The position numbers and the translations under genes are program-made. A model generated the notes under the pieces. The model saw nothing but the letters and a program-made list of their open reading frames with translations. It did not search any database and had not been told where the DNA came from. DNA of 64,000 nucleotides. It comes from Sphingopyxis granuli NBRC 100800 (GTDB lineage: Bacteria; Pseudomonadota; Alphaproteobacteria; Sphingomonadales; Sphingomonadaceae). Each line of letters begins with the position of its first letter. The first letter of the stretch is position 1. The DNA is taken from the NCBI RefSeq assembly GCF_001591045.1, contig NZ_BCUA01000011.1, positions 1 to 64,000 of the forward strand. The letters are read 5' to 3'. Shown here piece by piece: positions 1-64,000 of the stretch.

Positions 1-7
1 CGATGCT

Positions 8-155
8 CTAGGACCAATCGACATTCAGAAGATGGCGAGGCGAAAATGGTGGTTTTTCGCGACTCGGAGCGCAGCGTGCTGACGGCACGTGAGCAGCGGA
101 AGCGCGAAAAGCCGCCATTTGCAGGCCGCCAGAGCTGAATGTCGATTGGTCCTAG
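8..155. mobile_element. MITE-like element with 21-bp perfect terminal inverted repeats
   Basis: Positions 8-28 and 135-155 are exact reverse complements (21 bp, beginning and ending in CTAG). Inside, 44-61 and 103-120 pair again with about two mismatches, and the centre (CGTGC..GCACG) pairs too, so almost the whole 148 bp can fold as one long hairpin. There is no reading frame inside. If the outer CTAG is a target duplication, the ends would fit insertion by an IS5-type transposase (CTAG/YTAR target); that assignment is inference. It sits directly downstream of the heparinase-like gene. Confidence 0.65.
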
Positions 156-188
156 CGCAAATTCAAGGCTCACCGCGATGGGAGCCGC

Positions 189-1967
189 TTACCCGATATG
201 CTTGAAGATCCAGCCGATGCTGACGCCGCCGGCGGGGGCGCTGCCGGTGACGACGAGCTGTTCGGTGGGATGCGGGCGGCCCTCGCCGTCGACCCACAGG
301 CTTTCCTCGACCGCGAGCGTGCCCTCGGAGGCGCGGAACTGCCACAGCGGCCCGCCGGCGATGCGCAGCAGCGCGCCGAGCCGGTCGGCGGTCAGGCTGG
401 CGGAAATGTTGCGGCCGAGATGGAAGCGCAGCGCGAAATGCTTGTCGCCCTTGCGGCGGCTGCGCGGAGCGGGGAGCAGCATGTCCTCGCCGCGCAATTC
501 GCGCCCGTTGGGGGACAGGATCAGCAGGCGGCGATGGATCAGCCCGTGGCGCCGCGCATAGCCATCGTGGCTCATTTCCAGCCGGCTGCCCTGCGGGGTT
601 TCGTGCCGGTCGAGCTCGACCTCGGTCACCCCCTTGCCGAGCGAGCCGTTGGGCAGGATCGCGGTCGAATTGCTGTCGGCAACGACCAGCGTCGAATGCG
701 CGGCGGTGGTGCGCAGCCCGCGCGCCAGTTCGGCGGGGATGGTCGCGCCGGTCAGCGCCGCGCCGCCGCAGTTGACGACGATGCGCTCGGCCCCGTCGCT
801 CAGCTCGAACGCCAGGGTCGAGGCGCAGCCCGCCTCGGTCACGCGCGCGATCGGCGGCGGCGCCGCATCGGCGAGCAGCACGACCTTGTTCGCGACGAGC
901 CGCTGATAGCCCCAGTCGCGCGCCTGCTTGAGCGGGCGGGTGCGCACCCCGCTCGCCGCGACGATTGCCGCGATCGTTTCGGCCGGCGTCGCCCCGCTGC
1001 CCTGCCAGCTTCCCATGCCGCCGTCGCTGTGGACGATCCCGAGCAGCGCCGGAACCGCGCGCGCCAGCACCTCGTGGAGAAAGGGCGGCAGGTCGATCCG
1101 CCGCATGTCGTATATGCGCGCAAGCATCGACAGCGCCATGATCGCATCGAGCTGCGCCTGCGGAGACCGCGCGATATTGCCGCCGTCGGCGTAGAAGCTC
1201 GTCTCGATGACCTTGCGCAGTCCCGCTTCGCCGAAGACCTGCCGCGGTTCGCCGCCGGGCATCAGCAGCGAGGCGGCGACGACGCCGATCCAGGCGACCA
1301 TCTGCTCGACGCCGGGGCGCGTCTTGTCGGCGACGCGGTCGAGATGCCGCGCCGCGCGGGCGAGGTGGTTGAGCACGGCGGAGCGATAGACGAGATCGCT
1401 CGACGACAGGATCAGCGGCGCGTGCGCGGCCCAGAACAGGATGCGCCACCCCGTATTGTCGGCTTTCCACGCCGGTTCGCTGACGGTCTCGCCATGGACC
1501 GCGAGCCATTGGCGCACGATCGCCTCCGCGATCGCCGCACCGTCGGCGCGCGTCCCGGTGGCGGCAAGGTCGCGCAGCCACGCGAAGCTGTGGATGTGAT
1601 CGGCAAAGCTCGGCGCGACGCCCAGCGCCGTGAAATCGAGCGTGGCGAGCGGCAGCCTGAGCCCGCGATGGAGGAAATGACCGGCGCGGATCGCGGTGCC
1701 CGCGCGCGTGTCGCCGGGAACCGGGTCCTCGGGCACGCCGAGCAGCTTGAGCGGAAAGCGCCCCTTGAGGCGGAAGGCGTGCAGCGGGGTGCGCCACGTC
1801 AGCCGCGTGATCTGGTTGGTGATGCGGTCGCCGAGCGACAGCCCCTTGTCGGCGGGGAGGCGGATCAGCCGCTTGCCGGGCTCGATCGAGTCGTCGAGCG
1901 GCGGTGTGTCGTCGCCCGCATCGGGGGTCGGGTCGATGGGGGCAACGGTCAACGGTCTCCCCTCCAT
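189..1967 (-). CDS. Heparinase II/III family protein
   Basis: The 592-residue protein resembles the alphaproteobacterial heparinase II/III-like family: an alpha-helical toroid-like N-terminal half (roughly residues 60-340) followed by a beta-rich C-terminal heparinase II/III domain (roughly 350-580, with GARGLRTTAAHSTL-like text around 400-420). Members act as polysaccharide lyases on uronic-acid polymers, but the substrate of this chromosomal group, which usually lies between rpe and purH, is unknown. No clear signal peptide is seen; the N-terminus is hydrophilic and acidic. The ATG at 1967 lies 3 bp after the rpe stop codon, so the two genes are probably translated from one message. The stop is followed at once by the palindromic element at the window edge. 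Confidence 0.8.
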   Translation of the reverse strand: MEGRPLTVAPIDPTPDAGDDTPPLDDSIEPGKRLIRLPADKGLSLGDRITNQITRLTWRTPLHAFRLKGRFPLKLLGVPEDPVPGDTRAGTAIRAGHFLHRGLRLPLATLDFTALGVAPSFADHIHSFAWLRDLAATGTRADGAAIAEAIVRQWLAVHGETVSEPAWKADNTGWRILFWAAHAPLILSSSDLVYRSAVLNHLARAARHLDRVADKTRPGVEQMVAWIGVVAASLLMPGGEPRQVFGEAGLRKVIETSFYADGGNIARSPQAQLDAIMALSMLARIYDMRRIDLPPFLHEVLARAVPALLGIVHSDGGMGSWQGSGATPAETIAAIVAASGVRTRPLKQARDWGYQRLVANKVVLLADAAPPPIARVTEAGCASTLAFELSDGAERIVVNCGGAALTGATIPAELARGLRTTAAHSTLVVADSNSTAILPNGSLGKGVTEVELDRHETPQGSRLEMSHDGYARRHGLIHRRLLILSPNGRELRGEDMLLPAPRSRRKGDKHFALRFHLGRNISASLTADRLGALLRIAGGPLWQFRASEGTLAVEESLWVDGEGRPHPTEQLVVTGSAPAGGVSIGWIFKHIG

Positions 1968-1970
1968 CGC

Positions 1971-2639
1971 TCAGGCGCCGCGCAGGCGCCGGATATTGTC
2001 GGCATAGGCGTCCGGCCCGCCGCGGAAGGTCGCGGTGCCGGCAACGAGGACGTCGGCGCCCGCCGCGATCGCGAGCGGCGCGGTGCCCGCGTCGATGCCG
2101 CCGTCGACCTCCAGCCTTATGTCGCGGCCCGACTTGTCGATCATCCTGCGCACCGCTTCGATCTTGCGGAGCTGGCTGGAAATGAAGCTCTGGCCGCCGA
2201 AACCCGGGTTGACGCTCATGATCAGGACAAGGTCGATCTCGTCGATCAGATAGTCGAGCATCTTCGCCGGGGTCGCGGGGTTGAGCGAGACGCCGGCCTG
2301 CTTGCCCAGCGACTTGATGTGCTGGACGCTGCGGTGGATGTGCGGTCCCGCTTCGGGGTGGACGGTGATGATGTCGGCGCCCGCCGCGGCGAAGGCGTCG
2401 AGGAAGCCGTCGACCGGCGAGATCATCAGATGCACGTCGAAGGGCAGCGTCGAATGCGGCCGCAGCGCCTTCACCACCATCGGCCCGATCGTCAGATTGG
2501 GAACGAAATGGCCGTCCATCACGTCGATGTGAACCCAGTCGGCGCCCGCCGCCTCGATCGCGCGCACCTCTTCGCCGAGCTTCGCGAAATCGGCGCTGAG
2601 GATCGAAGGGGCGATGCGGACGGAGGGTGCGGCGGTCAT
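1971..2639 (-). CDS. rpe: Ribulose-phosphate 3-epimerase
   Basis: Interconverts D-ribulose 5-phosphate and D-xylulose 5-phosphate in the pentose phosphate pathway. The 222-residue TIM barrel has the family hallmarks in order: APSILSADF near residue 10, the metal-binding [12 protein letters not shown] segment near 38-48, DVHLMI near 68, [12 protein letters not shown] near 142-153 and the catalytic EVDGGI near 175-180. Length is typical. It is the first gene of a two-gene unit with the heparinase-like gene, separated by 3 bp. The region upstream is short and contains no clear operator. Confidence 0.97.
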
Positions 2640-2708
2640 GACGACCGGCCTTAACCATCTAGCCGATGGGGAGCAAGCGGCCGTGCGCCCGGTCGCCTTC
2701 GGCGACTG

Positions 2709-2915
2709 TCAGTCCCCGGTCCTGGGCGGGCGCCCGCGCCGCGGGCCCTCCGACTGCTTCACCGCCACGCCGCGCCGGGCGAGCGCCTCGCGCAGCAATA
2801 TCTCGATCTCGGCATTGGCGCTGCGCAGCTCGGCCGCAGCCAGCCGCTCGATCGCCGCATAAAGCGCGGGATCGAGGCGGAGGGCGAAGGCTTTCCTGGG
2901 AGGATTTTGGGACAT
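2709..2915 (-). CDS. Arc-type ribbon-helix-helix DNA-binding protein
   Basis: A 68-residue protein. Its first half reads as an Arc/MetJ ribbon-helix-helix unit: a strand (AFALRLDP) followed by two helices (ALYAAIERLAAAEL, SANAEIEILLREAL). The C-terminus is basic (RRGRPPR). Such proteins bind operators as dimers of dimers; many are antitoxins, but no toxin-like gene lies next to it. It lies just downstream of the SPFH-domain gene on the same strand, separated by an 88-bp palindromic repeat, so it may regulate or be co-transcribed with that gene. The partner and target are not known; the large palindrome upstream of the SPFH gene is the obvious candidate site. Confidence 0.8.
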   Translation of the reverse strand: MSQNPPRKAFALRLDPALYAAIERLAAAELRSANAEIEILLREALARRGVAVKQSEGPRRGRPPRTGD

Positions 2916-2930
2916 GACCTCTGTTCCAAA

Positions 2931-3018
2931 CCCGTTCGGGCTGAGCCTGTCGAAGCCCCGGTCTTTCTTGCGGCGTCGAAAGAAAGGACGGTCCTTCAGC
3001 AGGCTCAGGGCGAACGGG
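2931..3018. repeat. Palindromic intergenic repeat (CCGTTCG..GAGC..TGTCGAAG type)
   Basis: Left arm 2931-2955 and right arm 2994-3018 are near-perfect inverted copies (about 25 nt each with a few mismatches). A second copy of the same family lies at 62689-62774 in this window. It fills the gap between the SPFH and RHH genes and could act as an mRNA hairpin there. Confidence 0.75.
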
Positions 3019-3024
3019 TCTTGA

Positions 3025-3927
3025 TCAATAGAGCGACCCGGTGTTGACGACGGGCTGGGTGTCGCGTTCGCCGCACAGCACCACCATCAGGTTCGACACC
3101 ATCGCCGCCTTGCGCTCGTCGTCGAGATGGACGACGTCCTTCTCCGACAGGTGCTGCAGCGCCATCTCGACCATCGTCACCGCGCCTTCGACCAGTTTCC
3201 GGCGCGCCGCGATCACGGCTTCGGCCTGCTGGCGGCGCAGCATCGCGCCGGCGATCTCCTGCGCATAGGCGAGGTGGGTCAGGCCGCATTCGTCGACGGT
3301 GATACCGGCGACCGCCAGCCGTTCGATCAGTGCCTTGCGCAATTCGGCGCCGACCTCGTCATGGTTGCCGCGCAGCGTCACTTCCTGATGCTCGATGTCG
3401 TCATAGGGGTAGCGCGATCCGATCGACCGCACCGCGGCCTCGATCTGCGCGAGGACGAATCCCTTGTAATCCTCGACGTCGAACAGCGCCTGCGCGGTGT
3501 CGGTGACGCGCCATACCACCTGCGCCGCCATTTCGATGGGATTGCCGCGCAGGTCGTTGACCTTGATCTTGTCGGAGATGACGTTGTTCGCGCGCACGGC
3601 GATCTTGCGGCGCGTCAGCCACGGCAGCACCCAGCGCAGCCCGGTCTCGCGGTCGGTGCCCTTGTAGCTGCCGAAAAGCTGGATCGCTGCCGCCTCGTTC
3701 GGATTGATAAGGTAGAAGCCGCAGAGGATCAGCGTGCCGGCAATCGCCGAAACGGCCAGCAGCACCCATTTCCACGACGCTTCGGTCCCCGTGGCGTTGC
3801 TCACCCCCGCCCAGATCGCGATGCCGAGCAGGACGAGCCAGACGAACAGCATCAGATAGCCGCTGGCCGTCGCCGCGCGCACCTCGCGCGTTGGGTTGAG
3901 CGCGGCCGTCACATTCGAATCACCCAT
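3025..3927 (-). CDS. SPFH/band-7 domain membrane protein
   Basis: The 300-residue protein has two hydrophobic segments (about residues 22-43 and 52-74) followed by an SPFH/prohibitin-like domain (about 75-260; starts [16 protein letters not shown], includes [20 protein letters not shown] and [18 protein letters not shown]). The family forms oligomeric membrane microdomain scaffolds or regulates membrane proteases; no specific job is known for this subgroup. The ATG at 3927 was chosen because it lies just after a GGAGGG ribosome binding site; the frame stays open upstream but runs antisense across the M3 peptidase gene. The promoter region carries a 30-bp palindrome ending about ten bases before the start, implying tight repression by a dimeric regulator. 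Confidence 0.88.
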
Positions 3928-3936
3928 GGCACCCTC

Positions 3937-3966
3937 CGATATAAAGATGATATCATATTTATATCG
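3937..3966 (-). promoter_or_regulatory. 30-bp near-perfect palindromic operator upstream of the SPFH gene
   Basis: The 30 bp centred on GATATC (centre 3951/3952) are self-complementary apart from a single mismatched pair (positions 10 and 21). The site is strongly AT-rich in otherwise GC-rich DNA, abuts the ribosome binding site and so would overlap the start of the transcript. This geometry fits a repressor or autoregulator site. The binding protein is unknown; the ribbon-helix-helix protein downstream is one candidate. Confidence 0.75.
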
Positions 3967-4034
3967 TATCTGGCCGGCGTCAATTGGATTTTTGGGGGGC
4001 GCGAAGGCCCCTTTGCTTCGCGGCGGAATGCCGG

Positions 4035-6242
4035 TCAGTCGGTCGGAAAGCCGCGCTTGTGCAGCAGCGCCTTCACGTCGGGGTCGCGACCGCGGAAGGC
4101 GCGATAGGCGTCGGCGCGGTCGGTTTCGTTGCCGGTCATCAGCAGGATGGTGCGGAACCGGTCGGCGACGCCGCGATCCCATGGTCCGCCCGCTTCGGTG
4201 AAGGCCGCCCAGGTGTCGGCGTCCATCGTTTCGGACCACAGATAGCTGTAATAGCCGGCCGAATAGCTGTCGGAGCTGAACAGGTGGCCGAACTGCGGCA
4301 GCCGGTGCCGCATGACGATCTCCTTCGGCATGCCGATCTCGGCCAGCGTCTCGCGCTCGAACGCGTCGATGTCGGTGACGGGGGTCTTGCGGTCGTGCAG
4401 CTTCATGTCGACGATCGCGCTTGCCAGATATTCGACCGTCTCGAACCCCTGGTTGAATTTGGCCGACGCGAGGATCTTGTCGACCAGCGCCTGCGGGATC
4501 GGCTCGCCCGTCCGATAGTGCGTCGCATAGGTCGACAGCACCTCGGGCGTCATCAGCCAATTCTCGTTCACCTGGCTCGGGAACTCGACGAAATCGCGCG
4601 GCACGCCGCCGAGCGCCGGATAGGTCACATGCTGCAGCAGATAGTGGATGCCGTGGCCGAATTCGTGGAACAGCGTCGTCGCGTCGTCGAGGCTGACCAG
4701 CGTCGGCTCGCCCTTCGCGGCCTCGGTGAAATTATTGTTGTTCGACGCCAGCACGTTGCGGTCGCCGCCCAATGTCTGCTGGCTGCGATAGGTGGTCATC
4801 CACGCGCCCGATCGTTTGCCGTCGCGCGCGAAATTGTCGAGATAGAGAACGCCGATGTTCGCGCCGGTCTTGAGGTTGGTGACCTCGAACGTCTTCACCT
4901 TGGGATCGAAAACGGGGATGGTGCCCGTGTTCTCGCGAAAGCCGAGATCGTAGAGCCGCCCCGCCGACCAGAACATCGCGTCGCGCAGCTTGTCGAGCTG
5001 GAGATAGGGCTTCACCTCGCTTTCATCGAGGTCGTATTTCGCCTTGCGGACCTTCTCGGCATAATAGCGATAGTCCCATGGCTCGATGGTGATCTTCGGA
5101 CCCTTGCCGGCCTTCGCCTCGGCGTCGGCGATCGCCTGCATGTCGGCGACTTCCTCGTGCACGCGCGCGACCGCGGCGGGCCAGACCTTCATCATCAGTT
5201 CCATCGCCTTTTCGGGCGTCTTCGCCATCGTGTCGGCCATGCGATAATGCGCGTGGGTCGGGAAAACGAGCAGTTCGGCGCGCTGTTGGCGCAGCTTCAA
5301 TATCCCGGCGATCGTCGCGTTGGTGTCGTTCGCGTCGCCATTGTCGCCGCGGTTCACGAAGGCGCGCCACACTTTTTCGCGCAAGCTCCGGTTGGCGGCA
5401 TTCTGAAGCACCGGTTGCGCCGACGAACGGGTGTTCTTGATCGCCCATTGGCCGGGCTTGCCTTGCGCCTCGGCCGCCGCGGCGAGCGAGGCGACGAATG
5501 CGGGTTCGAGCCCCGCCAACTCGGCCTTGTCGGTGACGAAGGTATAGAGTTTCTCGTCGGCGAGCAGCTTCGACGAGAAGGCCGAGAACAGTCCTTCGAG
5601 CTTTGCATTCAGGTCGACGAGCTTTGTCTTGTCGGCGGGCGACAGGCTGGCGCCGTCGCGCACCATCTCGTCATAGCTGCGCTCGACGATGCGAATCTGC
5701 TGCGTGTCGAGCCCGCTCGAATGCCGCGCGTCATAGACCGCCTTGTAGCGGGCGAACAGACGCGGATCGAGGAACAGCTCGGTGAAGAAGGTCGAAAGCT
5801 TCGGGCTCCATTCGGCGTCGATCGCCTCGACGCGGTCGCTCGACTTGTTCGACGTCTGCACGCCCCACAGCGCATAGACGCGGTCCATCGTGTCGCCCGC
5901 GAGCTGCATCGGGACGTGCGTATTCTCGAACGTCGGCGCTTCGGGGTTGGCGATCACCGCCTCGACCTCGGCGCGCGTTTCGGCCATCGCCTTCTGGAAG
6001 GCGTCGGGGAACAGCTCGGGATCGAGCTTGTCCCACGGCGGCACCCCCTGAAAGGGGCCGGTCCACGGTGCAAGCATCGGGTTGTCGGCGGCAGGGGTGG
6101 CCGCGGCCGGAGCGGCGGCGGGTTCGGTGGCGGTGGATTTGCTCATCTGGCTGTCCATGCTGGCATAACCCGCGACCAGCGCGGTGGATGCGAGCAGCAT
6201 CGACAGGCGGCGGGCGAGAGGGGGCGCGGGGCGCGGCATCAT
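4035..6242 (-). CDS. M3 family zinc metallopeptidase (oligopeptidase/peptidyl-dipeptidase type)
   Basis: A 735-residue M3 peptidase with the zinc motif HEFGH at residues 526-530 and the downstream glutamate ligand region (EFPSQVNENW). It should hydrolyse short peptides, in the periplasm if exported. The N-terminus has a signal-like stretch (MLLASTALVAG) that reads as a lipoprotein signal except that the expected cysteine is Tyr26 (TAT codon). An Ala/Pro/Thr-rich linker (about 33-55) follows, as in exported M3 enzymes. Length and the catalytic domain (about 300-730) are normal. Assignment to Dcp-like peptidyl-dipeptidase versus oligopeptidase cannot be settled from sequence alone. It is a single-gene unit. 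Confidence 0.93.
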   Translation of the reverse strand: MMPRPAPPLARRLSMLLASTALVAGYASMDSQMSKSTATEPAAAPAAATPAADNPMLAPWTGPFQGVPPWDKLDPELFPDAFQKAMAETRAEVEAVIANPEAPTFENTHVPMQLAGDTMDRVYALWGVQTSNKSSDRVEAIDAEWSPKLSTFFTELFLDPRLFARYKAVYDARHSSGLDTQQIRIVERSYDEMVRDGASLSPADKTKLVDLNAKLEGLFSAFSSKLLADEKLYTFVTDKAELAGLEPAFVASLAAAAEAQGKPGQWAIKNTRSSAQPVLQNAANRSLREKVWRAFVNRGDNGDANDTNATIAGILKLRQQRAELLVFPTHAHYRMADTMAKTPEKAMELMMKVWPAAVARVHEEVADMQAIADAEAKAGKGPKITIEPWDYRYYAEKVRKAKYDLDESEVKPYLQLDKLRDAMFWSAGRLYDLGFRENTGTIPVFDPKVKTFEVTNLKTGANIGVLYLDNFARDGKRSGAWMTTYRSQQTLGGDRNVLASNNNNFTEAAKGEPTLVSLDDATTLFHEFGHGIHYLLQHVTYPALGGVPRDFVEFPSQVNENWLMTPEVLSTYATHYRTGEPIPQALVDKILASAKFNQGFETVEYLASAIVDMKLHDRKTPVTDIDAFERETLAEIGMPKEIVMRHRLPQFGHLFSSDSYSAGYYSYLWSETMDADTWAAFTEAGGPWDRGVADRFRTILLMTGNETDRADAYRAFRGRDPDVKALLHKRGFPTD

Positions 6243-6327
6243 CGGTCATCTCCCGGGGGTTTTGGTTTCGGGCGAAACCATATGGGGGAGCCTTAGCCCG
6301 GGACCGCGCGGCGATGCAAGGCGGCGG

Positions 6328-7209
6328 TCAACCGGCGAAGCCCGGCTGGATGAGGCCGGGCACGTCGACGCGAAAGGCGAAGAGGCCGCCCGCGTGCGGC
6401 TGCTCGCGGCGTTCTTCGTCGGACAGCGCCTTGCCCGCGCTGGTGACGAAGGCAGTGCGCATGTCGGGGCCGCCCAGCGCGATCATCGACGGGCGCTGCA
6501 CCGGCAGCTCGATGGTCTGGAGCAGTTCGCCGGCCGGCGACAGGCGTACGACGCGCCAGCCGTCCCACAGCGCCGACCAATAGCAGCCTTCGGCATCGAC
6601 GGTGCCGCCGTCGGGGCGGCCGGTGCCTGTCTCGAACTGGTGGAACAGCCGCCCCTCGCCCAGCGTGCCGGTCGCCGGATCGACGGCATAGGCGCGCAGC
6701 GCGTGCGTCGGCGTGTCGGCGTGATAGAAAGTCCGTCCGTCGGGGCTGAATGCGGCGCCGTTGCTCGTCAGCAGGCCGCCGAGCATTTTCGTCAGCGACC
6801 CGTCGGGGTCGAGCCGATAGAGCGAGGCGGCCGGGTTCGTCTTGTCGCGCGTCACGCTGCCGACCCACAAGCGCCCGGCGGCATCGACGCAGCCGTCGTT
6901 GAAGCGCTGCTCGGGAATGTCCGCGAGCACTTGTTGACCGAAAGGGCGCGGCGCTCGTCCCCAGACGTCGATCAGCGCGCAGCCGCCCTTCAGGCCTGCG
7001 ACCAGCCCGCCGCCCGCGCGCGGCGCGATGCAGCCGACCGGCCCGTCGAGTTGCATCGTCTCGGTCCGTCGCGTCGTCGGGTCGGTGCGGTGGATGCGGT
7101 GCGCGTCGATATCGACCCAATAGAGGCGCGATTCGCCCGGGTGCCAGCGCGGCGACTCGCCGAGCAGCGCGTGGGCGTCGAGGAGCAATTCGACCATAAG
7201 CAATGGCAT
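6328..7209 (-). CDS. SMP-30/gluconolactonase family protein
   Basis: A six-bladed beta-propeller lactonase of the SMP-30/LRE family. Visible signatures are LLGESPRWHP near the start, YWVDIDA, the metal-binding RFNDGCVDAAGRLWVG segment, TSNGAAFSPDG, and RPDGGTVDAEGCYWSA. Relatives hydrolyse sugar lactones with a divalent metal; the lactone used here is unknown and no sugar operon surrounds it. The frame extends 8 codons upstream to a TTG at 7233, but the ATG at 7209 (or the one at 7197) puts the start where family members normally begin. It is divergent from the acyl-CoA dehydrogenase gene and shares a control region containing ACGT repeats. Confidence 0.88.
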   Translation of the reverse strand: MPLLMVELLLDAHALLGESPRWHPGESRLYWVDIDAHRIHRTDPTTRRTETMQLDGPVGCIAPRAGGGLVAGLKGGCALIDVWGRAPRPFGQQVLADIPEQRFNDGCVDAAGRLWVGSVTRDKTNPAASLYRLDPDGSLTKMLGGLLTSNGAAFSPDGRTFYHADTPTHALRAYAVDPATGTLGEGRLFHQFETGTGRPDGGTVDAEGCYWSALWDGWRVVRLSPAGELLQTIELPVQRPSMIALGGPDMRTAFVTSAGKALSDEERREQPHAGGLFAFRVDVPGLIQPGFAG

Positions 7210-7276
7210 AGCGTCGCCGCCCGGCACCGGCAAATCCGCTCGACGAAGGAGTTTCGTGCCGTAGCGGCATTTCTAC

Positions 7277-7298
7277 TTGACGTGGACGTAAACGTAAG
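7277..7298. promoter_or_regulatory. ACGT-type operator in the SMP-30 / acyl-CoA dehydrogenase divergent region
   Basis: Reads TTGACGT-GG-ACGTAAA followed by a further overlapping ACGT, giving three ACGT half-sites at 6-bp intervals. The same pattern recurs before an acyl-CoA carboxyltransferase gene (47690) and an enoyl-CoA hydratase gene (60308). It resembles the MerR-family LiuR sites described for branched-chain amino acid and fatty acid catabolism genes in proteobacteria; the regulator's identity is inferred. Confidence 0.55.
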
Positions 7299-7393
7299 GT
7301 CCATTGGTCGGCGAAGGGCGTGCCGCGGCGCGCCCGTTCTTGCGCGGACCGACTCCCCGATAACGCTCGGCCGCCCTCAGGAAAGGAAGACCC

Positions 7394-8548
7394 ATGTCGC
7401 TCGATCATCTGTCGCGCACCGCTTATACCGAGGATCATGAAGCGTTCCGCGCGACGGTTCGCCAGTTTCTCGAAAAGGAAGTCGCCCCCAACCAGGCGAA
7501 ATGGGCCGACGATGGCATCGTCCCCAAGGCGCTGTGGCCCAAGGCGGGCGAGATCGGGATGCTGTGCCCGACGGTGCCAGAGGAATATGGCGGGCTTGGC
7601 CTCGACTTCGGCTATAACGCCATCGTCGACGAGGAAAGCGCCTATTACGGCCGCGTGACCACGGGCTTCTCGCTCCAGTCGGACATCGTCGCCAACTATA
7701 TCGTCCGCTACGGCAGCGAGGAGCAGAAGAAGCACTGGCTGCCCAAGATGGTCGCGGGCGAGGTCGTCACGGCGATCGCGATGACCGAACCGGGCACCGG
7801 CAGCGACCTTCAGGGGATGCGCACGACTGCGAAGAAGGACGGCAACCACTATGTCATCAACGGGTCCAAGACCTATATCACCAACGGCCAGAACGCCGAC
7901 CTGATCCTCGTCTGCGCCAAGACCGACACCGATGTGCAGCCGGCGTGGAAGGGCGTATCGATCATCCTCGTCGAGGCTGAGCGCGAAGGGTTCCAGCGCG
8001 GCCGCAACCTCGACAAGATCGGGCAGGACGAAGCCGACACGTCGGAACTCTTCTTCAACGACGTGCGCGTGCCGATCACCAACTGCCTCGGTGACGAGGG
8101 GCAGGGCTTCATCTATCTGATGAGCGAACTGCCGCAGGAACGCCTTTCGATCGCGGTGAGCGCGCAAGCCTCGGCGCAGCGCGCGTTCGACGATACCGTC
8201 GAATATACGCGCGACCGCAAGGCGTTCGGCAAGCCGATCCTCGATTTCCAGAACAGCCGCTTCGTCCTCGCCGACCTCAAGGCGAAGCTGCAGGTCGGCT
8301 GGGCGCACCTCGACTGGGCGCTCGCGCGCCACATGAAGAAGGAACTGACGCCGGAGGAGGGCGCCGCGGCGAAGCTGTGGCACACCGACCTGCAATGGGA
8401 GGTGATGGACAAGTGCCTCCAGCTCCATGGCGGCGCGGGTTACATGAACGAATATCCGATCGCCCGCGCGTGGCGCGCCGCGCGCGTGACGCGCATCTTC
8501 GGCGGAACGAACGAGATCATGAAGGAACTGATCGGGCGGAAGCTCTGA
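7394..8548 (+). CDS. Acyl-CoA dehydrogenase
   Basis: A 384-residue flavoprotein that introduces the alpha,beta double bond into acyl-CoA and passes electrons to ETF. Domain order is standard: N-terminal helical domain (1-120), beta domain with the FAD/substrate motif AMTEPGTGSDLQGM (about 130-150) and the C-terminal helical domain with RKAFGKPI and the terminal RIFGGTNEIMKEL signature. Substrate length is not readable. The ATG follows an AGGAAAGGAAG ribosome site. It heads a plus-strand run with a thiolase, a hydroxyacyl-CoA dehydrogenase and a thioesterase, so the run can perform most beta-oxidation steps except hydration. An ACGT palindrome lies about 100 bp upstream. Confidence 0.95.
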   Translation: MSLDHLSRTAYTEDHEAFRATVRQFLEKEVAPNQAKWADDGIVPKALWPKAGEIGMLCPTVPEEYGGLGLDFGYNAIVDEESAYYGRVTTGFSLQSDIVANYIVRYGSEEQKKHWLPKMVAGEVVTAIAMTEPGTGSDLQGMRTTAKKDGNHYVINGSKTYITNGQNADLILVCAKTDTDVQPAWKGVSIILVEAEREGFQRGRNLDKIGQDEADTSELFFNDVRVPITNCLGDEGQGFIYLMSELPQERLSIAVSAQASAQRAFDDTVEYTRDRKAFGKPILDFQNSRFVLADLKAKLQVGWAHLDWALARHMKKELTPEEGAAAKLWHTDLQWEVMDKCLQLHGGAGYMNEYPIARAWRAARVTRIFGGTNEIMKELIGRKL

Positions 8549-8551
8549 TTT

Positions 8552-8573
8552 CCCCGCCCGCAAGCGGGCGGGG
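8552..8573 (+). terminator. GC-rich hairpin after the acyl-CoA dehydrogenase gene
   Basis: A perfect 22-nt palindrome (CCCCGCCCG-CAAG-CGGGCGGGG) starting 3 bp after the stop codon, without a clear T-tract. It belongs to the CCCTCCCGCAAGCGGGAGGG-like repeat type that recurs at 57863-57963. It may attenuate read-through or stabilise the mRNA end. Confidence 0.5.
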
Positions 8574-8702
8574 CAGCGAGATCTGGGAGCTTGCTCCCTG
8601 GTCGCAGCGGGGTGGACCATCTCACCCCCGGATGCTCGCTCCGCTCGCGCTCACCCCTAACCCCTCCAGCCTGCGGGAGGGGGATCAAGAAAGGAATTCT
8701 CC

Positions 8703-9872
8703 ATGGCTACAGCTTATATCGTAGACGCCGTCCGCACCGCCGGCGGCCGCCGCGGCGGCCGGCTGGCCGGTGTCCACCCCGTCGACCTCGGCGCAGCGGT
8801 GTTCGACGCGATCGCCGACCGCAACGATTTCGACACCAACGTGATCGAGGACGTCATCACCGGCTGCGTGTCGCAAGGCGGGCAGCAGACGATGGACCTC
8901 GGCCGCAATGCGGTGCTCGCGTCGAAGCTTCCCGACAGCATCCCTGCGGTCACCATCGACCGCCAGTGCGGCTCGTCGCAGCAGGCGGTGATGTTCGCGG
9001 CGCAGGCGGTGATGTCTGGCACGCAGGACGTCGTGCTGGCGAGCGGCATCGAGAGCATGACGCGGGTGCCGATGGGCAGCGTCGCGACGCTGTTCATGAA
9101 GGAGGGGCTCGGCAACTACAAATCGCCGCGGCTCGAAGAGAAATATCCCGGCATCATGTTCAGCCAGTTCATGGGCGCCGAGATGATCGTCAAGAAGCAC
9201 GGCTTCACCAAGGCCGACCTCGACGCCTTCGCGCTCGAAAGCCACCGCCGCGCCAGGGCGGCGACCGAGGCGGGCCTGTTCGATCGGGAGATCGTTCCGG
9301 TCGAGATCGAGACCGCCGACGGCAAGGAATGGCACAAGGCCGACGAGGGCATCCGCCACGACGCGACGCTCGAAAGCATCGCCGGGGTCAAGCTGCTCCA
9401 GGAAGGCGGCACGATCACCGCGGCGACGTCGAGCCAGATCTGCGACGGCGCCTCGGCGGTGCTGGTCGTGTCCGAACAGGCGCTCAAGGATCATGGTCTG
9501 ACCCCGCGCGCGCGCGTCCATCACCTGTCGGTGACGGCGGGCGATCCGATCATCATGCTCGAGGAACCGCTGTTCGCGACCGAAAAGGCCTTGAAGAAGG
9601 CGGGGCTCAAGATCGGCGACATCGATGCCTATGAGGTCAATGAGGCGTTCGCGCCGGTGCCGCTCGCGTGGCTCAAGTATCTTGATGCCGATCCCGCACG
9701 GCTCAACGTCCACGGCGGTGCCATCGCGCTCGGCCACCCGCTCGGCGCCACCGGCGCGAAGCTGATGGCGACGCTGCTCGGCGTGCTCGACGCCCGGGGC
9801 GGCAAATACGGCCTTCAGACGATGTGCGAAGGCGGCGGCCAGGCGAACGTCACCATCGTCGAGCGGCTGTAA
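8703..9872 (+). CDS. Acetyl-CoA C-acyltransferase (thiolase)
   Basis: A 389-residue type I/II thiolase. The acyl-accepting cysteine is C89 in DRQCGSSQQA; the GHPLGATG histidine lies near 345 and the second catalytic cysteine in the MCEGGGQA motif near 375. It cleaves 3-ketoacyl-CoA to acetyl-CoA plus a shortened acyl-CoA, or works in reverse. Its setting between an acyl-CoA dehydrogenase and a type II 3-hydroxyacyl-CoA dehydrogenase argues for a degradative role. A strong ribosome site (AAGGAA) precedes the ATG. Only the palindromic repeat DNA separates it from its neighbours, so one transcript is plausible. Confidence 0.94.
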   Translation: MATAYIVDAVRTAGGRRGGRLAGVHPVDLGAAVFDAIADRNDFDTNVIEDVITGCVSQGGQQTMDLGRNAVLASKLPDSIPAVTIDRQCGSSQQAVMFAAQAVMSGTQDVVLASGIESMTRVPMGSVATLFMKEGLGNYKSPRLEEKYPGIMFSQFMGAEMIVKKHGFTKADLDAFALESHRRARAATEAGLFDREIVPVEIETADGKEWHKADEGIRHDATLESIAGVKLLQEGGTITAATSSQICDGASAVLVVSEQALKDHGLTPRARVHHLSVTAGDPIIMLEEPLFATEKALKKAGLKIGDIDAYEVNEAFAPVPLAWLKYLDADPARLNVHGGAIALGHPLGATGAKLMATLLGVLDARGGKYGLQTMCEGGGQANVTIVERL

Positions 9873-9884
9873 GAATCCGGCGTC

Positions 9885-9955
9885 GCCCCGGCGAAAGCCG
9901 GGGCCGCTATCCACATGGGCGTCACGGCGCCTGCGATCCCGGCTTTCGCCGGGAT
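9885..9955. repeat. Paired CCCGGCGAAAGCCGGG palindromes
   Basis: Two hairpins of the CCCGG-CGAAAG-CCGGG type, at 9885-9904 and in opposite orientation at 9936-9955, lie between the thiolase and SDR genes. The same core makes up the arms of the repeat between hisA and hisF (17209-17293). Confidence 0.7.
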
Positions 9956-9978
9956 GACGAAATCAGAAAGGACATCCC

Positions 9979-10761
9979 ATGAAACTCGATTCCACCGTTT
10001 CCGCCGTCGTCACCGGGGGCGCCTCGGGCCTCGGCGCCGCCACTGCGCGCGCGCTCGCCGCGAAGGGCGTCAAGGTCGCGATCTTCGACCTGCAGGAGGA
10101 AAAGGGCAAGGCGATCGCCGCGGAACTCGGCGGCGTCTTCTGCGAATGCAACGTCACCGACGACGCGTCGGTTGATGCCGCCTTCGCCAAGGCGCGCGCC
10201 GCGATCGGGCAGGAGCGCATCCTCGTCAACTGCGCGGGCACGGGCAATGCGATCAAGACCGCGAGCCGCAGCAAGGAAGACGGCAGCATCAAGCATTTCC
10301 CGCTCGATGCGTTCAACTGGATCATCCAGATCAACCTCGTCGGCACCTTCCGCTGCATCGCCAAGTCGGCCGCGGGCATGATGACGCTCGACCCGATGGC
10401 GGACGGTGAGCGCGGCGCGATCGTCAACACGGCTTCGGTTGCCGCGGAGGACGGCCAGATCGGCCAAGCCGCCTATTCGGCGTCGAAGGGCGGGGTCGTC
10501 GGCATGACGCTGCCCGTCGCGCGCGACCTCGCGAGCGAGAATATCCGCGTGAACACCATCCTGCCGGGCATCTTCGACACTCCGTTGCTCGGCGCCGCGC
10601 CGCAGAATGTCCGCGACGCGCTCGCCGCCTCGGTGCTCAATCCGAAGCGGCTCGGCAATCCGGACGAATATGCCACCCTCGCGCTCTGCATGATCGAGAA
10701 CGGCTATTTCAACGGCGAGGACGTCCGCCTCGACGGCGGCATCCGCATGGCGCCGCGCTGA
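9979..10761 (+). CDS. SDR family, 3-hydroxyacyl-CoA dehydrogenase type II-like
   Basis: A 260-residue short-chain dehydrogenase with the cofactor motif TGGASGLG (12-19), NCAG near 83 and the catalytic YSASK near 165-169. The aspartate after beta-2 (IFDLQ) predicts NAD rather than NADP. The overall sequence pattern is that of the HSD10/type II 3-hydroxyacyl-CoA dehydrogenase branch, which oxidises 3-hydroxyacyl-CoA and 2-methyl-3-hydroxybutyryl-CoA from isoleucine. Its place between a thiolase and an acyl-CoA thioesterase supports that role. The thioesterase ATG follows its stop codon by 1 bp. Confidence 0.88.
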   Translation: MKLDSTVSAVVTGGASGLGAATARALAAKGVKVAIFDLQEEKGKAIAAELGGVFCECNVTDDASVDAAFAKARAAIGQERILVNCAGTGNAIKTASRSKEDGSIKHFPLDAFNWIIQINLVGTFRCIAKSAAGMMTLDPMADGERGAIVNTASVAAEDGQIGQAAYSASKGGVVGMTLPVARDLASENIRVNTILPGIFDTPLLGAAPQNVRDALAASVLNPKRLGNPDEYATLALCMIENGYFNGEDVRLDGGIRMAPR

Positions 10762-10762
10762 T

Positions 10763-11200
10763 ATGGCTAAACCGGAAGGCTGGCGGCTCGATGCCGCCAG
10801 CTACCCCGTCTGCGAAACATTCCAGACGCGGTTCCAGGACATGGACGTCAACGGCCACCTCAACAACGTGGCCTTCGCGGCGCTGTTCGAAAGCGGTCGC
10901 GTCCTGCTCAACTGGCGCCTGCGCGCGCAGGGCGAGCGCGCGGCGAACGAACGCATGATGGTCGCCGCGGTCGAGATCAACTATCTGGCCGAGGGCAATT
11001 TCCCCGATCCCGTCGAGATCGCGACCGGCATCGGCCGCATCGGCACGTCGAGCTGGACGCTTATCCAGGCGATGTTCCAGAACGGCCGCGCGATCGCAAC
11101 CTGCGACACCGTCGTCGTCTGCCGCACCGACGGCGAGGCGAAGCCGCTGCGCGCGGAGATGGTCGCAGAGCTGGAGGCGAATCTGGCTAGGCCGATTTAG
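10763..11200 (+). CDS. Hot-dog fold acyl-CoA thioesterase (4HBT family)
   Basis: A 145-residue single hot-dog domain. The FQTRFQDMDVNGHLNN segment (about 19-35) matches the 4-hydroxybenzoyl-CoA thioesterase/YbgC pattern with the catalytic aspartate in DMDVNGHLNN. It should hydrolyse an acyl-CoA to the free acid and CoA; the preferred acyl group is unknown. It follows the SDR gene by 1 bp, so it is translationally linked to the beta-oxidation run and may remove dead-end intermediates. It ends before a convergent hairpin repeat facing gmk. Confidence 0.87.
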   Translation: MAKPEGWRLDAASYPVCETFQTRFQDMDVNGHLNNVAFAALFESGRVLLNWRLRAQGERAANERMMVAAVEINYLAEGNFPDPVEIATGIGRIGTSSWTLIQAMFQNGRAIATCDTVVVCRTDGEAKPLRAEMVAELEANLARPI

Positions 11201-11217
11201 CGATCTGGCCTGACCTT

Positions 11218-11246
11218 CGTCATCCCGGACTTGATCCGGGGTGACG
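11218..11246. terminator. Convergent hairpin between the thioesterase gene and gmk
   Basis: CGTCATCCCGG-ACTTGAT-CCGGGGTGACG is an imperfect palindrome in the 73-bp gap between two converging genes. It is a common intergenic repeat type in alphaproteobacteria and is placed where a bidirectional terminator would be useful. There is no long T-tract. Confidence 0.45.
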
Positions 11247-11273
11247 ATGAACGGAGGACGGAGCCTAGCGCTA

Positions 11274-11936
11274 TTAAAGCTTCTTGTCCGCCTCGGGCAC
11301 CGATCGGATCAGGTCGCGGGCGAAGCCGATCAGGCCGATCTGGCGGCGGCGCTTCAGCCGTTCGGCGCGCAGGATCGCCTTCACTTCGTCGAAGCAGCCT
11401 TCGACATCGTCGTTGATCAGTACATAGTCATAGCCGTCCCAGTGGCTGATCTCGTTCGCCGCGCGCGCCATGCGCGCCGCGATCACTTCGTCGCTGTCGG
11501 TCCCGCGCGACCGCAGCCGGCGTTCGAGTTCCGCCATCGTCGGCGGCAGGATGAACACGCGCACCACGTCGGGGCCGGCTTCCTGATAGAGCTGCTGCGC
11601 CCCCTGCCAGTCGATGTCGAACAGCACGTCCTTGCCCGCGGCGAGCAGGTTCTCGACCGGCCCGCGCGGCGTGCCGTAGCGGTGGCCGAAGACATGCGCC
11701 CATTCGAGGAATTCGCCGTCGGCGGCCATCTGCTTGAAGGTTTCGACATCGACGAAATGATAATCGACCCCGTCGCGCTCGCCCGGGCGCATCGGCCGCG
11801 TGGTCGCGGAGATCGAAAGCGCGATGTCGGGATCGGCGGCGAGCATCTTTTTCGAAATCGTGGTCTTGCCCGCGCCCGAAGGCGACGACAGAATGAAGAG
11901 CACGCCGCGGCGGTGAAGATGGACGCTGTCAGCCAT
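11274..11936 (-). CDS. gmk: Guanylate kinase
   Basis: Phosphorylates GMP/dGMP with ATP in purine nucleotide synthesis. The 220-residue protein has the P-loop SSPSGAGKT at 17-25, the GMP-binding block [20 protein letters not shown] (about 43-62) and GTPRGPVE near 88-95. Its length is slightly above the usual 205-210 because of a C-terminal tail. The ATG at 11936 overlaps in opposite orientation an upstream ATG of the divergent DUF2585 frame, so the two genes share a very short promoter region. Confidence 0.96.
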
Positions 11937-11985
11937 GCGGGCTCATTGCGCGCGCGCGGGCGCCGGTCAAGCGGGAAGGGGCATC

Positions 11986-12546
11986 ATGGCGGGAATGACG
12001 CGCAGAGGTTGGCTGGTCGCGGCCGCGCTGCTGGCCTTGCTCGCCGCGATCCTGATCGCGATGGGACGCCCGCCGATCTGTCCGTGCGGTACCGTCAGCC
12101 TGTGGCACGGGGTCGTCCAGTCGAACCAGAACAGCCAGCAGATTTCGGATTGGTACAGCTTCAGCCACGTTATCCACGGCTTCCTCTTCTATGGCCTGTC
12201 GCGCTGGCTGATGCCGCGCGCGCCGCTGTGGATCGCGCTCGCCGTCGCGATCGGAATCGAAGGGGCGTGGGAGATTCTCGAAAATTCGCCGATCATCATC
12301 GACCGCTATCGCGAGGTGACGATGGCCTATGGCTATGCGGGCGATTCGGTGCTCAATTCGGTGAGCGATGCGGCGTTCATGCTGCTCGGCTTCCTCGCCG
12401 CGAGCCGGATGCGCTGGCAGACGACCGTCGCCATCGCGATCGCCTTCGAATTGTTCACCCTGTTCGCGATCCGCGACAATCTGACGCTCAACGTCCTGAT
12501 GCTGGTATCGCCGGTGGAGGCGATCAAGGACTGGCAGGCGGGCTGA
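11986..12546 (+). CDS. DUF2585 family membrane protein
   Basis: A 186-residue integral membrane protein matching the alphaproteobacterial DUF2585 (UPF0314-like) pattern: an N-terminal TM (about 9-27), the [11 protein letters not shown] block, [13 protein letters not shown], the conserved [18 protein letters not shown] segment and [13 protein letters not shown], with about five hydrophobic spans. Function is unknown. The frame is open from 11935, but the ATG at 11986 with a GGGAAGGGG ribosome site six bases upstream avoids overlap with gmk and gives the family length. An ATG three codons later is also possible. Confidence 0.8.
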
Positions 12547-12566
12547 TCTTCGATAACGAAGCGGTT

Positions 12567-12932
12567 TTAGTGAACCGACGGCTGCCCATTCGTTTCGACC
12601 GGCAGCGCCGGGGGCAGGGCATCGCCGAGCTGTTCGCCGTCGGACGCCGCGCTGTCGATACCGGCATAGCTGTCGACCACGCCTTCGCGCGCCAGCCGGT
12701 CGCCGATGCGATGCGCTTCCTCGGCGGCGCGGCGCTGTTCGGCGCGGTCGGCCCATTTCTTGGTGAGGTAGGCGGCGGCCGCGGTCGCGGCGAGCACGGC
12801 ATAGCGTTGCGGGAACATCCGCCGCGCCACGAACAACGTCCCGGCGCCGATCACGGCACCTGCGACCGGGTGATTATTCTTGCGGCGCCCGATCGCGCTG
12901 CCGAGCACGCCGCCGACGATCCGTCCCATCAT
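12567..12932 (-). CDS. Small hypothetical protein with a glycine-rich hydrophobic start
   Basis: About 121 residues. The N-terminal third is glycine/alanine-rich and hydrophobic (GRIVGGVLGSAIGRR, AVIGAGTLFVARR, AVLAATAAAAYLT), the middle is charged and helical (KKWADRAEQRRAAEEAHRIGDRL), and the tail is acidic. It may associate with the membrane. A good ribosome site (GGAGGAAGG) lies before a GTG at 12938 and two ATGs at 12932/12929; I chose the first ATG. It lies 22 bp after the fumC stop on the same strand, so it is probably the last gene of the fumC transcript. No function is recognised. Confidence 0.6.
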   Translation of the reverse strand: MMGRIVGGVLGSAIGRRKNNHPVAGAVIGAGTLFVARRMFPQRYAVLAATAAAAYLTKKWADRAEQRRAAEEAHRIGDRLAREGVVDSYAGIDSAASDGEQLGDALPPALPVETNGQPSVH

Positions 12933-12954
12933 CTTCACGATCCTTCCTCCCCCA

Positions 12955-14370
12955 TCAATCCGCGACCCGGCCTTCGGGTTCCGGACCGAGCATATGGCGC
13001 GGGTCGACGACCCGGTCGAAGGTCGCCGCATCGACGAAACCCAGCGCCAGCGCCCCCTCGCGCAGCGTCGAACCGGTCTCGTGCGCGTGTTTTGCGATCA
13101 TTGCCGCGTTGTCATAGCCGATCTCGGGCGCCAGCGCGGTGACGAGCATCAGCGAGCGCTCGACCAGTTCGGCGATTCGCGGGCGGTTCGGTTCGATCCC
13201 GGCGACGCAGCGGGTCGCGAAGCTTTCCATGCCGGTCGCGAGCAGGTCGATCGAGCGCAGCACATTGGCGCCGATCAGCGGCTTGAAGACATTGAGTTCG
13301 AGATGGCCCTGCATCCCGCCGACGGTCACCGCCTGATGATTGCCGATCACCTGCGCCGCGACCATCGTCAGCATCTCGCACTGGGTCGGGTTGACCTTGC
13401 CCGGCATGATCGAGCTGCCGGGCTCGTTCGCGGGCAGGTCGATCTCGCCCAGACCGGCGCGCGGGCCGGAGCCGAGCAGGCGGATGTCGTTGGCGATCTT
13501 GGTCAGCGCGACCGCGAGCGTGTTCAGCCGCCCCGACAGGTCGACCAGCATGTCGTGGCTCGCCAGCGCCTCGAACTTGTTCGGCGCGCTTGCGAAGGCG
13601 ACGCCGGTGATCGCGGTCATCTCGGCCGCGAAATCCCCGGCGAAGCCCGCGGGCGCGTTGAGCCCGGTGCCGACCGCGGTCCCGCCCTGCGCGAGATGCG
13701 GCAGGGCATGCTGCACCAGCGGCTCGGTGCGCGTCCGGCACAAAAGCAACTGGGCGTGATAGCCCGAAAATTCCTGCCCCAGCGTCAGCGGCGTCGCATC
13801 CTGCAGATGGGTGCGGCCGATCTTGACGATATCGTCCCACGCCTCCGCCTTGGCGCGCAGCGCCTCGATCAGCAGGTCGAGCGCCGGCAGCAGGCGGCTG
13901 CGCATCGCCAGCGTCGCGGCGACGTGCATCGCGGTCGGAAAGCTGTCGTTCGACGACTGGCCGCGGTTGACGTCGTCGTTGGGATGCACCGGCACCTTGC
14001 CGCCGCGCGTGCCGGTCAGCATCTCGTTGGCGCGGCCGGCGATCACCTCATTGGCGTTCATGTTGCTCTGGGTGCCGCTGCCCGTCTGCCAGATGACGAG
14101 CGGGAACTGGTCGTCATGCTCGCCGGCGGCGACTTCGGCGGCGGCGGCCTCGATCGCGTCGGCCTTTTCGGCGGACAGGCCGTGGCGGCGGTTAACCCGC
14201 GCCGCCGCCTGCTTGACCAGCGCGAGCGCGTGGACGATCCCGACCGGCATCCGCTCGCGCGCGCCGAAGGGGAAATTCTCGATCGACCGCTGAGTCTGCG
14301 CACCCCAATAGGCGCCGGCGGGCACCGCGATCTCGCCCAGGCTGTCGCTTTCGATCCGCGTGTCGCTCAT
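12955..14370 (-). CDS. fumC: Class II fumarate hydratase
   Basis: Reversibly hydrates fumarate to L-malate in the TCA cycle without an iron-sulfur cluster. The 471-residue protein shows [33 protein letters not shown] and the superfamily signature [15 protein letters not shown]. The start at 14370 (MSDTRIE) fits the family; upstream sequence in the frame belongs to the neighbouring membrane protein region. The ATG overlaps the stop of the upstream small membrane protein gene by 4 bp, indicating translational coupling. Confidence 0.97.
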
Positions 14371-14678
14371 AGGATCAATATCCTCGTCACCATCACCGCC
14401 CCAGCCCAGATCAGCGCGACGAGGCTGAGCAGCTTCCAGAAACCGCGCTCGCCGACCCGCGCGCGCAGCCAGGCGGCGACGATCCAGACCAGCACCAGCG
14501 CCGGGGTCAGCACCAGCAGGCTGAAGCGCAGCAGCCCGTCGGCGATCTGCCCGCGGGGATAGGGCCCCTCGAACAAGGCATAGCCCTCGACCCCCCACCA
14601 GAAGGCGGCGGTCAGCACGACCATGCCCGCAAGGGCCCAATATTGCCAGAAGCGCGATGGCGGCCAATTGTCGGCCAC
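14367..14678 (-). CDS. Small membrane protein upstream of fumC
   Basis: A 103-residue protein with three predicted membrane spans (about 12-30, 48-67 and 82-101) and little else. Its stop codon overlaps the fumC start by 4 bp and it begins 5 bp after the sspB stop, so the three genes form one tight unit. I do not recognise the family. Its position between a proteolysis adaptor and a TCA enzyme gives no strong functional clue. Confidence 0.75.
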
Positions 14679-14683
14679 GGCGG

Positions 14684-15166
14684 CTATTTCTTCTTGCCGA
14701 AGTCCACGGTCACCACGTTCGACCCGTCCTCGGCCGATACGTCGGGGCGGTCGTTATGGGCTTCGTCATGCGGTTCGGGCGCTTCCATATCCTCGTCGCT
14801 GACCTGGAACTGGAGCCCGAAATCGACCGATGGATCGACGAAGGCGGTGATCGCCGCATAGGGGATCACCAACATCGACGGCGTCTGGTTGAACGACAGG
14901 CCGACGCTGAAATGATCCGATTCGACCTTCAGGTCCCAGAAGCGGTTCTGGAGCACGATCGTCATTTCGTCGGGGAACTTGGCGACCAGATGCGCGGGGA
15001 TCGACACGCCCGGCGCCTGCGTCTTGAAGGTGATATAGAAATGATGCTCGCCGGGCAGGCTGTCCGATCCGACGATCTGCGACAGCACGCGGCCGACCAC
15101 GGCGCGCAGGGCGTCCTGCACGATCTCGTCATAGGGAATCAGGCTGTCGCGGACTTCGTCACTCAT
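14684..15166 (-). CDS. sspB: SspB-type ClpXP adaptor (alpha family)
   Basis: A 160-residue protein of the alphaproteobacterial SspB family, which delivers ssrA-tagged proteins to the ClpXP protease. The substrate-binding domain spans about residues 7-120 ([45 protein letters not shown]). An acidic flexible linker follows, and the C-terminal peptide [10 protein letters not shown] looks like the ClpX-tethering (XB) tail. The assignment rests on this domain-linker-tail layout. It is the first gene of the sspB-membrane protein-fumC unit and is divergent from hisB. Confidence 0.92.
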
Positions 15167-15263
15167 GGGCGAGGGGGATGAACGGCGCGCGGGCGATGGT
15201 CAAGGGGGGTCGAGAGCGGAGAGTCGCCTTGCAACGCGAAAAGTCGCTGCTATGGCGTCGGCC

Positions 15264-15851
15264 ATGCGAACCGCCTCTGTCCAGCGCACGACTAGGGAAA
15301 CCGATATCGCGATCACCGTCGATCTCGACGGCAGCGGCACCTATTCGGTATCGACCGGCATCGGCTTTCTCGACCACATGATCGAGCAACTGTCGCGCCA
15401 TTCGCTGATCGACATTTCGATGACGGTGAAGGGCGACCTGCACATCGACCAGCACCACACGGTAGAGGATTCGGCGCTCGCGCTGGGCGATGCGGTGGCC
15501 AGGGCGCTCGGCGACAAGCGCGGCATCGCCCGCTATGGCGAGGCGCATGCGCCGATGGACGAGACGCTGACGCGCTGCATCCTCGACATTTCGGGGCGGC
15601 CGCACTGCGTCTGGAACTCGGGTTTCTCGCAGCCGCGGCTCGGCGAGATGGATACCGAGCTGTTCCCGCACTGGTTCGCCAGCTTCGCGCAGGCCGCCGG
15701 GATCACGCTGCACATCGAAACCCTCTATGGCGAGAACAACCACCATATCGCCGAGAGCATGTACAAGGCGCTGGCGCGTGCACTGCGCCAGGCGGTCGAG
15801 ATCGACCCGCGCAAGGGCGACGCGATCCCGTCGACCAAGGGTGTGCTCTAG
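15264..15851 (+). CDS. hisB: Imidazoleglycerol-phosphate dehydratase
   Basis: Catalyses the sixth step of histidine synthesis. The 195-residue monofunctional enzyme has the manganese-binding [16 protein letters not shown] and [14 protein letters not shown] motifs and the second pair RPHCVWN and [10 protein letters not shown]. There is no phosphatase domain, as expected outside enterobacteria. The ATG at 15264 gives the normal length; an ATG four codons upstream (15252) is also possible and neither has a strong ribosome site. It is the first gene of hisB-hisH-hisA-hisF, with hisH 9 bp downstream. Confidence 0.96.
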
Positions 15852-15860
15852 GAGCCGTCC

Positions 15861-16469
15861 ATGAGCGTGATTGCCCTGATCGACTATGGCGCAGGCAATC
15901 TTCGCTCGGTGCATAATGCGCTCGTCGCGGCAGGCGCGGACAATGTCGCCGTCACCGCCGATCCCGATGTCGTGGCCAAGGCCGACCGCATCGTGCTGCC
16001 CGGTGTCGGCGCCTTTGCGGCGTGCATGGACGGCCTGTCGGCGATCGAGGGGCTGATCGAGTCGATCGAGCGGCGCGTGCGGGGCGAGGGGGCGCCGTTC
16101 CTGGGCATCTGCGTCGGCATGCAGCTGCTCGCCGACGCGGGCGAGGAGCATGGGCGGCACCGGGGGCTCGGCTGGATCTGCGGGACGGTGCGGGCCTTCG
16201 ATCCGCAACCGGGCCTGCGCATCCCGCACATGGGCTGGAACGACGTGGTTCCGACCGTCGCGCATCCGGTGATCGCGGCGGGCGAGGCCTATTATCTGCA
16301 CGGCTATCATTTCGCCGACGCCGTGGACGTGCTGGCGACCAGCAGCCATGGCGGTCTCTTCACGGCAGCGGTCGGCCGCGACAATATCGTCGGCGTGCAG
16401 TTTCACCCCGAAAAGAGCCAGGCCTATGGCCTCGCCACCCTCGAAAGATTTCTCGCATGGCGGCCCTGA
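15861..16469 (+). CDS. hisH: Imidazole glycerol phosphate synthase, glutaminase subunit
   Basis: Supplies ammonia from glutamine to HisF. The 202-residue class I amidotransferase has DYGAGNLRS near the start, the oxyanion/nucleophile block [10 protein letters not shown] with Cys84, and the His182/Glu184 pair in QFHPEKSQ. It has the usual length. It overlaps the hisA start by 13 bp, so hisH and hisA are translationally linked. Confidence 0.97.
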
Positions 16470-17191
16470 CGATCTTCCCCGCGATCGACCTGAAGGGCGG
16501 ACAGGTGGTGCGGCTGGCCGAGGGCGACATGGCGCGCGCGACAGTTTACGGCGACGATCCGGCGGCGCAGGCGCGGCTGTTCGCCGCGGCGGGCGCGGAC
16601 TGGCTGCATGTCGTCGACCTCGACGGCGCTTTCGCAGGGGAAAGCGTCAACGGCGCGGCGGTCGAGAGCATCATCGCCGCGTTTCCAGGCAAGGTGCAGG
16701 TCGGCGGCGGCATTCGTGACCGGGCGGGCGTCGATCGCTGGCTGGCGCGCGGCGTCGAGCGCGTGATCATCGGCACCGCCGCGCTGAAAGATCCCGAGTT
16801 CGTCAAATCGGCTGCGCGCGATCTGCCCGGACGGATCGTGGTGGGGGTCGATGCGAGGGACGGTATGGTTGCGACCGAGGGCTGGGCCGATGTGTCCGAC
16901 GTGCGCGTCGAAGACCTTGCGCGGCGGTTCGAGGATGCCGGCGTCGCGGCGCTGCTCTTTACTGACGTCGGCCGCGACGGGCTGCTGAAAGGTTGCAATG
17001 TCGAGGCGACGGTGGCGCTCGCCCAGGCAGTCGCGATTCCGGTGATCGCTTCGGGCGGAGTCGCCGACATCGGCGACATCCATGCGCTTCGTCCGCATGT
17101 CGCAAGCGGCATCGAAGGCGTCATCACCGGCCGCGCGCTTTACGACGGTCGGCTCGATCTGGTCGAAGCAATTGCCGTGGGGCAGGGATGA
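16457..17191 (+). CDS. hisA: Phosphoribosylformimino-5-aminoimidazole carboxamide ribotide isomerase
   Basis: A 244-residue TIM barrel that performs the Amadori isomerisation in histidine synthesis. It shows [15 protein letters not shown] with the catalytic Asp8-type residue, [22 protein letters not shown], and [13 protein letters not shown]. The ATG at 16457 lies within the end of hisH. A palindromic repeat separates it from hisF. Confidence 0.97.
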
Positions 17192-17208
17192 AGGCCATGC
17201 CTCTCAGT

Positions 17209-17293
17209 GTTCCCCGGCGAAAGCCGGGGTCCAGGGTGTTATCGCGCAACGACGGCTTCGTAACGCTCTGGACCCCGGCTTTCGCCGGGGAAC
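17209..17293. repeat. 85-bp palindromic element between hisA and hisF
   Basis: Arms 17209-17234 and 17268-17293 are exact reverse complements (26 nt), and each arm itself contains the CCCCGGCGAAAGCCGGGG hairpin. The element ends 16 bp before the hisF start and contains no gene. It is the only sizeable gap in the his block and could fold in the mRNA just before hisF. Confidence 0.85.
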
Positions 17294-17309
17294 ACGGAAG
17301 GTTGGCTCC

Positions 17310-18074
17310 ATGACCGTCCGCGTTCGTGTCATCCCCTGCCTCGACGTCGCCGACGGGCGCGTCGTCAAAGGCGTGAACTTCGTCGATCTCCGCGATGCGG
17401 GCGATCCGGTTGAGGCCGCGCGCGCTTACGACGCTGCGGGCGCCGACGAACTTTGCTTCCTCGACATCAGCGCGAGTCATCAGGGGCGCGGCACCCTGCT
17501 CGACATGGTCGCCCGCACGGCGGAGGTCTGCTTCATGCCGCTGACCGTCGGCGGTGGGGTGCGCAGCGCCGAGGATGCGCGCGCGCTGCTGCTCGCGGGC
17601 GCCGACAAGGTCGCGGTGAACAGCGCCGCGGTGGTGCGCCCCGAACTGGTCGCCGACATCGCCGACCGCTTCGGCAGCCAGTGCGCGGTGGGCAGCATCG
17701 ACGCGCGGCAGGTCGCGGCGGGGCGATGGGAAATCTTCACCCACGGCGGGCGGCGGGCGACCGGGATCGATGCCGTCGCGCATGCGGTGCGGCTCGCCGA
17801 ACTGGGGGCGGGCGAACTGCTCGTCACCAGCATGGACCGCGACGGCACGAAGGACGGCTATGACCTCGCGCTCACCCGCGCGATCGCCGATGCGGTATCG
17901 GTGCCGGTGATCGCGAGCGGCGGGGTCGGCAACCTCGACCATCTCGTTGCCGGGGTGATCGAGGGCGGGGCGAGCGCGGTGCTTGCCGCGAGCATCTTCC
18001 ACTTCGGCGAGGCGACGATCGCCGATGCGCATGCGCGGCTGGCGGCGGCGGGCTTGCCGGTCAGGTCTTTCTGA
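17310..18074 (+). CDS. hisF: Imidazole glycerol phosphate synthase, cyclase subunit
   Basis: A 254-residue TIM barrel that cyclises PRFAR with ammonia from HisH to imidazole glycerol phosphate and AICAR. The catalytic acids are visible in [15 protein letters not shown] and AVGSIDARQ, with the phosphate loops [10 protein letters not shown] and VIASGGVGN. The ATG at 17310 follows the palindromic repeat. The last 14 bp overlap the 3' end of the convergent ketoacyl synthase gene. No hisE follows it, although hisE commonly lies here in alphaproteobacteria. Confidence 0.97.
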
Positions 18075-19197
18075 CGAACACCGTGCCCGCCGAATAGCCG
18101 GCGCCGAACGAGCAGATGAGGCCGGTGTCGCCCGCCTGCATGTCGTCGTGATGCAGGTGAAAGGCGATGATCGACCCCGCGCTCGACGTATTGCCATAGG
18201 TGTCGAGCACGGTCGGGCTTTCGTCGTCGCTCGCTTCGTGGCCCAGCACCCGCTGCGCGATCAGCCGGTTCATGTTGGTGTTCGCCTGATGCAGCCACAG
18301 CCGCCGCATGTCGGCGCCTTCGAGCCCCAGCTTCGCCATTTCGTCGACGATCATCGCCGCGACCATCGGGACGACTTCCTTGAACACCTTGCGGCCTTCC
18401 TGGACGAACAGCTTGTCGGTTTTCGGTCCCGACTGGTCGATGCCGCCGTGGGCACGGTTGAGGAAGCCGAAATTGTTGCGGATATTGTTCGAGAATACCG
18501 TCTTCAACTTCGTGCCGAGGATGTCCCAGTGCCCCGCGGGCGCCAAGCCCTTGTCCTCGATCAGGATCGCGGTCGCGACGTCGCCGAAGATGAAATGGCT
18601 GTCGCGATCGCGCCAGTTGAGGTGCCCCGAACAGATTTCGGGGTTCACGACCAGCACGCTTTTCGCATGGCCCGCCCGGACATAGTCGGCGGCGGTCTGG
18701 ATACCGAAGGTCGCCGACGAGCAGGCGACGTTCATGTCGAAAGCGAAGCCGTCGATGCCGAGCGCCTGCTGAATCTCGATCGCCATCGCGGGATAGGGGC
18801 GCTGCATGTTCGACGCCGCGCACAGCACCGCATCGACATCGGCGGCGTCGCGCCCCGCGCGGGCCAGCGCATCCTTTGCCGCTGCGACGCCGATCTCGGC
18901 AAGGATCGACAATTCGTCGTTACCGCGCTCGCGCAGCCGCGGCGCCATGTGCGCGGGGTCGAGAATGCCCGCCTTGTCGACGACGTGGCGCGACCCGATG
19001 CCGCTGGCCTTTTCGATGAACTCGACGCTCGATTCGGTCAGCGCTGGAATCTCGCCCGCCGCGATCGCCGCCGCATTGTCGCGATTGTAGAGCGCGACAT
19101 ATCGGTTGAAGCTGGCCACCAGTTCTTCGTTGCTGATGCGTTCGGCGGGGGTGAAGAGGCCGGTGGCGGACAGGACCGGCTGCGATTGGTGCGACAT
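18061..19197 (-). CDS. Beta-ketoacyl-ACP synthase III-like condensing enzyme (long form)
   Basis: A 378-residue thiolase-fold condensing enzyme with the KAS III triad: Cys159 in [10 protein letters not shown], His303 in [10 protein letters not shown] and Asn336 in YGNTSSAG. It is about 60 residues longer than typical FabH, with an insertion in the N-terminal half (about 33-60). It may start fatty acid synthesis or condense a special acyl substrate; the primer is not readable. The ATG at 19197 is preceded by an AGG-containing ribosome site. It is convergent with hisF, overlapping by 14 bp. Confidence 0.9.
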
Positions 19198-19305
19198 GGA
19201 TGACCTGCGTGTCTTCTGCTGTTCGGGGACAGCCTGCTGATTAGGCCGCGGCATCGCGGCGCGCAACGCCCGTCGCAACAGGCTGAACGATCGCCGACAT
19301 CATGG

Positions 19306-19322
19306 TTAACCGACTGCTAACC
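19306..19322 (+). promoter_or_regulatory. CtrA-like box (TTAACC-N5-CTAACC)
   Basis: Two tandem half-sites, TTAACC and CTAACC, start 11 bp apart, the spacing of the CtrA consensus TTAA-N7-TTAA, with one mismatch in the second half. The site is 73-90 bp upstream of the hypothetical gene starting at 19395, in the same orientation. A matching site lies upstream of the EAL gene (41447-41463). It is a pattern match only. Confidence 0.4.
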
Positions 19323-19394
19323 ATCGGGGTGGCATGGTGCGCGGTGCAGGCCTCCGGGGGGATGGCTCCCCGGGCGCTTAGCGGGAGCACGACC

Positions 19395-19946
19395 ATGGCC
19401 ACGCGTTCAGGACCGGCAGCCGGCGATCTGTCGCTCGCGGAGATCAGGGAATTCGCCGCCTTCCTTCCGGGCACCCAGCGCTATATCCGCCGCTCGCTCG
19501 ACATCGGGCTGGAGCGCGACGACGCGGTTGCGCGCTGGTCGCGCGATCCCGTCGAGGAAGCGGCGATCCGCGTGCAGGCGAAGGTCTATGGACGGCTTGG
19601 CGCGATCCGCGCGCATATTCCGGAGGACAGCGGGCTCGACGCGCTGGAGGGCTTCATGGCGCCGCTGGTCGCGGTGTCGGCCTTCGACCTCGGGCAGGAT
19701 CGCCTGCCGAGTTTCGGGGCCTATCGCTTCCTGTACGAACGGTTGCTCGGCGCGCATGCGCGGCCCTGGCTGCCCGGTGCCTTCTGTGCCGCGGCCGCAT
19801 TGCCGCACCTCCACCCCGACAAGCGCAAGGCGCTGCTCCAGTCGATCGGCGAATCGGCGGCCACCGCGCCGGGCTGGTCGGCGCGCGAACCCAGCTTCTA
19901 TCCCGAATGGGTCGACAAGATCGACGAGACGCGGCCAGCGAACTAG
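19395..19946 (+). CDS. Hypothetical protein, 183 residues
   Basis: A soluble, helical, mildly basic protein with no signal peptide. Recurrent aromatic/Leu-rich helices (LAEIREFAAFLPGTQRYIRRSLDIGL, VQAKVYGRLGAIRAHI, SFGAYRFLYERLLGA) suggest an all-alpha fold. I recognise no family. The ATG at 19395 is preceded by GCGGGAG at a normal distance; the frame is open further upstream to 19302. It is convergent with the TauE-type gene and has a CtrA-like site upstream, so cell-cycle control is possible. Confidence 0.65.
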   Translation: MATRSGPAAGDLSLAEIREFAAFLPGTQRYIRRSLDIGLERDDAVARWSRDPVEEAAIRVQAKVYGRLGAIRAHIPEDSGLDALEGFMAPLVAVSAFDLGQDRLPSFGAYRFLYERLLGAHARPWLPGAFCAAAALPHLHPDKRKALLQSIGESAATAPGWSAREPSFYPEWVDKIDETRPAN

Positions 19947-19966
19947 CGCCGGCGCCCCGCCGCCGG

Positions 19967-20734
19967 TCAGATCAGCGCTCGCCACAGGCCGAAGGCGCTG
20001 GTCAGCGTCAGGACGACGCCGACGAGGATCAGCATCAGCTTGGGCGAGAAGCGCTTGGCCATGAAGGCGCCCATCGGTGCCGCGATCACCCCGCCGATCA
20101 GCAGGCCGAGCGTCGCGCCCGCGATGTCGGCGAGGCCGAGGTGCCAGATGAAGGTGGCCGATACCGCTAGGGTCAGGAAGAATTCGACGCTGTTCACCGT
20201 GCCGACGACCTTGCGCGGCTCGGCGCCCTGGACGAGCAGGTTCGAGGTGACGACCGGTCCCCAGCCGCCGCCGCCCGCCGCGTCGAGGAAGCCGCCGACG
20301 AGGCCGAGCGGCGCGATCACCTTGGGCTTGCGGATCTTCGGCGGATACAGGAGGCCGCGGACGAGCAGCCAGACGCCGACCAGGATCAGATAGGTCAGGA
20401 CGATCGGCTTGACCACCGCGCCGTCGATCGACGACAGCAGATAGGCGCCGGTCACGCCGCCGATGATCCCGGGAACGAGCAGGCGGAAGAATAGCCCCCA
20501 TTCGATGTTGCGGTGGATCAGGTGGCTGATGCCCGACACGCCGGTCGTGAACACCTCGACGACATGGACGCGCGCCGACGCGGTGGCCGGGGGCACGCCC
20601 ATCACCGCGACGAGCAGCGTGTTGCAGATGACCCCGAATGCCATGCCGAGCGCGCCGTCGACGAGTTGCGCGGCGAAACCGATCAGGATGAAGGGCAGGA
20701 GCGCCGACGGATCGAGCGCCGAAAGTTCAAGCAT
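19967..20734 (-). CDS. TauE/SafE family sulfite/anion exporter-like permease
   Basis: A 255-residue membrane protein with about eight spans in two related halves, the TauE/SafE layout. The hallmark is IGFAAQLVDGALGMAFGV near residues 17-34 and its degenerate repeat LVGGFLDAAGGGGWGPVVTSNLL near 145-167. Relatives export sulfite, sulfoacetate or other organic anions, but substrate cannot be inferred. The LysR gene lies upstream on the same strand with a 127-bp gap, so it may control this gene. Confidence 0.9.
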   Translation of the reverse strand: MLELSALDPSALLPFILIGFAAQLVDGALGMAFGVICNTLLVAVMGVPPATASARVHVVEVFTTGVSGISHLIHRNIEWGLFFRLLVPGIIGGVTGAYLLSSIDGAVVKPIVLTYLILVGVWLLVRGLLYPPKIRKPKVIAPLGLVGGFLDAAGGGGWGPVVTSNLLVQGAEPRKVVGTVNSVEFFLTLAVSATFIWHLGLADIAGATLGLLIGGVIAAPMGAFMAKRFSPKLMLILVGVVLTLTSAFGLWRALI

Positions 20735-20861
20735 GATTTCATCCCAACTGTTTTCGTTGAGAAGGTGCTGCCGCGATTCTACGGCGAACGCCAGTACAGT
20801 TTTTCTGCTGCCGTTGAAGGGAAGGGTTTCCGCGCCCAGCCGAGACGGCCCCGGTGCGGCA

Positions 20862-21788
20862 TCAGCCGTTCACCTGATCGGGAAGATATTCGCGCACATG
20901 GTCGATGAAGGCACGCAGCTTCGGCATCACCTGCTTGCGGCTGGGATAATAGAGGAACAGCCCCGACGTCGAACTCGCATGTTCGGTCAGCACCAGTTCC
21001 AGATCGCCGCTCGCCACCATCGTCTTTGCAACGGGTTCGGCCAGCATTCCCATCGCCACACCCGCGCGCATCGCGACCATCGCCGCGATCCAGTCGTTGA
21101 CGATCACCGGCCCAGTCACCGGCACCTCATATTCGCGATTTCCCCTTTCGAAGGTCCATGGCATCAGACCGCCCGTCGCATAGCGAAAGCGGATGCAGCG
21201 ATGGTCGCGCAAATCCTCCGGCGTTTCGGGGCGCCCATGGCGGTCGAGATAGGCCGGCGCCGCCGCCGCGACGAAGCGGAAGGGACCGGTGAGGCGCACT
21301 GCGATCACGTCGGCGTCGAGCGTTTCGCCCATCCGGACGCCCGCATCGAAGCCGCCGGCGCTGAGGTCCGCCAGTCCGTCGTCGGCGTAAATCTCCAGCT
21401 CGATGTCGGGATAGGCTTCGCAGAAGCCGGCGATGATCGGCTCGAACAGCGGCTGCACCGCGCCGCGCATCAGGTTGATGCGCAGCCGTCCCGCCGGCCG
21501 GTTGCCCAGATTGCGCGCCGCTTCATAGGCGTCGGTCAGCCCCGCATAGGCCGGCGCGGCGCGTTCGAGGAACATTTCGCCCGCCTGGGTCAGACCGACG
21601 CTGCGCGTCGTGCGCATGAAAAGCGGAGCGCCCACCCGCGCTTCCAGCGCCTTCACTGTCTGGCTGATCGCCGAGGGTGAAACACCGAGGTCCGCGGCGG
21701 CGGCGGAGAAGCTTCGCCGTTCCGCCACGCGCAGAAAAGCCTCGATCCCGTCGAGCGCCCCCTGAGGGATTGTTAAATCCTGCTTCAA
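20862..21788 (-). CDS. LysR family transcriptional regulator
   Basis: A 308-residue regulator: an N-terminal winged helix-turn-helix (about 13-71, with FLRVAERRSFSAAAADLGVSPSAISQTVKALE) followed by a periplasmic-binding-protein-like effector domain (about 95-300). The reading begins with a TTG at 21788, giving the usual distance to the HTH; no in-frame ATG lies close. It is divergent from the small exported protein gene at 21871 with 82 bp between, the classical layout for a LysR target, and upstream of the TauE-type permease. The effector is unknown. Confidence 0.93.
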   Translation of the reverse strand: MKQDLTIPQGALDGIEAFLRVAERRSFSAAAADLGVSPSAISQTVKALEARVGAPLFMRTTRSVGLTQAGEMFLERAAPAYAGLTDAYEAARNLGNRPAGRLRINLMRGAVQPLFEPIIAGFCEAYPDIELEIYADDGLADLSAGGFDAGVRMGETLDADVIAVRLTGPFRFVAAAAPAYLDRHGRPETPEDLRDHRCIRFRYATGGLMPWTFERGNREYEVPVTGPVIVNDWIAAMVAMRAGVAMGMLAEPVAKTMVASGDLELVLTEHASSTSGLFLYYPSRKQVMPKLRAFIDHVREYLPDQVNG

Positions 21789-21870
21789 AGCACTTGCAGA
21801 TTATAGAGGATTATCTATTGGCGCAAGCGCGGCTAAATAAGTTGCACAACGAAACGAAAGGATCTCTCCC

Positions 21871-22209
21871 ATGACCAATCGGCTCTCCTCTTTCAACCGC
21901 TTCCCCTCCGCCTTCGCGATCGTCGCGGCTTCGGCGCTTGCCTTCACCGGCCTGATCGCCTCGACTGCGCCGGCGCACGCCCAGCCCCAGAGCGGCGACT
22001 ATCGCTGCACCGCGCTCGCCGAGCAGGCGCGCGGCGCGGCCGACACCGTCCAGAGCGGCAAGCAGGCCAGCGCGAAGCGCTTCGTCGCCGCAGGCAACAA
22101 GCTGTGCGAAGCGGGCAACGAACGCGCCGCCGCCAAGCAGTATCGCACCGCGCTGAAGATCGCGGGCGTGGCCGAAGCCCAGGGCGACAGCCAGGTGGCG
22201 TCGCGCTGA
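21871..22209 (+). CDS. Small exported hypothetical protein
   Basis: A 112-residue protein with a clear signal peptide (hydrophobic 16-32, cleavage likely after AHA near 37) and a mature alpha-helical region with two cysteines (DYRCTAL, NKLCEAGN) that may form a disulfide. The mature part (QARGAADTVQSGKQ, ERAAAKQYRTALKIAG) resembles a short TPR-like helix pair but is too short to classify. The AAAGGA ribosome site precedes the ATG. It is divergent from the LysR gene. Confidence 0.75.
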   Translation: MTNRLSSFNRFPSAFAIVAASALAFTGLIASTAPAHAQPQSGDYRCTALAEQARGAADTVQSGKQASAKRFVAAGNKLCEAGNERAAAKQYRTALKIAGVAEAQGDSQVASR

Positions 22210-22281
22210 CATCATCCCAAGCCAGACACCATTCTCCGGTCCGCCCTCTCCCTCTCCCCGGCGGACACAACTGGGGCGGCC

Positions 22282-23154
22282 CTAATCGGGCTGCCCCATT
22301 TTGCCTGGAGACGGATCGCGCAGCCCCAGCATGTCGCGCAGCATCCATAGCGGCAGCCACGGGCGCGCGAGCGCCTTGTCGATCGCATAGGGCCACCAGC
22401 CGGGGCCGAACGGGATATAAAGGCGCACGGGCACGCCGCGCTGCCGCGCAATGGCGACCGTTCGCGCCCGTGGAAGCCCGCGCAGCTGTTCGAGTTCGAC
22501 GGGCGTCCCGGCGGCGATCAGCCTGTCGAGCGCCTGCGCGGCGAGCGCCGGCCTATGCGTCGCGATGGCGACCGGCGCAGTGCGGCCGGCGAATTCCGAC
22601 ACCAGCGCCAGATAGGCCGCGTCGGTATCCGCGGGGTCTGCATCGGGATCGGGCCACTCGCCCTTGACGATCCGGATGCGCGCCGTCGTGTCGCGAAGGC
22701 GTACGGCATCGGCGGAGCTGCGCCGCCAGCGCGCGGGAAGCACGCAGCCGGTCCCCGGAAAGTCGGCGAGCAGCTGCTCGGTTGCCGCAATCGTCGCCTC
22801 GGCGTCGGCGGGGCCGTGGGCGTCGAGCATGAGCGGCATTCCTGCGGCCGCGCCCGCGTTGGCGAGCGCGCGCAGGCGCGCGGGACAGAAGCCGAGCGGC
22901 GGCGCCTTGACCGACAGATAGGCGCCGGTGCCGATAAGCCGCGCCGCGGCGGCGCGGTAGGCGGCGATGATCGTATCCGGGTTGTCGCCGTCGTCCTGGA
23001 AATAGCCGACGGTCGCCGCGAACTCCCGCCGCCGCAACCGCGCGCATAGCGCGGCGGCATCGGCGGGCTCGGGCGTCCGCAACCATCGCGCCGCGCGGCG
23101 CGGCAGCGCGTAACGCTGGTCGCGCAGCCAACGCCAGGCGGCCGACTCCTTCAC
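22282..23154 (-). CDS. Proline dehydrogenase-like (PRODH) family protein
   Basis: A 290-residue protein with the PRODH TIM-barrel pattern: VSLKAPPLG-like YLSVKAPPLGF near 79-89, LDAHGPADAEATI near 110-122, RIVKGEWPDPD near 160-172 and the terminal GVPVRLYIPFGPGWWPYAI near 235-253. True PRODH oxidises proline with FAD to P5C. This stand-alone, diverged copy is shorter than the PutA domain and lies in a unit with a CelD-like acetyltransferase, so the substrate may differ. Its ATG overlaps the upstream gene's stop by 4 bp. Confidence 0.75.
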   Translation of the reverse strand: MKESAAWRWLRDQRYALPRRAARWLRTPEPADAAALCARLRRREFAATVGYFQDDGDNPDTIIAAYRAAAARLIGTGAYLSVKAPPLGFCPARLRALANAGAAAGMPLMLDAHGPADAEATIAATEQLLADFPGTGCVLPARWRRSSADAVRLRDTTARIRIVKGEWPDPDADPADTDAAYLALVSEFAGRTAPVAIATHRPALAAQALDRLIAAGTPVELEQLRGLPRARTVAIARQRGVPVRLYIPFGPGWWPYAIDKALARPWLPLWMLRDMLGLRDPSPGKMGQPD

Positions 23155-24251
23155 CGCGCGGCTCTACCCAGTCGATGCCGCAGCCAGAACAGGCTGTCGG
23201 CGAGCAGCGCGACAAGGCCTGGCGGGGTGAAGGGATAGGTTCGCAAGCGGACGCAATCGCGTTGCTCCTGCGTCCAGAAACGTGTGATCCACGCCTCGGT
23301 CTCGCCCAGCAGTTCATAGCTTTCGAGCCCCTGCTCGGCCGCCCAGCGCAGCGTGTGCAGCATCAGCAGGGTTCCGGGCGAGCATTTGCCGAAACGATCG
23401 TCATGCCCGATCTTGAACAGCCAGTATTGCCCCGCCCAGAGCAGCGCCAGCTGCATCGCCACCGCCTCCCCGCCGATGCGCATGAATGACAGCCGAAAGG
23501 TGCCGCGCGCCGCGGCCGAACGGAAGAAGCGGCGAAAGAAGGTCTCGCGCCGCCGGTCGACCGCCAGCGCGCTGCCGGCCTCGCGTTTCCAGCTTCGCAG
23601 CTCGACACCGATCGCTTCGTCGAACAGCGCGTCGAAGTCCGCCGGGTCCGGGGCCAGCGTCTCGAACGTCACGGGGCCGATCGCTTCGGCGCGCCGCGCC
23701 GCGCGCCGAAAATCGGACCGGCGGCCGGCGTTGAACCGGCTTTCGGGATCGCGCCACGATTCGCCGAGCGCTATCATCGGGCATGGCATCGCGGGGCGGA
23801 CCGACACCCAGCCGCGGCCCCGCATCGCCTGCCGCAGCGCGGGTACGAGGGGCGAGTCCCGGGAAATGCGGTCGAGCGATAGCGGATGATGCGCCGCACG
23901 GATCGCGGCGGCAATCGGATCGGCCGCCGCCGGGTCGGCACAGAGCAGGTCGCCGGGCTCGAACAATTCGGCGGCGCCGGCCATCCGCCAGCGAGCGAGA
24001 TAGCGCCGGTCCCGGCACAGCGGCAGCAATGCGGTGATCGCGACGCCGCCGTGGACCCCGAGCAGCTGTTGGTGCTGGCCTGACAGGAGGGGAGCGAGCG
24101 CCGCCGCGAAATCCCGCGTCTGCGTCGGCCACCGTCCGCTCGGTTCGAGCCGTTCCCATTCCGCCGCCAGCCGGTCCGCATCCATCTCGCGAACGAGGTC
24201 GATCGCGCGCGCCGGCCGGAGCCGCGCGGGGCGCGCATTTCCGCTTTTCAT
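23151..24251 (-). CDS. GNAT/CelD-like (FemAB-type) acyltransferase
   Basis: A 366-residue protein with the tandem GNAT layout of CelD/BcsL proteins. The C-terminal part carries the usual features (SWKREAGSALAVDRRRETFFRRFF, FRLSFMRIGGEAVAMQLALLWAGQYWLFKIGHDDRF, SPGTLLMLHTLRWAAEQGLESYELLG). Relatives acylate polysaccharide or cell-envelope substrates. The ATG at 24251 was preferred over a TTG 24 bases upstream. It is the first gene of a two-gene unit with the PRODH-like gene (4-bp overlap) and divergent from the P1 peptidase gene. Confidence 0.82.
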   Translation of the reverse strand: MKSGNARPARLRPARAIDLVREMDADRLAAEWERLEPSGRWPTQTRDFAAALAPLLSGQHQQLLGVHGGVAITALLPLCRDRRYLARWRMAGAAELFEPGDLLCADPAAADPIAAAIRAAHHPLSLDRISRDSPLVPALRQAMRGRGWVSVRPAMPCPMIALGESWRDPESRFNAGRRSDFRRAARRAEAIGPVTFETLAPDPADFDALFDEAIGVELRSWKREAGSALAVDRRRETFFRRFFRSAAARGTFRLSFMRIGGEAVAMQLALLWAGQYWLFKIGHDDRFGKCSPGTLLMLHTLRWAAEQGLESYELLGETEAWITRFWTQEQRDCVRLRTYPFTPPGLVALLADSLFWLRHRLGRAAR

Positions 24252-24424
24252 CCTGTCGAAACGCGCGTGCCGCAAGCGATGCCCCCCTTCCGCGCGGATA
24301 CGACCGAAAAGCTAATAAATCTCTGCGATCCGCCGCGCGAAGGGACCTGCGGTCCGCAATCCCTTTTGCCAATGGGACCGCGGACGTATAGGCAGAATTT
24401 CCTGTCCCGCCGCGGAGCCGATCC

Positions 24425-25675
24425 TTGCGTCCATCTTCCATTTCCCGCAGCCTTTCCGCTTTCGTCGGTCTTGGGCTGCTTTGCGCAGCCTTCGGGGATC
24501 TGGGTCGATCGTGGGCGCGTGATGCGGAAAAGCCGGCTCCCGCCGCCGCGGAGCGCGTTCGGGCGCGCGACATAGGCATCGCGCCCGGCCTGTTCGCGCC
24601 GGGGCCGCTCAATGCCATTACCGACGTAGGCGACATTCGCGTCGGACAGGTGACACGGATCGAGGGCGCCGACGTGCGCACGGGCGTGACTGCCATCCTG
24701 CCGCACGGCGGCAATCTGTTTCAGGACAAGGTGCCGGCGGGCGTCGTCGTTGCGAACGGCTTCGGAAAATTCGCGGGCACGACGCAGATCGCCGAACTGG
24801 GGGAGGTCGAGACGCCGATCGTCCTCACCAACACGCTGAACGTCGCGCAGGCGATCGACGGTGTCGTCGACTGGACGCTGCGCCAGCCGGGGAATGAATC
24901 GGTGCGGTCGGTCAACGCGGTGGCTGGCGAAACTAACGACGGCCATCTCAACGCTATCCGCAAGCGGGCGATCACCCGCGCCGACGTCGTCGCGGCGATC
25001 GAAGGCGCGCGGCCGGGGCCGGTCGCCGAAGGCAGCGTCGGCGCGGGCACCGGCACCATGGCGTTCGGCTGGAAGGGCGGGATCGGAACGAGTTCGCGGG
25101 TCCTGCCGCCGGCGCTGGGCGGCTATCGCGTCGGCGTCCTCGTCCAGACCAACTATGGCGGCACGCTGGTCATGGACGGCCTGCCGGTCGGCCGGGCGCT
25201 GGGGCGCTATTATCTGAAGGACCATGGTGAGCGGACGGCGGCGGACGGCTCGATCATCCTGGTCGTCGCGACCGACGCGCCGCTCGGCGACCGCAACCTG
25301 ACCCGTCTCGCGCACCGCGCGATCGCCGGGCTGGCGCGAACCGGATCGGCCTTTTCCAACGGCTCGGGCGATTATGCCATCGCCTTCTCGACCGCCGCCG
25401 ATGTGCGCCGCACGCCCGCGCGCCGCGCCGGGGTCGCGGCCTATCCCGAATTGTCCAACGATGCCGTCTCGCCGCTGTTCGTCGCCGCTGCCGAAGCCGC
25501 CGAAGAGGCGATCTACAATTCGCTGCTGATGGCGACGACGGTCGAGCGGCAGGCAACGGCGGAAGCGCCGGCGGCGCGCGGCGAGGCGCTCGACATCGCA
25601 GCGGTCAGGGCGCTGATCGCGCGCCACCGCCCGCCGACGGAAAGCCGGCATGAAACGAAAAGGAGCAACCGTTGA
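24425..25675 (+). CDS. P1 family self-processing aminopeptidase/esterase (DmpA/BapA-like)
   Basis: A 416-residue exported Ntn-type hydrolase. A signal peptide spans about 1-32 (cut likely after SWA). The family cleaves itself before a catalytic serine; here the junction reads DGS-IILVVATDAPLGD, placing the nucleophile at Ser276 with Gly275 before it. Other hallmarks are NAITDVGDIRVGQ near 60, LTNTLNVAQAIDG, and TGSAFSNGSGDYAIAFST near 310-325. Relatives release N-terminal D-, beta- or L-amino acids. The start is a TTG with GGAG seven bases upstream. Its stop overlaps the next gene's TTG start, linking it to an amino-acid oxidase. Confidence 0.92.
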   Translation: MRPSSISRSLSAFVGLGLLCAAFGDLGRSWARDAEKPAPAAAERVRARDIGIAPGLFAPGPLNAITDVGDIRVGQVTRIEGADVRTGVTAILPHGGNLFQDKVPAGVVVANGFGKFAGTTQIAELGEVETPIVLTNTLNVAQAIDGVVDWTLRQPGNESVRSVNAVAGETNDGHLNAIRKRAITRADVVAAIEGARPGPVAEGSVGAGTGTMAFGWKGGIGTSSRVLPPALGGYRVGVLVQTNYGGTLVMDGLPVGRALGRYYLKDHGERTAADGSIILVVATDAPLGDRNLTRLAHRAIAGLARTGSAFSNGSGDYAIAFSTAADVRRTPARRAGVAAYPELSNDAVSPLFVAAAEAAEEAIYNSLLMATTVERQATAEAPAARGEALDIAAVRALIARHRPPTESRHETKRSNR

Positions 25676-26808
25676 AGCGCGTGGAGATCGTGGTGATCGG
25701 GGGCGGGATCGCGGGCGTATCCGCCGCCGCGCTGTTCGCAAGGCATGCGCCGACCGTGCTGCTCGAGCGGGAAAGCGCGCTCGGCTATCATTCGTCGGGA
25801 CGCAGCGCGACCTTCTATCATTTCGGGATCGGCGACGATGTGGTGCGCGGCCTGACCGCGGCCAGCCGCTTCTTCTTCGCCGACCCGCCGCCCGGCTATT
25901 CGGACGTGCCGCTGTGGCAGGAAAAGGCGGCGCTGTTCATCGCCACGCCGCAGCACATGGACGGACTGGTCGCGCTCGAAACGGAGATGCGCCGCTTTAC
26001 GGACAGCATCGCCCGGGTCGGCCCGGACGAGATGCAGGCGATCGTGCCGGTCCTGAAGGTCGGAGGCGAGGGCGCGGTGGCGGGCGTCCTCGATACCGGC
26101 GGGCGAAAGCTCGACGCCGATCTGCTGCTCCAGGCCAATGCGCGCGCTCTGCGCGCGGCGGGGGGCGAGATCCGCTTCAACGCCGGCGTGACGGGGATCG
26201 CGCACGACGGCACCGAGTGGATCGTCGACACGGCCGAAGGACGCTATGCCGCGAAGGCGGTGGTCAACGCGGCGGGCGCCTGGGCCGACGAACTGGCGGT
26301 GCTCGCGGGGGTCCGGCCGCTTGGCCTGACGCCGCTGCGGCGCACGATCATCGGGTTCGACCCGCCTGAAGGCATCCCGATCGCGGACTGGCCGTTCCTC
26401 AAGACGGTTCAGGACGACGGCTTCTACATGCTGCCCGACGCCGGACGCCTGCTCGTGTCGCCGATGGACGTCACGCCATCGCCGCCGTGCGACGTCCAGC
26501 CCGAAGATTATGAGATGGCGCTCGCCGCCTGGCGCATCGAAGAGGCGACGACGCTGTCGGTGGGCCGGATCGCGCTCAAATGGGCCGGACTTCGCAGTTT
26601 CGTCGCCGACAAGGTGCCGACGGCGGGTTTCGCCCCCGACGCACCCGGCTTCTTCTGGCTGGCGGGGCAGGGCGGCTACGGCCTCCAGACGTCGCCGGCG
26701 ATGGCGATGGCGGCGGAGGCGCTGCTGTTCGGCCTGCCGTGGCCGGGGCTGCTTTCGGAGCATGGCGTCGAGCCGCATCATATCCGTCCCGACCGGCTGT
26801 TCGCCTGA
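25672..26808 (+). CDS. FAD-dependent amino acid/amine oxidoreductase (DAO family)
   Basis: A 378-residue flavoprotein with the N-terminal dinucleotide-binding motif IVVIGGGIAGVSAA (about 6-19), the second-strand LLERE, the FAD-contact VVNAAGAWAD near 196-205 and the C-terminal WLAGQGGYGLQTSPAMA near 325-340. Members (DadA, glycine oxidase, sarcosine oxidase types) oxidise the C-N bond of amino acids. The start appears to be TTG at 25672, overlapping the previous stop as TTGA behind AAAAGGAG. Being coupled to a P1 aminopeptidase, it probably oxidises an amino acid that enzyme releases; this is inference. Confidence 0.9.
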   Translation: MKRVEIVVIGGGIAGVSAAALFARHAPTVLLERESALGYHSSGRSATFYHFGIGDDVVRGLTAASRFFFADPPPGYSDVPLWQEKAALFIATPQHMDGLVALETEMRRFTDSIARVGPDEMQAIVPVLKVGGEGAVAGVLDTGGRKLDADLLLQANARALRAAGGEIRFNAGVTGIAHDGTEWIVDTAEGRYAAKAVVNAAGAWADELAVLAGVRPLGLTPLRRTIIGFDPPEGIPIADWPFLKTVQDDGFYMLPDAGRLLVSPMDVTPSPPCDVQPEDYEMALAAWRIEEATTLSVGRIALKWAGLRSFVADKVPTAGFAPDAPGFFWLAGQGGYGLQTSPAMAMAAEALLFGLPWPGLLSEHGVEPHHIRPDRLFA

Positions 26809-26855
26809 CGGCGCGCCCGGTCCGAAGATCGTCCACCGCAACAGGGGAGTCCCGC

Positions 26856-27863
26856 ATGCGTTTTCTGTCTCTCTTCGGCGCTCTTTCCCTCGTCGCCGCG
26901 CCGGCCGCCGGGGCTCAGTCGCCATCGCAGGTCTCGGCCCCGCCGGGCTGGACCATCGTGATCCACGGCGGTGCCGGCACGATCGAACGCGATCGCCTGA
27001 CGCCCGAACAGGACAAGGAGATTCGCGCTGCGCTCGGCCGCGCGATCGATGCGGGGAGTGCGGTGCTCGCGGCCAAGGGCAGTTCGCTCGATGCGGTCGA
27101 GGCGGCGATCAAAGTGCTCGAGGACGATCCGCATTTCAACGCGGGCCGCGGCGCGGTCTTCACCTGGGAGGGGCGCAACGAACTCGACGCCGCGATCATG
27201 GATGGCCGCACCCGGGCGGCGGGCGCGGTGACGGGCGTGACGCGGACGCGCCATCCGGTCAGCCTGGCGCGCGCGGTGATGGAAAAGAGCCCGCATGTCT
27301 TCCTGAGCGGTGCGGGAGCCGACGGCTTCGCGGTCGAGCAGGGCCTTCAGCAGGTCGATCCGGAATGGTTCGCGACGCCCGAACGCCGCCGGCAGCTCGA
27401 ACGGATGAAGGCGAAGCAGCTCGGTTCCTATGACGTCGATCGCAAATATGGCACCGTGGGCGCCGTCGCCGTCGACGTCGAGGGGCATGTCGCCGCGGCG
27501 ACCTCCACCGGCGGCCTCACCGGCAAGCGCTGGGGCCGCATCGGCGATGCGCCGGTGATCGGCGCCGGCACCTATGCCGACGATCGCGCCTGCGCGGTGT
27601 CGGCGACCGGCGCGGGGGAATATTTCATCCGCGTCGGCGCGGCGCACGAAATCTGCGCGCGCATCCGGATGAAGGGCGAAGCGCCCAAGCAGGCGGCCGA
27701 CGCGGTCATGGCCGAACTGGAGGCGCTGGGCGGCACCGGCGGCGTGATCGTCACCGGACCCGGCGGCACCGCCGCCTGGTCGTTCAATACGCCGGGCATG
27801 TATCGCGGCAAGGCGACCAGCACCGGCGAGCGCAAGGTTGCGATCTACAAGGACGAAGACTGA
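26856..27863 (+). CDS. Isoaspartyl peptidase/plant-type L-asparaginase (Ntn hydrolase)
   Basis: A 335-residue type III-like asparaginase that hydrolyses beta-aspartyl dipeptides. The precursor self-cleaves at KYG-TVGAVAVD, making Thr200 the nucleophile, followed by STGGLTGKRWGRIGDAPVIGAGTYAD. The N-terminal block WTIVIHGGAGTI and the NAGRGAVFTWEG segment are characteristic. A signal peptide (residues 1-20, cut after AGA) predicts export. The ATG at 26856 has AGGGGAGT upstream. It is the third enzyme of a unit that handles unusual peptides and ends before a strong terminator. Confidence 0.94.
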   Translation: MRFLSLFGALSLVAAPAAGAQSPSQVSAPPGWTIVIHGGAGTIERDRLTPEQDKEIRAALGRAIDAGSAVLAAKGSSLDAVEAAIKVLEDDPHFNAGRGAVFTWEGRNELDAAIMDGRTRAAGAVTGVTRTRHPVSLARAVMEKSPHVFLSGAGADGFAVEQGLQQVDPEWFATPERRRQLERMKAKQLGSYDVDRKYGTVGAVAVDVEGHVAAATSTGGLTGKRWGRIGDAPVIGAGTYADDRACAVSATGAGEYFIRVGAAHEICARIRMKGEAPKQAADAVMAELEALGGTGGVIVTGPGGTAAWSFNTPGMYRGKATSTGERKVAIYKDED

Positions 27864-27909
27864 GCGGTTTCGGCCGGGGGCGGTCTTTGCTGCGGTCACG
27901 CTCATGACA

Positions 27910-27942
27910 AAGGGCGCCGGAGGATTGACCTCCGGCGCCCTT
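27910..27942. terminator. Strong bidirectional terminator
   Basis: A perfect 13-bp GC-rich stem (27911-27923 with 27929-27941) with a 5-nt loop, followed on the plus strand by TTGCTTTG and on the minus strand by an interrupted T run. It separates the isoaspartyl peptidase gene from the convergent lipoprotein gene. Confidence 0.85.
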
Positions 27943-27968
27943 GCTTTGCCTTGGGCGAGCCGTTCGCC

Positions 27969-28244
27969 TTATTTCTTCTCGTCGACGGGCGGCACGGTCG
28001 CCGGGGGGGGCGCGACGGTTCCGTTGTCGATCGCGTCGGCCTTGGCTTCGCCGGCTGCTTCAACCGCGTCGGCCTTGTCCTCGGTGGCTTCCTTGGCGGG
28101 GCCTTCGGGCATGGCGTCGGCCTGGGCGTCGATGGCGTCCGCCTGGGCTTCGGCCTGATCCTCGACCTTGTCGGCCTGCGGGCTCTGGCAAGCGCCCAGC
28201 GCGAGGGCCGACGCGGCGGCGAGGGTGATCACAATCTTGCGCAT
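27969..28244 (-). CDS. Small Ala/Asp-rich lipoprotein
   Basis: A 91-residue protein with a lipobox (LALGAC, cysteine about residue 18) and a mature part made of short charged repeats such as ADAIDAQADAM and AEAKADAID, ending in a proline-rich tail (APPPATVPP). The composition suggests a long amphipathic helix lying on the membrane or linking it to the cell wall, but no known family is recognised. The ATG at 28244 has GGAGAGA upstream. A GCAAC-N16-CGTT element 34-58 bp upstream may be a stress promoter. Confidence 0.8.
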   Translation of the reverse strand: MRKIVITLAAASALALGACQSPQADKVEDQAEAQADAIDAQADAMPEGPAKEATEDKADAVEAAGEAKADAIDNGTVAPPPATVPPVDEKK

Positions 28245-28277
28245 ATCGAGTTCTCTCCAAGTTTGACTCGGGGGCTT

Positions 28278-28302
28278 AACGCGGGATGAACGCATCGGTT
28301 GC
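28278..28302 (-). promoter_or_regulatory. EcfG-like promoter (GCAAC-N16-CGTT) for the lipoprotein gene
   Basis: Read on the minus strand, GCAAC is followed after 16 bases by CGTT. This differs by one base from the general-stress sigma EcfG consensus GGAAC-N16/17-CGTT. It lies 34 bp before the start codon. The same variant occurs at 33388-33412. Confidence 0.4.
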
Positions 28303-28374
28303 AGGAAAATCGTCAAATATCGGAAGCAAGGCGATTCTTTCTCGATCCCACCACCGCTATTGCGGCACTCCGGA

Positions 28375-28399
28375 CAAAAAGAAGGCGCCCGAAGGCGCC
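28375..28399 (-). terminator. Intrinsic terminator of sciP
   Basis: On the minus strand, GGCGCC-TTCG-GGCGCC (stem 28384-28389 with 28394-28399, stable tetraloop) is followed by TTCTTTTTG. It is a textbook rho-independent terminator 26 bp after the sciP stop. Confidence 0.9.
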
Positions 28400-28424
28400 C
28401 CCTTTCGTCCAGCGATGCCCGCAG

Positions 28425-28730
28425 TCAGAAGCGTTGCTGGCGCTCGTAGAGGTCGCGGTAGTGCTGGATGCGCGTGACGCGCAGGCCGGCCATGCCGCTG
28501 CGGTCGATCGAGCGCTGCCAGCTGGCGAATTCCTCGAGGCTCAGGCTATAGCGCTCGCACGCTTCGTCGACCGTCAGCAGCCCGCCATTGACCGCGGCGA
28601 CGACCTCTGCCTTGCGTCGGACGACCCAGCGCGTGGTGTTCGGCGGCGGCAGCGTGTCCAGCGTCAGCGGTTCCCCGAGGGGGCCGATGACCTGGGCCGG
28701 GCGGATTTTCTGATTCTCGATCATGCTCAT
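28425..28730 (-). CDS. sciP: CtrA inhibitor SciP (DUF1153)
   Basis: A 101-residue protein of the alphaproteobacterial DUF1153 family. In Caulobacter, SciP binds CtrA and blocks its recruitment of RNA polymerase, limiting CtrA-driven genes to part of the cell cycle. The conserved core is nearly all present: VIGPLGEPLTLDTLPPP, TRWVVRRKAEVVAAVNGGLL, EACERYSLSLEEFASWQ and IDRSGMAGLRVTRIQ. The ATG overlaps the stop of the upstream small gene as ATGA. A perfect terminator follows. A second ATG two codons in is possible. Confidence 0.95.
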   Translation of the reverse strand: MSMIENQKIRPAQVIGPLGEPLTLDTLPPPNTTRWVVRRKAEVVAAVNGGLLTVDEACERYSLSLEEFASWQRSIDRSGMAGLRVTRIQHYRDLYERQQRF

Positions 28731-29110
28731 TCCATAATGTCTGCAACGGGGGGGATCGGTTCAACCGACATTCGCCGGTCTAGAAAGGCGGGGCTCAACA
28801 TCGGCTGAAACCCTCTGGTAAACGGACCGTTCACGGTTTCGGTCAAATCCTGCGTTTCGGGCGACAGGTCGAAGAAGCGCGCGGGCCGTGCCGCCGCGTC
28901 CTGCATGTCGCCGCGCCTGCCCCCCAACAGGTCGCGGACGGCGCCCACCCGCACCGCATGCGCTTCGCCGTGTGTGCGCTCGCGCATCATCCGCACCGTC
29001 GGCAACGCCGCCTGCCGCGCGCTCGACACCGCCAGCAATATGTCGAAGCCGGGCTTCGACAGGCGGGCCGCACCGGCGAAGGGCGGAAGATCGGACGGCA
29101 CAAGGTTCAT
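28727..29110 (-). CDS. Hypothetical protein coupled to sciP
   Basis: A possible 127-residue soluble protein of ordinary composition with no signal peptide, membrane span or motif that I recognise. Support comes from its ATGA overlap with sciP and from the absence of a better frame in the gap between sciP and the divergent mnmA. The ribosome site is weak. It may be a real sciP-linked gene or a leader frame. Confidence 0.45.
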   Translation of the reverse strand: MNLVPSDLPPFAGAARLSKPGFDILLAVSSARQAALPTVRMMRERTHGEAHAVRVGAVRDLLGGRRGDMQDAAARPARFFDLSPETQDLTETVNGPFTRGFQPMLSPAFLDRRMSVEPIPPVADIME

Positions 29111-29242
29111 GCCACCCGTCTAGCGGCAACCGCCTAAGGCCGCGTAAATGCTCATTTCAGAGCTTGTTAGCGAAGCTTAATCTCCGTCAATATTTTGACA
29201 GACGTCCCGGAAATACTGGCATCTCGCCGCTATCGTCCCTAG

Positions 29243-30388
29243 ATGGCGGCCATCATGGCAGCGCTGCTTACCCCCGACCGACTCGGCGATTTCCAGCTCG
29301 CCGAACCGCTGAAGGCCCGGCGAATCGTCGTCGCCATGTCGGGCGGCGTCGATTCGAGCGTGGTCGCGGCGCTCGCCGCGCGCTCGGGCGCCGAGGTGAT
29401 CGGGGTGACGCTCCAGCTTTACGAGCATGGCGCGAAGGCGAAGCGCGTCGGTGCCTGCTGCGCGGGTCAGGACATCCGCGACGCGCGCGCCGTCGCCGAC
29501 CGGCTGGGTTTCGCGCATCATGTCCACGACCATGAAAGCCGCTTTCGCGACACCGTGATCGACCAGTTCGCCGACGAATATCTCGCCGGGCGCACCCCGA
29601 TCCCCTGCGTGCGCTGCAACATGGGGGTCAAGTTCACCGACCTGTTCCAGCTCGCGCGCGATCTGGGCGCCGATTGTCTGGCGACCGGCCATTATGTGCG
29701 CCGCGTGATGGGCCCCATGGGCGCGGAATTGCACCGCGCCCTCGATCCGGCGCGCGACCAGAGCTATTTCCTCTTCGCGACGACGCAGGAGCAGCTCGAT
29801 TTCCTGCGCTTCCCGCTCGGCGGGCTCGAAAAGAGCGCGGTGCGCGAGATCGCGCGCGAGCTCGGCCTCGGCGTCGCGGCCAAGCCCGACAGCCAGGACA
29901 TCTGTTTCGTCCCCGACGGCGACTATGCGGGGCTCGTGCGCAAGCTGCGGCCCGAAGCCGACGATCGGGGAGAGATCGTCCATGTCGACGGCACCCTGCT
30001 CGGCGCGCACAAGGGCCTGATCCACTACACAGTCGGCCAGCGCCGCGGGATCGACGTCGGCGGGCAGGCCGAGCCGCTTTATGTCGTGCGGCTGGAGGCG
30101 GAGACGAAGCGCGTCGTCGTCGGCCCGCGGCGGGCGCTCGCGGTATCGGGCGCGCGGCTCGGCGAGACGAACTGGCTCGCCGATATCGAAGGGCGCGATG
30201 TGCTGGCGAAGGTCCGCAGCATGGCGAAGCCGGTGCCGGCGCGCATGGTGGGCGACCGGCTGTTGTTCGCGGCGCCCGAATATGGCGTCGCGCCGGGGCA
30301 GGCGGCGGTGCTCTATGACGCCGATGATGCGAGCCGGGTGCTCGGCGGCGGGTGGATCGAGCAAAGCTTCGCGGCCGACGCCGCCTGA
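29243..30388 (+). CDS. mnmA: tRNA-specific 2-thiouridylase
   Basis: Inserts sulfur at the C2 position of the wobble uridine in tRNA-Lys/Glu/Gln. The 381-residue protein has the PP-loop SGGVDS at 33-38, the first active-site cysteine in [10 protein letters not shown] (Cys125), and the second in [11 protein letters not shown] near 205-215. The C-terminal beta-barrel (about 260-375) is complete. It is a single gene, divergent from the sciP unit. The first of two nearby ATGs was taken; the fifth residue is also Met. Confidence 0.96.
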
Positions 30389-30481
30389 TCCGAGGCGCGG
30401 CGCGCCCCTCGCGGCGCGCAAGGATGGGATTGCACTTTTCCCGGCGATGCCGCAGCCTGCGGCCAGCAAGGGAGAAGAGCG

Positions 30482-30898
30482 ATGATCAACTGGGTATTGC
30501 GCGGTGCCGTCCTGCTCTGGGCGCTGCTGTTCGCCATATTGGGCGTGCGGGGTGTGCTCGATCCCGCCACCTATGTCGAACAGTTCGGCATCGGTGTCGA
30601 TGGCGCCGCCGCGAACACGGTGCGCGCCGACATGTCGGCCTTTTTCCTGGTCGCGGCAGGCGGGGCGGCGGTCGGGGCGCTCGTGCCCGGCTGGCTTCGC
30701 GCGCTGCTGGTCCCCGCGGCGCTCTATGGCACCGCGCTTCTCGGCCGCCTGATCGGCGCCGCGAGCGGCGATGTGGTCAATGGCGGCATCGTCCAGGCGA
30801 TGATCATCGAGGCGCTGTCCACCGCTCTGATGATCGGGGCCTGGTGGACCCTGTCGCGTCCAGGCCTGGCTGACGGCGCCGTCTCGCAGGGCGGCTGA
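30482..30898 (+). CDS. Small four-helix membrane protein (DUF4345-like)
   Basis: A 138-residue protein with about four membrane spans (7-27, 50-70, 71-92, 103-123) and a short hydrophilic DPATYVEQFGIG loop after the first span, which resembles the DUF4345 family. No function is known. A GGGAGAAGAG ribosome site precedes the ATG. Confidence 0.7.
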   Translation: MINWVLRGAVLLWALLFAILGVRGVLDPATYVEQFGIGVDGAAANTVRADMSAFFLVAAGGAAVGALVPGWLRALLVPAALYGTALLGRLIGAASGDVVNGGIVQAMIIEALSTALMIGAWWTLSRPGLADGAVSQGG

Positions 30899-30922
30899 TC
30901 CGGGCCTTCAATACTCCGCCGA

Positions 30923-30950
30923 TTGTCTTTTCGCCGATAATGTGAATAAT
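30923..30950 (+). promoter_or_regulatory. Sigma-70-like promoter before the RRSG microprotein
   Basis: TTGTCT at 30923-30928 and AATAAT at 30945-30950 are separated by 16 bp in an AT-rich patch, 50 bp before the small ORF at 31001. Pattern match only. Confidence 0.35.
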
Positions 30951-31000
30951 GTTTCGCGGGTCGCAGCAGCTTTTCCCTTTTCGTGCGGGAAAGGAAGACC

Positions 31001-31144
31001 ATGTCGCGAGATCAGGACAAGAGGGACCGGGCGGATCGGCGCTCGGGCGACCGGAGGGTAGCGGACGACCCGAATTACAAAGGGCCGGAGCGACGCAGCG
31101 GTGACGATCGCCGTTCGGGCAAGGATCGCCGTTCGCCTTCCTGA
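31001..31144 (+). CDS. Arg/Asp/Ser-rich 47-residue microprotein
   Basis: A 47-residue frame starting MSRDQDKRD and ending RRSPS, with the repeat unit RRSGDRR / RRSGDDRRSGKDRRS. It has a strong ribosome site (GGGAAAGGAAG) and its own promoter-like sequence. The composition is nearly all charged or polar, so it is intrinsically disordered; a nucleic-acid or membrane-surface role is possible but unproven. It is too short for most ORF thresholds. It lies in a run of small stress-type genes. Confidence 0.7.
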   Translation: MSRDQDKRDRADRRSGDRRVADDPNYKGPERRSGDDRRSGKDRRSPS

Positions 31145-31183
31145 ATCCGGTCAACACGCACGGCGGTGCGCAGGAGGACAATC

Positions 31184-31879
31184 GTGACCGATACGGCAAT
31201 CCCGCGCCTCGACGTCGATATCGTATCCGACGTGATGTGCCCCTGGTGCATCATCGGCTGGCTCCGTTTCGAGCAGGCGATGGCGCATTTCGGGGGGCGG
31301 CTGGCCTTTCGCGTCCGCTGGCACCCGTTCGAGCTCAACCCCGACATGCCGCCCGAGGGCGAGGACGCGGCGAGCCACGTGATGCGCAAATATGGGATCA
31401 GCGCCGAACAGAGCCGCACGAACAGCGAAAGGCTCGCCGCCGCGGCCGCCGAACTGGGCTTCGTCTTCAATCGCGGGCCCGCGTTCCGCATGCGCAACAG
31501 CTTCGACGCCCACCGGCTGCTCGCCTGGGCGGCTGGATGCGAAGCGGCCGAACCGGCGGGGACGGCGACCGGGGTCCAGACTGCGCTGAAGCTAGCGCTT
31601 TTCCGCGCCCATTTCACCGACAATCGCGACGTCGGCGATCCGCAGGTGCTGGCCGATGTCGCGGCATCGGCGGGCCTCGACCCGGCGCGCGCCGCCACGA
31701 TCCTCGCGGGCGATGCCTATGCCGAGGAGGTTCGCGCCGAAGAGGCGTATTGGACCGATAACAATATCACCGGCGTGCCGGCCTTCATCCTCTGCGGCCG
31801 TATGCTGATTCCCGGCGCGCAGGATCCCGAGGTTTTCGTCCGTATCATCGAGAACAAGCTGCTGACGGCCGCTGCCTGA
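31184..31879 (+). CDS. DsbA family oxidoreductase, FrnE-like
   Basis: A 231-residue thioredoxin-fold protein with an inserted helical domain, of the DsbA/FrnE (2-hydroxychromene-2-carboxylate isomerase-like) group. The redox motif CPWC lies at residues 19-22 (DVMCPWCIIGW), and GVPAFILCGR near 200 carries the cis-proline. No signal peptide is seen, so it acts in the cytosol. The GTG at 31184 was chosen because AGGAGG lies 6 bases upstream; the earlier GTG at 31166 is upstream of the ribosome site itself. Confidence 0.88.
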   Translation: MTDTAIPRLDVDIVSDVMCPWCIIGWLRFEQAMAHFGGRLAFRVRWHPFELNPDMPPEGEDAASHVMRKYGISAEQSRTNSERLAAAAAELGFVFNRGPAFRMRNSFDAHRLLAWAAGCEAAEPAGTATGVQTALKLALFRAHFTDNRDVGDPQVLADVAASAGLDPARAATILAGDAYAEEVRAEEAYWTDNNITGVPAFILCGRMLIPGAQDPEVFVRIIENKLLTAAA

Positions 31880-31905
31880 CGGAACGGCCGCGGCGCCTCG
31901 GGCGT
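31880..31905 (+). promoter_or_regulatory. EcfG general-stress promoter (GGAAC-N17-CGTT)
   Basis: GGAAC at 31880-31884 and CGTT at 31902-31905, separated by 17 bp, match the alphaproteobacterial EcfG consensus exactly. The element starts right at the stop codon of the DsbA-like gene and lies 32 bp before the small acidic protein gene. Confidence 0.6.
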
Positions 31906-31937
31906 TTCCCGGTCATCCCCCAGCGATGGAGCCGGTC

Positions 31938-32249
31938 ATGGTCGACGAACCCCGCAACGACAAGAATGAAGCGCCCGAGGCGCGGAACCGCGAACAGCAG
32001 GACGAGGAGGCGCAGGCCCAGACCGTCGCCGAGGCCGCGCGCCGCGCTCGCCCGCTCGAAGACAGCCGGAAGACGAAGGCGCGCGACGAACGCGACGATG
32101 CCGAGGACCTGATCGACCATATGCGCCAGATGGAGCGATCGGGCCGGATCGACATGGACGCCTATCGCGGCGAGCGCAGCGACGATGACGAAGAGGCCGA
32201 ACTGGGGCCGGGCGGCATCGAAGACGACGAACCGCGCGGCGCGCCCTGA
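31938..32249 (+). CDS. Highly charged disordered protein
   Basis: A 103-residue protein dominated by Glu, Asp, Arg and Gln (NREQQDEEAQAQTVAEAARR, KTKARDERDDAEDLIDHMRQ, RSDDDEEAEL), largely helical or disordered, with no known domain. The ATG at 31938 follows GGAG by six bases; an earlier ATG at 31926 is also in frame. The exact EcfG-type promoter upstream suggests a general-stress protein. Confidence 0.65.
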   Translation: MVDEPRNDKNEAPEARNREQQDEEAQAQTVAEAARRARPLEDSRKTKARDERDDAEDLIDHMRQMERSGRIDMDAYRGERSDDDEEAELGPGGIEDDEPRGAP

Positions 32250-32390
32250 CAGACCCCATCCTGTCGCGAGACGCTGCGCGACCGCAGCTTTCGGGCGGTT
32301 CGTCGGAGCGCGCGGAGCCGAAGCGGGCCTTGCGCGTATCACCTCCATCGTCGCCGCGGAACGGACGGCGGCGCGGCAAGGAGACAGACC

Positions 32391-32624
32391 ATGGCCGATC
32401 ACGACCATAGCGCGATCAAGGAACATATGCATGTCATCGGCGCCGACGGCGTCCATATCGGCACTGTCGATCATCTCGACGGCGAGCGGATCAAGCTGAC
32501 CCGCGCCGACAGCGGCGACGGCCGACATCATTATCTGCCGGCGGGTCTCGTCGCTTCGGTCGATGGCGACACGGTTCGCCTGTCGGCGAACGCCGCGAAC
32601 GCGGTCGACCTGTTCGAGGAATGA
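32391..32624 (+). CDS. DUF2171 (PRC-barrel-like) stress protein
   Basis: A 77-residue protein matching the DUF2171 pattern: IKEHMHVIGADGVHIGTVDHLDGERIKLTR, then YLPAGLVASVDGDTVRLSANAA. The fold is a small beta-barrel related to PRC domains. Members are common in stress-regulated alphaproteobacterial loci, with no biochemical role assigned. The ribosome site CAAGGAGA is strong. A clear terminator follows. Confidence 0.82.
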   Translation: MADHDHSAIKEHMHVIGADGVHIGTVDHLDGERIKLTRADSGDGRHHYLPAGLVASVDGDTVRLSANAANAVDLFEE

Positions 32625-32674
32625 TCGGATAACCAGAGGGCCGGGGGAGCAATCCGGCACCCCGGCACCGAAAC

Positions 32675-32715
32675 TGGCCCGTCCCGACGCCCCGGGGCGG
32701 GCCATTTCCTTTTTG
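32675..32715 (+). terminator. Intrinsic terminator after the DUF2171 gene
   Basis: A 12-bp stem (32675-32686 with 32693-32704, one G-T pair) with a 6-nt loop is followed by TTTCCTTTTT. It closes the plus-strand small-gene run. Confidence 0.82.
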
Positions 32716-32854
32716 GCGAAAGCCGAGGTTAGCCCCTTCCCGCGCGGGCAATCGGTTGCGCATCGAAAAACGGAGCCGGACACGCGGACCGGCTCCGTTC
32801 GATACTCGCCCGGTCGCCACGCGGATCGCGGCGGCCGGAGCTTTTTGACTGACT

Positions 32855-33343
32855 TCAGCGCGTCGTTGCGTCGGCGTTCGTCTCGCCCTCGGCGCTGCCG
32901 CGCGCCTCGAGGCCGGCCTTCGGCAGCTTGGTCACCAGCGTACCCGCCGCGCCGTCAGCCTGCCGGTAGAGCGAGGAAAGCGGCACGTTGTAAAGCTTGC
33001 CGCCGTCGACCACCACCGCATTGTCGCCATCGATGCTTTGCACCGTGCCGATGCTCTTGCCCTTGGTGTCGGTGACCTGAACGCCGGCGCGTACCTCCTC
33101 GCGCGTCGCGAGGGTCAGCTTGGTCGTATCGGCGGTTCTGTTCACCGTGCCGTCGACGCGGTCGACCGTGTCGCCGACCGGCTGCGTCACCCGATCGACC
33201 GTATTGCCGACCGTCGCGCCCGGATCGACCTGCGCGCCGAGCGTGCCGCCAACGGCGCCGCCGACGTCGAGCTGGGCGAATGCGGGAACCGCAAGCAGCG
33301 CGGTGCCCGCGGCGAATATCATCATCGTCTTGCGCATCATCAT
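32855..33343 (-). CDS. Exported PRC-barrel-like protein
   Basis: A 162-residue protein with a signal peptide (residues 1-23, cut after AFA), a glycine/valine-rich low-complexity stretch (GGAVGGTLGAQVDPGATVGNTVDRV..) and a PRC-barrel-like segment near 80-130 (EVRAGVQVTDTKGKSIGTVQSIDGDNAVVVDGG). It probably acts in the periplasm or at the outer membrane. The function is unknown. A GCAAC-N16-CGTT element lies 45 bp upstream. Confidence 0.75.
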   Translation of the reverse strand: MMMRKTMMIFAAGTALLAVPAFAQLDVGGAVGGTLGAQVDPGATVGNTVDRVTQPVGDTVDRVDGTVNRTADTTKLTLATREEVRAGVQVTDTKGKSIGTVQSIDGDNAVVVDGGKLYNVPLSSLYRQADGAAGTLVTKLPKAGLEARGSAEGETNADATTR

Positions 33344-33387
33344 TCTCCATCGGGTATGGGAGTCCGCGAAGGGACGGATGCGGGTAA

Positions 33388-33412
33388 AACGAAGGATCGG
33401 CGGCGCTGTTGC
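33388..33412 (-). promoter_or_regulatory. EcfG-like promoter (GCAAC-N16-CGTT) for the PRC-barrel gene
   Basis: On the minus strand, GCAAC is followed after 16 bases by CGTT, one base from the EcfG consensus and identical in form to the element at 28278-28302. Confidence 0.4.
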
Positions 33413-33626
33413 ATGGCGCCAAGTCGCGCCGACTGTCTGATCAGATGCTGCCGTTAGAAATTACCTATTTCTTACACACGCTTATGCTGAATCTGGAAGG
33501 ATGGCGAAAAGCGCCGAGACGCCGCGAGGTTGCGACGAACGCGGCCGGCGGTAGCGGAATGGTCGTCGCAGACCATCGGCTTTCCGATTCGCTCTTGCAG
33601 CGGGCTTCCGACTTCGGCGCGAGGCG

Positions 33627-33779
33627 TCAGTGGCGGGACGCGGGCCGCGGCGCGATCAGCCGGTTCAGCGTGGCGATGCGCCGCCGCGCCGCGGTCCAGT
33701 CGCGCTCGGGATGCGCCTGAATCTGATAGAGGAGCGCGCGGACCTCCTTGCGGCGATCGCCTTCGGTCACGACCTGCAT
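33627..33779 (-). CDS. 50-residue hypothetical protein
   Basis: A short basic helical protein starting MQVVTEGDRRKEVRALLYQ. The AAAGGAGAAATGCC ribosome site before the ATG at 33779 is excellent, which is the main evidence; the frame stays open upstream without start support. No family is recognised. Confidence 0.6.
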   Translation of the reverse strand: MQVVTEGDRRKEVRALLYQIQAHPERDWTAARRRIATLNRLIAPRPASRH

Positions 33780-33937
33780 GGCATTTCTCCTTTTCCGGAC
33801 CAGCCTACCATGCGCCCGCCGAGTCGGGCAAAGCGGTCTCGCCCGCAATCCGTCTTGGTGGGAGAGCGGATCAGCGTGGCGCCGCGACGGTTGCGCGCGG
33901 GCTGGCGCGGTGCGGCGGCGATGCTATGGACCGGGCG

Positions 33938-34435
33938 ATGACGCACCGGGGTTCGAGGATGATCGTGATCGGCCGATTGAGGGCGAAGCCGCTGCTGGCG
34001 GGGCAATTGCTGTGCGCGCTGGCGGCGGCCGGCCTGATCGCGCGGCAGGCACGCGGCGCGAACGTGACGGAGGTCGCGATGAACCTGCTGTTCGGCAATC
34101 TGGTGGTGACCGCGGCCCTTGCGGCGGCGATCTTCGGCTTCGTCGGCTTCTTCCGCGCGTGGCGGCGCCGCGATGCCTGGATCGTCCACGACGGCGCGCA
34201 GCTCTATCGTGGCACCGACGCCGCGTGGCCGCTCGCGCTGATCCGCGACGTGGTGATCGAACGCAACGACCTCGGCATCGCGTCGTTGCGGCTGGTCGTC
34301 GACGATGACAGCGAGGTGACGCGCGAACTGGTCAAGCTCTACCTGCTCGAAGACTCGCCCGATGCGGTGCGCGGCGGCGTGATGTTCGCGGTGGGCCGCA
34401 TGCGGAGCCCCGGCGGTTCGGTGTCGGTGCATTGA
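33938..34435 (+). CDS. Membrane protein with PH-like domain, hypothetical
   Basis: About 165 residues: two membrane spans (roughly 14-34 and 46-66) followed by a beta-rich domain (DAWIVHDGAQLYRGTDAAWPLALIRDVVIERNDLG) like the bacterial PH-type domains fused to TM hairpins. The start is uncertain between 33938 and 33959. No function can be assigned. Confidence 0.6.
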   Translation: MTHRGSRMIVIGRLRAKPLLAGQLLCALAAAGLIARQARGANVTEVAMNLLFGNLVVTAALAAAIFGFVGFFRAWRRRDAWIVHDGAQLYRGTDAAWPLALIRDVVIERNDLGIASLRLVVDDDSEVTRELVKLYLLEDSPDAVRGGVMFAVGRMRSPGGSVSVH

Positions 34436-34508
34436 TGCCGCGGCATTCGGGGGCGATTCCCCGTTGCAGGATCGTCCGGGGGAACCCGGAGCGACCGGAA
34501 TAGCCGCC

Positions 34509-34739
34509 TTAAACCGAAAATCCGCCCTTGTTCCGCCGGTTGGAGTTTGCCGCCAGCACCTTCTTGCCCGTCGGGGTCAGCGCCCATCTGGCGCCCTGCT
34601 GCGCGACGAGGCCCAGTGCGACGAGTTCGTCGCGGATGGGGTCGGCGGCGAGTTGGGGGCGGCGGTTGGAGAGACCCTCGAGCGTCGCGCGCTGGGGCTG
34701 GCTGAGGATCAGGAGTTTGAGTTTCTTCTTTTCGGTCAT
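34509..34739 (-). CDS. Small winged-helix-like hypothetical protein
   Basis: A 76-residue basic protein with helix-helix-strand spacing (ATLEGLSNRRPQLAADPIRDELVALGLVAQQGARWALTPTGKKVLAA) typical of a compact winged helix-turn-helix, including a TPTGKK wing. It may bind nucleic acid. It lies just downstream of nrdB on the same strand with a 133-bp gap. Target unknown. Confidence 0.65.
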   Translation of the reverse strand: MTEKKKLKLLILSQPQRATLEGLSNRRPQLAADPIRDELVALGLVAQQGARWALTPTGKKVLAANSNRRNKGGFSV

Positions 34740-34872
34740 TCTGTCGTCTCTGACTTCTCGTTCCTAAGCGTCCGGGGCGGACATCGGATGCCCGCCCCGC
34801 CGTGATTGATGGGACGGAGCCCATAAATAAGTCTCGCTGCCCCTCCCGCGAGCAGGAGGGGGTAAGGAAGGG

Positions 34873-35934
34873 TTATTCCGCCGCGATGCCCGCCTTGGCG
34901 AACATGTCCTCGCCGTCGCCTTCGGCTTCGTCGACCGGCGCGTCGTCGTTCGCCTTCGCCTTCTTGCGGTTGTCGAAGCTGTCCCACACGCTGTTCCAGT
35001 CGCCGCGCGTCGCCGCCTTCGAATATTCGGTGGCGCGGGTTTCGAAGAAGTTGGCGTGCTCGACGCCGTTGAGCAGCGGCGCGAGCCAGGGGAGGGGATG
35101 CTCCTCGATCATGTAGATCGGCTGGAAACCGAGCTGCCCCAGGCGCCAGTCGGCGATGTAGCGGATATAGCGCTTGATCTCCTTGGGCGTCATGCCGGGG
35201 ACTGGACCCTGCTCGAACGCAAGGTCGATGAACGCATCCTCGAGCCGCACCGTCTTCTGGCAGCAGTCGATGATGTCCTCCTTCACCGCCTTGGTCAGGC
35301 AGTCGCGTTCCTTGGCGAAGGCGTGGAACAGGCGCGTGATGCCTTCGCAATGCAGGCTCTCGTCGCGGATCGACCAGCTGATGATCTGACCCATTCCCTT
35401 CATCTTGTTGAAGCGCGGGAAGTTCATCAGCATCGCGAAGCTGGCGAAGAGCTGAAGCCCTTCGGTGAAGCCGCCGAACATCGCAAGCGTACGCGCGATG
35501 TCCTCGTCATTGTCGACGCCGAAGGTGCCCATATAGTCGTGCTTGGCGCGCATCTCCTCATATTCGAGGAACATGCCATATTCGCTTTCGGGCATGCCGA
35601 CCGTGTCGAGCAGGTGCGAATAGGCCGCGATGTGGACCGTTTCCATGTTGCTGAACGCGGTCAGCATCATCTTGATCTCGGTCGGCTTGAACACGCGGCC
35701 GTATTTTTCGTGGTAGCAGTCCTGCACCTCGATGTCGGCCTGGGTGAAGAAGCGGAAGATCTGGGTCAGCAGATTGCGTTCGTGGTCGCTGATCTTCTGC
35801 GCCCAATCGCGGCAATCCTCGCCCAGCGGCACTTCTTCGGGCACCCAGTGAATCTGCTGCTGGCGCTTCCAGAAATCATAGGCCCAGGGATATTCGAAGG
35901 GCTTGTAGGTCTTGCGGGCTTCGAGAAGAGGCAT
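34873..35934 (-). CDS. nrdB: Ribonucleotide reductase class Ia, small subunit
   Basis: The 353-residue radical-generating subunit. Iron ligands are seen in QADIEVQD (67-69), NMETVHIAAYSHLL (Glu98, His101), FTEGLQLFASF and DESLHCEG; the radical tyrosine is Tyr105 in the same helix. The C-terminal acidic tail (EAEGDGEDMFAKAGIAAE) contains the segment that docks on NrdA. It is on the same strand as nrdA and separated from it by a small membrane protein gene, so the three are probably co-transcribed. Confidence 0.97.
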   Translation of the reverse strand: MPLLEARKTYKPFEYPWAYDFWKRQQQIHWVPEEVPLGEDCRDWAQKISDHERNLLTQIFRFFTQADIEVQDCYHEKYGRVFKPTEIKMMLTAFSNMETVHIAAYSHLLDTVGMPESEYGMFLEYEEMRAKHDYMGTFGVDNDEDIARTLAMFGGFTEGLQLFASFAMLMNFPRFNKMKGMGQIISWSIRDESLHCEGITRLFHAFAKERDCLTKAVKEDIIDCCQKTVRLEDAFIDLAFEQGPVPGMTPKEIKRYIRYIADWRLGQLGFQPIYMIEEHPLPWLAPLLNGVEHANFFETRATEYSKAATRGDWNSVWDSFDNRKKAKANDDAPVDEAEGDGEDMFAKAGIAAE

Positions 35935-36068
35935 GGTTCGTTTCTTTCGTCAGGCAATGGCAGCAGCAGGGCGGACAGGGACAGACGCCGGACGGCCCGG
36001 CGGGCGTCCGGCGTGATAGAAGGGGGTGCGCGGGCCCGGTGCCCCTGCCCCCGGTGCTCGTGCCGACG

Positions 36069-36383
36069 TCAGCCGGCGGGCGGGATATAGGGCGCGCCGA
36101 GCGTCGCGCGACTGTCGATCGCGTCGATCTCCTGACGCTCCCCGCTCAGGAACAGCATCAGGAAGGCGCCGAATCCGCCGAGAACGAACAGGATGATCGC
36201 GATCCACACCGCGCGCGCCGACGCCGTCACGCCGCGCGGCGCCGGACCGGGTTCCAGATCGTTGGTACGCCTGGCAAACAGGCGCGCCACGCCGCGCGCG
36301 TTGATGATGAGCCAGATCATCGCGACGAAGCTGACCAGCGTGAACAGCGCCGTCAGGATCGGGTAGTGGATGATGTCGCTCAT
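36069..36383 (-). CDS. Small membrane protein between nrdA and nrdB
   Basis: A 104-residue protein with two predicted spans (about 9-29 and 57-80) and a basic cytoplasmic loop (ARGVARLFARRTNDLEPG). The ATG at 36383 is preceded by GCGGAG at the proper distance; an ATG two codons earlier is too close to it. It lies between nrdA and nrdB on the same strand. No family or role in nucleotide reduction is known. Confidence 0.7.
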   Translation of the reverse strand: MSDIIHYPILTALFTLVSFVAMIWLIINARGVARLFARRTNDLEPGPAPRGVTASARAVWIAIILFVLGGFGAFLMLFLSGERQEIDAIDSRATLGAPYIPPAG

Positions 36384-36485
36384 CGCCATGCTCCGCTTCG
36401 GCCCGCCTCGCGTTGGAATAACGCGCGAGGGCTGCGGAGGATGCGTGGCGGCGCTCGCCGTGGGACAGGGATGCGCGTGCGCGCA

Positions 36486-38429
36486 TCACTGGCACGCCAG
36501 GCATTCGTCGTAATCGGTGCTTTCGGCCGTGAGTTCGTATTTGGGCGCTTCGGCCGTGTTATCGGCCTCGACACCGCCCGCGAAGCCCGCGCGCTGCACC
36601 GACTTGGACCGCAGATAATAGAGCGACTTGATACCGAGTTCCCACGCGCGATAGTGGAGCATCAGCAGGTCCCACTTCTCGACGTCCGCCGGGATGAACA
36701 GGTTCAGCGACGCCGCCTGGTCGATATAGGGCGTGCGGTCGGCGGCGAGTTCGAGCAGCCAGCGCTGGTCGATCTCGAAGCTCGTCTTGAACGCGTCCTT
36801 CTCGTCCTGCGTCAGGAAGTCGAGGTGCTGAACGCTGCCGCCCTTTTCGAGGATCGAATTCCACACCGCATCGCTGTTCTTCGCCTTGTCGACGAGCAGC
36901 GATTCGAGGTGCGGGTTCTTGACCACGAAGCTGCCCGACAGCGTCTTGTGGGTGTAGATGTTCGCCGGGATCGGCTCGATGCATGCGCTGGTGCCGCCGC
37001 AGATGATGCTGATCGACGCGGTCGGTGCGATCGCCATCTTGCAGCTGAAACGCTCCATCACGCCCTGGTCCGCGGCGTCGGGGCAGGGGCCGCGCTCCTT
37101 GGCGAGCAGCATCGACGCCTGGTCGACCTGCGCACGGATATGCTTGAAGATGCGCAGGTTCCACGATTTCGCCATCGCGCCCTCGAAGGGCAGGCCGCGC
37201 GCCTGGAGGAAGCTGTGGAAGCCCATGACGCCGAGCCCGACCGAGCGTTCGCGGCTTGCGCTGTATTTGGCGCGCGCCATTTCGTCGGGCGCGCGGTCGA
37301 TATAGTCGCTGAGGACATTGTCGAGGAAACGCATCACGTCCTCGATGAACGGCTTGTCGCCGCTCCACTCGTCCCAGGTTTCGAGGTTGAGCGACGAGAG
37401 GCAGCAGACCGCGGTGCGGTCGTTGCCCAGATGGTCGCGGCCCGTCGGCAGCGTGATCTCCGAACAGAGGTTCGAGGTCGAGACCTTCAGCCCCAGGTCG
37501 CGGTGATGCTTGGGCATCATGCGGTTCACCTGGTCGATGAAGATGATGTAGGGCTCGCCGGTCGCGAGCCGCGTCTCGACCAGCTTCTGGAACAGCCCGC
37601 GCGCGTCGACGGTGCCGCGGACGCTCTGGTCCTTGGGGCTGCGCAGGTTGAATTCGGCGCCGTCGCGCACCGCTTCCATGAACTCGTCGGTCAGGAGGAC
37701 GCCGTGGTGGAGGTTGAGCGCCTTGCGGTTGAAGTCGCCCGACGGCTTGCGCACCTCGAGGAACTCCTCGATCTCGGGATGCGAAATGTCGAGGTAGCAG
37801 GCGGCCGAACCGCGGCGCAGGCTTCCCTGGCTGATCGCGAGGGTCAGCGAGTCCATCACGCGCACGAAGGGGATGATGCCGCTGGTCTTGCCGTTGAGGC
37901 CGACGGGTTCGCCGATGCCGCGGACATTGCCCCAATAGGTGCCGATGCCGCCGCCGCGGCTGGCCAGCCAGACATTCTCGTTCCAGGTACCGACGATCCC
38001 CTCGAGGCTGTCGTCGACCGAGTTCAGATAGCAGGAGATGGGCAGGCCGCGGCCGGTGCCGCCGTTTGAGAGCACCGGGGTCGCAGGCATGAACCAGAGG
38101 CGCGAGATATAGTCGTAGAGGCGCTGGGCGTGGTCGGCATCGTCGGCATAGGCGCAGGCGACTCGCGCGAACAGGTCCTGATAGGATTCGCCGGGCAGCA
38201 GATAGCGGTCCTGCAGCGTCTCCTTGCCGAAATCGGTGAGCAGCGCGTCGCGGCTGGAATCGGTCGTGACCTCGAATCGGCGCGCGTGCACTTTCGGTTC
38301 GCCCGAATCGCCCTGTTCGACGACCGGCGAATCAGTCTTCGATTCGGCCGCACCGGGCGCATCGTTTCTCGTCAGTTCCACCGTCGCCACGTCGTTCATC
38401 TCCACCCGTTCGGTCTCGCGAAAATCCAT
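36486..38429 (-). CDS. nrdA: Ribonucleotide reductase class Ia, large subunit
   Basis: Reduces ribonucleoside diphosphates to deoxy forms. The 647-residue protein contains the substrate-site cysteine segment LPISCYLNSVDD, the catalytic NLCSEITLP block, IAPTASISIICGGTSACIEPI, and the C-terminal shuttle cysteines DECLACQ. It is shorter than enterobacterial NrdA because the N-terminal ATP-cone is missing, so allosteric activity control by dATP at that site should be absent. A long leader separates it from the promoter at about 38640-38675. Confidence 0.96.
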   Translation of the reverse strand: MDFRETERVEMNDVATVELTRNDAPGAAESKTDSPVVEQGDSGEPKVHARRFEVTTDSSRDALLTDFGKETLQDRYLLPGESYQDLFARVACAYADDADHAQRLYDYISRLWFMPATPVLSNGGTGRGLPISCYLNSVDDSLEGIVGTWNENVWLASRGGGIGTYWGNVRGIGEPVGLNGKTSGIIPFVRVMDSLTLAISQGSLRRGSAACYLDISHPEIEEFLEVRKPSGDFNRKALNLHHGVLLTDEFMEAVRDGAEFNLRSPKDQSVRGTVDARGLFQKLVETRLATGEPYIIFIDQVNRMMPKHHRDLGLKVSTSNLCSEITLPTGRDHLGNDRTAVCCLSSLNLETWDEWSGDKPFIEDVMRFLDNVLSDYIDRAPDEMARAKYSASRERSVGLGVMGFHSFLQARGLPFEGAMAKSWNLRIFKHIRAQVDQASMLLAKERGPCPDAADQGVMERFSCKMAIAPTASISIICGGTSACIEPIPANIYTHKTLSGSFVVKNPHLESLLVDKAKNSDAVWNSILEKGGSVQHLDFLTQDEKDAFKTSFEIDQRWLLELAADRTPYIDQAASLNLFIPADVEKWDLLMLHYRAWELGIKSLYYLRSKSVQRAGFAGGVEADNTAEAPKYELTAESTDYDECLACQ

Positions 38430-38638
38430 CCTGCTTCACCCCGTTTGCATGGCGCGCGACGGCGCCTTCGTTCTTGTCTTGTTCGACTCGGGGCGAAGCC
38501 CCAGCCTAGCATCTTTCGGCGCGTCGGGTGGCACATATTTGGCGCACCACGTTCTTTTCCCGCCCCTCTGCACGAAGAGCGACGGAAATCCGCCATTTGC
38601 AGCCAGATACAATTTCTTGGGCCCCCCCGACGGATCAC

Positions 38639-38675
38639 CCACCACCTATAGTGCCACTTCGGCGCAGGGATGCAA
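38639..38675 (-). promoter_or_regulatory. nrdA promoter overlapped by a possible NrdR box
   Basis: On the minus strand TTGCAT (38670-38675) and ACTATA (38647-38652) are 17 bp apart. The -10 region is embedded in GCACTATAGGTGGTGG (38639-38654), which matches the NrdR consensus ACACWATATATWGTGT at about 11 of 16 positions. A second box at the usual spacing is not seen, so the NrdR assignment is weak. Confidence 0.4.
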
Positions 38676-38890
38676 GAGAGTAAATGCCCGATTACCGACT
38701 CGATTCGTCGCTGATTTGATTCGGTTCATCGCTCGCGCACGCTCCGCGACGCGCGCCGGTCACGCTATTCCGCGGGTTCGCCGCATTCAGGTGCGTGGCC
38801 GTCAGCGGCCGTGTCACGGCAGGGAGCGGGACGGGGGCAGTGGGCCCGGGGCGCGGACGGACATGGCTCCGTCTCGAATCGACTTTCGCC

Positions 38891-38922
38891 CAAAAAGAAA
38901 AGGCCCCGGCGATGCCGAGGCC
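38891..38922 (-). terminator. Intrinsic terminator of the 20-residue microprotein gene
   Basis: On the minus strand GGCCTCGGC-ATC-GCCGGGGCC (9-bp stem, one G-T pair) is followed by TTTTCTTTTT, starting 22 bp after the microprotein stop codon. Confidence 0.88.
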
Positions 38923-38943
38923 CTTCCTGCAGTTTTTCAAGGC

Positions 38944-39006
38944 TTAGGCGGACGCGCCGCCGATGGCGCTACCGGAGCCACCAAGCCAACCCCAAAACCA
39001 ACCCAT
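38944..39006 (-). CDS. 20-residue Trp/Gly-rich microprotein
   Basis: The frame reads MGWFWGWLGG-SGSAIGGASA. It has an AGGAG ribosome site eight bases upstream, a dedicated terminator just downstream, and an AT-rich upstream region with four TTAA motifs, so a short stand-alone transcript is likely. The aromatic Trp/Phe N-terminal half followed by a flexible Gly/Ser/Ala tail suggests membrane interaction. Its size puts it below normal ORF-calling limits. Confidence 0.65.
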   Translation of the reverse strand: MGWFWGWLGGSGSAIGGASA

Positions 39007-39117
39007 GATCAATCTCCTGTCGGCACTGCCCCACGAAAAGAACAGTTAACCGCGCGTATACCTTAATTTTTAAGGTAAATCGAGTCTTAACCAATGGGAT
39101 TGCCGCCAGATTGGCAG

Positions 39118-41406
39118 CTATGCGATGCGGCTGTGGGAGGTGGGGAAGATCGACGCGACCAGATCGGAAAACAACTGCGGTTTTCCAAGATGATACCCCT
39201 GTCCGACGTCGCAGCCGAGTTGATGGAGCAACGCCATCGTCGGGGCGTCCTCGATCCCTTCGGCGACCGCAACGGCGCCCAGGCGATGCGCCAGATCGAT
39301 GGTCGATTTGACGATTTCGAAGTTGCGCTGCGAATCGCGCATCGTCATCACGAATCGCTTGTCGATCTTGATCTCGTCGGCTTCGATCTCAGTCAGATAT
39401 TCGAGGTTGGACTGGCCGGTGCCATAATCGTCGATCGACAGGCGGATGCCGGCACGACGAAGCTGCGCCAGCGTCTGGCGCGCCTGCCGGCTGTTCTCGA
39501 TCTGCGCGGTTTCGGTAATCTCGATCGTCAGCAGTTCGGGCGGCAGATGATGCGCCGTGAGCATCACGCGGATCGTGCCGACGAGGTCGTCATGGTCGAG
39601 CAACGCCGCAGACAGGTTCACCGACATGTTGGCGTGGAGGCCGCGAGCATGCAGCTGGGCCGCCGACCGGATCGCCTGGTCCATGACGAACAGCGTCAGG
39701 CGATAGATGTCCTGGCTCTTCTCGGCCTGGACGATGAACTCGTCGGGCGGGATGGGGCCGCGGGTCGGATGCGTCCAGCGCACCAGCGCCTCCACGCCGA
39801 CCAGCTGGCCGGTCGCGATGCCATATTGCGGCTGAAAGGCGACCCAGATGTCGCCGCCGGTCAGCGCGTCCTCGAGCTGCGAATGGAAACTCAATTGCCA
39901 GCCGGCGTCCTCCTGCTGGCGGGGCATATGTTTGGTCCACAGCGCGCGGGTGCGGACCGCGTGATCGGCGGCGACCAGTGCCGCGGCCAGCCGCTGCGCG
40001 TTCGATCCCTCGAACTCGTCGTTGACGCCGAAGGCGATCGCGACGTCGATGCGCGCGCCGCCGATCGTCAGCGGGGCGTTGAACAGCGCGGCGAGACCCG
40101 CGAGCTGCGCCTCGATCTGGCTGTGCTGATAAAATGGGACGAGCCAGGCGAAGTTGCCGTCGGGGTCGTGGTGCAGCGCCGTCGACTGCGACGCGAGCTG
40201 CAGGCGTCGGGCGACCTGCTCGACGAGCTGCTGGCTGCCTTCGCCGGGCAGAAAGGCGACGAGATCGCCGAAATTGACAAGCTTTGCCGCAACCACGGTG
40301 TGGCTTCCGAACGGCGCCTGCGACCGCAACGCCTCGAAATTGGGTAGCCCCGATACGGGATTTTCGTGGAGCGCCGATTCGCGGCGGCGGCGGCGCGAAA
40401 CATTGGCACCGAACACCCCGATCAGGACCAGTGCGGCGCCGATCGAACAGGTGACGAGCATCGTCGTCAGCCAGACCTTGACGACGATCAGCGCCGCGAT
40501 CGTGCCCAATGCCGTCGCATTGAACCATCGGCCACGGCGGAAGGCGACGGCGCCCAACGTCGTGAGGAGGGCAAGCGCGAACGCCGGCATCCAGCCTATA
40601 TCGGCCGGATTGCCGCGCTTCAGCGTCTCCGCGCCGATGACATGGATGAAGGCGCCCGGCACGCGATTATGTCCCGGCAGAAAATGCGCGTCCTGAAAGG
40701 ATGGGGCGGTGGGTGCGAAGACGACATCCTTGCCCGCCAACTCGCGCCCGCCGACCTTTCCCGAGAGCAGGTCGATGGCCTCATAAACAGGAATGGAGCT
40801 GGTTCGATAGGAATAGTCGAGCGCGAAACTGCCGATCGGAAGCGACCGCTGCGCCAACAACGCGGAAAAGCTCGGAACGGTTTTCCCGCCGATCGAGACG
40901 GCCGTCGCGAGACGCCAGACCTGCCAGAAATCATATTCCAGCCCTATGCTGGCCTGACCGGCGGCAGAGCCGAACGCGGGACTGGGCAGGAACGTCGGCT
41001 GGAAATCGCCGGGCCTGTTCGAGCCGGCAACCAGCCCCAGGACGACCCGGTCGCCCATGCGGCGAATGGCCCCGGTCAGTCGGGGAAAGTCGCTGTCCGC
41101 CTCGCGTCGGTTGTAGTAGAAATCGATGAACAGCCGCCGCGCGCCGGCGGCATTGACCGCGTCGACGACCTGTGCGTGCTGTGTCAGCGAAAAGCTGGAT
41201 TTGGGCGAATTGTCGAGCGTTCGCTCGTCGATTGCGACGACCACGATATCGCCCGACACCGGTCGCCAGGCGAACCGGCCGATGGCCGCTTCGACCAGCC
41301 GGTCGAGCGGCACCGCGGCCGCCGACAGGCCGACGAGCACGCTCAACAGCAGCGACAGGCCGATGGACCGCCAACTGATGATCAGGCTTCTGACCGGATT
41401 GGGCAC
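39118..41406 (-). CDS. CHASE2-EAL cyclic-di-GMP phosphodiesterase
   Basis: A 762-residue membrane signalling protein: TM near 10-30, CHASE2-type sensory domain (about 45-265), three TM helices (about 272-288, 297-312, 317-336), a degenerate GGDEF-like region (about 345-490, with DPDGNFAW at the active-site position and no GGDEF), and an EAL domain (about 505-755). EAL catalytic residues are all present: Glu539 (VEALVRW), Asn597, Glu629 (EITET), Asp659/660 (DDYGTG), Lys680 and Glu716, Gln736. It should therefore hydrolyse c-di-GMP in response to an external signal. A CtrA-like box lies upstream. Confidence 0.92.
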   Translation of the reverse strand: MPNPVRSLIISWRSIGLSLLLSVLVGLSAAAVPLDRLVEAAIGRFAWRPVSGDIVVVAIDERTLDNSPKSSFSLTQHAQVVDAVNAAGARRLFIDFYYNRREADSDFPRLTGAIRRMGDRVVLGLVAGSNRPGDFQPTFLPSPAFGSAAGQASIGLEYDFWQVWRLATAVSIGGKTVPSFSALLAQRSLPIGSFALDYSYRTSSIPVYEAIDLLSGKVGGRELAGKDVVFAPTAPSFQDAHFLPGHNRVPGAFIHVIGAETLKRGNPADIGWMPAFALALLTTLGAVAFRRGRWFNATALGTIAALIVVKVWLTTMLVTCSIGAALVLIGVFGANVSRRRRRESALHENPVSGLPNFEALRSQAPFGSHTVVAAKLVNFGDLVAFLPGEGSQQLVEQVARRLQLASQSTALHHDPDGNFAWLVPFYQHSQIEAQLAGLAALFNAPLTIGGARIDVAIAFGVNDEFEGSNAQRLAAALVAADHAVRTRALWTKHMPRQQEDAGWQLSFHSQLEDALTGGDIWVAFQPQYGIATGQLVGVEALVRWTHPTRGPIPPDEFIVQAEKSQDIYRLTLFVMDQAIRSAAQLHARGLHANMSVNLSAALLDHDDLVGTIRVMLTAHHLPPELLTIEITETAQIENSRQARQTLAQLRRAGIRLSIDDYGTGQSNLEYLTEIEADEIKIDKRFVMTMRDSQRNFEIVKSTIDLAHRLGAVAVAEGIEDAPTMALLHQLGCDVGQGYHLGKPQLFSDLVASIFPTSHSRIA

Positions 41407-41446
41407 GCACGTCTCCAGCGATTGCCCGCCGTGCTTAGGACGCGAT

Positions 41447-41463
41447 GGTTATCATCGCGTTAA
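41447..41463 (-). promoter_or_regulatory. CtrA-like box upstream of the EAL gene
   Basis: On the minus strand, TTAAC-GCGATG-ATAACC shows half-sites 11 bp apart, one mismatch from TTAA-N7-TTAA(CC). It is 41 bp before the start codon and oriented like the element at 19306-19322. Confidence 0.4.
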
Positions 41464-41487
41464 TCATGCGCCCGACCCCGGCGGAAA

Positions 41488-43230
41488 TCAGCCGATCCGC
41501 GGTAGCGTGGGAAGCACGGCGTCGCCTGCGAGCACGGCGGCGGCCAGACCCGTCGCGGCGGGCACGATCTGCTGAAGATAGAAACGCGTCGAGGCGATCT
41601 TGGATCCCAGAAAGGCGGCATCGCCGTCGTCCGCTTCGAGCGCCGCTTTCGCCGCCCGATGCTCGATCGCCATCAGCCAGCCGCAGGTCGCCGTCGCGAG
41701 CATGGTCAGATAGGGATAGCTGCCCGCAAGCCGGTCGGGCATGCTCGCCTGTTCGAGCCAGTCGGTGACCGCGCCGCACGCCTCGGCAAGCTGCGCCAGT
41801 TCGGGGAAATCGGCGCCGCCGTGCGCGATGTCGGCGATCAGCGAGCGCACGCCCTCGCCGCCGGCAAGGCCGAGCTTGCGTCCGACGAGGTCGGCGGCCT
41901 GAATGCCGTTGGTGCCTTCATAGATCGGCGCGATGCGCGCGTCGCGGTAATGCTGCGCGGCGCCGGTCTCCTCGATGAAACCCATGCCGCCGTGGACCTG
42001 CACGCCGAGGCTCGCGACCTCGCAGCCGATGTCGGTCGCATGCGCCTTCGCCAGCGGGATCAGGACGTCGGCGCGCAGCGCCGCGGCAGCGTCGCCCAGC
42101 TTGCCGAAATCGGTCTGCGCCGACGCATAATAGATGAGCGCGCGCGCGGCCTCGGTCTGCGCGCGCATCCGCCACAGCATGCGCTTGACGTCGGGATGAT
42201 GCTCGATCGTCACCGGCGTGCGGTCGGGCGAACCCGCGAGTGCCGACTGGACGCGCTCGGCGGCATAGCGTTGTGCCTGCTGCAGCGCGCGTTCGGCGAT
42301 CTGGACGCCCTGACAGCCGACCATCAGGCGGGCGTTGTTCATCATCACGAACATCGCGCGCATGCCGCCCATCTCTTCGCCGACGATCTCGCCGAGGCAA
42401 TCCTCCTCCTCGCCATAGATCATCACCGCGGTCGGCGAGCCGTGGATGCCGAGCTTGTGTTCGATCGATGCGCAGCGCACGCCGTTCGAAATCGTCGGCC
42501 GCCCTTCGGCATCGAGCCGGTATTTGGGGACGAGGAACAGTGAGATGCCGCGCGTCCCCTCGGGCGCGCCCGGCGTGCGCGCGAGAACGAGGTGGACGAT
42601 ATTGTCGGTGAGGTCGTGCTCGCCGAAGGTGATGAAAATCTTCTGCCCCCTGATCCGGTAGAGGCCGGCATGTTCGCCCTCGGTCACCTTCTCGGCGGTC
42701 GAGCGCAGCGCGCCGACGTCGCTGCCCGCGCTCGGCTCGGTCAGGTTCATCGTGCCGTTCCACTCGCCGGTGACGAGCTTCGGGAGCCAGGTCCGGCGCT
42801 GTTCCTCGGTGCCATAGACCATCAGCGCGTGAATCGCGCCGGGGGTCAGGATGTTGCACAGGGTGAAGCCCATGTCGGCGCTGCCCAGCGCCTCGATCAC
42901 CACGGTCGCGAGGGTGAAGGGCAGGTCCTGCCCGCCATAGGCGGCGGGGCCGTCGAGGCTGCCCCAGCCCGCCTCGACGAATTGCCGATAGGCTTCCTTG
43001 AAACCCGGCGGCATGGTCACCTTGCCGTCTTCCCAGCGGGGATTGTTCACGTCGCCGACGCGGTTGAGCGGCGCGTAGACCTCTGCCGCGAAGTCGCCGA
43101 TGCCGGTGACGATCGCCTCGACCATGTCGGGGGTCGCGGCGGCGAAGCGCTCGTGCTGCGCCATCGCGTCGATGCGGGCGATATGGTCGAGGACGAATAG
43201 ATGTTCGGTGGTCGGCGCGGTGTAGGTCAT
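41488..43230 (-). CDS. Acyl-CoA dehydrogenase, long DmdC-like type
   Basis: A 580-residue acyl-CoA dehydrogenase with the core three domains plus the extra C-terminal helical domain of the ~600-residue group that includes DmdC (3-methylmercaptopropionyl-CoA dehydrogenase). It has NLTEPSAGSDVGALRS, TFGEHDL, and the active-site ARIAPIYEGTNGIQAADLVGRKL. Substrate cannot be assigned to DMSP breakdown without neighbours of that pathway, which are absent; long-chain acyl-CoA is equally likely. It is divergent from the tsaC-like gene with only about 50 bp between. Confidence 0.92.
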   Translation of the reverse strand: MTYTAPTTEHLFVLDHIARIDAMAQHERFAAATPDMVEAIVTGIGDFAAEVYAPLNRVGDVNNPRWEDGKVTMPPGFKEAYRQFVEAGWGSLDGPAAYGGQDLPFTLATVVIEALGSADMGFTLCNILTPGAIHALMVYGTEEQRRTWLPKLVTGEWNGTMNLTEPSAGSDVGALRSTAEKVTEGEHAGLYRIRGQKIFITFGEHDLTDNIVHLVLARTPGAPEGTRGISLFLVPKYRLDAEGRPTISNGVRCASIEHKLGIHGSPTAVMIYGEEEDCLGEIVGEEMGGMRAMFVMMNNARLMVGCQGVQIAERALQQAQRYAAERVQSALAGSPDRTPVTIEHHPDVKRMLWRMRAQTEAARALIYYASAQTDFGKLGDAAAALRADVLIPLAKAHATDIGCEVASLGVQVHGGMGFIEETGAAQHYRDARIAPIYEGTNGIQAADLVGRKLGLAGGEGVRSLIADIAHGGADFPELAQLAEACGAVTDWLEQASMPDRLAGSYPYLTMLATATCGWLMAIEHRAAKAALEADDGDAAFLGSKIASTRFYLQQIVPAATGLAAAVLAGDAVLPTLPRIG

Positions 43231-43283
43231 GAAGCGTCCCGTTTTAGGGGGTGATTCCGTTGCAGCCGGCGCTATAGCGCGGC

Positions 43284-44240
43284 ATGGCCGATGGTCCAAT
43301 CGAGAGTATGGCAACCGAAGTCCGCGCCTTCGACGCCGACACGGTCGCGCGCGCCGCGACGCTCGTCGCGCAGGGGCTTCCGGTCGCGGTGCCGACTGAA
43401 ACGGTCTACGGCCTCGCCGCCGATGCACGGAACGCCGATGCGGTCGCGCGCATCTATGCCGCGAAAGGGCGGCCTGACTTCAACCCGCTGATCGTCCATG
43501 TGCCCGATCTGGCAGCGGCCGAGGCGCTGGGGGTATTCGGCGCGGCCGAGCGCACCCTCGCGGCGCGCTTCTGGCCGGGGCCGCTGACGCTGGTGGTGCC
43601 GCGCACACGCGACTGCCCGGTTGCGCGCATCGCGACGGCGGGGCTCGACACGATCGCGCTGCGCGTCCCGGCGCACTGCGCGATGCAGGCGCTGCTTGCC
43701 GCCAGCCGCGCGCCGCTCGCCGCGCCGAGCGCCAACGCCAGCGGCCGGGTGAGCCCGACGAGGGCGGCGCATGTGCTGACGAGCCTCGACGGACGGATCG
43801 CGCTGGTGATCGACGACGGCGCGACGACGGCCGGGGTCGAATCGACGATCGCACGGGTCGTGGACGGCGCGGTGGAGGTGCTGCGACCGGGGCCGGTGAC
43901 GGCGGCGATGCTCGGCGCAGCCAGCGGCCTCCCCGTCCGCGGACGCAAGGGGGCCGACGTCGTTGCCCCCGGTATGCTGGCAAGTCATTATGCGCCGGGC
44001 AAGCCGGTGCGGCTGGATGCGGCTTCCTTTGCGCCCGACGAGTTCGGCATCGGCTTCGGTGCCCTGCGCGGCGACTATTGCCTGAGCGAGGCGGGCGACG
44101 CGACCGAGGCGGCGGCGCATCTGTTCGACGCGCTGCATGCAGGGGCGGCGAGCGTAAAGCCGCGGATCGCGGTTGCCGCGATTCCGGCCGATGGACTGGG
44201 CGCGGCGATCAACGACCGGCTCGCGCGCGCGGCGGTGTGA
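43284..44240 (+). CDS. L-threonylcarbamoyladenylate synthase (Sua5/YwlC type)
   Basis: Makes threonylcarbamoyl-AMP for t6A37 modification of ANN-decoding tRNAs. The N-terminal YrdC-like domain (about 15-210) has PTETVYGLAADA, KGRPDFNPLIVHV, WPGPLTLVV and SANASGRVSPT; the C-terminal Sua5 domain (about 225-315) includes APGMLASHYAPGKPV. The 318-residue length fits the two-domain Sua5 form rather than short TsaC. Residue 9 is an alternative Met start. Confidence 0.95.
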   Translation: MADGPIESMATEVRAFDADTVARAATLVAQGLPVAVPTETVYGLAADARNADAVARIYAAKGRPDFNPLIVHVPDLAAAEALGVFGAAERTLAARFWPGPLTLVVPRTRDCPVARIATAGLDTIALRVPAHCAMQALLAASRAPLAAPSANASGRVSPTRAAHVLTSLDGRIALVIDDGATTAGVESTIARVVDGAVEVLRPGPVTAAMLGAASGLPVRGRKGADVVAPGMLASHYAPGKPVRLDAASFAPDEFGIGFGALRGDYCLSEAGDATEAAAHLFDALHAGAASVKPRIAVAAIPADGLGAAINDRLARAAV

Positions 44241-44258
44241 ATTCGCGCGAAATATTGC

Positions 44259-45161
44259 CTAAGCCGCCGCCGGCTCGACCGGGTCTTTGCGCGGGGTCTT
44301 GCGCGTGACGATCAGGCAGGCGACGACGATCAGCAGCGCGCCGGCGATCGTCGGCAGCGTCACCGGCTCGGCATAGAAGAACCAGCCGAACAGCATCGCC
44401 CACAGGAAGCCGGTATATTCGGTGGTCGCCAGGATCTGCGCCTCGGCACGCGCATAGGCCCAGCTCAGCAGCAGCAGCGACAGGATGGCGAGCAGCGCGG
44501 CGCCGACGATCGGCGCAGCGTGGGCGGCGGCGGGAATCGCTGCGAACCACGGCGCCGCAAGCGACAGGAACAGCGCGACGAACAGATTCTGGTAGAAGGC
44601 GATCTCCGCCGGTCCCGCCATCTTCGCCTGCCGCCGCGCGAGGATGAGGTTGTAGGCGTAGCAGACCGCCGAAAGGAACACCGCGCCGACCGCCCACAGC
44701 GCCTGCGTGTCGTGCCCGCCGTCGCCCAACTTGCCCGCGACGATCACCAGCACCCCCGCGAATCCCAGCAGCGACGCGGCGATCGAGCGCCGCCCGATCC
44801 GCTCGCCGAGGAAGATCGCGGCCATGTACAGCGCGAGCAGCGGCGCGACGAAGGCGAGCGCTATCGCCTCGGCCATCGGCAACCGCGCGAGCGCCCAGAA
44901 GAAGCCGAGCGCCATGCCGGTGACGAACAGCGAGCGCCAGGCATGGATGCGCATCGTCGCCGCATCGGGGCGCGCCGGCCGCGCCGCGAAATAGACGAGA
45001 CCGCTCAGCACGCTTCCCGCCATCGTGCGCCACAACACCGCATTATAGGCGCCGATGCCGATCGACAGCCCCTTCATCAGCACGTCCATCGACGAATAGG
45101 TCGCGATCCCCGCGCAGGCGACGAGGAAGGGGACGAGCGGCGAGGGCGAGTCGGGACGCAT
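44259..45161 (-). CDS. DMT (EamA) family transporter
   Basis: A 300-residue inner-membrane protein with ten spans in two EamA repeats (about 8-135 and 150-285), with RTMAGSVLSGLVYF and TTEYTGFLWAMLFGWFFYAEPVTL as typical repeat segments. Members export amino acids or other metabolites; the substrate is not readable. It is convergent with tsaC, its stop 18 bp from the other gene's stop, and downstream of the S10 peptidase gene on the same strand. Confidence 0.9.
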   Translation of the reverse strand: MRPDSPSPLVPFLVACAGIATYSSMDVLMKGLSIGIGAYNAVLWRTMAGSVLSGLVYFAARPARPDAATMRIHAWRSLFVTGMALGFFWALARLPMAEAIALAFVAPLLALYMAAIFLGERIGRRSIAASLLGFAGVLVIVAGKLGDGGHDTQALWAVGAVFLSAVCYAYNLILARRQAKMAGPAEIAFYQNLFVALFLSLAAPWFAAIPAAAHAAPIVGAALLAILSLLLLSWAYARAEAQILATTEYTGFLWAMLFGWFFYAEPVTLPTIAGALLIVVACLIVTRKTPRKDPVEPAAA

Positions 45162-45200
45162 GACGGGGCTTCGGCGCGGTGCGGATGACCGCCGCGCGGT

Positions 45201-46802
45201 TCAGTCGATATGGTCGGTGCGGCGGATGAAGTCGGCGACGTCGACGCGCATCTCGCGAAGCAACGGGACGTTGACATAAACCATGTGGCCGGCGGGATAA
45301 TATTTATAGGCGATGTTCGCCTGCAGCTCCTTGGGAACCGGCAGGTGCTGAAGCTCGTACCAGCCCGCGAAATAGGGGGTCGAGACGTCGAAATAGCCGC
45401 CGGTGACGAGCAGCTTCATCTGCGGATTCTGTTTCATCGCGGCCGCGAGGTCGGGCAGCACGTTGGGGAGCGCGATCAGCGGCCTGCCGGCCTCGGGCGG
45501 TTCGTGCTTGTAGTCCCAGCTTCCATAGACGCCGAGGCTGCCCTCGTAATGCCGGCCCTCGCCATAGCCGAGCGTGCGCCGGGCGTAATCGTTGAACGCC
45601 GCGGTGTAGGCGCCGCCGATCGCGCTGCCCTGCGGATCGTAGGAGGCGGTCTTGCTCAGCGGGTCGAGCGTCGGCCCGGTGAAGCGCGTGTCGAGCGTCC
45701 CGGTCGTCTGGCCCTTGTCGGCGAGCAGTTCCTTCTGCATCGCGCCATATTCGATGCGCAGGTTCGTCTTGAGCAGATAGGCGAGCGGCAGCCCGGTATA
45801 GGCGTGGAGCCTTGCGGCGATCGCCTGCCGCTCATCGTCGGGAAGCCCGTTCCCCTTCATCAGCGCGAGCGCATAGTCGGTGGTGGCGAATTTCTCGACC
45901 TCGTCGAGGAAGGGGCGCAACTCGGGAGGATTGCCCGCGGCGCGCTTGTGATACCAGGCGGTCGCGGCATAGGTCGGCAGCGACACGATATAGGGCAGGT
46001 CGACCCCGGGGTTGAGCTGCGGGTCGTCGGGGATGAGGTCCCAGTTCAGGATGTCGGACAGCAGGATCACGCCGTTGAGGTCGATGTCCTGCCGTTGCAG
46101 CGCCAGCGTCATCCCCGCGGCGCGCATCGTCCCATAGCTTTCGCCATAGAGATATTTGGGCGATTTCCAGCGGTCGTGTTTCGACAGGAAATCGCGGATG
46201 AAGACGGTGAAGGCGTGGATGTCCTGATCGACGCCGAAGAAGGCGTCGGCCTTGTCTTTGCCCGCGACGCGGCTGAATCCGGTGCCCGGTGCGTCGACGA
46301 AGACGAGGTCGCTGACGCCCAGCAGGCTCTGATCGTTGGCGACGGTGCGATAGGGCGCGCTGCCGTGAACCAGATCGGGCGTCTCGACGCGCACCGGGCC
46401 GAAGGCGCCCATGTGCAGCCACAGCGTCGGCGATCCGGGGCCGCCGTTGAAGAAGAAGGTGATCGGGCGGCTCTCGGCGGGGGCGCCCTCCTGGAAATAG
46501 GCGGTGTAGAACATCGACGCCTCGGCGTCGGGGATGTCCTTTCCGGCATCCTTGTCGCGGCGGCGTTCGGCGGCGAGCGTGTCGGTCCAGCCCTTCGGAT
46601 GGACGATCAGCGTGCCCGCCACCGCCTGATAGGCGATGGCGACGCCGTCGACCGTCACCGACCCCGCCGAGCGCACCTCGGTAGGCTCGAACATCGGACC
46701 GGCGGGCGGCGCCGTTTCGGATGCGGCGCGCGGTTCCTTCGTCTGGGCGGCGGCGCAGCCCGCAAGCAGGACGGCAAGGGCAAGGGCGGCGAAGGATTTC
46801 AT
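45201..46802 (-). CDS. S10 family serine carboxypeptidase-like lipoprotein
   Basis: A 533-residue exported alpha/beta-hydrolase of peptidase family S10. The N-terminus carries a lipobox (LLAGC, Cys16). The nucleophile is Ser222 in YLYGESYGTMRAAG, preceded by TFFFNGGPGSPTLWLH (oxyanion region) and VFVDAPGTGFS; Asp and His follow in GGYFDVSTPY and PAGHMVYV. It likely trims C-terminal residues from peptides in the periplasm. It is a single gene upstream of the DMT transporter. Confidence 0.94.
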   Translation of the reverse strand: MKSFAALALAVLLAGCAAAQTKEPRAASETAPPAGPMFEPTEVRSAGSVTVDGVAIAYQAVAGTLIVHPKGWTDTLAAERRRDKDAGKDIPDAEASMFYTAYFQEGAPAESRPITFFFNGGPGSPTLWLHMGAFGPVRVETPDLVHGSAPYRTVANDQSLLGVSDLVFVDAPGTGFSRVAGKDKADAFFGVDQDIHAFTVFIRDFLSKHDRWKSPKYLYGESYGTMRAAGMTLALQRQDIDLNGVILLSDILNWDLIPDDPQLNPGVDLPYIVSLPTYAATAWYHKRAAGNPPELRPFLDEVEKFATTDYALALMKGNGLPDDERQAIAARLHAYTGLPLAYLLKTNLRIEYGAMQKELLADKGQTTGTLDTRFTGPTLDPLSKTASYDPQGSAIGGAYTAAFNDYARRTLGYGEGRHYEGSLGVYGSWDYKHEPPEAGRPLIALPNVLPDLAAAMKQNPQMKLLVTGGYFDVSTPYFAGWYELQHLPVPKELQANIAYKYYPAGHMVYVNVPLLREMRVDVADFIRRTDHID

Positions 46803-46855
46803 GGATCGGACCTCGGGATCATTAGGGACGGGTCATGTGGGCGATGGTGCGGGGG

Positions 46856-47635
46856 TCAGCGAAAGCTCGCCTGTCCGGCGCCGTCGATGTTGAGCTTCTG
46901 CCCCGAACAATAGGGGTTGGCGTCGGAGACGAACCACAGCACCGCCGCGGCGACATCGTCGGGCGTGGGGACGCGGCCGAAGGGGAATTTGGCGTCGAGG
47001 TGATGGATGTCGTCCTGCCCCGTGATCGCGCGTGCCAGCCGCTCGCCCATGTCGCTGACGGTCAGCGACGGTGCGACGATGTTGACGCGCACGCCGCTGC
47101 GCACCTCTTCCTTGGCGAGGGTGAGCGCCAGCGCCTCGGCCGCCGCCTTCGCCATGTTGTAGGGCGCGCCGTTGGCGGCGTGGTTCAGCGTCGCGACGCT
47201 CGAGATGACGATGATGTCGCTGCGCTCGTGCCGGCGAAGCTGCGGCAGTGCGAGGCGCGACAGGCGATGGGCGCCGACCGCGTGGATGGCGAGCAGCTTC
47301 TCGACCTCGGCGGCGTCGGTGTCGGCGACGGTCTTGCCGCGACTGGCGATGCCGGCGTTGTTGATCAGGATCGACATGGGGCCGAAGTCGGCCTCGATCG
47401 CGGCGACCATCGCGGCGGACGCCGCTTCGTCGGCGACCGATGCCTGATAGGCCCTGGCCTTGCGGCCGAGCGCGATCACCCCGGCCACCGTTTCGGCGGC
47501 GGCTTCGCCATCGCGCGTATAGTTGACCGCGATATCGGCGCCCGCCCCGGCCAGCGCCAGCGCGATGCCGCGCCCGATGCCGCGCGAGGCGCCGGTGACG
47601 AGTGCGGTGCGGCCTGCGAGGGTGATGTCGGTCAT
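46856..47635 (-). CDS. SDR family oxidoreductase
   Basis: A 259-residue short-chain dehydrogenase with TGASRGIG at about 14-21, NNAG near 92 and the active-site YNMAK near 158-162 (Tyr, Lys intact, preceded by SSVATLNHAANGAP). Asn/Tyr after beta-2 (NYTRD) favours NADP. It is divergent from the acyl-CoA carboxyltransferase gene and shares its control region with an ACGT operator, so a role in acyl-CoA catabolism is likely; the substrate is unknown. Confidence 0.88.
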   Translation of the reverse strand: MTDITLAGRTALVTGASRGIGRGIALALAGAGADIAVNYTRDGEAAAETVAGVIALGRKARAYQASVADEAASAAMVAAIEADFGPMSILINNAGIASRGKTVADTDAAEVEKLLAIHAVGAHRLSRLALPQLRRHERSDIIVISSVATLNHAANGAPYNMAKAAAEALALTLAKEEVRSGVRVNIVAPSLTVSDMGERLARAITGQDDIHHLDAKFPFGRVPTPDDVAAAVLWFVSDANPYCSGQKLNIDGAGQASFR

Positions 47636-47689
47636 ATCTCTTCTCTCCCCTTTGTCCCCTCTCGTAAACGGGAGGGAAGAAAATGGGAA

Positions 47690-47709
47690 TGACGTTTCCG
47701 TCAACGTAA
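47690..47709. promoter_or_regulatory. ACGT-type operator between the SDR and carboxyltransferase genes
   Basis: TGACG-TTTC-CGTCA (47690-47703) followed by ACGTAAG repeats the half-site pattern seen at 7277 and 60308. It is 15 bp from the carboxyltransferase start and 55 bp from the SDR start, well placed to control both. Confidence 0.5.
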
Positions 47710-47723
47710 GCTAGCGTCGCGCG

Positions 47724-49247
47724 ATGAGCTGGGAAAAGGAAGTCGCCGAACTCACCGCGCGGCGCGCGATGGCGGAGAAGATGGGCGGCGCCGAAAAGGT
47801 CGCGCGCCAGCACAGCCGCGGCAAAATGGACGCGCGGGCGCGGCTCGCCGCGATCGTCGACGCGGGCAGCTTTCGCGAGATCGGGCAGATCGCGGGACGG
47901 GGCACTTATGGTCCCGACGGCGAACTGGAAGATCTGGCTGCGAGCAACTTCATCTTCGGCCGCGCCAATATCGACGGGCGGCCGGTGGTCGCGAGCGCCG
48001 ACGACTTTACCGTGCGCGGCGGCGCGGCCGACGCGGCGCTGCACCGCAAGTTCATCCAGTGCGAGGCGATGGCGCACGAGTATCGCCTGCCGCTGATCCG
48101 CATGATCGACGGCACCGGTGGCGGCGGGTCGGTCAAGACGCTGGAGGACATGGGCTATACCTATATCCCGCATGTGCCCGGCTGGGACCAGATCATCGCC
48201 AATCTCGATACGGTGCCGGTGGTCGCGCTCGCGCTGGGGCCGACGGCCGGGCTGGGCGCGGCGCGGGTCGTCGCGAGCCACTACAGCCTGATGGTGCGCG
48301 GCCTGTCGCAGCTTTTCGCGGCGGGGCCGGCGGTCGCGGCGGCGATCGGCGACACGCTCGACCGCGAGGAACTGGGCGGCAGTGACGTGCATACGCGCAA
48401 CGGCGTCGTCGACGACGAGGTGGTGAGCGAGGCGGAGGCGTTCGCGCGCGCGCGCCGTTTCCTGTCCTATCTGCCGTCGTCGATCCACGATCGCGCCGTG
48501 CGGACGAAGAATCGCGACCCCGCGGGCCGGCGCGAGGAGGCGCTGCTGTCGGTCGTGCCGCGCGAGGCGAAGCAGGTCTATTCGATGCGGCGCATCGCCG
48601 AAGCCGTGTTCGACAAGGGCAGCGTCTTCGAAATGGGCGCGCGCTGGGGACGGGCGGTCATCACCGCCTTTGCCCGCCTCGACGGCTGGCCGGTCGCAGT
48701 GCTCGCCAGCGATCCCACCTACCTCGGCGGATCGTGGGACGCGAAGACGAGCGAGAAGGCCGAGCGCTTCGTCAAGCTCGCCGACCAGTTCCATCTGCCG
48801 ATCGTCCACCTCGTCGACAATCCGGGCTTCATGATCGGCGGCGAGGCCGAGCGGACGGGGACGATCCGCTATGGCGTGCAGGCGATGAACGCGATCTATC
48901 GCGCGTCGGTGCCGCTCGCGTCGGTGGTCGTGCGGCGCGCCTACGGCATCGCGGGGAGCGCGATGTCGAACGCCGAGCGCTTCCAGTACCGCTTCGCCTG
49001 GCCATCGGGCGACTGGGGCAGCCTGCCGATCGAGGGCGGAGTCGAGGTCGCCTACAAGAGCGAACTGGAAGCGGCCGAAAATCCGGCGGCGCATCTGGAG
49101 GCGATCCGCGAACGGCTCAACCGCGTACGCAGCCCGTTCCGCACCGCGGAGAAGTTCGGGGTCGAGGACATCATCGACCCGCGCGACACGCGGCCCCTGC
49201 TGTGTGAGTTCGCGGAGCTCGCGTGGCGCGTAGTCGGGCGGGGCTAG
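47724..49247 (+). CDS. Acyl-CoA carboxylase, carboxyltransferase (beta) subunit
   Basis: A 507-residue two-domain crotonase-fold carboxyltransferase like propionyl-CoA and methylcrotonyl-CoA carboxylase beta subunits. It has DGTGGGGSVKTLEDMG, oxyanion glycine segments GPTAGLGAARVVAS and VDNPGFMIGGEAERTGTIRYG, and RRAYGIAGSAM. A biotin carboxylase/carrier subunit is required but none lies in the window, so the partner is elsewhere. Context favours branched-chain or propionyl-CoA breakdown. Confidence 0.9.
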   Translation: MSWEKEVAELTARRAMAEKMGGAEKVARQHSRGKMDARARLAAIVDAGSFREIGQIAGRGTYGPDGELEDLAASNFIFGRANIDGRPVVASADDFTVRGGAADAALHRKFIQCEAMAHEYRLPLIRMIDGTGGGGSVKTLEDMGYTYIPHVPGWDQIIANLDTVPVVALALGPTAGLGAARVVASHYSLMVRGLSQLFAAGPAVAAAIGDTLDREELGGSDVHTRNGVVDDEVVSEAEAFARARRFLSYLPSSIHDRAVRTKNRDPAGRREEALLSVVPREAKQVYSMRRIAEAVFDKGSVFEMGARWGRAVITAFARLDGWPVAVLASDPTYLGGSWDAKTSEKAERFVKLADQFHLPIVHLVDNPGFMIGGEAERTGTIRYGVQAMNAIYRASVPLASVVVRRAYGIAGSAMSNAERFQYRFAWPSGDWGSLPIEGGVEVAYKSELEAAENPAAHLEAIRERLNRVRSPFRTAEKFGVEDIIDPRDTRPLLCEFAELAWRVVGRG

Positions 49248-49268
49248 GAATGGCTCGTCAAGCTCGCC

Positions 49269-50063
49269 CTATCCCCCCAGGCCGTCGACCTTCTTCGACT
49301 GCTTGACGATCAGGCCGGGGAACCAGCGGGCGATGCGGGCGAGACGCTTCGCCATCTTGCCCACCGTCACATGCACCCGGTCGCCGTGCACCGCGTCCCA
49401 CGCCGCTTCGGCGACGCGCTCGACGGGCACGATCTCATATCCGTTCGCCGACAGGCGGTTGCGCGCGGGTTCGTTGCTGTCGGCGCTGACCTGATCAAGC
49501 AGGGGGGTGTCGATGAAGCCCGGCATCAGCGAGCGGACCTTGATGCCGTGCTTGGCGAATTCGATGTCGAGGGCCTCGGTCAGGCCGCGCACCGCGAATT
49601 TGGTCGCCGAATAGATCGCGAGCCCGCCGACGCCGTAGAAGCCCGATGCGGAGCCCGTGTTGAGAATCGTCGCCCCCGGCGTCGCGCGGAGCAGCGGCAG
49701 CGCCGCGTAGATGCCGTTGACGACGCCGCCGAAGTTGATCGCGATCAGCCGGTCGGCCTCCTCGGGCGGCATGTCGATCAACTGGCCCCCCGTTCCGATG
49801 CCGGCATTGTTGAACAACACGTCGAGCCGGCCGCCGCTCGCCGCCGCGAAATCGGCAAGCGCCGCCCGCCACTGGTCGCGGTCGCGCACGTCCATGACGT
49901 GGCGCGACGAGGCGCCGTCGGGAAGCAGCGCCGCGGTTTCGTCGATCCCTTGCGCATTGACGTCGGCGATGCCGACGAACCAGCCCTGCGCGGCGAAATG
50001 TCGCGCGGTCGCCCGGCCGATCCCCGATCCGCCGCCGGTGATGAAAATTGCCTTCCTCGTCAT
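49269..50063 (-). CDS. SDR family oxidoreductase
   Basis: A 264-residue short-chain dehydrogenase: TGGGSGIG at about 9-16, NNAGIG near 85, and catalytic YSATK near 150-154. The C-terminal hydrophobic/basic tail (KRLARIARWFPGLIVKQSKK) resembles membrane-associated SDRs. Asp after beta-2 (IADVN) predicts NAD. The ATG at 50063 is preceded by GGGAGGG. It is convergent with the carboxyltransferase gene; substrate unknown. Confidence 0.88.
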   Translation of the reverse strand: MTRKAIFITGGGSGIGRATARHFAAQGWFVGIADVNAQGIDETAALLPDGASSRHVMDVRDRDQWRAALADFAAASGGRLDVLFNNAGIGTGGQLIDMPPEEADRLIAINFGGVVNGIYAALPLLRATPGATILNTGSASGFYGVGGLAIYSATKFAVRGLTEALDIEFAKHGIKVRSLMPGFIDTPLLDQVSADSNEPARNRLSANGYEIVPVERVAEAAWDAVHGDRVHVTVGKMAKRLARIARWFPGLIVKQSKKVDGLGG

Positions 50064-50231
50064 CGCGCCCTCCCTGACATGTTTGTCAGCGAGGGATGGA
50101 GCGTCGGAAGCCCGCGCGTCAAGCGGCAATGCCGACCCGGGGTCAGGACCCTAGACGCGGCGGGGCTTTCACCCTATGTTCAGCGTCGCGTGCGCATAGG
50201 GGTGCGCGCTCAACCTGAAGAGGGGCGATTC

Positions 50232-50498
50232 TTGCGGTTATTGCTGACCCTTTTGGCCTTGCTGACCGGTCTCGCCGGTGCGGATCGGGCCGTGGCCGCG
50301 CCGCTGGCGCCCGCCACGATGGGGTCGCTCGTCCTGCTCGCCGATGTGGCGAGCCAGAGCGAGAATAACGACAAGGTCCGCCGTCCCGTCGACCCGACCC
50401 CGACCCGCCGCGCCTCCTGCGCCTGCCGCAAGGCGCCGCGCTCGTCGGCGCCGCATCTTCCCGGCCTGCTCGGCCGCATCGACCGGGCGCTCGAATAG
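50232..50498 (+). CDS. Small exported protein upstream of secA
   Basis: A frame of 88 codons starting at TTG 50232 behind an AGAGGGG ribosome site. The N-terminus is a strong signal peptide (LRLLLTLLALLTGLAGADRAVAA, cut after VAA about residue 23). The mature part is short and ends in a basic, Pro/Ser-rich region (RRPVDPTPTRR, CACRKAPRSSAPHLPG). It lies 104 bp upstream of secA. Its layout is like secM (secretion monitor) genes, but no known arrest motif is seen. Confidence 0.5.
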   Translation: MRLLLTLLALLTGLAGADRAVAAPLAPATMGSLVLLADVASQSENNDKVRRPVDPTPTRRASCACRKAPRSSAPHLPGLLGRIDRALE

Positions 50499-50536
50499 CC
50501 TTTTTCGCGGGCCTTCGCGCCTGACGATCGACCAGC

Positions 50537-50572
50537 GGCCGCAATCAGCGGCCCGGCGGCGCACAAGCCGCC
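50537..50572 (+). promoter_or_regulatory. Tandem hairpins in the secA leader
   Basis: Two adjacent 6-bp hairpins, GGCCGC-AATCA-GCGGCC (50537-50553) and GGCGGC-GCACAA-GCCGCC (50555-50572), lie between the small exported protein gene and secA, 30 bp before the secA start. Related sequence in the arms allows alternative pairing. There is no terminator-like T run. Confidence 0.5.
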
Positions 50573-50602
50573 TCTTTCAGTTCATATACCAAGGAAATCG
50601 CC

Positions 50603-53338
50603 ATGTTCGGCAGCTTCGCCAAAAGCCTTTTCGGTTCGTCCAACGACCGCTACGTCGCCTCGATCCGCAAGATCGTCACCGGGATCAACGCCTTCGAGCC
50701 CGCGATGGAGGCGCTCGACGACGACGGCCTGCGCGCGCAGACACAGAAATTCCGCGACCGGCTCGAAGCCGGCGAGACGCTCGACGATATCCTGCCCGAA
50801 GCCTTCGCCACCGTCCGCGAAGCGGCGAGGCGCAGGCTCGGTATGCGGCATTTCGACGTGCAGATGGTCGGCGGCATCGTCATCCACCGCGGCGAGATCG
50901 CCGAGATGGCGACCGGCGAGGGCAAGACGCTGATGGCGACGCTGCCCGTCTATCTGAACGCGCTCGAGGGCAAGGGCGTCCACGTCGTCACGGTCAACGA
51001 CTATCTGGCCCGCCGCGACGCCGAATGGATGGCCGAGGTCTATGGCTTCCTCGGCCTCACCACCGGCGTCATCGTCCCGAACCTCAACGAGACGCAGCGG
51101 CGCGAAGCCTATAATTGCGACATCACCTATGCGACGAACAACGAGCTGGGGTTCGACTATCTGCGCGACAACATGAAGTTCGACCGCACGCAGATGGTGC
51201 ACCGTCCCTTCAACTTCGGCATCGTCGACGAGGTCGATTCGATCCTGATCGACGAGGCGCGCACGCCGCTGATCATCTCCGGCCCGACCGACGACAAGTC
51301 GGAACTCTACATCCGCGTCAACGAGGTGGTGAACCAGCTCGTCGAAGCCGATTACGAGAAGGACGAGAAGACCAAGTCGATCAGCCTGACCGAGGACGGC
51401 ACCGAGCATGTCGAGCGACTGCTCGAGGCCGCCGGGCTGCTCCAGGGCAGCAACCTCTATGACATCGAGAACACCCAGGTCGTCCATCACGTCAACCAGG
51501 CGCTGAAGGCGATCCAGATGTTCCGCCGCGACACCGACTATATCGTCAAGGACGACAAGGTCGTCATCATCGACGAATTCACCGGCCGCATGATGGACGG
51601 CCGCCGCTGGTCCGACGGCCTGCACCAGGCGGTCGAGGCGAAGGAAGGGGTCAAGATCGAGCCCGAGAACCAGACGCTCGCGTCGATCACCTTCCAGAAT
51701 TATTTCCGCATGTACCCGAAGCTCGCGGGGATGACCGGCACCGCGGCGACCGAAGCGGCCGAATTCTTCGAAATCTACAAGATGAACGTCGTCACCATCC
51801 CGACCAATCGCCCGATCGCGAGGGCCGACGAGGAGGACGAGTTCTACAAGAACATCACCGACAAGTTCGGCGCCATCGCGCGTACGATCCGCGAGGCGAA
51901 CGAGCGCGGCCAGCCGGTGCTGGTCGGCACGGTGTCGATCGAGAAGTCGGAACTGCTCTCCTCCTTCCTCGAAAAGGAAGGCGTCGCGCACAGCGTGCTC
52001 AACGCGCGCTTCCACGAGAGCGAGGCCAATATCGTCGCGCAGGCGGGACGGCTCGGCGCCGTCACCATCGCGACCAACATGGCGGGCCGCGGCACCGACA
52101 TCAAGCTGGGCGGCAACGAGGAATCGCGCATCGAGAACGAAGTGGGCGACATGCCCGCGGGGCCCGAGCGCGACGCGGCCGAAGCGCGCATCCGCGAGGA
52201 GGTCGCAGCCGAGCGCGAGGCGGTGAAGGCGGCGGGCGGACTGTTCGTGCTCGGCACCGAACGCCATGAAAGCCGCCGCATCGACAACCAGCTGCGCGGC
52301 CGTTCGGGACGCCAGGGCGACCCCGGCCTGTCGAAATTCTACCTGTGCCTCGACGACGACCTGCTGCGCATCTTCGGCCCCGACACGCTGTTCGCCAAGA
52401 TGATGAACAAGAATCTGGAGGACGGCGAGGCGATCGGGTCGAAATGGCTGTCGAAGGCGATCGAAACCGCGCAGAAGAAGGTGGAGGCGCGCAACTACGA
52501 CATCCGCAAGCAGGTCGTCGAATATGACAACGTCATGAACGACCAGCGCAAGGTCATCTACGACCAGCGCGGCGAGATCATCGACAGCGACACGGTCGAC
52601 GACGCGATGGACGCAATGCGCGCCGAAACGGTCAATTCGATCGTCGCCGACGCCTGCCCGCCCGGCAGCTATCCCGAGCAGTGGGACATCGCGCAGATGA
52701 AGGCGCGCATCGCCGACGTGCTCGAACTGACGCCGCCGCTCGAAGCGTGGATGGAAGAGGACGAGGTCGATCCCGAAATCTTCGAGGAGCGCATCCAGAA
52801 GATGGCCGAGGACGCCGCCGCCGCGAAGGCGGCGCAGGTCGACCCCGAAACGTGGCGCGGGATCGAGAAGTCGATCCTGCTCCAGACACTCGACCATCAT
52901 TGGAAGGAGCATCTGTCGACGCTCGACGCGCTGCGCCAGGTCGTCTTCCTGCGCGCCTATGCGCAGAAGCAGCCGATCAACGAATATAAGCAGGAAGCCT
53001 TCGCGCTGTTTGAGCGCATGCTCCAGAACATCCGCGAGGATGTGACGCGCACCGTCGCGCGGATCGACTTCCAGTTCCAGGAGCCCGAGCCGCTGCCGCT
53101 GCCCGATCTCCCCGACTTCCTGACCACGCACATCGACCCCTTCACCGGCGAGGACAACAGCGCCGACATCGACGGCGGATCGCTCGGCGTGATCGCCGAC
53201 ACGCTGCCCCCGATGGCGGCGCCGCGTCCCGACCTGCCCGAGGGTGAGAATCCCTATGCGGCGATGGAGATCAGCCGCAACGCGCCCTGTCCCTGTGGGT
53301 CGGGCCGCAAATACAAGCATTGCCACGGGGCGCTTTGA
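50603..53338 (+). CDS. secA: Preprotein translocase ATPase SecA
   Basis: The motor that drives preproteins through SecYEG. The 911-residue protein has the Walker A region [14 protein letters not shown] near 103-116, the [20 protein letters not shown] helicase motif, [14 protein letters not shown] and [23 protein letters not shown], plus the C-terminal zinc site [15 protein letters not shown] for SecB/phospholipid contact. The AAGGAAATCGCC ribosome site precedes the ATG. Tandem hairpins and an exported small ORF precede it. Confidence 0.98.
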
Positions 53339-53393
53339 GGCCCCGCGCGCCGCTGCCCTTGACGGCGGCGGCGGACCGGGCGAACCTCGGGCG

Positions 53394-54125
53394 ATGACCT
53401 ATTGCGTCGGCATGCGTCTGAACAAGGGACTGGTGTTCATGTCGGACACCCGCACCAACGCGGGTGTCGACGACATCTCGCAGGTCCGCAAGATGCGTAG
53501 CTGGCACGTTCCCGGCGAGCGCGTGATCACGCTGATGTCGGCGGGCAATCTGGCGACGACGCAGGGGGTCGTCAGCCTGCTCGACGAGCGGCTCAAGGCG
53601 CCCGGCGACCGGCACCCGCCGATCCTCACCGCGGCGTCGATGTTCGAGGTCGCGACGATCATCGGCGAGACGCTGCGCGGCATCGTGATGCGCTATGGCG
53701 CGGAGGGCCAGAACGCCGAATCGATCTTTCGCGCCTCGCTGATCGTCGGGGGGCAGATCCGGGGCGGTGAGCCGCGGCTGTTCCTGATCTATCCCGAGGG
53801 CAATTTCATCGAATCGGGCGAGGACAATCCCTTCTTCCAGATCGGCGAGACCAAATACGGCCGCCCGATGATCGTCCGCTCCTATCACCCCGCCATGGCG
53901 TTCGAGGATGCGGTGAAACTGCTCTGCGTCTCGTTCGATTCGACGATCCGCGCCAATGCCGGGGTCGACCTGCCGATCGACCTGAAGGTCCATGCGCGCG
54001 ACGACTTCACCACCGTGCGCGAACGTCGCTTCGAACGCGGCGATCCCTATTACCAGAGCGTGTCCGACGGTTGGGCCGCGGCGTTGGGGCACGCGCTCGA
54101 CACGCTGCCGGACTTTCATTTCTGA
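53394..54125 (+). CDS. Anbu-type proteasome-like peptidase
   Basis: A 243-residue Ntn-hydrolase of the Anbu (ancestral beta subunit, COG3484) family. The N-terminus MTYCVGMRLNKGLVFMSDTRTNAGVD exposes Thr2 as the likely nucleophile after Met removal, with Asp18-type (SDTRTN) and Lys (QVRKMR) partners in proteasome positions. The ATG at 53394 fits this. In most bacteria Anbu sits beside an ATP-grasp, an alpha-E protein and a transglutaminase-like gene; here none is present, and it follows secA by 55 bp on the same strand. Confidence 0.93.
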   Translation: MTYCVGMRLNKGLVFMSDTRTNAGVDDISQVRKMRSWHVPGERVITLMSAGNLATTQGVVSLLDERLKAPGDRHPPILTAASMFEVATIIGETLRGIVMRYGAEGQNAESIFRASLIVGGQIRGGEPRLFLIYPEGNFIESGEDNPFFQIGETKYGRPMIVRSYHPAMAFEDAVKLLCVSFDSTIRANAGVDLPIDLKVHARDDFTTVRERRFERGDPYYQSVSDGWAAALGHALDTLPDFHF

Positions 54126-54197
54126 CCACCGGCATTTCTGACGGCCAGCATTTCTGACGTTTGGCGCCGCGCCAGCTTTTGCCCGGGGGCGGCGAAG

Positions 54198-56162
<1,965 letters not shown>

Positions 56163-56234
56163 CCTTGATTCTCCCGATCTTTGGGCCTGCCCGTTGCCGG
56201 GGCGTTCGGCCGCGAATCCTTTTTCCTTCCTTAT

Positions 56235-56314
56235 CCGTTCGCATCGAGCGAAGTCGAGATGCCTATCGCTTGCATTCGCCTTCGGGGTGCCTCGACTTCG
56301 CTCGACACGAACGG
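56235..56314. repeat. Palindromic intergenic repeat (GAGCGAAGTCGAG type)
   Basis: GAGCGAAGTCGAG at 56246-56258 is mirrored by CTCGACTTCGCTC at 56291-56303, with outer CCGTTCG/CGAACGG arms (56235-56241, 56308-56314). It fills most of the acs-ALDH divergent promoter gap. Confidence 0.7.
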
Positions 56315-56330
56315 AGAGAGGGGTATTGGG

Positions 56331-57860
56331 ATGGAAGGCGAAAGGCCGAAAGGATGGACGTTGGCCGGGATCACGGAAGAAACTGGACGCTTGCTCGACG
56401 CATTGGGTGTCGACCATGCCGCATGGACCGACGGATCGATGCCGTCGCTGTCGCCGCTGACCGGCGAGCAGGTCGCGATGGTGCGCGTTTCCGGCGCGGC
56501 CGACATCGATGCGGCGCTGGACAGGGCGACCGCGGCATTCCGCGCGTGGAGCCGGGTCCCGGCGCCGCGGCGCGGCGAGCTGGTGCGGCTGTTCGGCGAG
56601 GAATTGCGCGCCGCGAAAGATAGCCTCGCCCGGCTGGTGACGATCGAGGCGGGCAAGATTCCCTCGGAGGGCGCGGGCGAGGTGCAGGAGATGATCGACA
56701 TCTGCGACTTCGCGGTCGGGCTGTCGCGGCAGCTCTATGGCCTCACCATCGCGACCGAGCGCCCGGGGCACCGGATGATGGAGGTCTGGCACCCGCTCGG
56801 CGTCGTCGGCGTGATCTCGGCCTTCAATTTCCCGGTCGCGGTATGGGCGTGGAACGCCGCGCTGGCGCTGGTGTGCGGCAACAGCGTGGTGTGGAAGCCG
56901 TCCGAAAAGACGCCGCTCACCGCGCTGGCGACGCAGGCGATCTTCGAGCGCGCGCTGGCGCGTTTCGGCGAAGCGCCCGCGGGTCTGTCGCAGCTTCTGA
57001 TCGGCGGGCGCGAGGCGGGCGAGACCCTCGTCGACGACGCCCGCGTCGCGCTCGTTTCGGCGACCGGCTCGACGCGGATGGGCCGCGCGGTCGCGCCGCG
57101 GCTGGCCGGGCGCTTCGCGCGCGCGATCCTCGAACTCGGCGGTAACAACGGCGTGATCGTCGCGCCGTCGGCCGACCTCGACCTCGCGCTGCGCGGGGTG
57201 GCGTTCGGGGCGATGGGCACGGCGGGGCAGCGCTGCACGACGACGCGGCGGCTGTTCGTCCACGACAGCATCCACGACGCCTTCGTCGCGCGGCTGAAAG
57301 CCGCCTATGCGAGCGTCGCGGTCGGCAACCCGCTGGAAGGCGACGTGCTCGTCGGACCGCTGATCGATCGGGCCGCGTTCGAGGCGATGCAGGCGGCGCT
57401 GGCCGCCGCGCGCGTCGCGGGCGGCGTCGTCCATGGCGGGATGCGCATCGGCGAGGGCGCGAGCTATTATGTCCGTCCGGCGCTGGTCGAGATGCCGGGG
57501 CAGGTCGGGCCGGTGCTGGAGGAGACGTTCGCACCGATCCTCTACGTGATGCGCTACGACGATCTGGACGCGGCGATCCGGCTGCACAACGCCGTCGCCG
57601 CGGGGCTGTCGTCGGCGATCTTCACACGCGACCTGACCGAGGCCGAGCGCTTCCTCGCCGCGAGCGACTGCGGCATCGCCAACGTCAATCTGGGGACGAG
57701 CGGGGCCGAGATCGGCGGCGCCTTCGGCGGTGAGAAAGAGACAGGCGGCGGCCGCGAATCGGGGTCGGACAGCTGGAAGGCCTATATGCGCCGCGCGACG
57801 AACACGGTGAATTATTCGGACGCGCTGCCGCTCGCACAGGGGGTGAGTTTCGATCTCTAA
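56331..57860 (+). CDS. Aldehyde dehydrogenase, ALDH7 type (aminoadipate/piperideine-carboxylate semialdehyde)
   Basis: A 509-residue NAD-dependent aldehyde dehydrogenase. The general base Glu268 (ILELGGNNG) and nucleophile Cys302 ([12 protein letters not shown]) are intact. The C-terminal [26 protein letters not shown] block is distinctive for the ALDH7/antiquitin family, which oxidises 2-aminoadipate 6-semialdehyde in lysine catabolism. The ATG at 56331 follows GGAGAGAGGGG. Lysine-pathway neighbours are absent, so the assignment rests on this signature. Confidence 0.93.
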
Positions 57861-57862
57861 TT

Positions 57863-57963
57863 CCCCTCCCGCTTGCGGGAGGGGTTAGGGGAGGGCGTGT
57901 CGCTCTCCCGTACCTTGGCTTTCAAACGGGCCCTCCTCCGACCCCTCCCGCAAGCGGGAGGGG
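57863..57963. repeat. Paired CCCCTCCCGCAAGCGGGAGGGG hairpins
   Basis: Two 22-bp perfect hairpins (57863-57884 and 57942-57963) flank a short spacer between the convergent ALDH7 and thiolase-like genes. They may serve as terminators for both. Confidence 0.75.
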
Positions 57964-57967
57964 AGAA

Positions 57968-59467
57968 TCAGGCCCGCCAGCCGAATCCCTCGTCCAGCGC
58001 CACGATCCGCCCTTCGGTGCCCACCGGCTCCTTCGTGCCGTCGGTCAGGAACGCCAGCATCGCCGCGTCGCGCACGTCGACATGCGCGAGCGTGCGCTGC
58101 CCTTCGGGCGTGCGCGCGACGACGACGCCCGCCCTGGGCGCGCCATCGCGCCCGTAGAAGACCGTGTAGCTCTCGATCGTCGCCGGCCCCGCATAATCCT
58201 CGACCAGTTCGGGAACGGGGCCGCGCTTTTCCTCGGCTTCGGCCTGATAGTCGAAATCCTGCGGAAAGCGTGCCGCGGCGATCGGCCGGTTGCCCAGCAC
58301 GATGCAATGATTGTCGGTCGCGAAACCGCCATTGGCGAACAGGAAGCCATAGCGGCCTTCGCGACGCAGCTTGTCGACCATCGAGACGACTGCGTGGCTC
58401 ATGTAATTGGCGATCGGGCCGCCGCCGAAGGTCAGGCCGCCGAACACGCTGGCGGGCCGGTCCCACGGCCAGCCGAGGATGCGCCGCGCCATCTTCGGCA
58501 CGCAGGGAAAGCAGCTGTAGAGTTCGACGCAGTCGAAATCCTCGACCGTCATGCCGTTCAGGTCGAGCGTGCGGGCGATCGACGTCTCCATGCTGACGCT
58601 ATGGTCGTAGCGGTCGCGCGCCAGAATGCTCGCGGGTTCCTTCGCGGCCGCGCCCATGCCCACGTAGACCAGCCGGTCCTCGGCGATGCCGCGCCGCCGT
58701 GCCTCGGCAAGGCTGGCGACGAGGAAGCCCGCGCCTTGGTTTACCGACGAATTGGCGACCATCAGCTTCGAATAGGGAAAGGCGATCGGGCGGTTGCGTT
58801 CGTTCACATCGAGGATGTCGGCGGGCGAGGCGGGCTTTCTTATCCACGCGCCGGGGTTTTCCGCCGCGACCTCCGAAAAGCGCGACCAGATTTCGGCGCT
58901 TTCGAACTGCGCGTCCTCAAGGCTTTCGCCCCACGCCGCGCGCGTCGCATTTTCATAGAGCGGATAGACGTCGACCGGCGCCGACAGGCCGTGCCTCTGG
59001 GCGTAGTTGGGCTCGCGCCGCGTCGCCACCTTGCGCACGGCATTATAGCTCTTGTCCTCGCCGCTCGCCGCCTTGGCGGCGCGGCCCGCGGCGGTGCGCA
59101 GCGCCTCGCCGCCGACGACGGCCGCCAGCTTGACCTCGCCCGCGCCGATGCGGTTCGCGGCCTCGTTGAGCAGGCGGATCGGCGTGTCGCCGTGCGGCGC
59201 CGCCGACTGGTAGTTGATCGCGGGATTGGCGCCGATCGCCGCCGCGAGCGGTTCGCACAGCTTGCCGAGATGATGGAAGCTGATCTGGTCGACGATCGCG
59301 AGGCTGTCGATGTCGGCGAGCGGAACGCCGGCGTCCTGCGCCGCGACCTTCAATGCCTCCACCATCAGGCCGAGCGAATCGAGCCCCCCGTCGGGATCGT
59401 CGGGGCGGTCGTTAACCTGCCCGACGCCGATGATGACGGGAATGCGCTCGGGATCGGTCATGCTCAT
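57968..59467 (-). CDS. Thiolase-like acetyl-CoA acetyltransferase (SCP2/SCPx type)
   Basis: A 499-residue thiolase-fold protein of the SCPx/long acetyl-CoA acetyltransferase group, which lacks the usual DRQCGS-type start and carries a long C-terminal extension. Typical segments are GVGQVNDRPDDPDGG, VELYSCFPCVPKMA near 310 and FGGLTFGGGPIANYMSHA near 340. It likely cleaves or condenses 3-ketoacyl-CoA of branched or long chains. The ATG follows the enoyl-CoA hydratase stop by 1 bp; an ATG two codons later is also possible. Confidence 0.85.
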   Translation of the reverse strand: MSMTDPERIPVIIGVGQVNDRPDDPDGGLDSLGLMVEALKVAAQDAGVPLADIDSLAIVDQISFHHLGKLCEPLAAAIGANPAINYQSAAPHGDTPIRLLNEAANRIGAGEVKLAAVVGGEALRTAAGRAAKAASGEDKSYNAVRKVATRREPNYAQRHGLSAPVDVYPLYENATRAAWGESLEDAQFESAEIWSRFSEVAAENPGAWIRKPASPADILDVNERNRPIAFPYSKLMVANSSVNQGAGFLVASLAEARRRGIAEDRLVYVGMGAAAKEPASILARDRYDHSVSMETSIARTLDLNGMTVEDFDCVELYSCFPCVPKMARRILGWPWDRPASVFGGLTFGGGPIANYMSHAVVSMVDKLRREGRYGFLFANGGFATDNHCIVLGNRPIAAARFPQDFDYQAEAEEKRGPVPELVEDYAGPATIESYTVFYGRDGAPRAGVVVARTPEGQRTLAHVDVRDAAMLAFLTDGTKEPVGTEGRIVALDEGFGWRA

Positions 59468-59468
59468 C

Positions 59469-60272
59469 TCAGCGTGCCTTCCACACCGGCTTGCGCTTCT
59501 CGGCAAAGGCGCGCGGGCCTTCGCGCGCGTCCTCGCTCGCCATCAGCAGCTTGCGTTCGCGGCTGTTGTCGGCCCAATGCGCATCGTCGCCGGCGATCTG
59601 TCCGTCCTGTATCCGGAGCGCGACGCGCTTCGACGCCTGCACCGACAAGGGGGCGTTGCCCGCGATCTTCTCTGCGAGCGCGATCGCGGTCGGCATCAGG
59701 TCGGCGAGCGGCACGACGCGGTTGGCGAAACCATAGCGCAGCGCGGTCTCGGCATCGAAGGGATCGCCGGTCAGAAGATGTTCCATCGCCAGCTTCGGCG
59801 GCAGCTGCTTGACGATGCGAAAGGCGCCGCCCGCCGCCGCGAACAGCCCGACCTTGACCTCGGGCAGGCCGAACTGCGCATTTTCGGCGGCGACGATCAG
59901 GTCGCACATCAGCGCGAGCTCGCAGCCGCCGCCGAAGGCGAAGCCATTGACCGCGCCGATCACCGGTTTCGAGATCGGGTGCGCGGCAAAGCCGCCGAAG
60001 CCCCATGCCTGCTGCGCCTTGTCTTCGGGAGCCAGCGCGCCGCCGCGCGACAGGGCGACGAGATCGGCGCCCGCGCAGAATGCCTTGTCGCCCGCGCCGG
60101 TGATGATGACGACGCGGATTTCGGGGTCGCTTTCCGCTTCGTCGAGCGCGGTGCCGATGCCGACGTGGACCGCCGCGTTGACGGCGTTGCGCGCCTCGGG
60201 CCGGTTGATCGTGACGATCAATATATGACCGTTGCGTGTCGTCAGGACGGCGGGGGCGGCGGTATCGGTCAT
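59469..60272 (-). CDS. Enoyl-CoA hydratase (crotonase family)
   Basis: Hydrates 2-enoyl-CoA to 3-hydroxyacyl-CoA. The 267-residue protein has the oxyanion segment FCAGADLVAL near 65-74 and GAVNGFAFGGGCELALMCDL, with both catalytic glutamates (Glu118 and Glu138 in LPEVKVGL), so it should be an active hydratase. It is the first gene of a two-gene unit with the SCPx-type thiolase (1-bp gap) and has an ACGT palindrome 36 bp upstream. Confidence 0.93.
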   Translation of the reverse strand: MTDTAAPAVLTTRNGHILIVTINRPEARNAVNAAVHVGIGTALDEAESDPEIRVVIITGAGDKAFCAGADLVALSRGGALAPEDKAQQAWGFGGFAAHPISKPVIGAVNGFAFGGGCELALMCDLIVAAENAQFGLPEVKVGLFAAAGGAFRIVKQLPPKLAMEHLLTGDPFDAETALRYGFANRVVPLADLMPTAIALAEKIAGNAPLSVQASKRVALRIQDGQIAGDDAHWADNSRERKLLMASEDAREGPRAFAEKRKPVWKAR

Positions 60273-60307
60273 GCGAATCTCTCCCTTTCGGGCGAGTATC
60301 GGCGCGA

Positions 60308-60325
60308 GTTGACGTTTACGTCAAC
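60308..60325 (-). promoter_or_regulatory. ACGT palindromic operator upstream of the enoyl-CoA hydratase unit
   Basis: GTTGACGT-TT-ACGTCAAC has perfect 8-bp arms. It is the best copy of the element seen at 7277 and 47690 and lies 36 bp before the hydratase start, typical of a MerR/LiuR-type control site. Confidence 0.6.
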
Positions 60326-60346
60326 TGGAAAGGGTGCGATTCTGCA

Positions 60347-60434
60347 GTGTGTCCCCGCGAAGGCGGGGACCCATCTCCCGCCAGTTCAAAATAGCGCTGC
60401 AGGATGATGGGCACCCGCCTTCGCGGGTGCACAC
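60347..60434. repeat. Palindromic intergenic repeat (CCCCGCGAAGGCGGGG type)
   Basis: GTGTCCCCGCGAAGGCGGGGACCCAT (from 60347) is mirrored by ATGGGCACCCGCCTTCGCGGGTGCACAC (60407-60434) in the gap between the hydratase control region and the 3' end of the aldolase gene. Confidence 0.7.
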
Positions 60435-60455
60435 GGCTTGTTTATGTTCGGCAGA

Positions 60456-61106
60456 TCAGATCGACTGCCCGGTCTTGGCCCAGTCCGCCAGAAACCCTTC
60501 GATGCCCTTTTCGGTCAGGACATGCTTGAACAGTCCCTTGATGACCGACGGCGGCGCGGTCATCACGTCGGCGCCGATCTTCGCGGCTTCGAGCACGTGG
60601 ATGCCGTGGCGCACGCTGGCGACGAGGATTTCGGTGTCGAAGGCGTAATTGTCGTAGATCAGGCGGATGTCGGCGATCAGCTGCATGCCGTCGAAGCCGT
60701 TGTCGTCGTGGCGGCCGACGAAGGGCGAGACGAAGGTCGCCCCCGCCTTTGCCGCGAGCAGCGCCTGCGTCGCCGAGAAGCAGAGGGTGACGTTGACCAT
60801 CGTCCCGTCGCCGGTCAGCGCCTTGCAGGTCTTGAGCCCGTCGATGGTCAGCGGCACCTTGATGCAGACATTGTCGGCGATCTTGCGGAGGATTTCGGCC
60901 TCCTTCATCATCGTTTCATGGTCGAGCGCGACCACCTCGGCCGACACGGGGCCGTCGACGAGGGCGCAGATTTCCTTCGTCACCTCCTTGAAGTCGCGGC
61001 CCGACTTGGCGATCAGCGACGGGTTGGTCGTGACGCCGTCGAGCAGGCCGGTCGCGGCGAGTTCCTGAATGGCGTCGATTTCGGCGGTGTCGGCGAAGAA
61101 TTTCAT
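60456..61106 (-). CDS. Fructose-6-phosphate aldolase / transaldolase (MipB/TalC type)
   Basis: A 216-residue class I aldolase of the short transaldolase family. The Schiff-base lysine is Lys83 in CIKVPLT, with [11 protein letters not shown] at the N-terminus, [13 protein letters not shown] and [13 protein letters not shown]. Short members are either true transaldolases or fructose-6-phosphate aldolases, which sequence alone does not separate. It probably feeds the pentose phosphate pathway with rpe. The N-terminus at 61106 is typical. Confidence 0.93.
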
Positions 61107-61166
61107 GGCTCGGATGATCCTGCTGGATGGTGATTCGGGTTTTCCGATCCCCTAGAACCCTTTCCT

Positions 61167-61243
61167 CGTCATTGCGAGCGAAGCGAAGCAATCCAGGACG
61201 GCTTACGCATGCTCTGGATTGCTTCGCTTCGCTCGCAATGACG
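61167..61243. repeat. 77-bp perfect palindromic repeat
   Basis: Arms 61167-61196 and 61214-61243 are exact reverse complements (30 nt; TCATTGCGAGCGAAGCGAAG core) with a 17-nt loop, located in the divergent fsa/radA gap. The element is a recognised alphaproteobacterial repeat type by appearance. Confidence 0.85.
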
Positions 61244-61293
61244 ATGGTGGGAAATTGCTGGCGTTCCATTTTTGTTCCCGCTAAGCGACCTTC

Positions 61294-62667
61294 ATGGCCA
61301 AAGCGAAACGCCAATATGTCTGCCAGAATTGCGGCGCCGTCAGTTATCGCTGGCAGGGCCAGTGCGCCGATTGCGGCGAGTGGAACACACTGGTCGAGGA
61401 AGCGGCCGAAACCGTCTTTTCCGCGAAGCACGACCTGTCGAAGGGCGGCCGCACGCTCGCGCTCGAAACGCTCGACGAACAGAGCGCGATGCCCGAGCGG
61501 ATGCTGTGCGGCATCGCCGAGTTCGACCGCGCGCTCGGCGGCGGCTTCGTCGCCGGGTCGGCGACGCTGATCGGCGGCGATCCGGGGATCGGCAAATCGA
61601 CCTTGCTGCTTCAGGCCGCGGGTCGGATCGCCAAGGCGGGCAAGTCGGTCGTCTATATCAGCGGCGAGGAAGCGGCGGCGCAGGTGCGGCTGCGCGCGCA
61701 GCGGCTGGGGCTCGGCGACGCGCCGGTGGCGCTCGCCAGCGCGACTTCGGTGCGCGACATCCTCGCCACGCTGGAGGGGCATGGGGGTGGACGGGGCGCC
61801 GATTTCGTCGTCATCGATTCGATCCAGACGATGCACAGCGACCTGATCGACAGCGCGCCGGGTACCGTCAGCCAGGTGCGCGCGAGCGCGCAGGAGCTGA
61901 TCCGCTATGCCAAGGACAGCGGCGCGGCGATCGTGCTCGTCGGCCATGTGACGAAGGACGGGACGATCGCGGGGCCGCGCGTGCTCGAACATATGGTCGA
62001 CACCGTGCTGGCGTTCGAGGGCGAGCGCAGCCACCAGTATCGCATCCTGCGCGCGGTCAAGAACCGCTTTGGCGGCACCGACGAGATCGGGGTGTTCGCG
62101 ATGGGCGAGGAGGGGCTGGGCGAGGTCGCCAACCCGTCGAGCCTGTTCCTGACCGACCGCAGCCGCGACGTGCCGGGGTCGGTGGTATTCCCCGCGCTGG
62201 AGGGCACGCGGCCGGTGCTGGTCGAGGTACAGGCGCTGACCGTCCGCCTTGCGAGCGGCGCGACGCCGCGCCGCGCCGTCGTCGGCTGGGACAGCGGGCG
62301 GCTCGCGATGGTGCTCGCGGTGCTCGAGGCGCGCTGCGGGCTCCAGATGGGCGCCGCCGAAGTCTATCTGAACATCGCGGGCGGCTATCGCCTCACCGAT
62401 CCGGCGGCCGACCTCGCGGTGGCGGCGGCGCTGATCTCGGCGTTCAGCGAGCGGCCGGTGCCCGCCGACGCGATCGTCTTCGGCGAACTGTCGCTGTCGG
62501 GCGAGGTGCGCCCGGTCGCGCACGACGCGCTGCGCCTGCGCGAGGCGGCGAAGCTCGGCTTTTCAAGCGGCTGGGGGCCAAAGGGGATGAAGGGTGTGAA
62601 GGGGATCGGCGTCACCGGCTTCGGCCGGCTCGGCGAACTCGTTGACCTGATGCTCGGGCGTGCCTAG
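61294..62667 (+). CDS. radA: DNA repair protein RadA
   Basis: A 457-residue DnaB-like helicase acting in branch migration during homologous recombination. It has an N-terminal zinc finger (Cys10, Cys13, Cys24, Cys27), the Walker A GGDPGIGKST near 94-103, the RadA-specific KNRFGGTDEIGVF motif near 257, and a Lon-protease-like C-terminal domain. The length is standard. It has its own promoter region with a 30-bp palindrome. Confidence 0.97.
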   Translation: MAKAKRQYVCQNCGAVSYRWQGQCADCGEWNTLVEEAAETVFSAKHDLSKGGRTLALETLDEQSAMPERMLCGIAEFDRALGGGFVAGSATLIGGDPGIGKSTLLLQAAGRIAKAGKSVVYISGEEAAAQVRLRAQRLGLGDAPVALASATSVRDILATLEGHGGGRGADFVVIDSIQTMHSDLIDSAPGTVSQVRASAQELIRYAKDSGAAIVLVGHVTKDGTIAGPRVLEHMVDTVLAFEGERSHQYRILRAVKNRFGGTDEIGVFAMGEEGLGEVANPSSLFLTDRSRDVPGSVVFPALEGTRPVLVEVQALTVRLASGATPRRAVVGWDSGRLAMVLAVLEARCGLQMGAAEVYLNIAGGYRLTDPAADLAVAAALISAFSERPVPADAIVFGELSLSGEVRPVAHDALRLREAAKLGFSSGWGPKGMKGVKGIGVTGFGRLGELVDLMLGRA

Positions 62668-62688
62668 ATCGACGGACATCAAGCTATT

Positions 62689-62774
62689 CCGTTCGCCCTG
62701 AGCTTGTCGAAGGGCTGTTCTTTCCGCCGGGAAGGAGAAAAAGGACGGTGCTTCGACAAGCTCAGCACGAACGG
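62689..62774. repeat. Palindromic intergenic repeat (CCGTTCG..GAGC..TGTCGAAG type)
   Basis: CCGTTCGCCCTGAGCTTGTCGAAGG (from 62689) is mirrored by CTTCGACAAGCTCAGCACGAACGG (ending 62774), second copy of the family at 2931-3018, between radA and cvpA. Confidence 0.75.
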
Positions 62775-62809
62775 TTGTATTTCATGCGTGATTTTTGGAT
62801 TGCGGTCCG

Positions 62810-63385
62810 ATGGCGAATCTGACGGCCCTCGACATCATCGTGCTGACGCTCGTCGGCGGCGGGGCGGTGCTCGGCTTTTCGCGCGGGCTGGTGCAGGAGG
62901 TGACGTCGCTCCTCGCCTGGGTGCTCGCCTTCCTGGCGGTGCGCTTCTTCCATGCGACGCTGACCGGCCTGCTGGGCGCCTATATCGGCGCCCCCGGCGG
63001 CGCGGCGATGCTGTCCTTCGTGCTGTTGTTCGGCGGCGTGTTCGCGGTGACGAAATGGGGATCGCGCGCGATGGGGCAGCGCAGCCGCGCCTCGCTGGTC
63101 GGCGGTTTCGACCGCGGGCTCGGCGCGGGGTTCGGCGCGGTGAAGGGGCTTTTGCTCGCGACATTGCTCTTCATGGCGGCGACATTGCTCTACGATGTCG
63201 GTTACGGCAACGCGGCACGTCCGGGCTGGATGACCGAAAGCCGCACCTATCCCGCGCTGAGCGCGACGAGCGCGGCGCTGAGCAAGGTCATTGCCGACCG
63301 CCGCGCCGACGCGCGCGCGGCGGCGGTGCCCGACGCGGCGGAACAGGATGTCGCGGCGCAGGGCGGGGCGGATCGGGCGCGATGA
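62810..63385 (+). CDS. CvpA family protein
   Basis: A 191-residue membrane protein of the CvpA (colicin V production) family with four spans in the first 120 residues (LTALDIIVLTLVGGGAVLGFSRG start; GAAMLSFVLLFGGVFAVT; GFDRGLGAGFGAVKGLLLATLLF) and a charged, alanine-rich C-terminal tail. CvpA links membrane or envelope stress tolerance in other bacteria. The ATG at 62810 was chosen over a TTG at 62795. It overlaps the next gene's start by ATGA. Confidence 0.9.
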   Translation: MANLTALDIIVLTLVGGGAVLGFSRGLVQEVTSLLAWVLAFLAVRFFHATLTGLLGAYIGAPGGAAMLSFVLLFGGVFAVTKWGSRAMGQRSRASLVGGFDRGLGAGFGAVKGLLLATLLFMAATLLYDVGYGNAARPGWMTESRTYPALSATSAALSKVIADRRADARAAAVPDAAEQDVAAQGGADRAR

Positions 63386-63807
63386 GCGCGCCGCTCTACA
63401 ATCGCGACATATTGGCGCTGGCCGTCGCCAACGCCGACTATCCGCTGCTGGATGCCGGGCAGCGCGCCTCGCTGCGCGCGCCGCTGTGCGGCAGCCGGAT
63501 CATCGTCGATGTCGATTCCGACGCCGCCGGGACGGTGCGCGCGGTCGGCCTGCATGTCGAGGCATGCGCGCTGGGGCAGGCATCGGCGGCGCTGCTTGCG
63601 CGCCATGCGCCGGGGCGCAGCCTTGCCGACCTGCGCGCCGCGCGCGATGCGATCGCCGGCTGGTTCGCGGGCGAGGGTGCGGCGCCCGACTGGCCGGGGT
63701 TCGACCTGCTCGCGCCGGCGCGCGACTATCCGGCGCGGCACGGCGCGATCCTGCTGCCCTTCGATGCCGCGGTCGCGGCGCTCGCGGGCGCCGACGTCGC
63801 GGGATGA
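63382..63807 (+). CDS. NifU-like iron-sulfur scaffold-like protein
   Basis: A 141-residue protein resembling the NifU N-terminal/IscU fold: Cys36 in PLCGSRIIVDVD and Cys62 in EACALGQASAALLA fit the first two cluster ligands, but the third cysteine position reads HGAILLP (Ala). It may therefore be a diverged, non-canonical scaffold. The ATGA overlap ties it to cvpA, and its stop overlaps the kefB-type start. Confidence 0.7.
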   Translation: MSAPLYNRDILALAVANADYPLLDAGQRASLRAPLCGSRIIVDVDSDAAGTVRAVGLHVEACALGQASAALLARHAPGRSLADLRAARDAIAGWFAGEGAAPDWPGFDLLAPARDYPARHGAILLPFDAAVAALAGADVAG

Positions 63808-64000
63808 TGCTGCCGCTCCTCTCGGCGGGCGCGGCGGTGACCGAGCGGGTATCCGAAACGCCGACCGACACCTTGCTGTTCGAAGGCGCGATCCTGCTCG
63901 GCGTCGCGACGCTGTTCGTGATGCTGTTCCGCCGCCTCGGGCTCGGCGCGGTGCTCGGCTATCTGGTCGCCGGGGCACTCGTCGGCCCTTATGGGCTGGG
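63804..64000 (+). CDS. KefB-type cation:proton antiporter, N-terminus (partial)
   Basis: The first 65 codons of a CPA2-family antiporter: a short extracytoplasmic N-terminus then hydrophobic DTLLFEGAILLGVATLFVMLF and RRLGLGAVLGYLVAGALVGPYG, the start of typical TM1-TM2 of KefB/KefC. It is cut by the window end. The ATG overlaps the previous stop as ATGA, giving a three-gene cvpA-NifU-like-antiporter unit. Confidence 0.8.
   Translation, partial: MMLPLLSAGAAVTERVSETPTDTLLFEGAILLGVATLFVMLFRRLGLGAVLGYLVAGALVGPYGL

Follow-up and report, generated by a model that had tools for sequence, protein, structure and literature searches.

The window analysed here is a stretch of 64,000 nucleotides from Sphingopyxis granuli, and the gene under study lies on its minus strand (Table 1). 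The gene consists of an open reading frame (ORF) for a microprotein rich in tryptophan and glycine, MGWFWGWLGGSGSAIGGASA, a Shine-Dalgarno (SD) sequence, and a terminator stem-loop that begins 15 nt past the stop codon (38928-38896) and runs into a U-rich tail. In a simple scan by consensus rules this terminator went unlisted and no sigma-70-type promoter turned up. Four ORFs in the two strands of the window pass the fixed rule that we used for tiny ORFs (an SD, 9 to 45 codons and a hydrophobic-tryptophan core), and among these four the W.W motif occurs solely in the microprotein ORF. The predicted 5' leader (39018-39050) contains a short inverted repeat, ACTG...CAGT, which is a possible 5' hairpin and shows, by eye, apparent G-U variation in relatives. 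Two ribonucleotide reductase genes lie 3' of the microprotein, and the sequence CACCACCTATAGTGCCACT, which we take to resemble an NrdR box, is found upstream of nrdA at 38600-38680.

Table 1. Features of the microprotein locus and its linked gene in the window (conservation is given for the 30 aligned loci of the genus)
Feature	Position	Strand	Remarks
Microprotein ORF, 20 codons plus stop, MGWFWGWLGGSGSAIGGASA	38944..39006	-	ATG 39006-39004, stop 38946-38944; frame of 20 codons intact in 30/30
Shine-Dalgarno sequence AGGAGA	39013..39018	-	6 nt 5' of the ATG; AGGAG kept in 29/30
Intrinsic terminator, 15-bp stem, 3-nt loop, U-rich tail	38890..38928	-	From RNA fold; stem conserved in the genus alignment
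CtrA-box-like block TTAAGACTCGATTTACC (TTAA-N7-TTTACC), 17 bp	39074..39090	-	Identical in 25/30, at least one difference in 5
GANTC site (GACTC) within the box spacer	39082..39086	-	30/30
Possible -10 element TATACG, 13 bp past the box	39055..39060	-	TATA in 26/30; putative role
TTAA of the earlier note, within conserved GTTAACTG	39046..39049	.	30/30
Two middle TTAA of the earlier note (39063, 39070)	39063..39073	.	22/30 and 1/30
Gene of the linked CHASE2 / degenerate GGDEF-like / EAL protein, 762 aa	39118..41406	-	Pfam CHASE2 and EAL

Of 60 related genomes searched at the DNA level, 36 gave a match, namely 34 of the 36 genomes of the genus (the window's own included) and two others, which matched at the terminator end alone. 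In the alignment of 30 genus loci (28 distinct DNA sequences) the 20-codon frame is uninterrupted and free of indels throughout, with the consensus MGWFW[KR][FW][LM]GGGG[ST]GNGG.[QS]A and with M1, G2, W3, F4, G9, G10, G12, G17 and A20 invariant. The pooled pS is 0.403 and the pooled pN 0.160, and the resulting pN/pS of 0.396 was not reached in any of 200 shufflings of the alignment columns (mean 0.945). Judged from these substitution counts, the frame is under purifying selection. Column by column, the mean majority reaches 0.986 in the box, 0.859 between box and SD, 0.866 in the ORF and 0.879 in the terminator; it drops to 0.59 in the gap from stop to terminator and to 0.48 past the terminator. 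A real, conserved microprotein gene with an SD and a terminator of its own is thus strongly supported. The earlier note had called the 20-residue Trp/Gly ORF, its ribosome site and its own terminator from the window alone and had proposed a search for the peptide in related genomes; all three elements held up and the search returned the intact frame, to which we add the strand, which the note had not given.

The gene 5' of the microprotein encodes an EAL protein in all 30 genus loci, at a distance of 107-128 nt in 29 of them. In the remaining locus (L022, genome G002) the two genes are 1066 nt apart, with a transposase-like ORF, identified by eye, in between, which implies that co-transcription of the enzyme and the microprotein is not required. 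The promoter block of G002 (L089 / L022) stays beside the microprotein despite the insertion, with one change. In three genomes of the genus (G015, G017 and G316) the ORF was not found, and the enzyme matches begin only at about residue 388, which means that the CHASE2-EAL gene is absent; ORF and enzyme gene are therefore missing together. The downstream neighbours vary while the link to the enzyme persists. A motif search placed nrdA 3' of the microprotein in 26/30 genus loci, and it is not downstream in a second genus of the family (g65), so that nrdA is not a constant partner and its control by the microprotein was rejected. In one further genome (G004, L312) the enzyme frame carries one TAG, and the microprotein ORF is still open with its otherwise constant start diverged to MAWIWKWV (MAWIWKWVGGGGTGGGGLPA). 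This single case is possibly one of co-relaxation or a sequencing error.

To follow the microprotein beyond the genus, a profile of 20 genus peptides was searched over 298 genomes of the family Sphingomonadaceae. Matches at E<=4e-7 were restricted to the genus and all others had E>=0.05. The best of the weak matches, in genus g65, falls at the end of MAKSTKLAETSIDFWSWLLGGSGKDNAGGQG, with an orthologous EAL gene 5' and a terminator 3'; given the weak match at L063 (E 0.052), we turned to synteny. An enzyme search of 149 family genomes gave 67 with E<=1e-60, and reading of the DNA 3' of the enzyme genes revealed, in genus after genus, an SD, a tiny ORF and a terminator. Examples of the proteins are MAKRTKQPVRGFWDWLLGGGWSN (L107), MSIWDYLFGGRWGSGGSKG (L102), MFRSIWDWIYS (L135) and MWSFWDWLFPG (L151). 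The shortest, MWDMWKWLLG (L302, genome G359), has 10 residues and lies 64 nt past the EAL stop, with an SD present.

The tiny proteins usually share the core [FI]W[DE]W[LI], and glycines often come next. Among 72 of them (six being repeats, that is, genes fetched twice) the length ranges from 10 to 38 residues, W.W or W.Y is present in 64 and [FIL]W[DE]W in 40, and the codons of the core differ. One tryptophan is invariant and the second is kept in at least 90% of 30 chosen members that were aligned, and many of the longer proteins add a basic N-terminal tail. A terminator-like stem (at least 8 pairs, within 90 nt) follows 68/72 of the tiny ORFs vs 102/360 mononucleotide shuffles. The SD motif is present in 45 of the 48 tiny ORFs of the first set, which were picked with a motif filter and in part by visual inspection; L165 and L288 entered the second set by visual inspection. 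By this comparison of sequences, the microprotein of the window is a member of a large family of tryptophan-rich tiny proteins of 10-38 residues, which is apparently undescribed. A membrane span needs a hydrophobic stretch of about 18 residues, and such a stretch is not a property of this family, in which 37/72 proteins have at most 18 residues in total.

The linked enzyme retains the EAL domain residues. In a column comparison of 50 ORF-bearing enzymes (L123, described below, counted among them) and 19 paralogues, residues E539, N597, E629, E632, D659, D660, K680, E716 and Q736, which are presumably those of the EAL active site, were among those kept in at least 93% of both sets, and none of the 69 enzymes had a GGDEF motif. 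The linked enzyme should therefore be a c-di-GMP phosphodiesterase with a degenerate GGDEF part. Among 69 enzymes with an adjoining tiny protein, ten stand next to one that has lost its core, as judged by a pattern test on the tiny proteins, and these ten enzymes are further from the consensus (identity 0.396 vs 0.451; Mann-Whitney p=0.0005, uncorrected for kinship). By part, and likewise uncorrected for kinship, the divergence gave p=0.0003 for the linker and GGDEF-like region, p=0.0005 for EAL and p=0.03 for CHASE2.

The tiny ORF accompanies one kind of this enzyme. Twenty loci in a tree of 69 enzymes had no tiny ORF, and 19 of these grouped in one clade with a support of 100, the exception being L123. 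A quick tree of 92 enzymes, rooted at the midpoint only, showed the tiny ORF in 0/22 members of the paralogue clade and in 69/70 of the others, with L123 counted as lacking the ORF and L089 (G002) as having it despite the insertion. The linked gene resembles other CHASE2-containing EAL proteins in its conserved EAL residues, but differs from those of the paralogue clade in the microprotein that accompanies it. Left out of the larger tree were L143 and L294, which are short, seven repeats, and four loci missed by the EAL filter, of which L296, L297 and L300 have tiny ORFs and L289 has none. On the midpoint-rooted tree the labels need two changes, and so fit either an ORF-bearing clade with a loss at L123 or a loss of the ORF in the paralogue clade. 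Outside the paralogue clade, only the enzyme L123 (genome G116) has no tryptophan core beside it; its locus keeps the promoter block and the terminator, and at the usual place carries a GTG frame, MIDLIAIALGSRRGS, with no tryptophan. Both kinds of enzyme occur in eleven genomes of the tree, and the ORF goes with the first kind only. The fixed rule passed the picked ORF in 45/48 loci (not in L117, L131 and L139) and found none in the 20 ORF-less loci. These distributions indicate that the tiny protein is linked to one cognate membrane protein.

Searched over the 149 genomes, a profile built on 30 tiny proteins matched 29 places at E<0.005. Of these, 28 adjoin these enzymes; the 29th is at a contig end and matches a counted sequence over the stretch shown. 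No detached copy was thus found at E<0.005 with this profile, which is insensitive and missed the window's own ORF. Since the profile was built from enzyme-linked members and misses divergent ones, the result only suggests that detached copies are rare. Flagellin genes were detected in 99/149 family genomes, and a strict tie to flagella was rejected, because enzyme and tiny ORF are present in G069, G070, G095, G098, G105, G120 and G122, among the genomes without flagellin that were listed (20 of 50).

The control region was also compared. The earlier note had described four TTAA motifs at 39046, 39063, 39070 and 39087 in a symmetric 17-7-17 arrangement and had read them as a structured operator. 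The positions are right, and the region upstream of the ORF is highly conserved, so that the idea of a structured control region holds in essence. The motifs themselves are kept in 30, 22, 1 and 28 of the 30 genus loci, the one at 39070 occurring in the window's own locus alone. The symmetric set of four is therefore particular to this genome and was rejected as a conserved unit. The conserved element is instead TTAA-N7-TTTACC, with GANTC, the methylation site of CcrM, in its spacer, and it resembles a CtrA site. In Alphaproteobacteria the CtrA consensus is TTAA-N7-TTAAC, as given in passages of two reports (PMC7200025, PMC9437464). The genus box differs from it in its second half, which is TTTACC rather than TTAAC in 29/30 loci, and the plain N7 dyad is missing in some lineages, such as Altererythrobacter and similar ones, in which the upstream motif is different. 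At L018 the first half of the box is lost and the second half reads TTAACC.

Family-wide, TTAACC/GGTTAA is present in 42/48 intergenic regions, which share descent and are not independent, vs a mean of 3.75 and a maximum of 10 in 100 shuffles and 1/19 in the paralogue regions (first 105 nt). At least 8 of the 10 positions of TTAA-N7-TTAACC are matched in 36/48 regions (shuffles: mean 5.4, maximum 12; paralogues, first 105 nt: 1/19). GANTC showed no enrichment across the family (14/48; shuffles: mean 8.5, maximum 18; paralogues: 4/19). The promoter thus appears to carry a CtrA-type dyad or half-site beyond chance, as in genes controlled by CtrA, and CtrA would be expected to bind it.

We also explored how far the tiny proteins extend outside these loci. 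The pattern GFW[DE]WL..GG, searched in one genome per species, returned 81 stretches, 80 of which were listed: 41 in frames of at least 90 codons and 39 in shorter frames. Among the latter, 23 are tiny ORFs with an ATG. One of them comes from a MAG labelled Rhodospirillales and the rest from records labelled as sphingomonads, among which are Blastomonas, Sphingobium, Sphingorhabdus, Parasphingopyxis, Altererythrobacter, Alteraurantiacibacter and Sphingosinicella. An EAL gene lies upstream in 22 of these 23, and for L211 the upstream region lies beyond the available stretch. The other 16 short-frame stretches, from other groups, have no EAL signatures upstream, with possible start codons in some.

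A search of the order beyond the family gave matches on the EAL side only, and reading downstream at L305-L307 yielded one chance ORF that passes the rule (L307), with the core absent. In a class search of 289 genomes, matches at E<=0.05 occurred in 28, including one family member, and seven of the other matches, read by eye, lacked the tiny-ORF arrangement; the profile missed the window's own genome, and its silence is therefore weak evidence of absence. Within the limited sensitivity of the order and class searches, no convincing homologue was found outside the family. Pfam and NCBIfam returned no family for the genus consensus peptide or for the 18 of 30 members that were scanned, the other 12 being under 20 residues. 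A PDB sequence search gave four matches, all at an E of at least 0.054 and taken as chance; three are glucose-6-phosphate isomerases. Six peptide strings had no occurrence in the literature searched, which held no microprotein paired with Sphingomonadaceae and nothing joining CHASE2, EAL, phosphodiesterase and Alphaproteobacteria; most subscription papers and bioRxiv preprints were outside its scope, and the family may be in print elsewhere.

We propose, at about even odds, that the gene yields a translated, CtrA-controlled microprotein of this family, which serves the adjacent CHASE2-EAL phosphodiesterase as a small regulatory partner. The microprotein would be made from a short mRNA of its own, predicted at roughly 150 nt and defined by the promoter with the CtrA-type box, the SD, the ORF and the terminator, and its most likely partner would be the c-di-GMP phosphodiesterase encoded upstream. 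Its tryptophan-rich segment might rest on the membrane or in a hydrophobic groove of the enzyme; FWDWL, the core, is not long enough for a membrane span and suits a membrane surface or such a groove. The breakdown of c-di-GMP would thereby be tied to CtrA activity, that is, to the motile/sessile or cell-cycle state. The argument from linkage is strong; the physical partnership and the effect on activity are inferences. Linkage and a shared control region could alternatively reflect co-regulation without contact.

MgrB, KdpF and CydX are membrane microproteins that regulate an adjacent or cognate enzyme or sensor. The tiny W-x-W proteins are like them in being very small, dedicated to one membrane protein, often encoded next to its gene and easily missed by annotation. 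They differ in that about half of them are too short for a membrane span, in having no Pfam or NCBIfam match, and in their target, which would be a c-di-GMP phosphodiesterase.

The alternative that survives best, to which we attach a real but clearly smaller chance, is that the microprotein is functional and CtrA-controlled and acts elsewhere, for example at the pole or on pili, envelope or division proteins, and adjoins the enzyme since both serve one programme. The conserved promoter region, the separate terminator and the persistence of the ORF past the G002 insertion and the G004 TAG agree with this, but the link to one enzyme set only, the joint absence of enzyme and ORF in three genomes of the genus and, as far as the insensitive profile goes, the lack of detached copies argue against it. 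An exported peptide that serves as ligand of CHASE2 is unlikely. CHASE2 is a predicted extracytoplasmic sensor domain, the genes of such a peptide-receptor pair would adjoin as they do here, and hydrophobic residues abound in these short peptides; however, no export signal is visible by eye in the members of 10-20 residues, variation within the genus is small, unlike that of strain-specific pheromones, and the divergence that accompanies core loss is weakest in CHASE2.

It is very improbable that the frame is incidental to a conserved small RNA or to a conserved 3' end of the enzyme mRNA. The upstream block and terminator are as conserved as the ORF and the fold has a z-score of -2.06 (5/200 shuffles as stable), but this reading does not account for a frame without indels and with a synonymous excess in 30 loci, nor for a protein core that stays constant across the family in varied codons, and the identity of a known RNA family was rejected, as Rfam gave nothing for the region at gathering scores. 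Least credible of all is attenuation, in which ribosomes stalling at the Trp codons would govern the terminator and hence the next gene: as in trpL, the Trp-rich leader peptide, the microprotein is short, with Trp codons and a terminator past the stop, but residues other than tryptophan are conserved as well and there is no constant same-strand gene downstream, since the ten longest downstream ORFs scanned (at 10 of 20 loci listed) gave seven Pfam matches that were all different, four of them on the opposite strand and none a trp gene.

Under the preferred reading, a partnership with the phosphodiesterase, the W-x-W motif is nearly the whole protein, down to the ten residues of the shortest member, and it would form a dedicated, CtrA-timed subunit or ligand of the enzyme, a proposal that we hold as likely to be right as wrong. 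Gene finders usually miss proteins of 10-20 residues, and a conserved family of this size can thus stay unseen in well-studied bacteria. Its fixed address directly 3' of one kind of phosphodiesterase makes the gene deletable, taggable and testable. The CtrA pathway reportedly controls motility and biofilm in Sphingomonas melonis, going by the title of a 2015 paper (Francez-Charlot) cited in PMC9437464 and PMC7200025, and CtrA is dispensable in that species (PMC7200025). To our knowledge, such tiny proteins would rank among the smallest conserved regulatory proteins. If the proposal is true, the family would show the lower size bound of a selectable protein and would connect the CtrA pathway directly with an enzyme of c-di-GMP breakdown.
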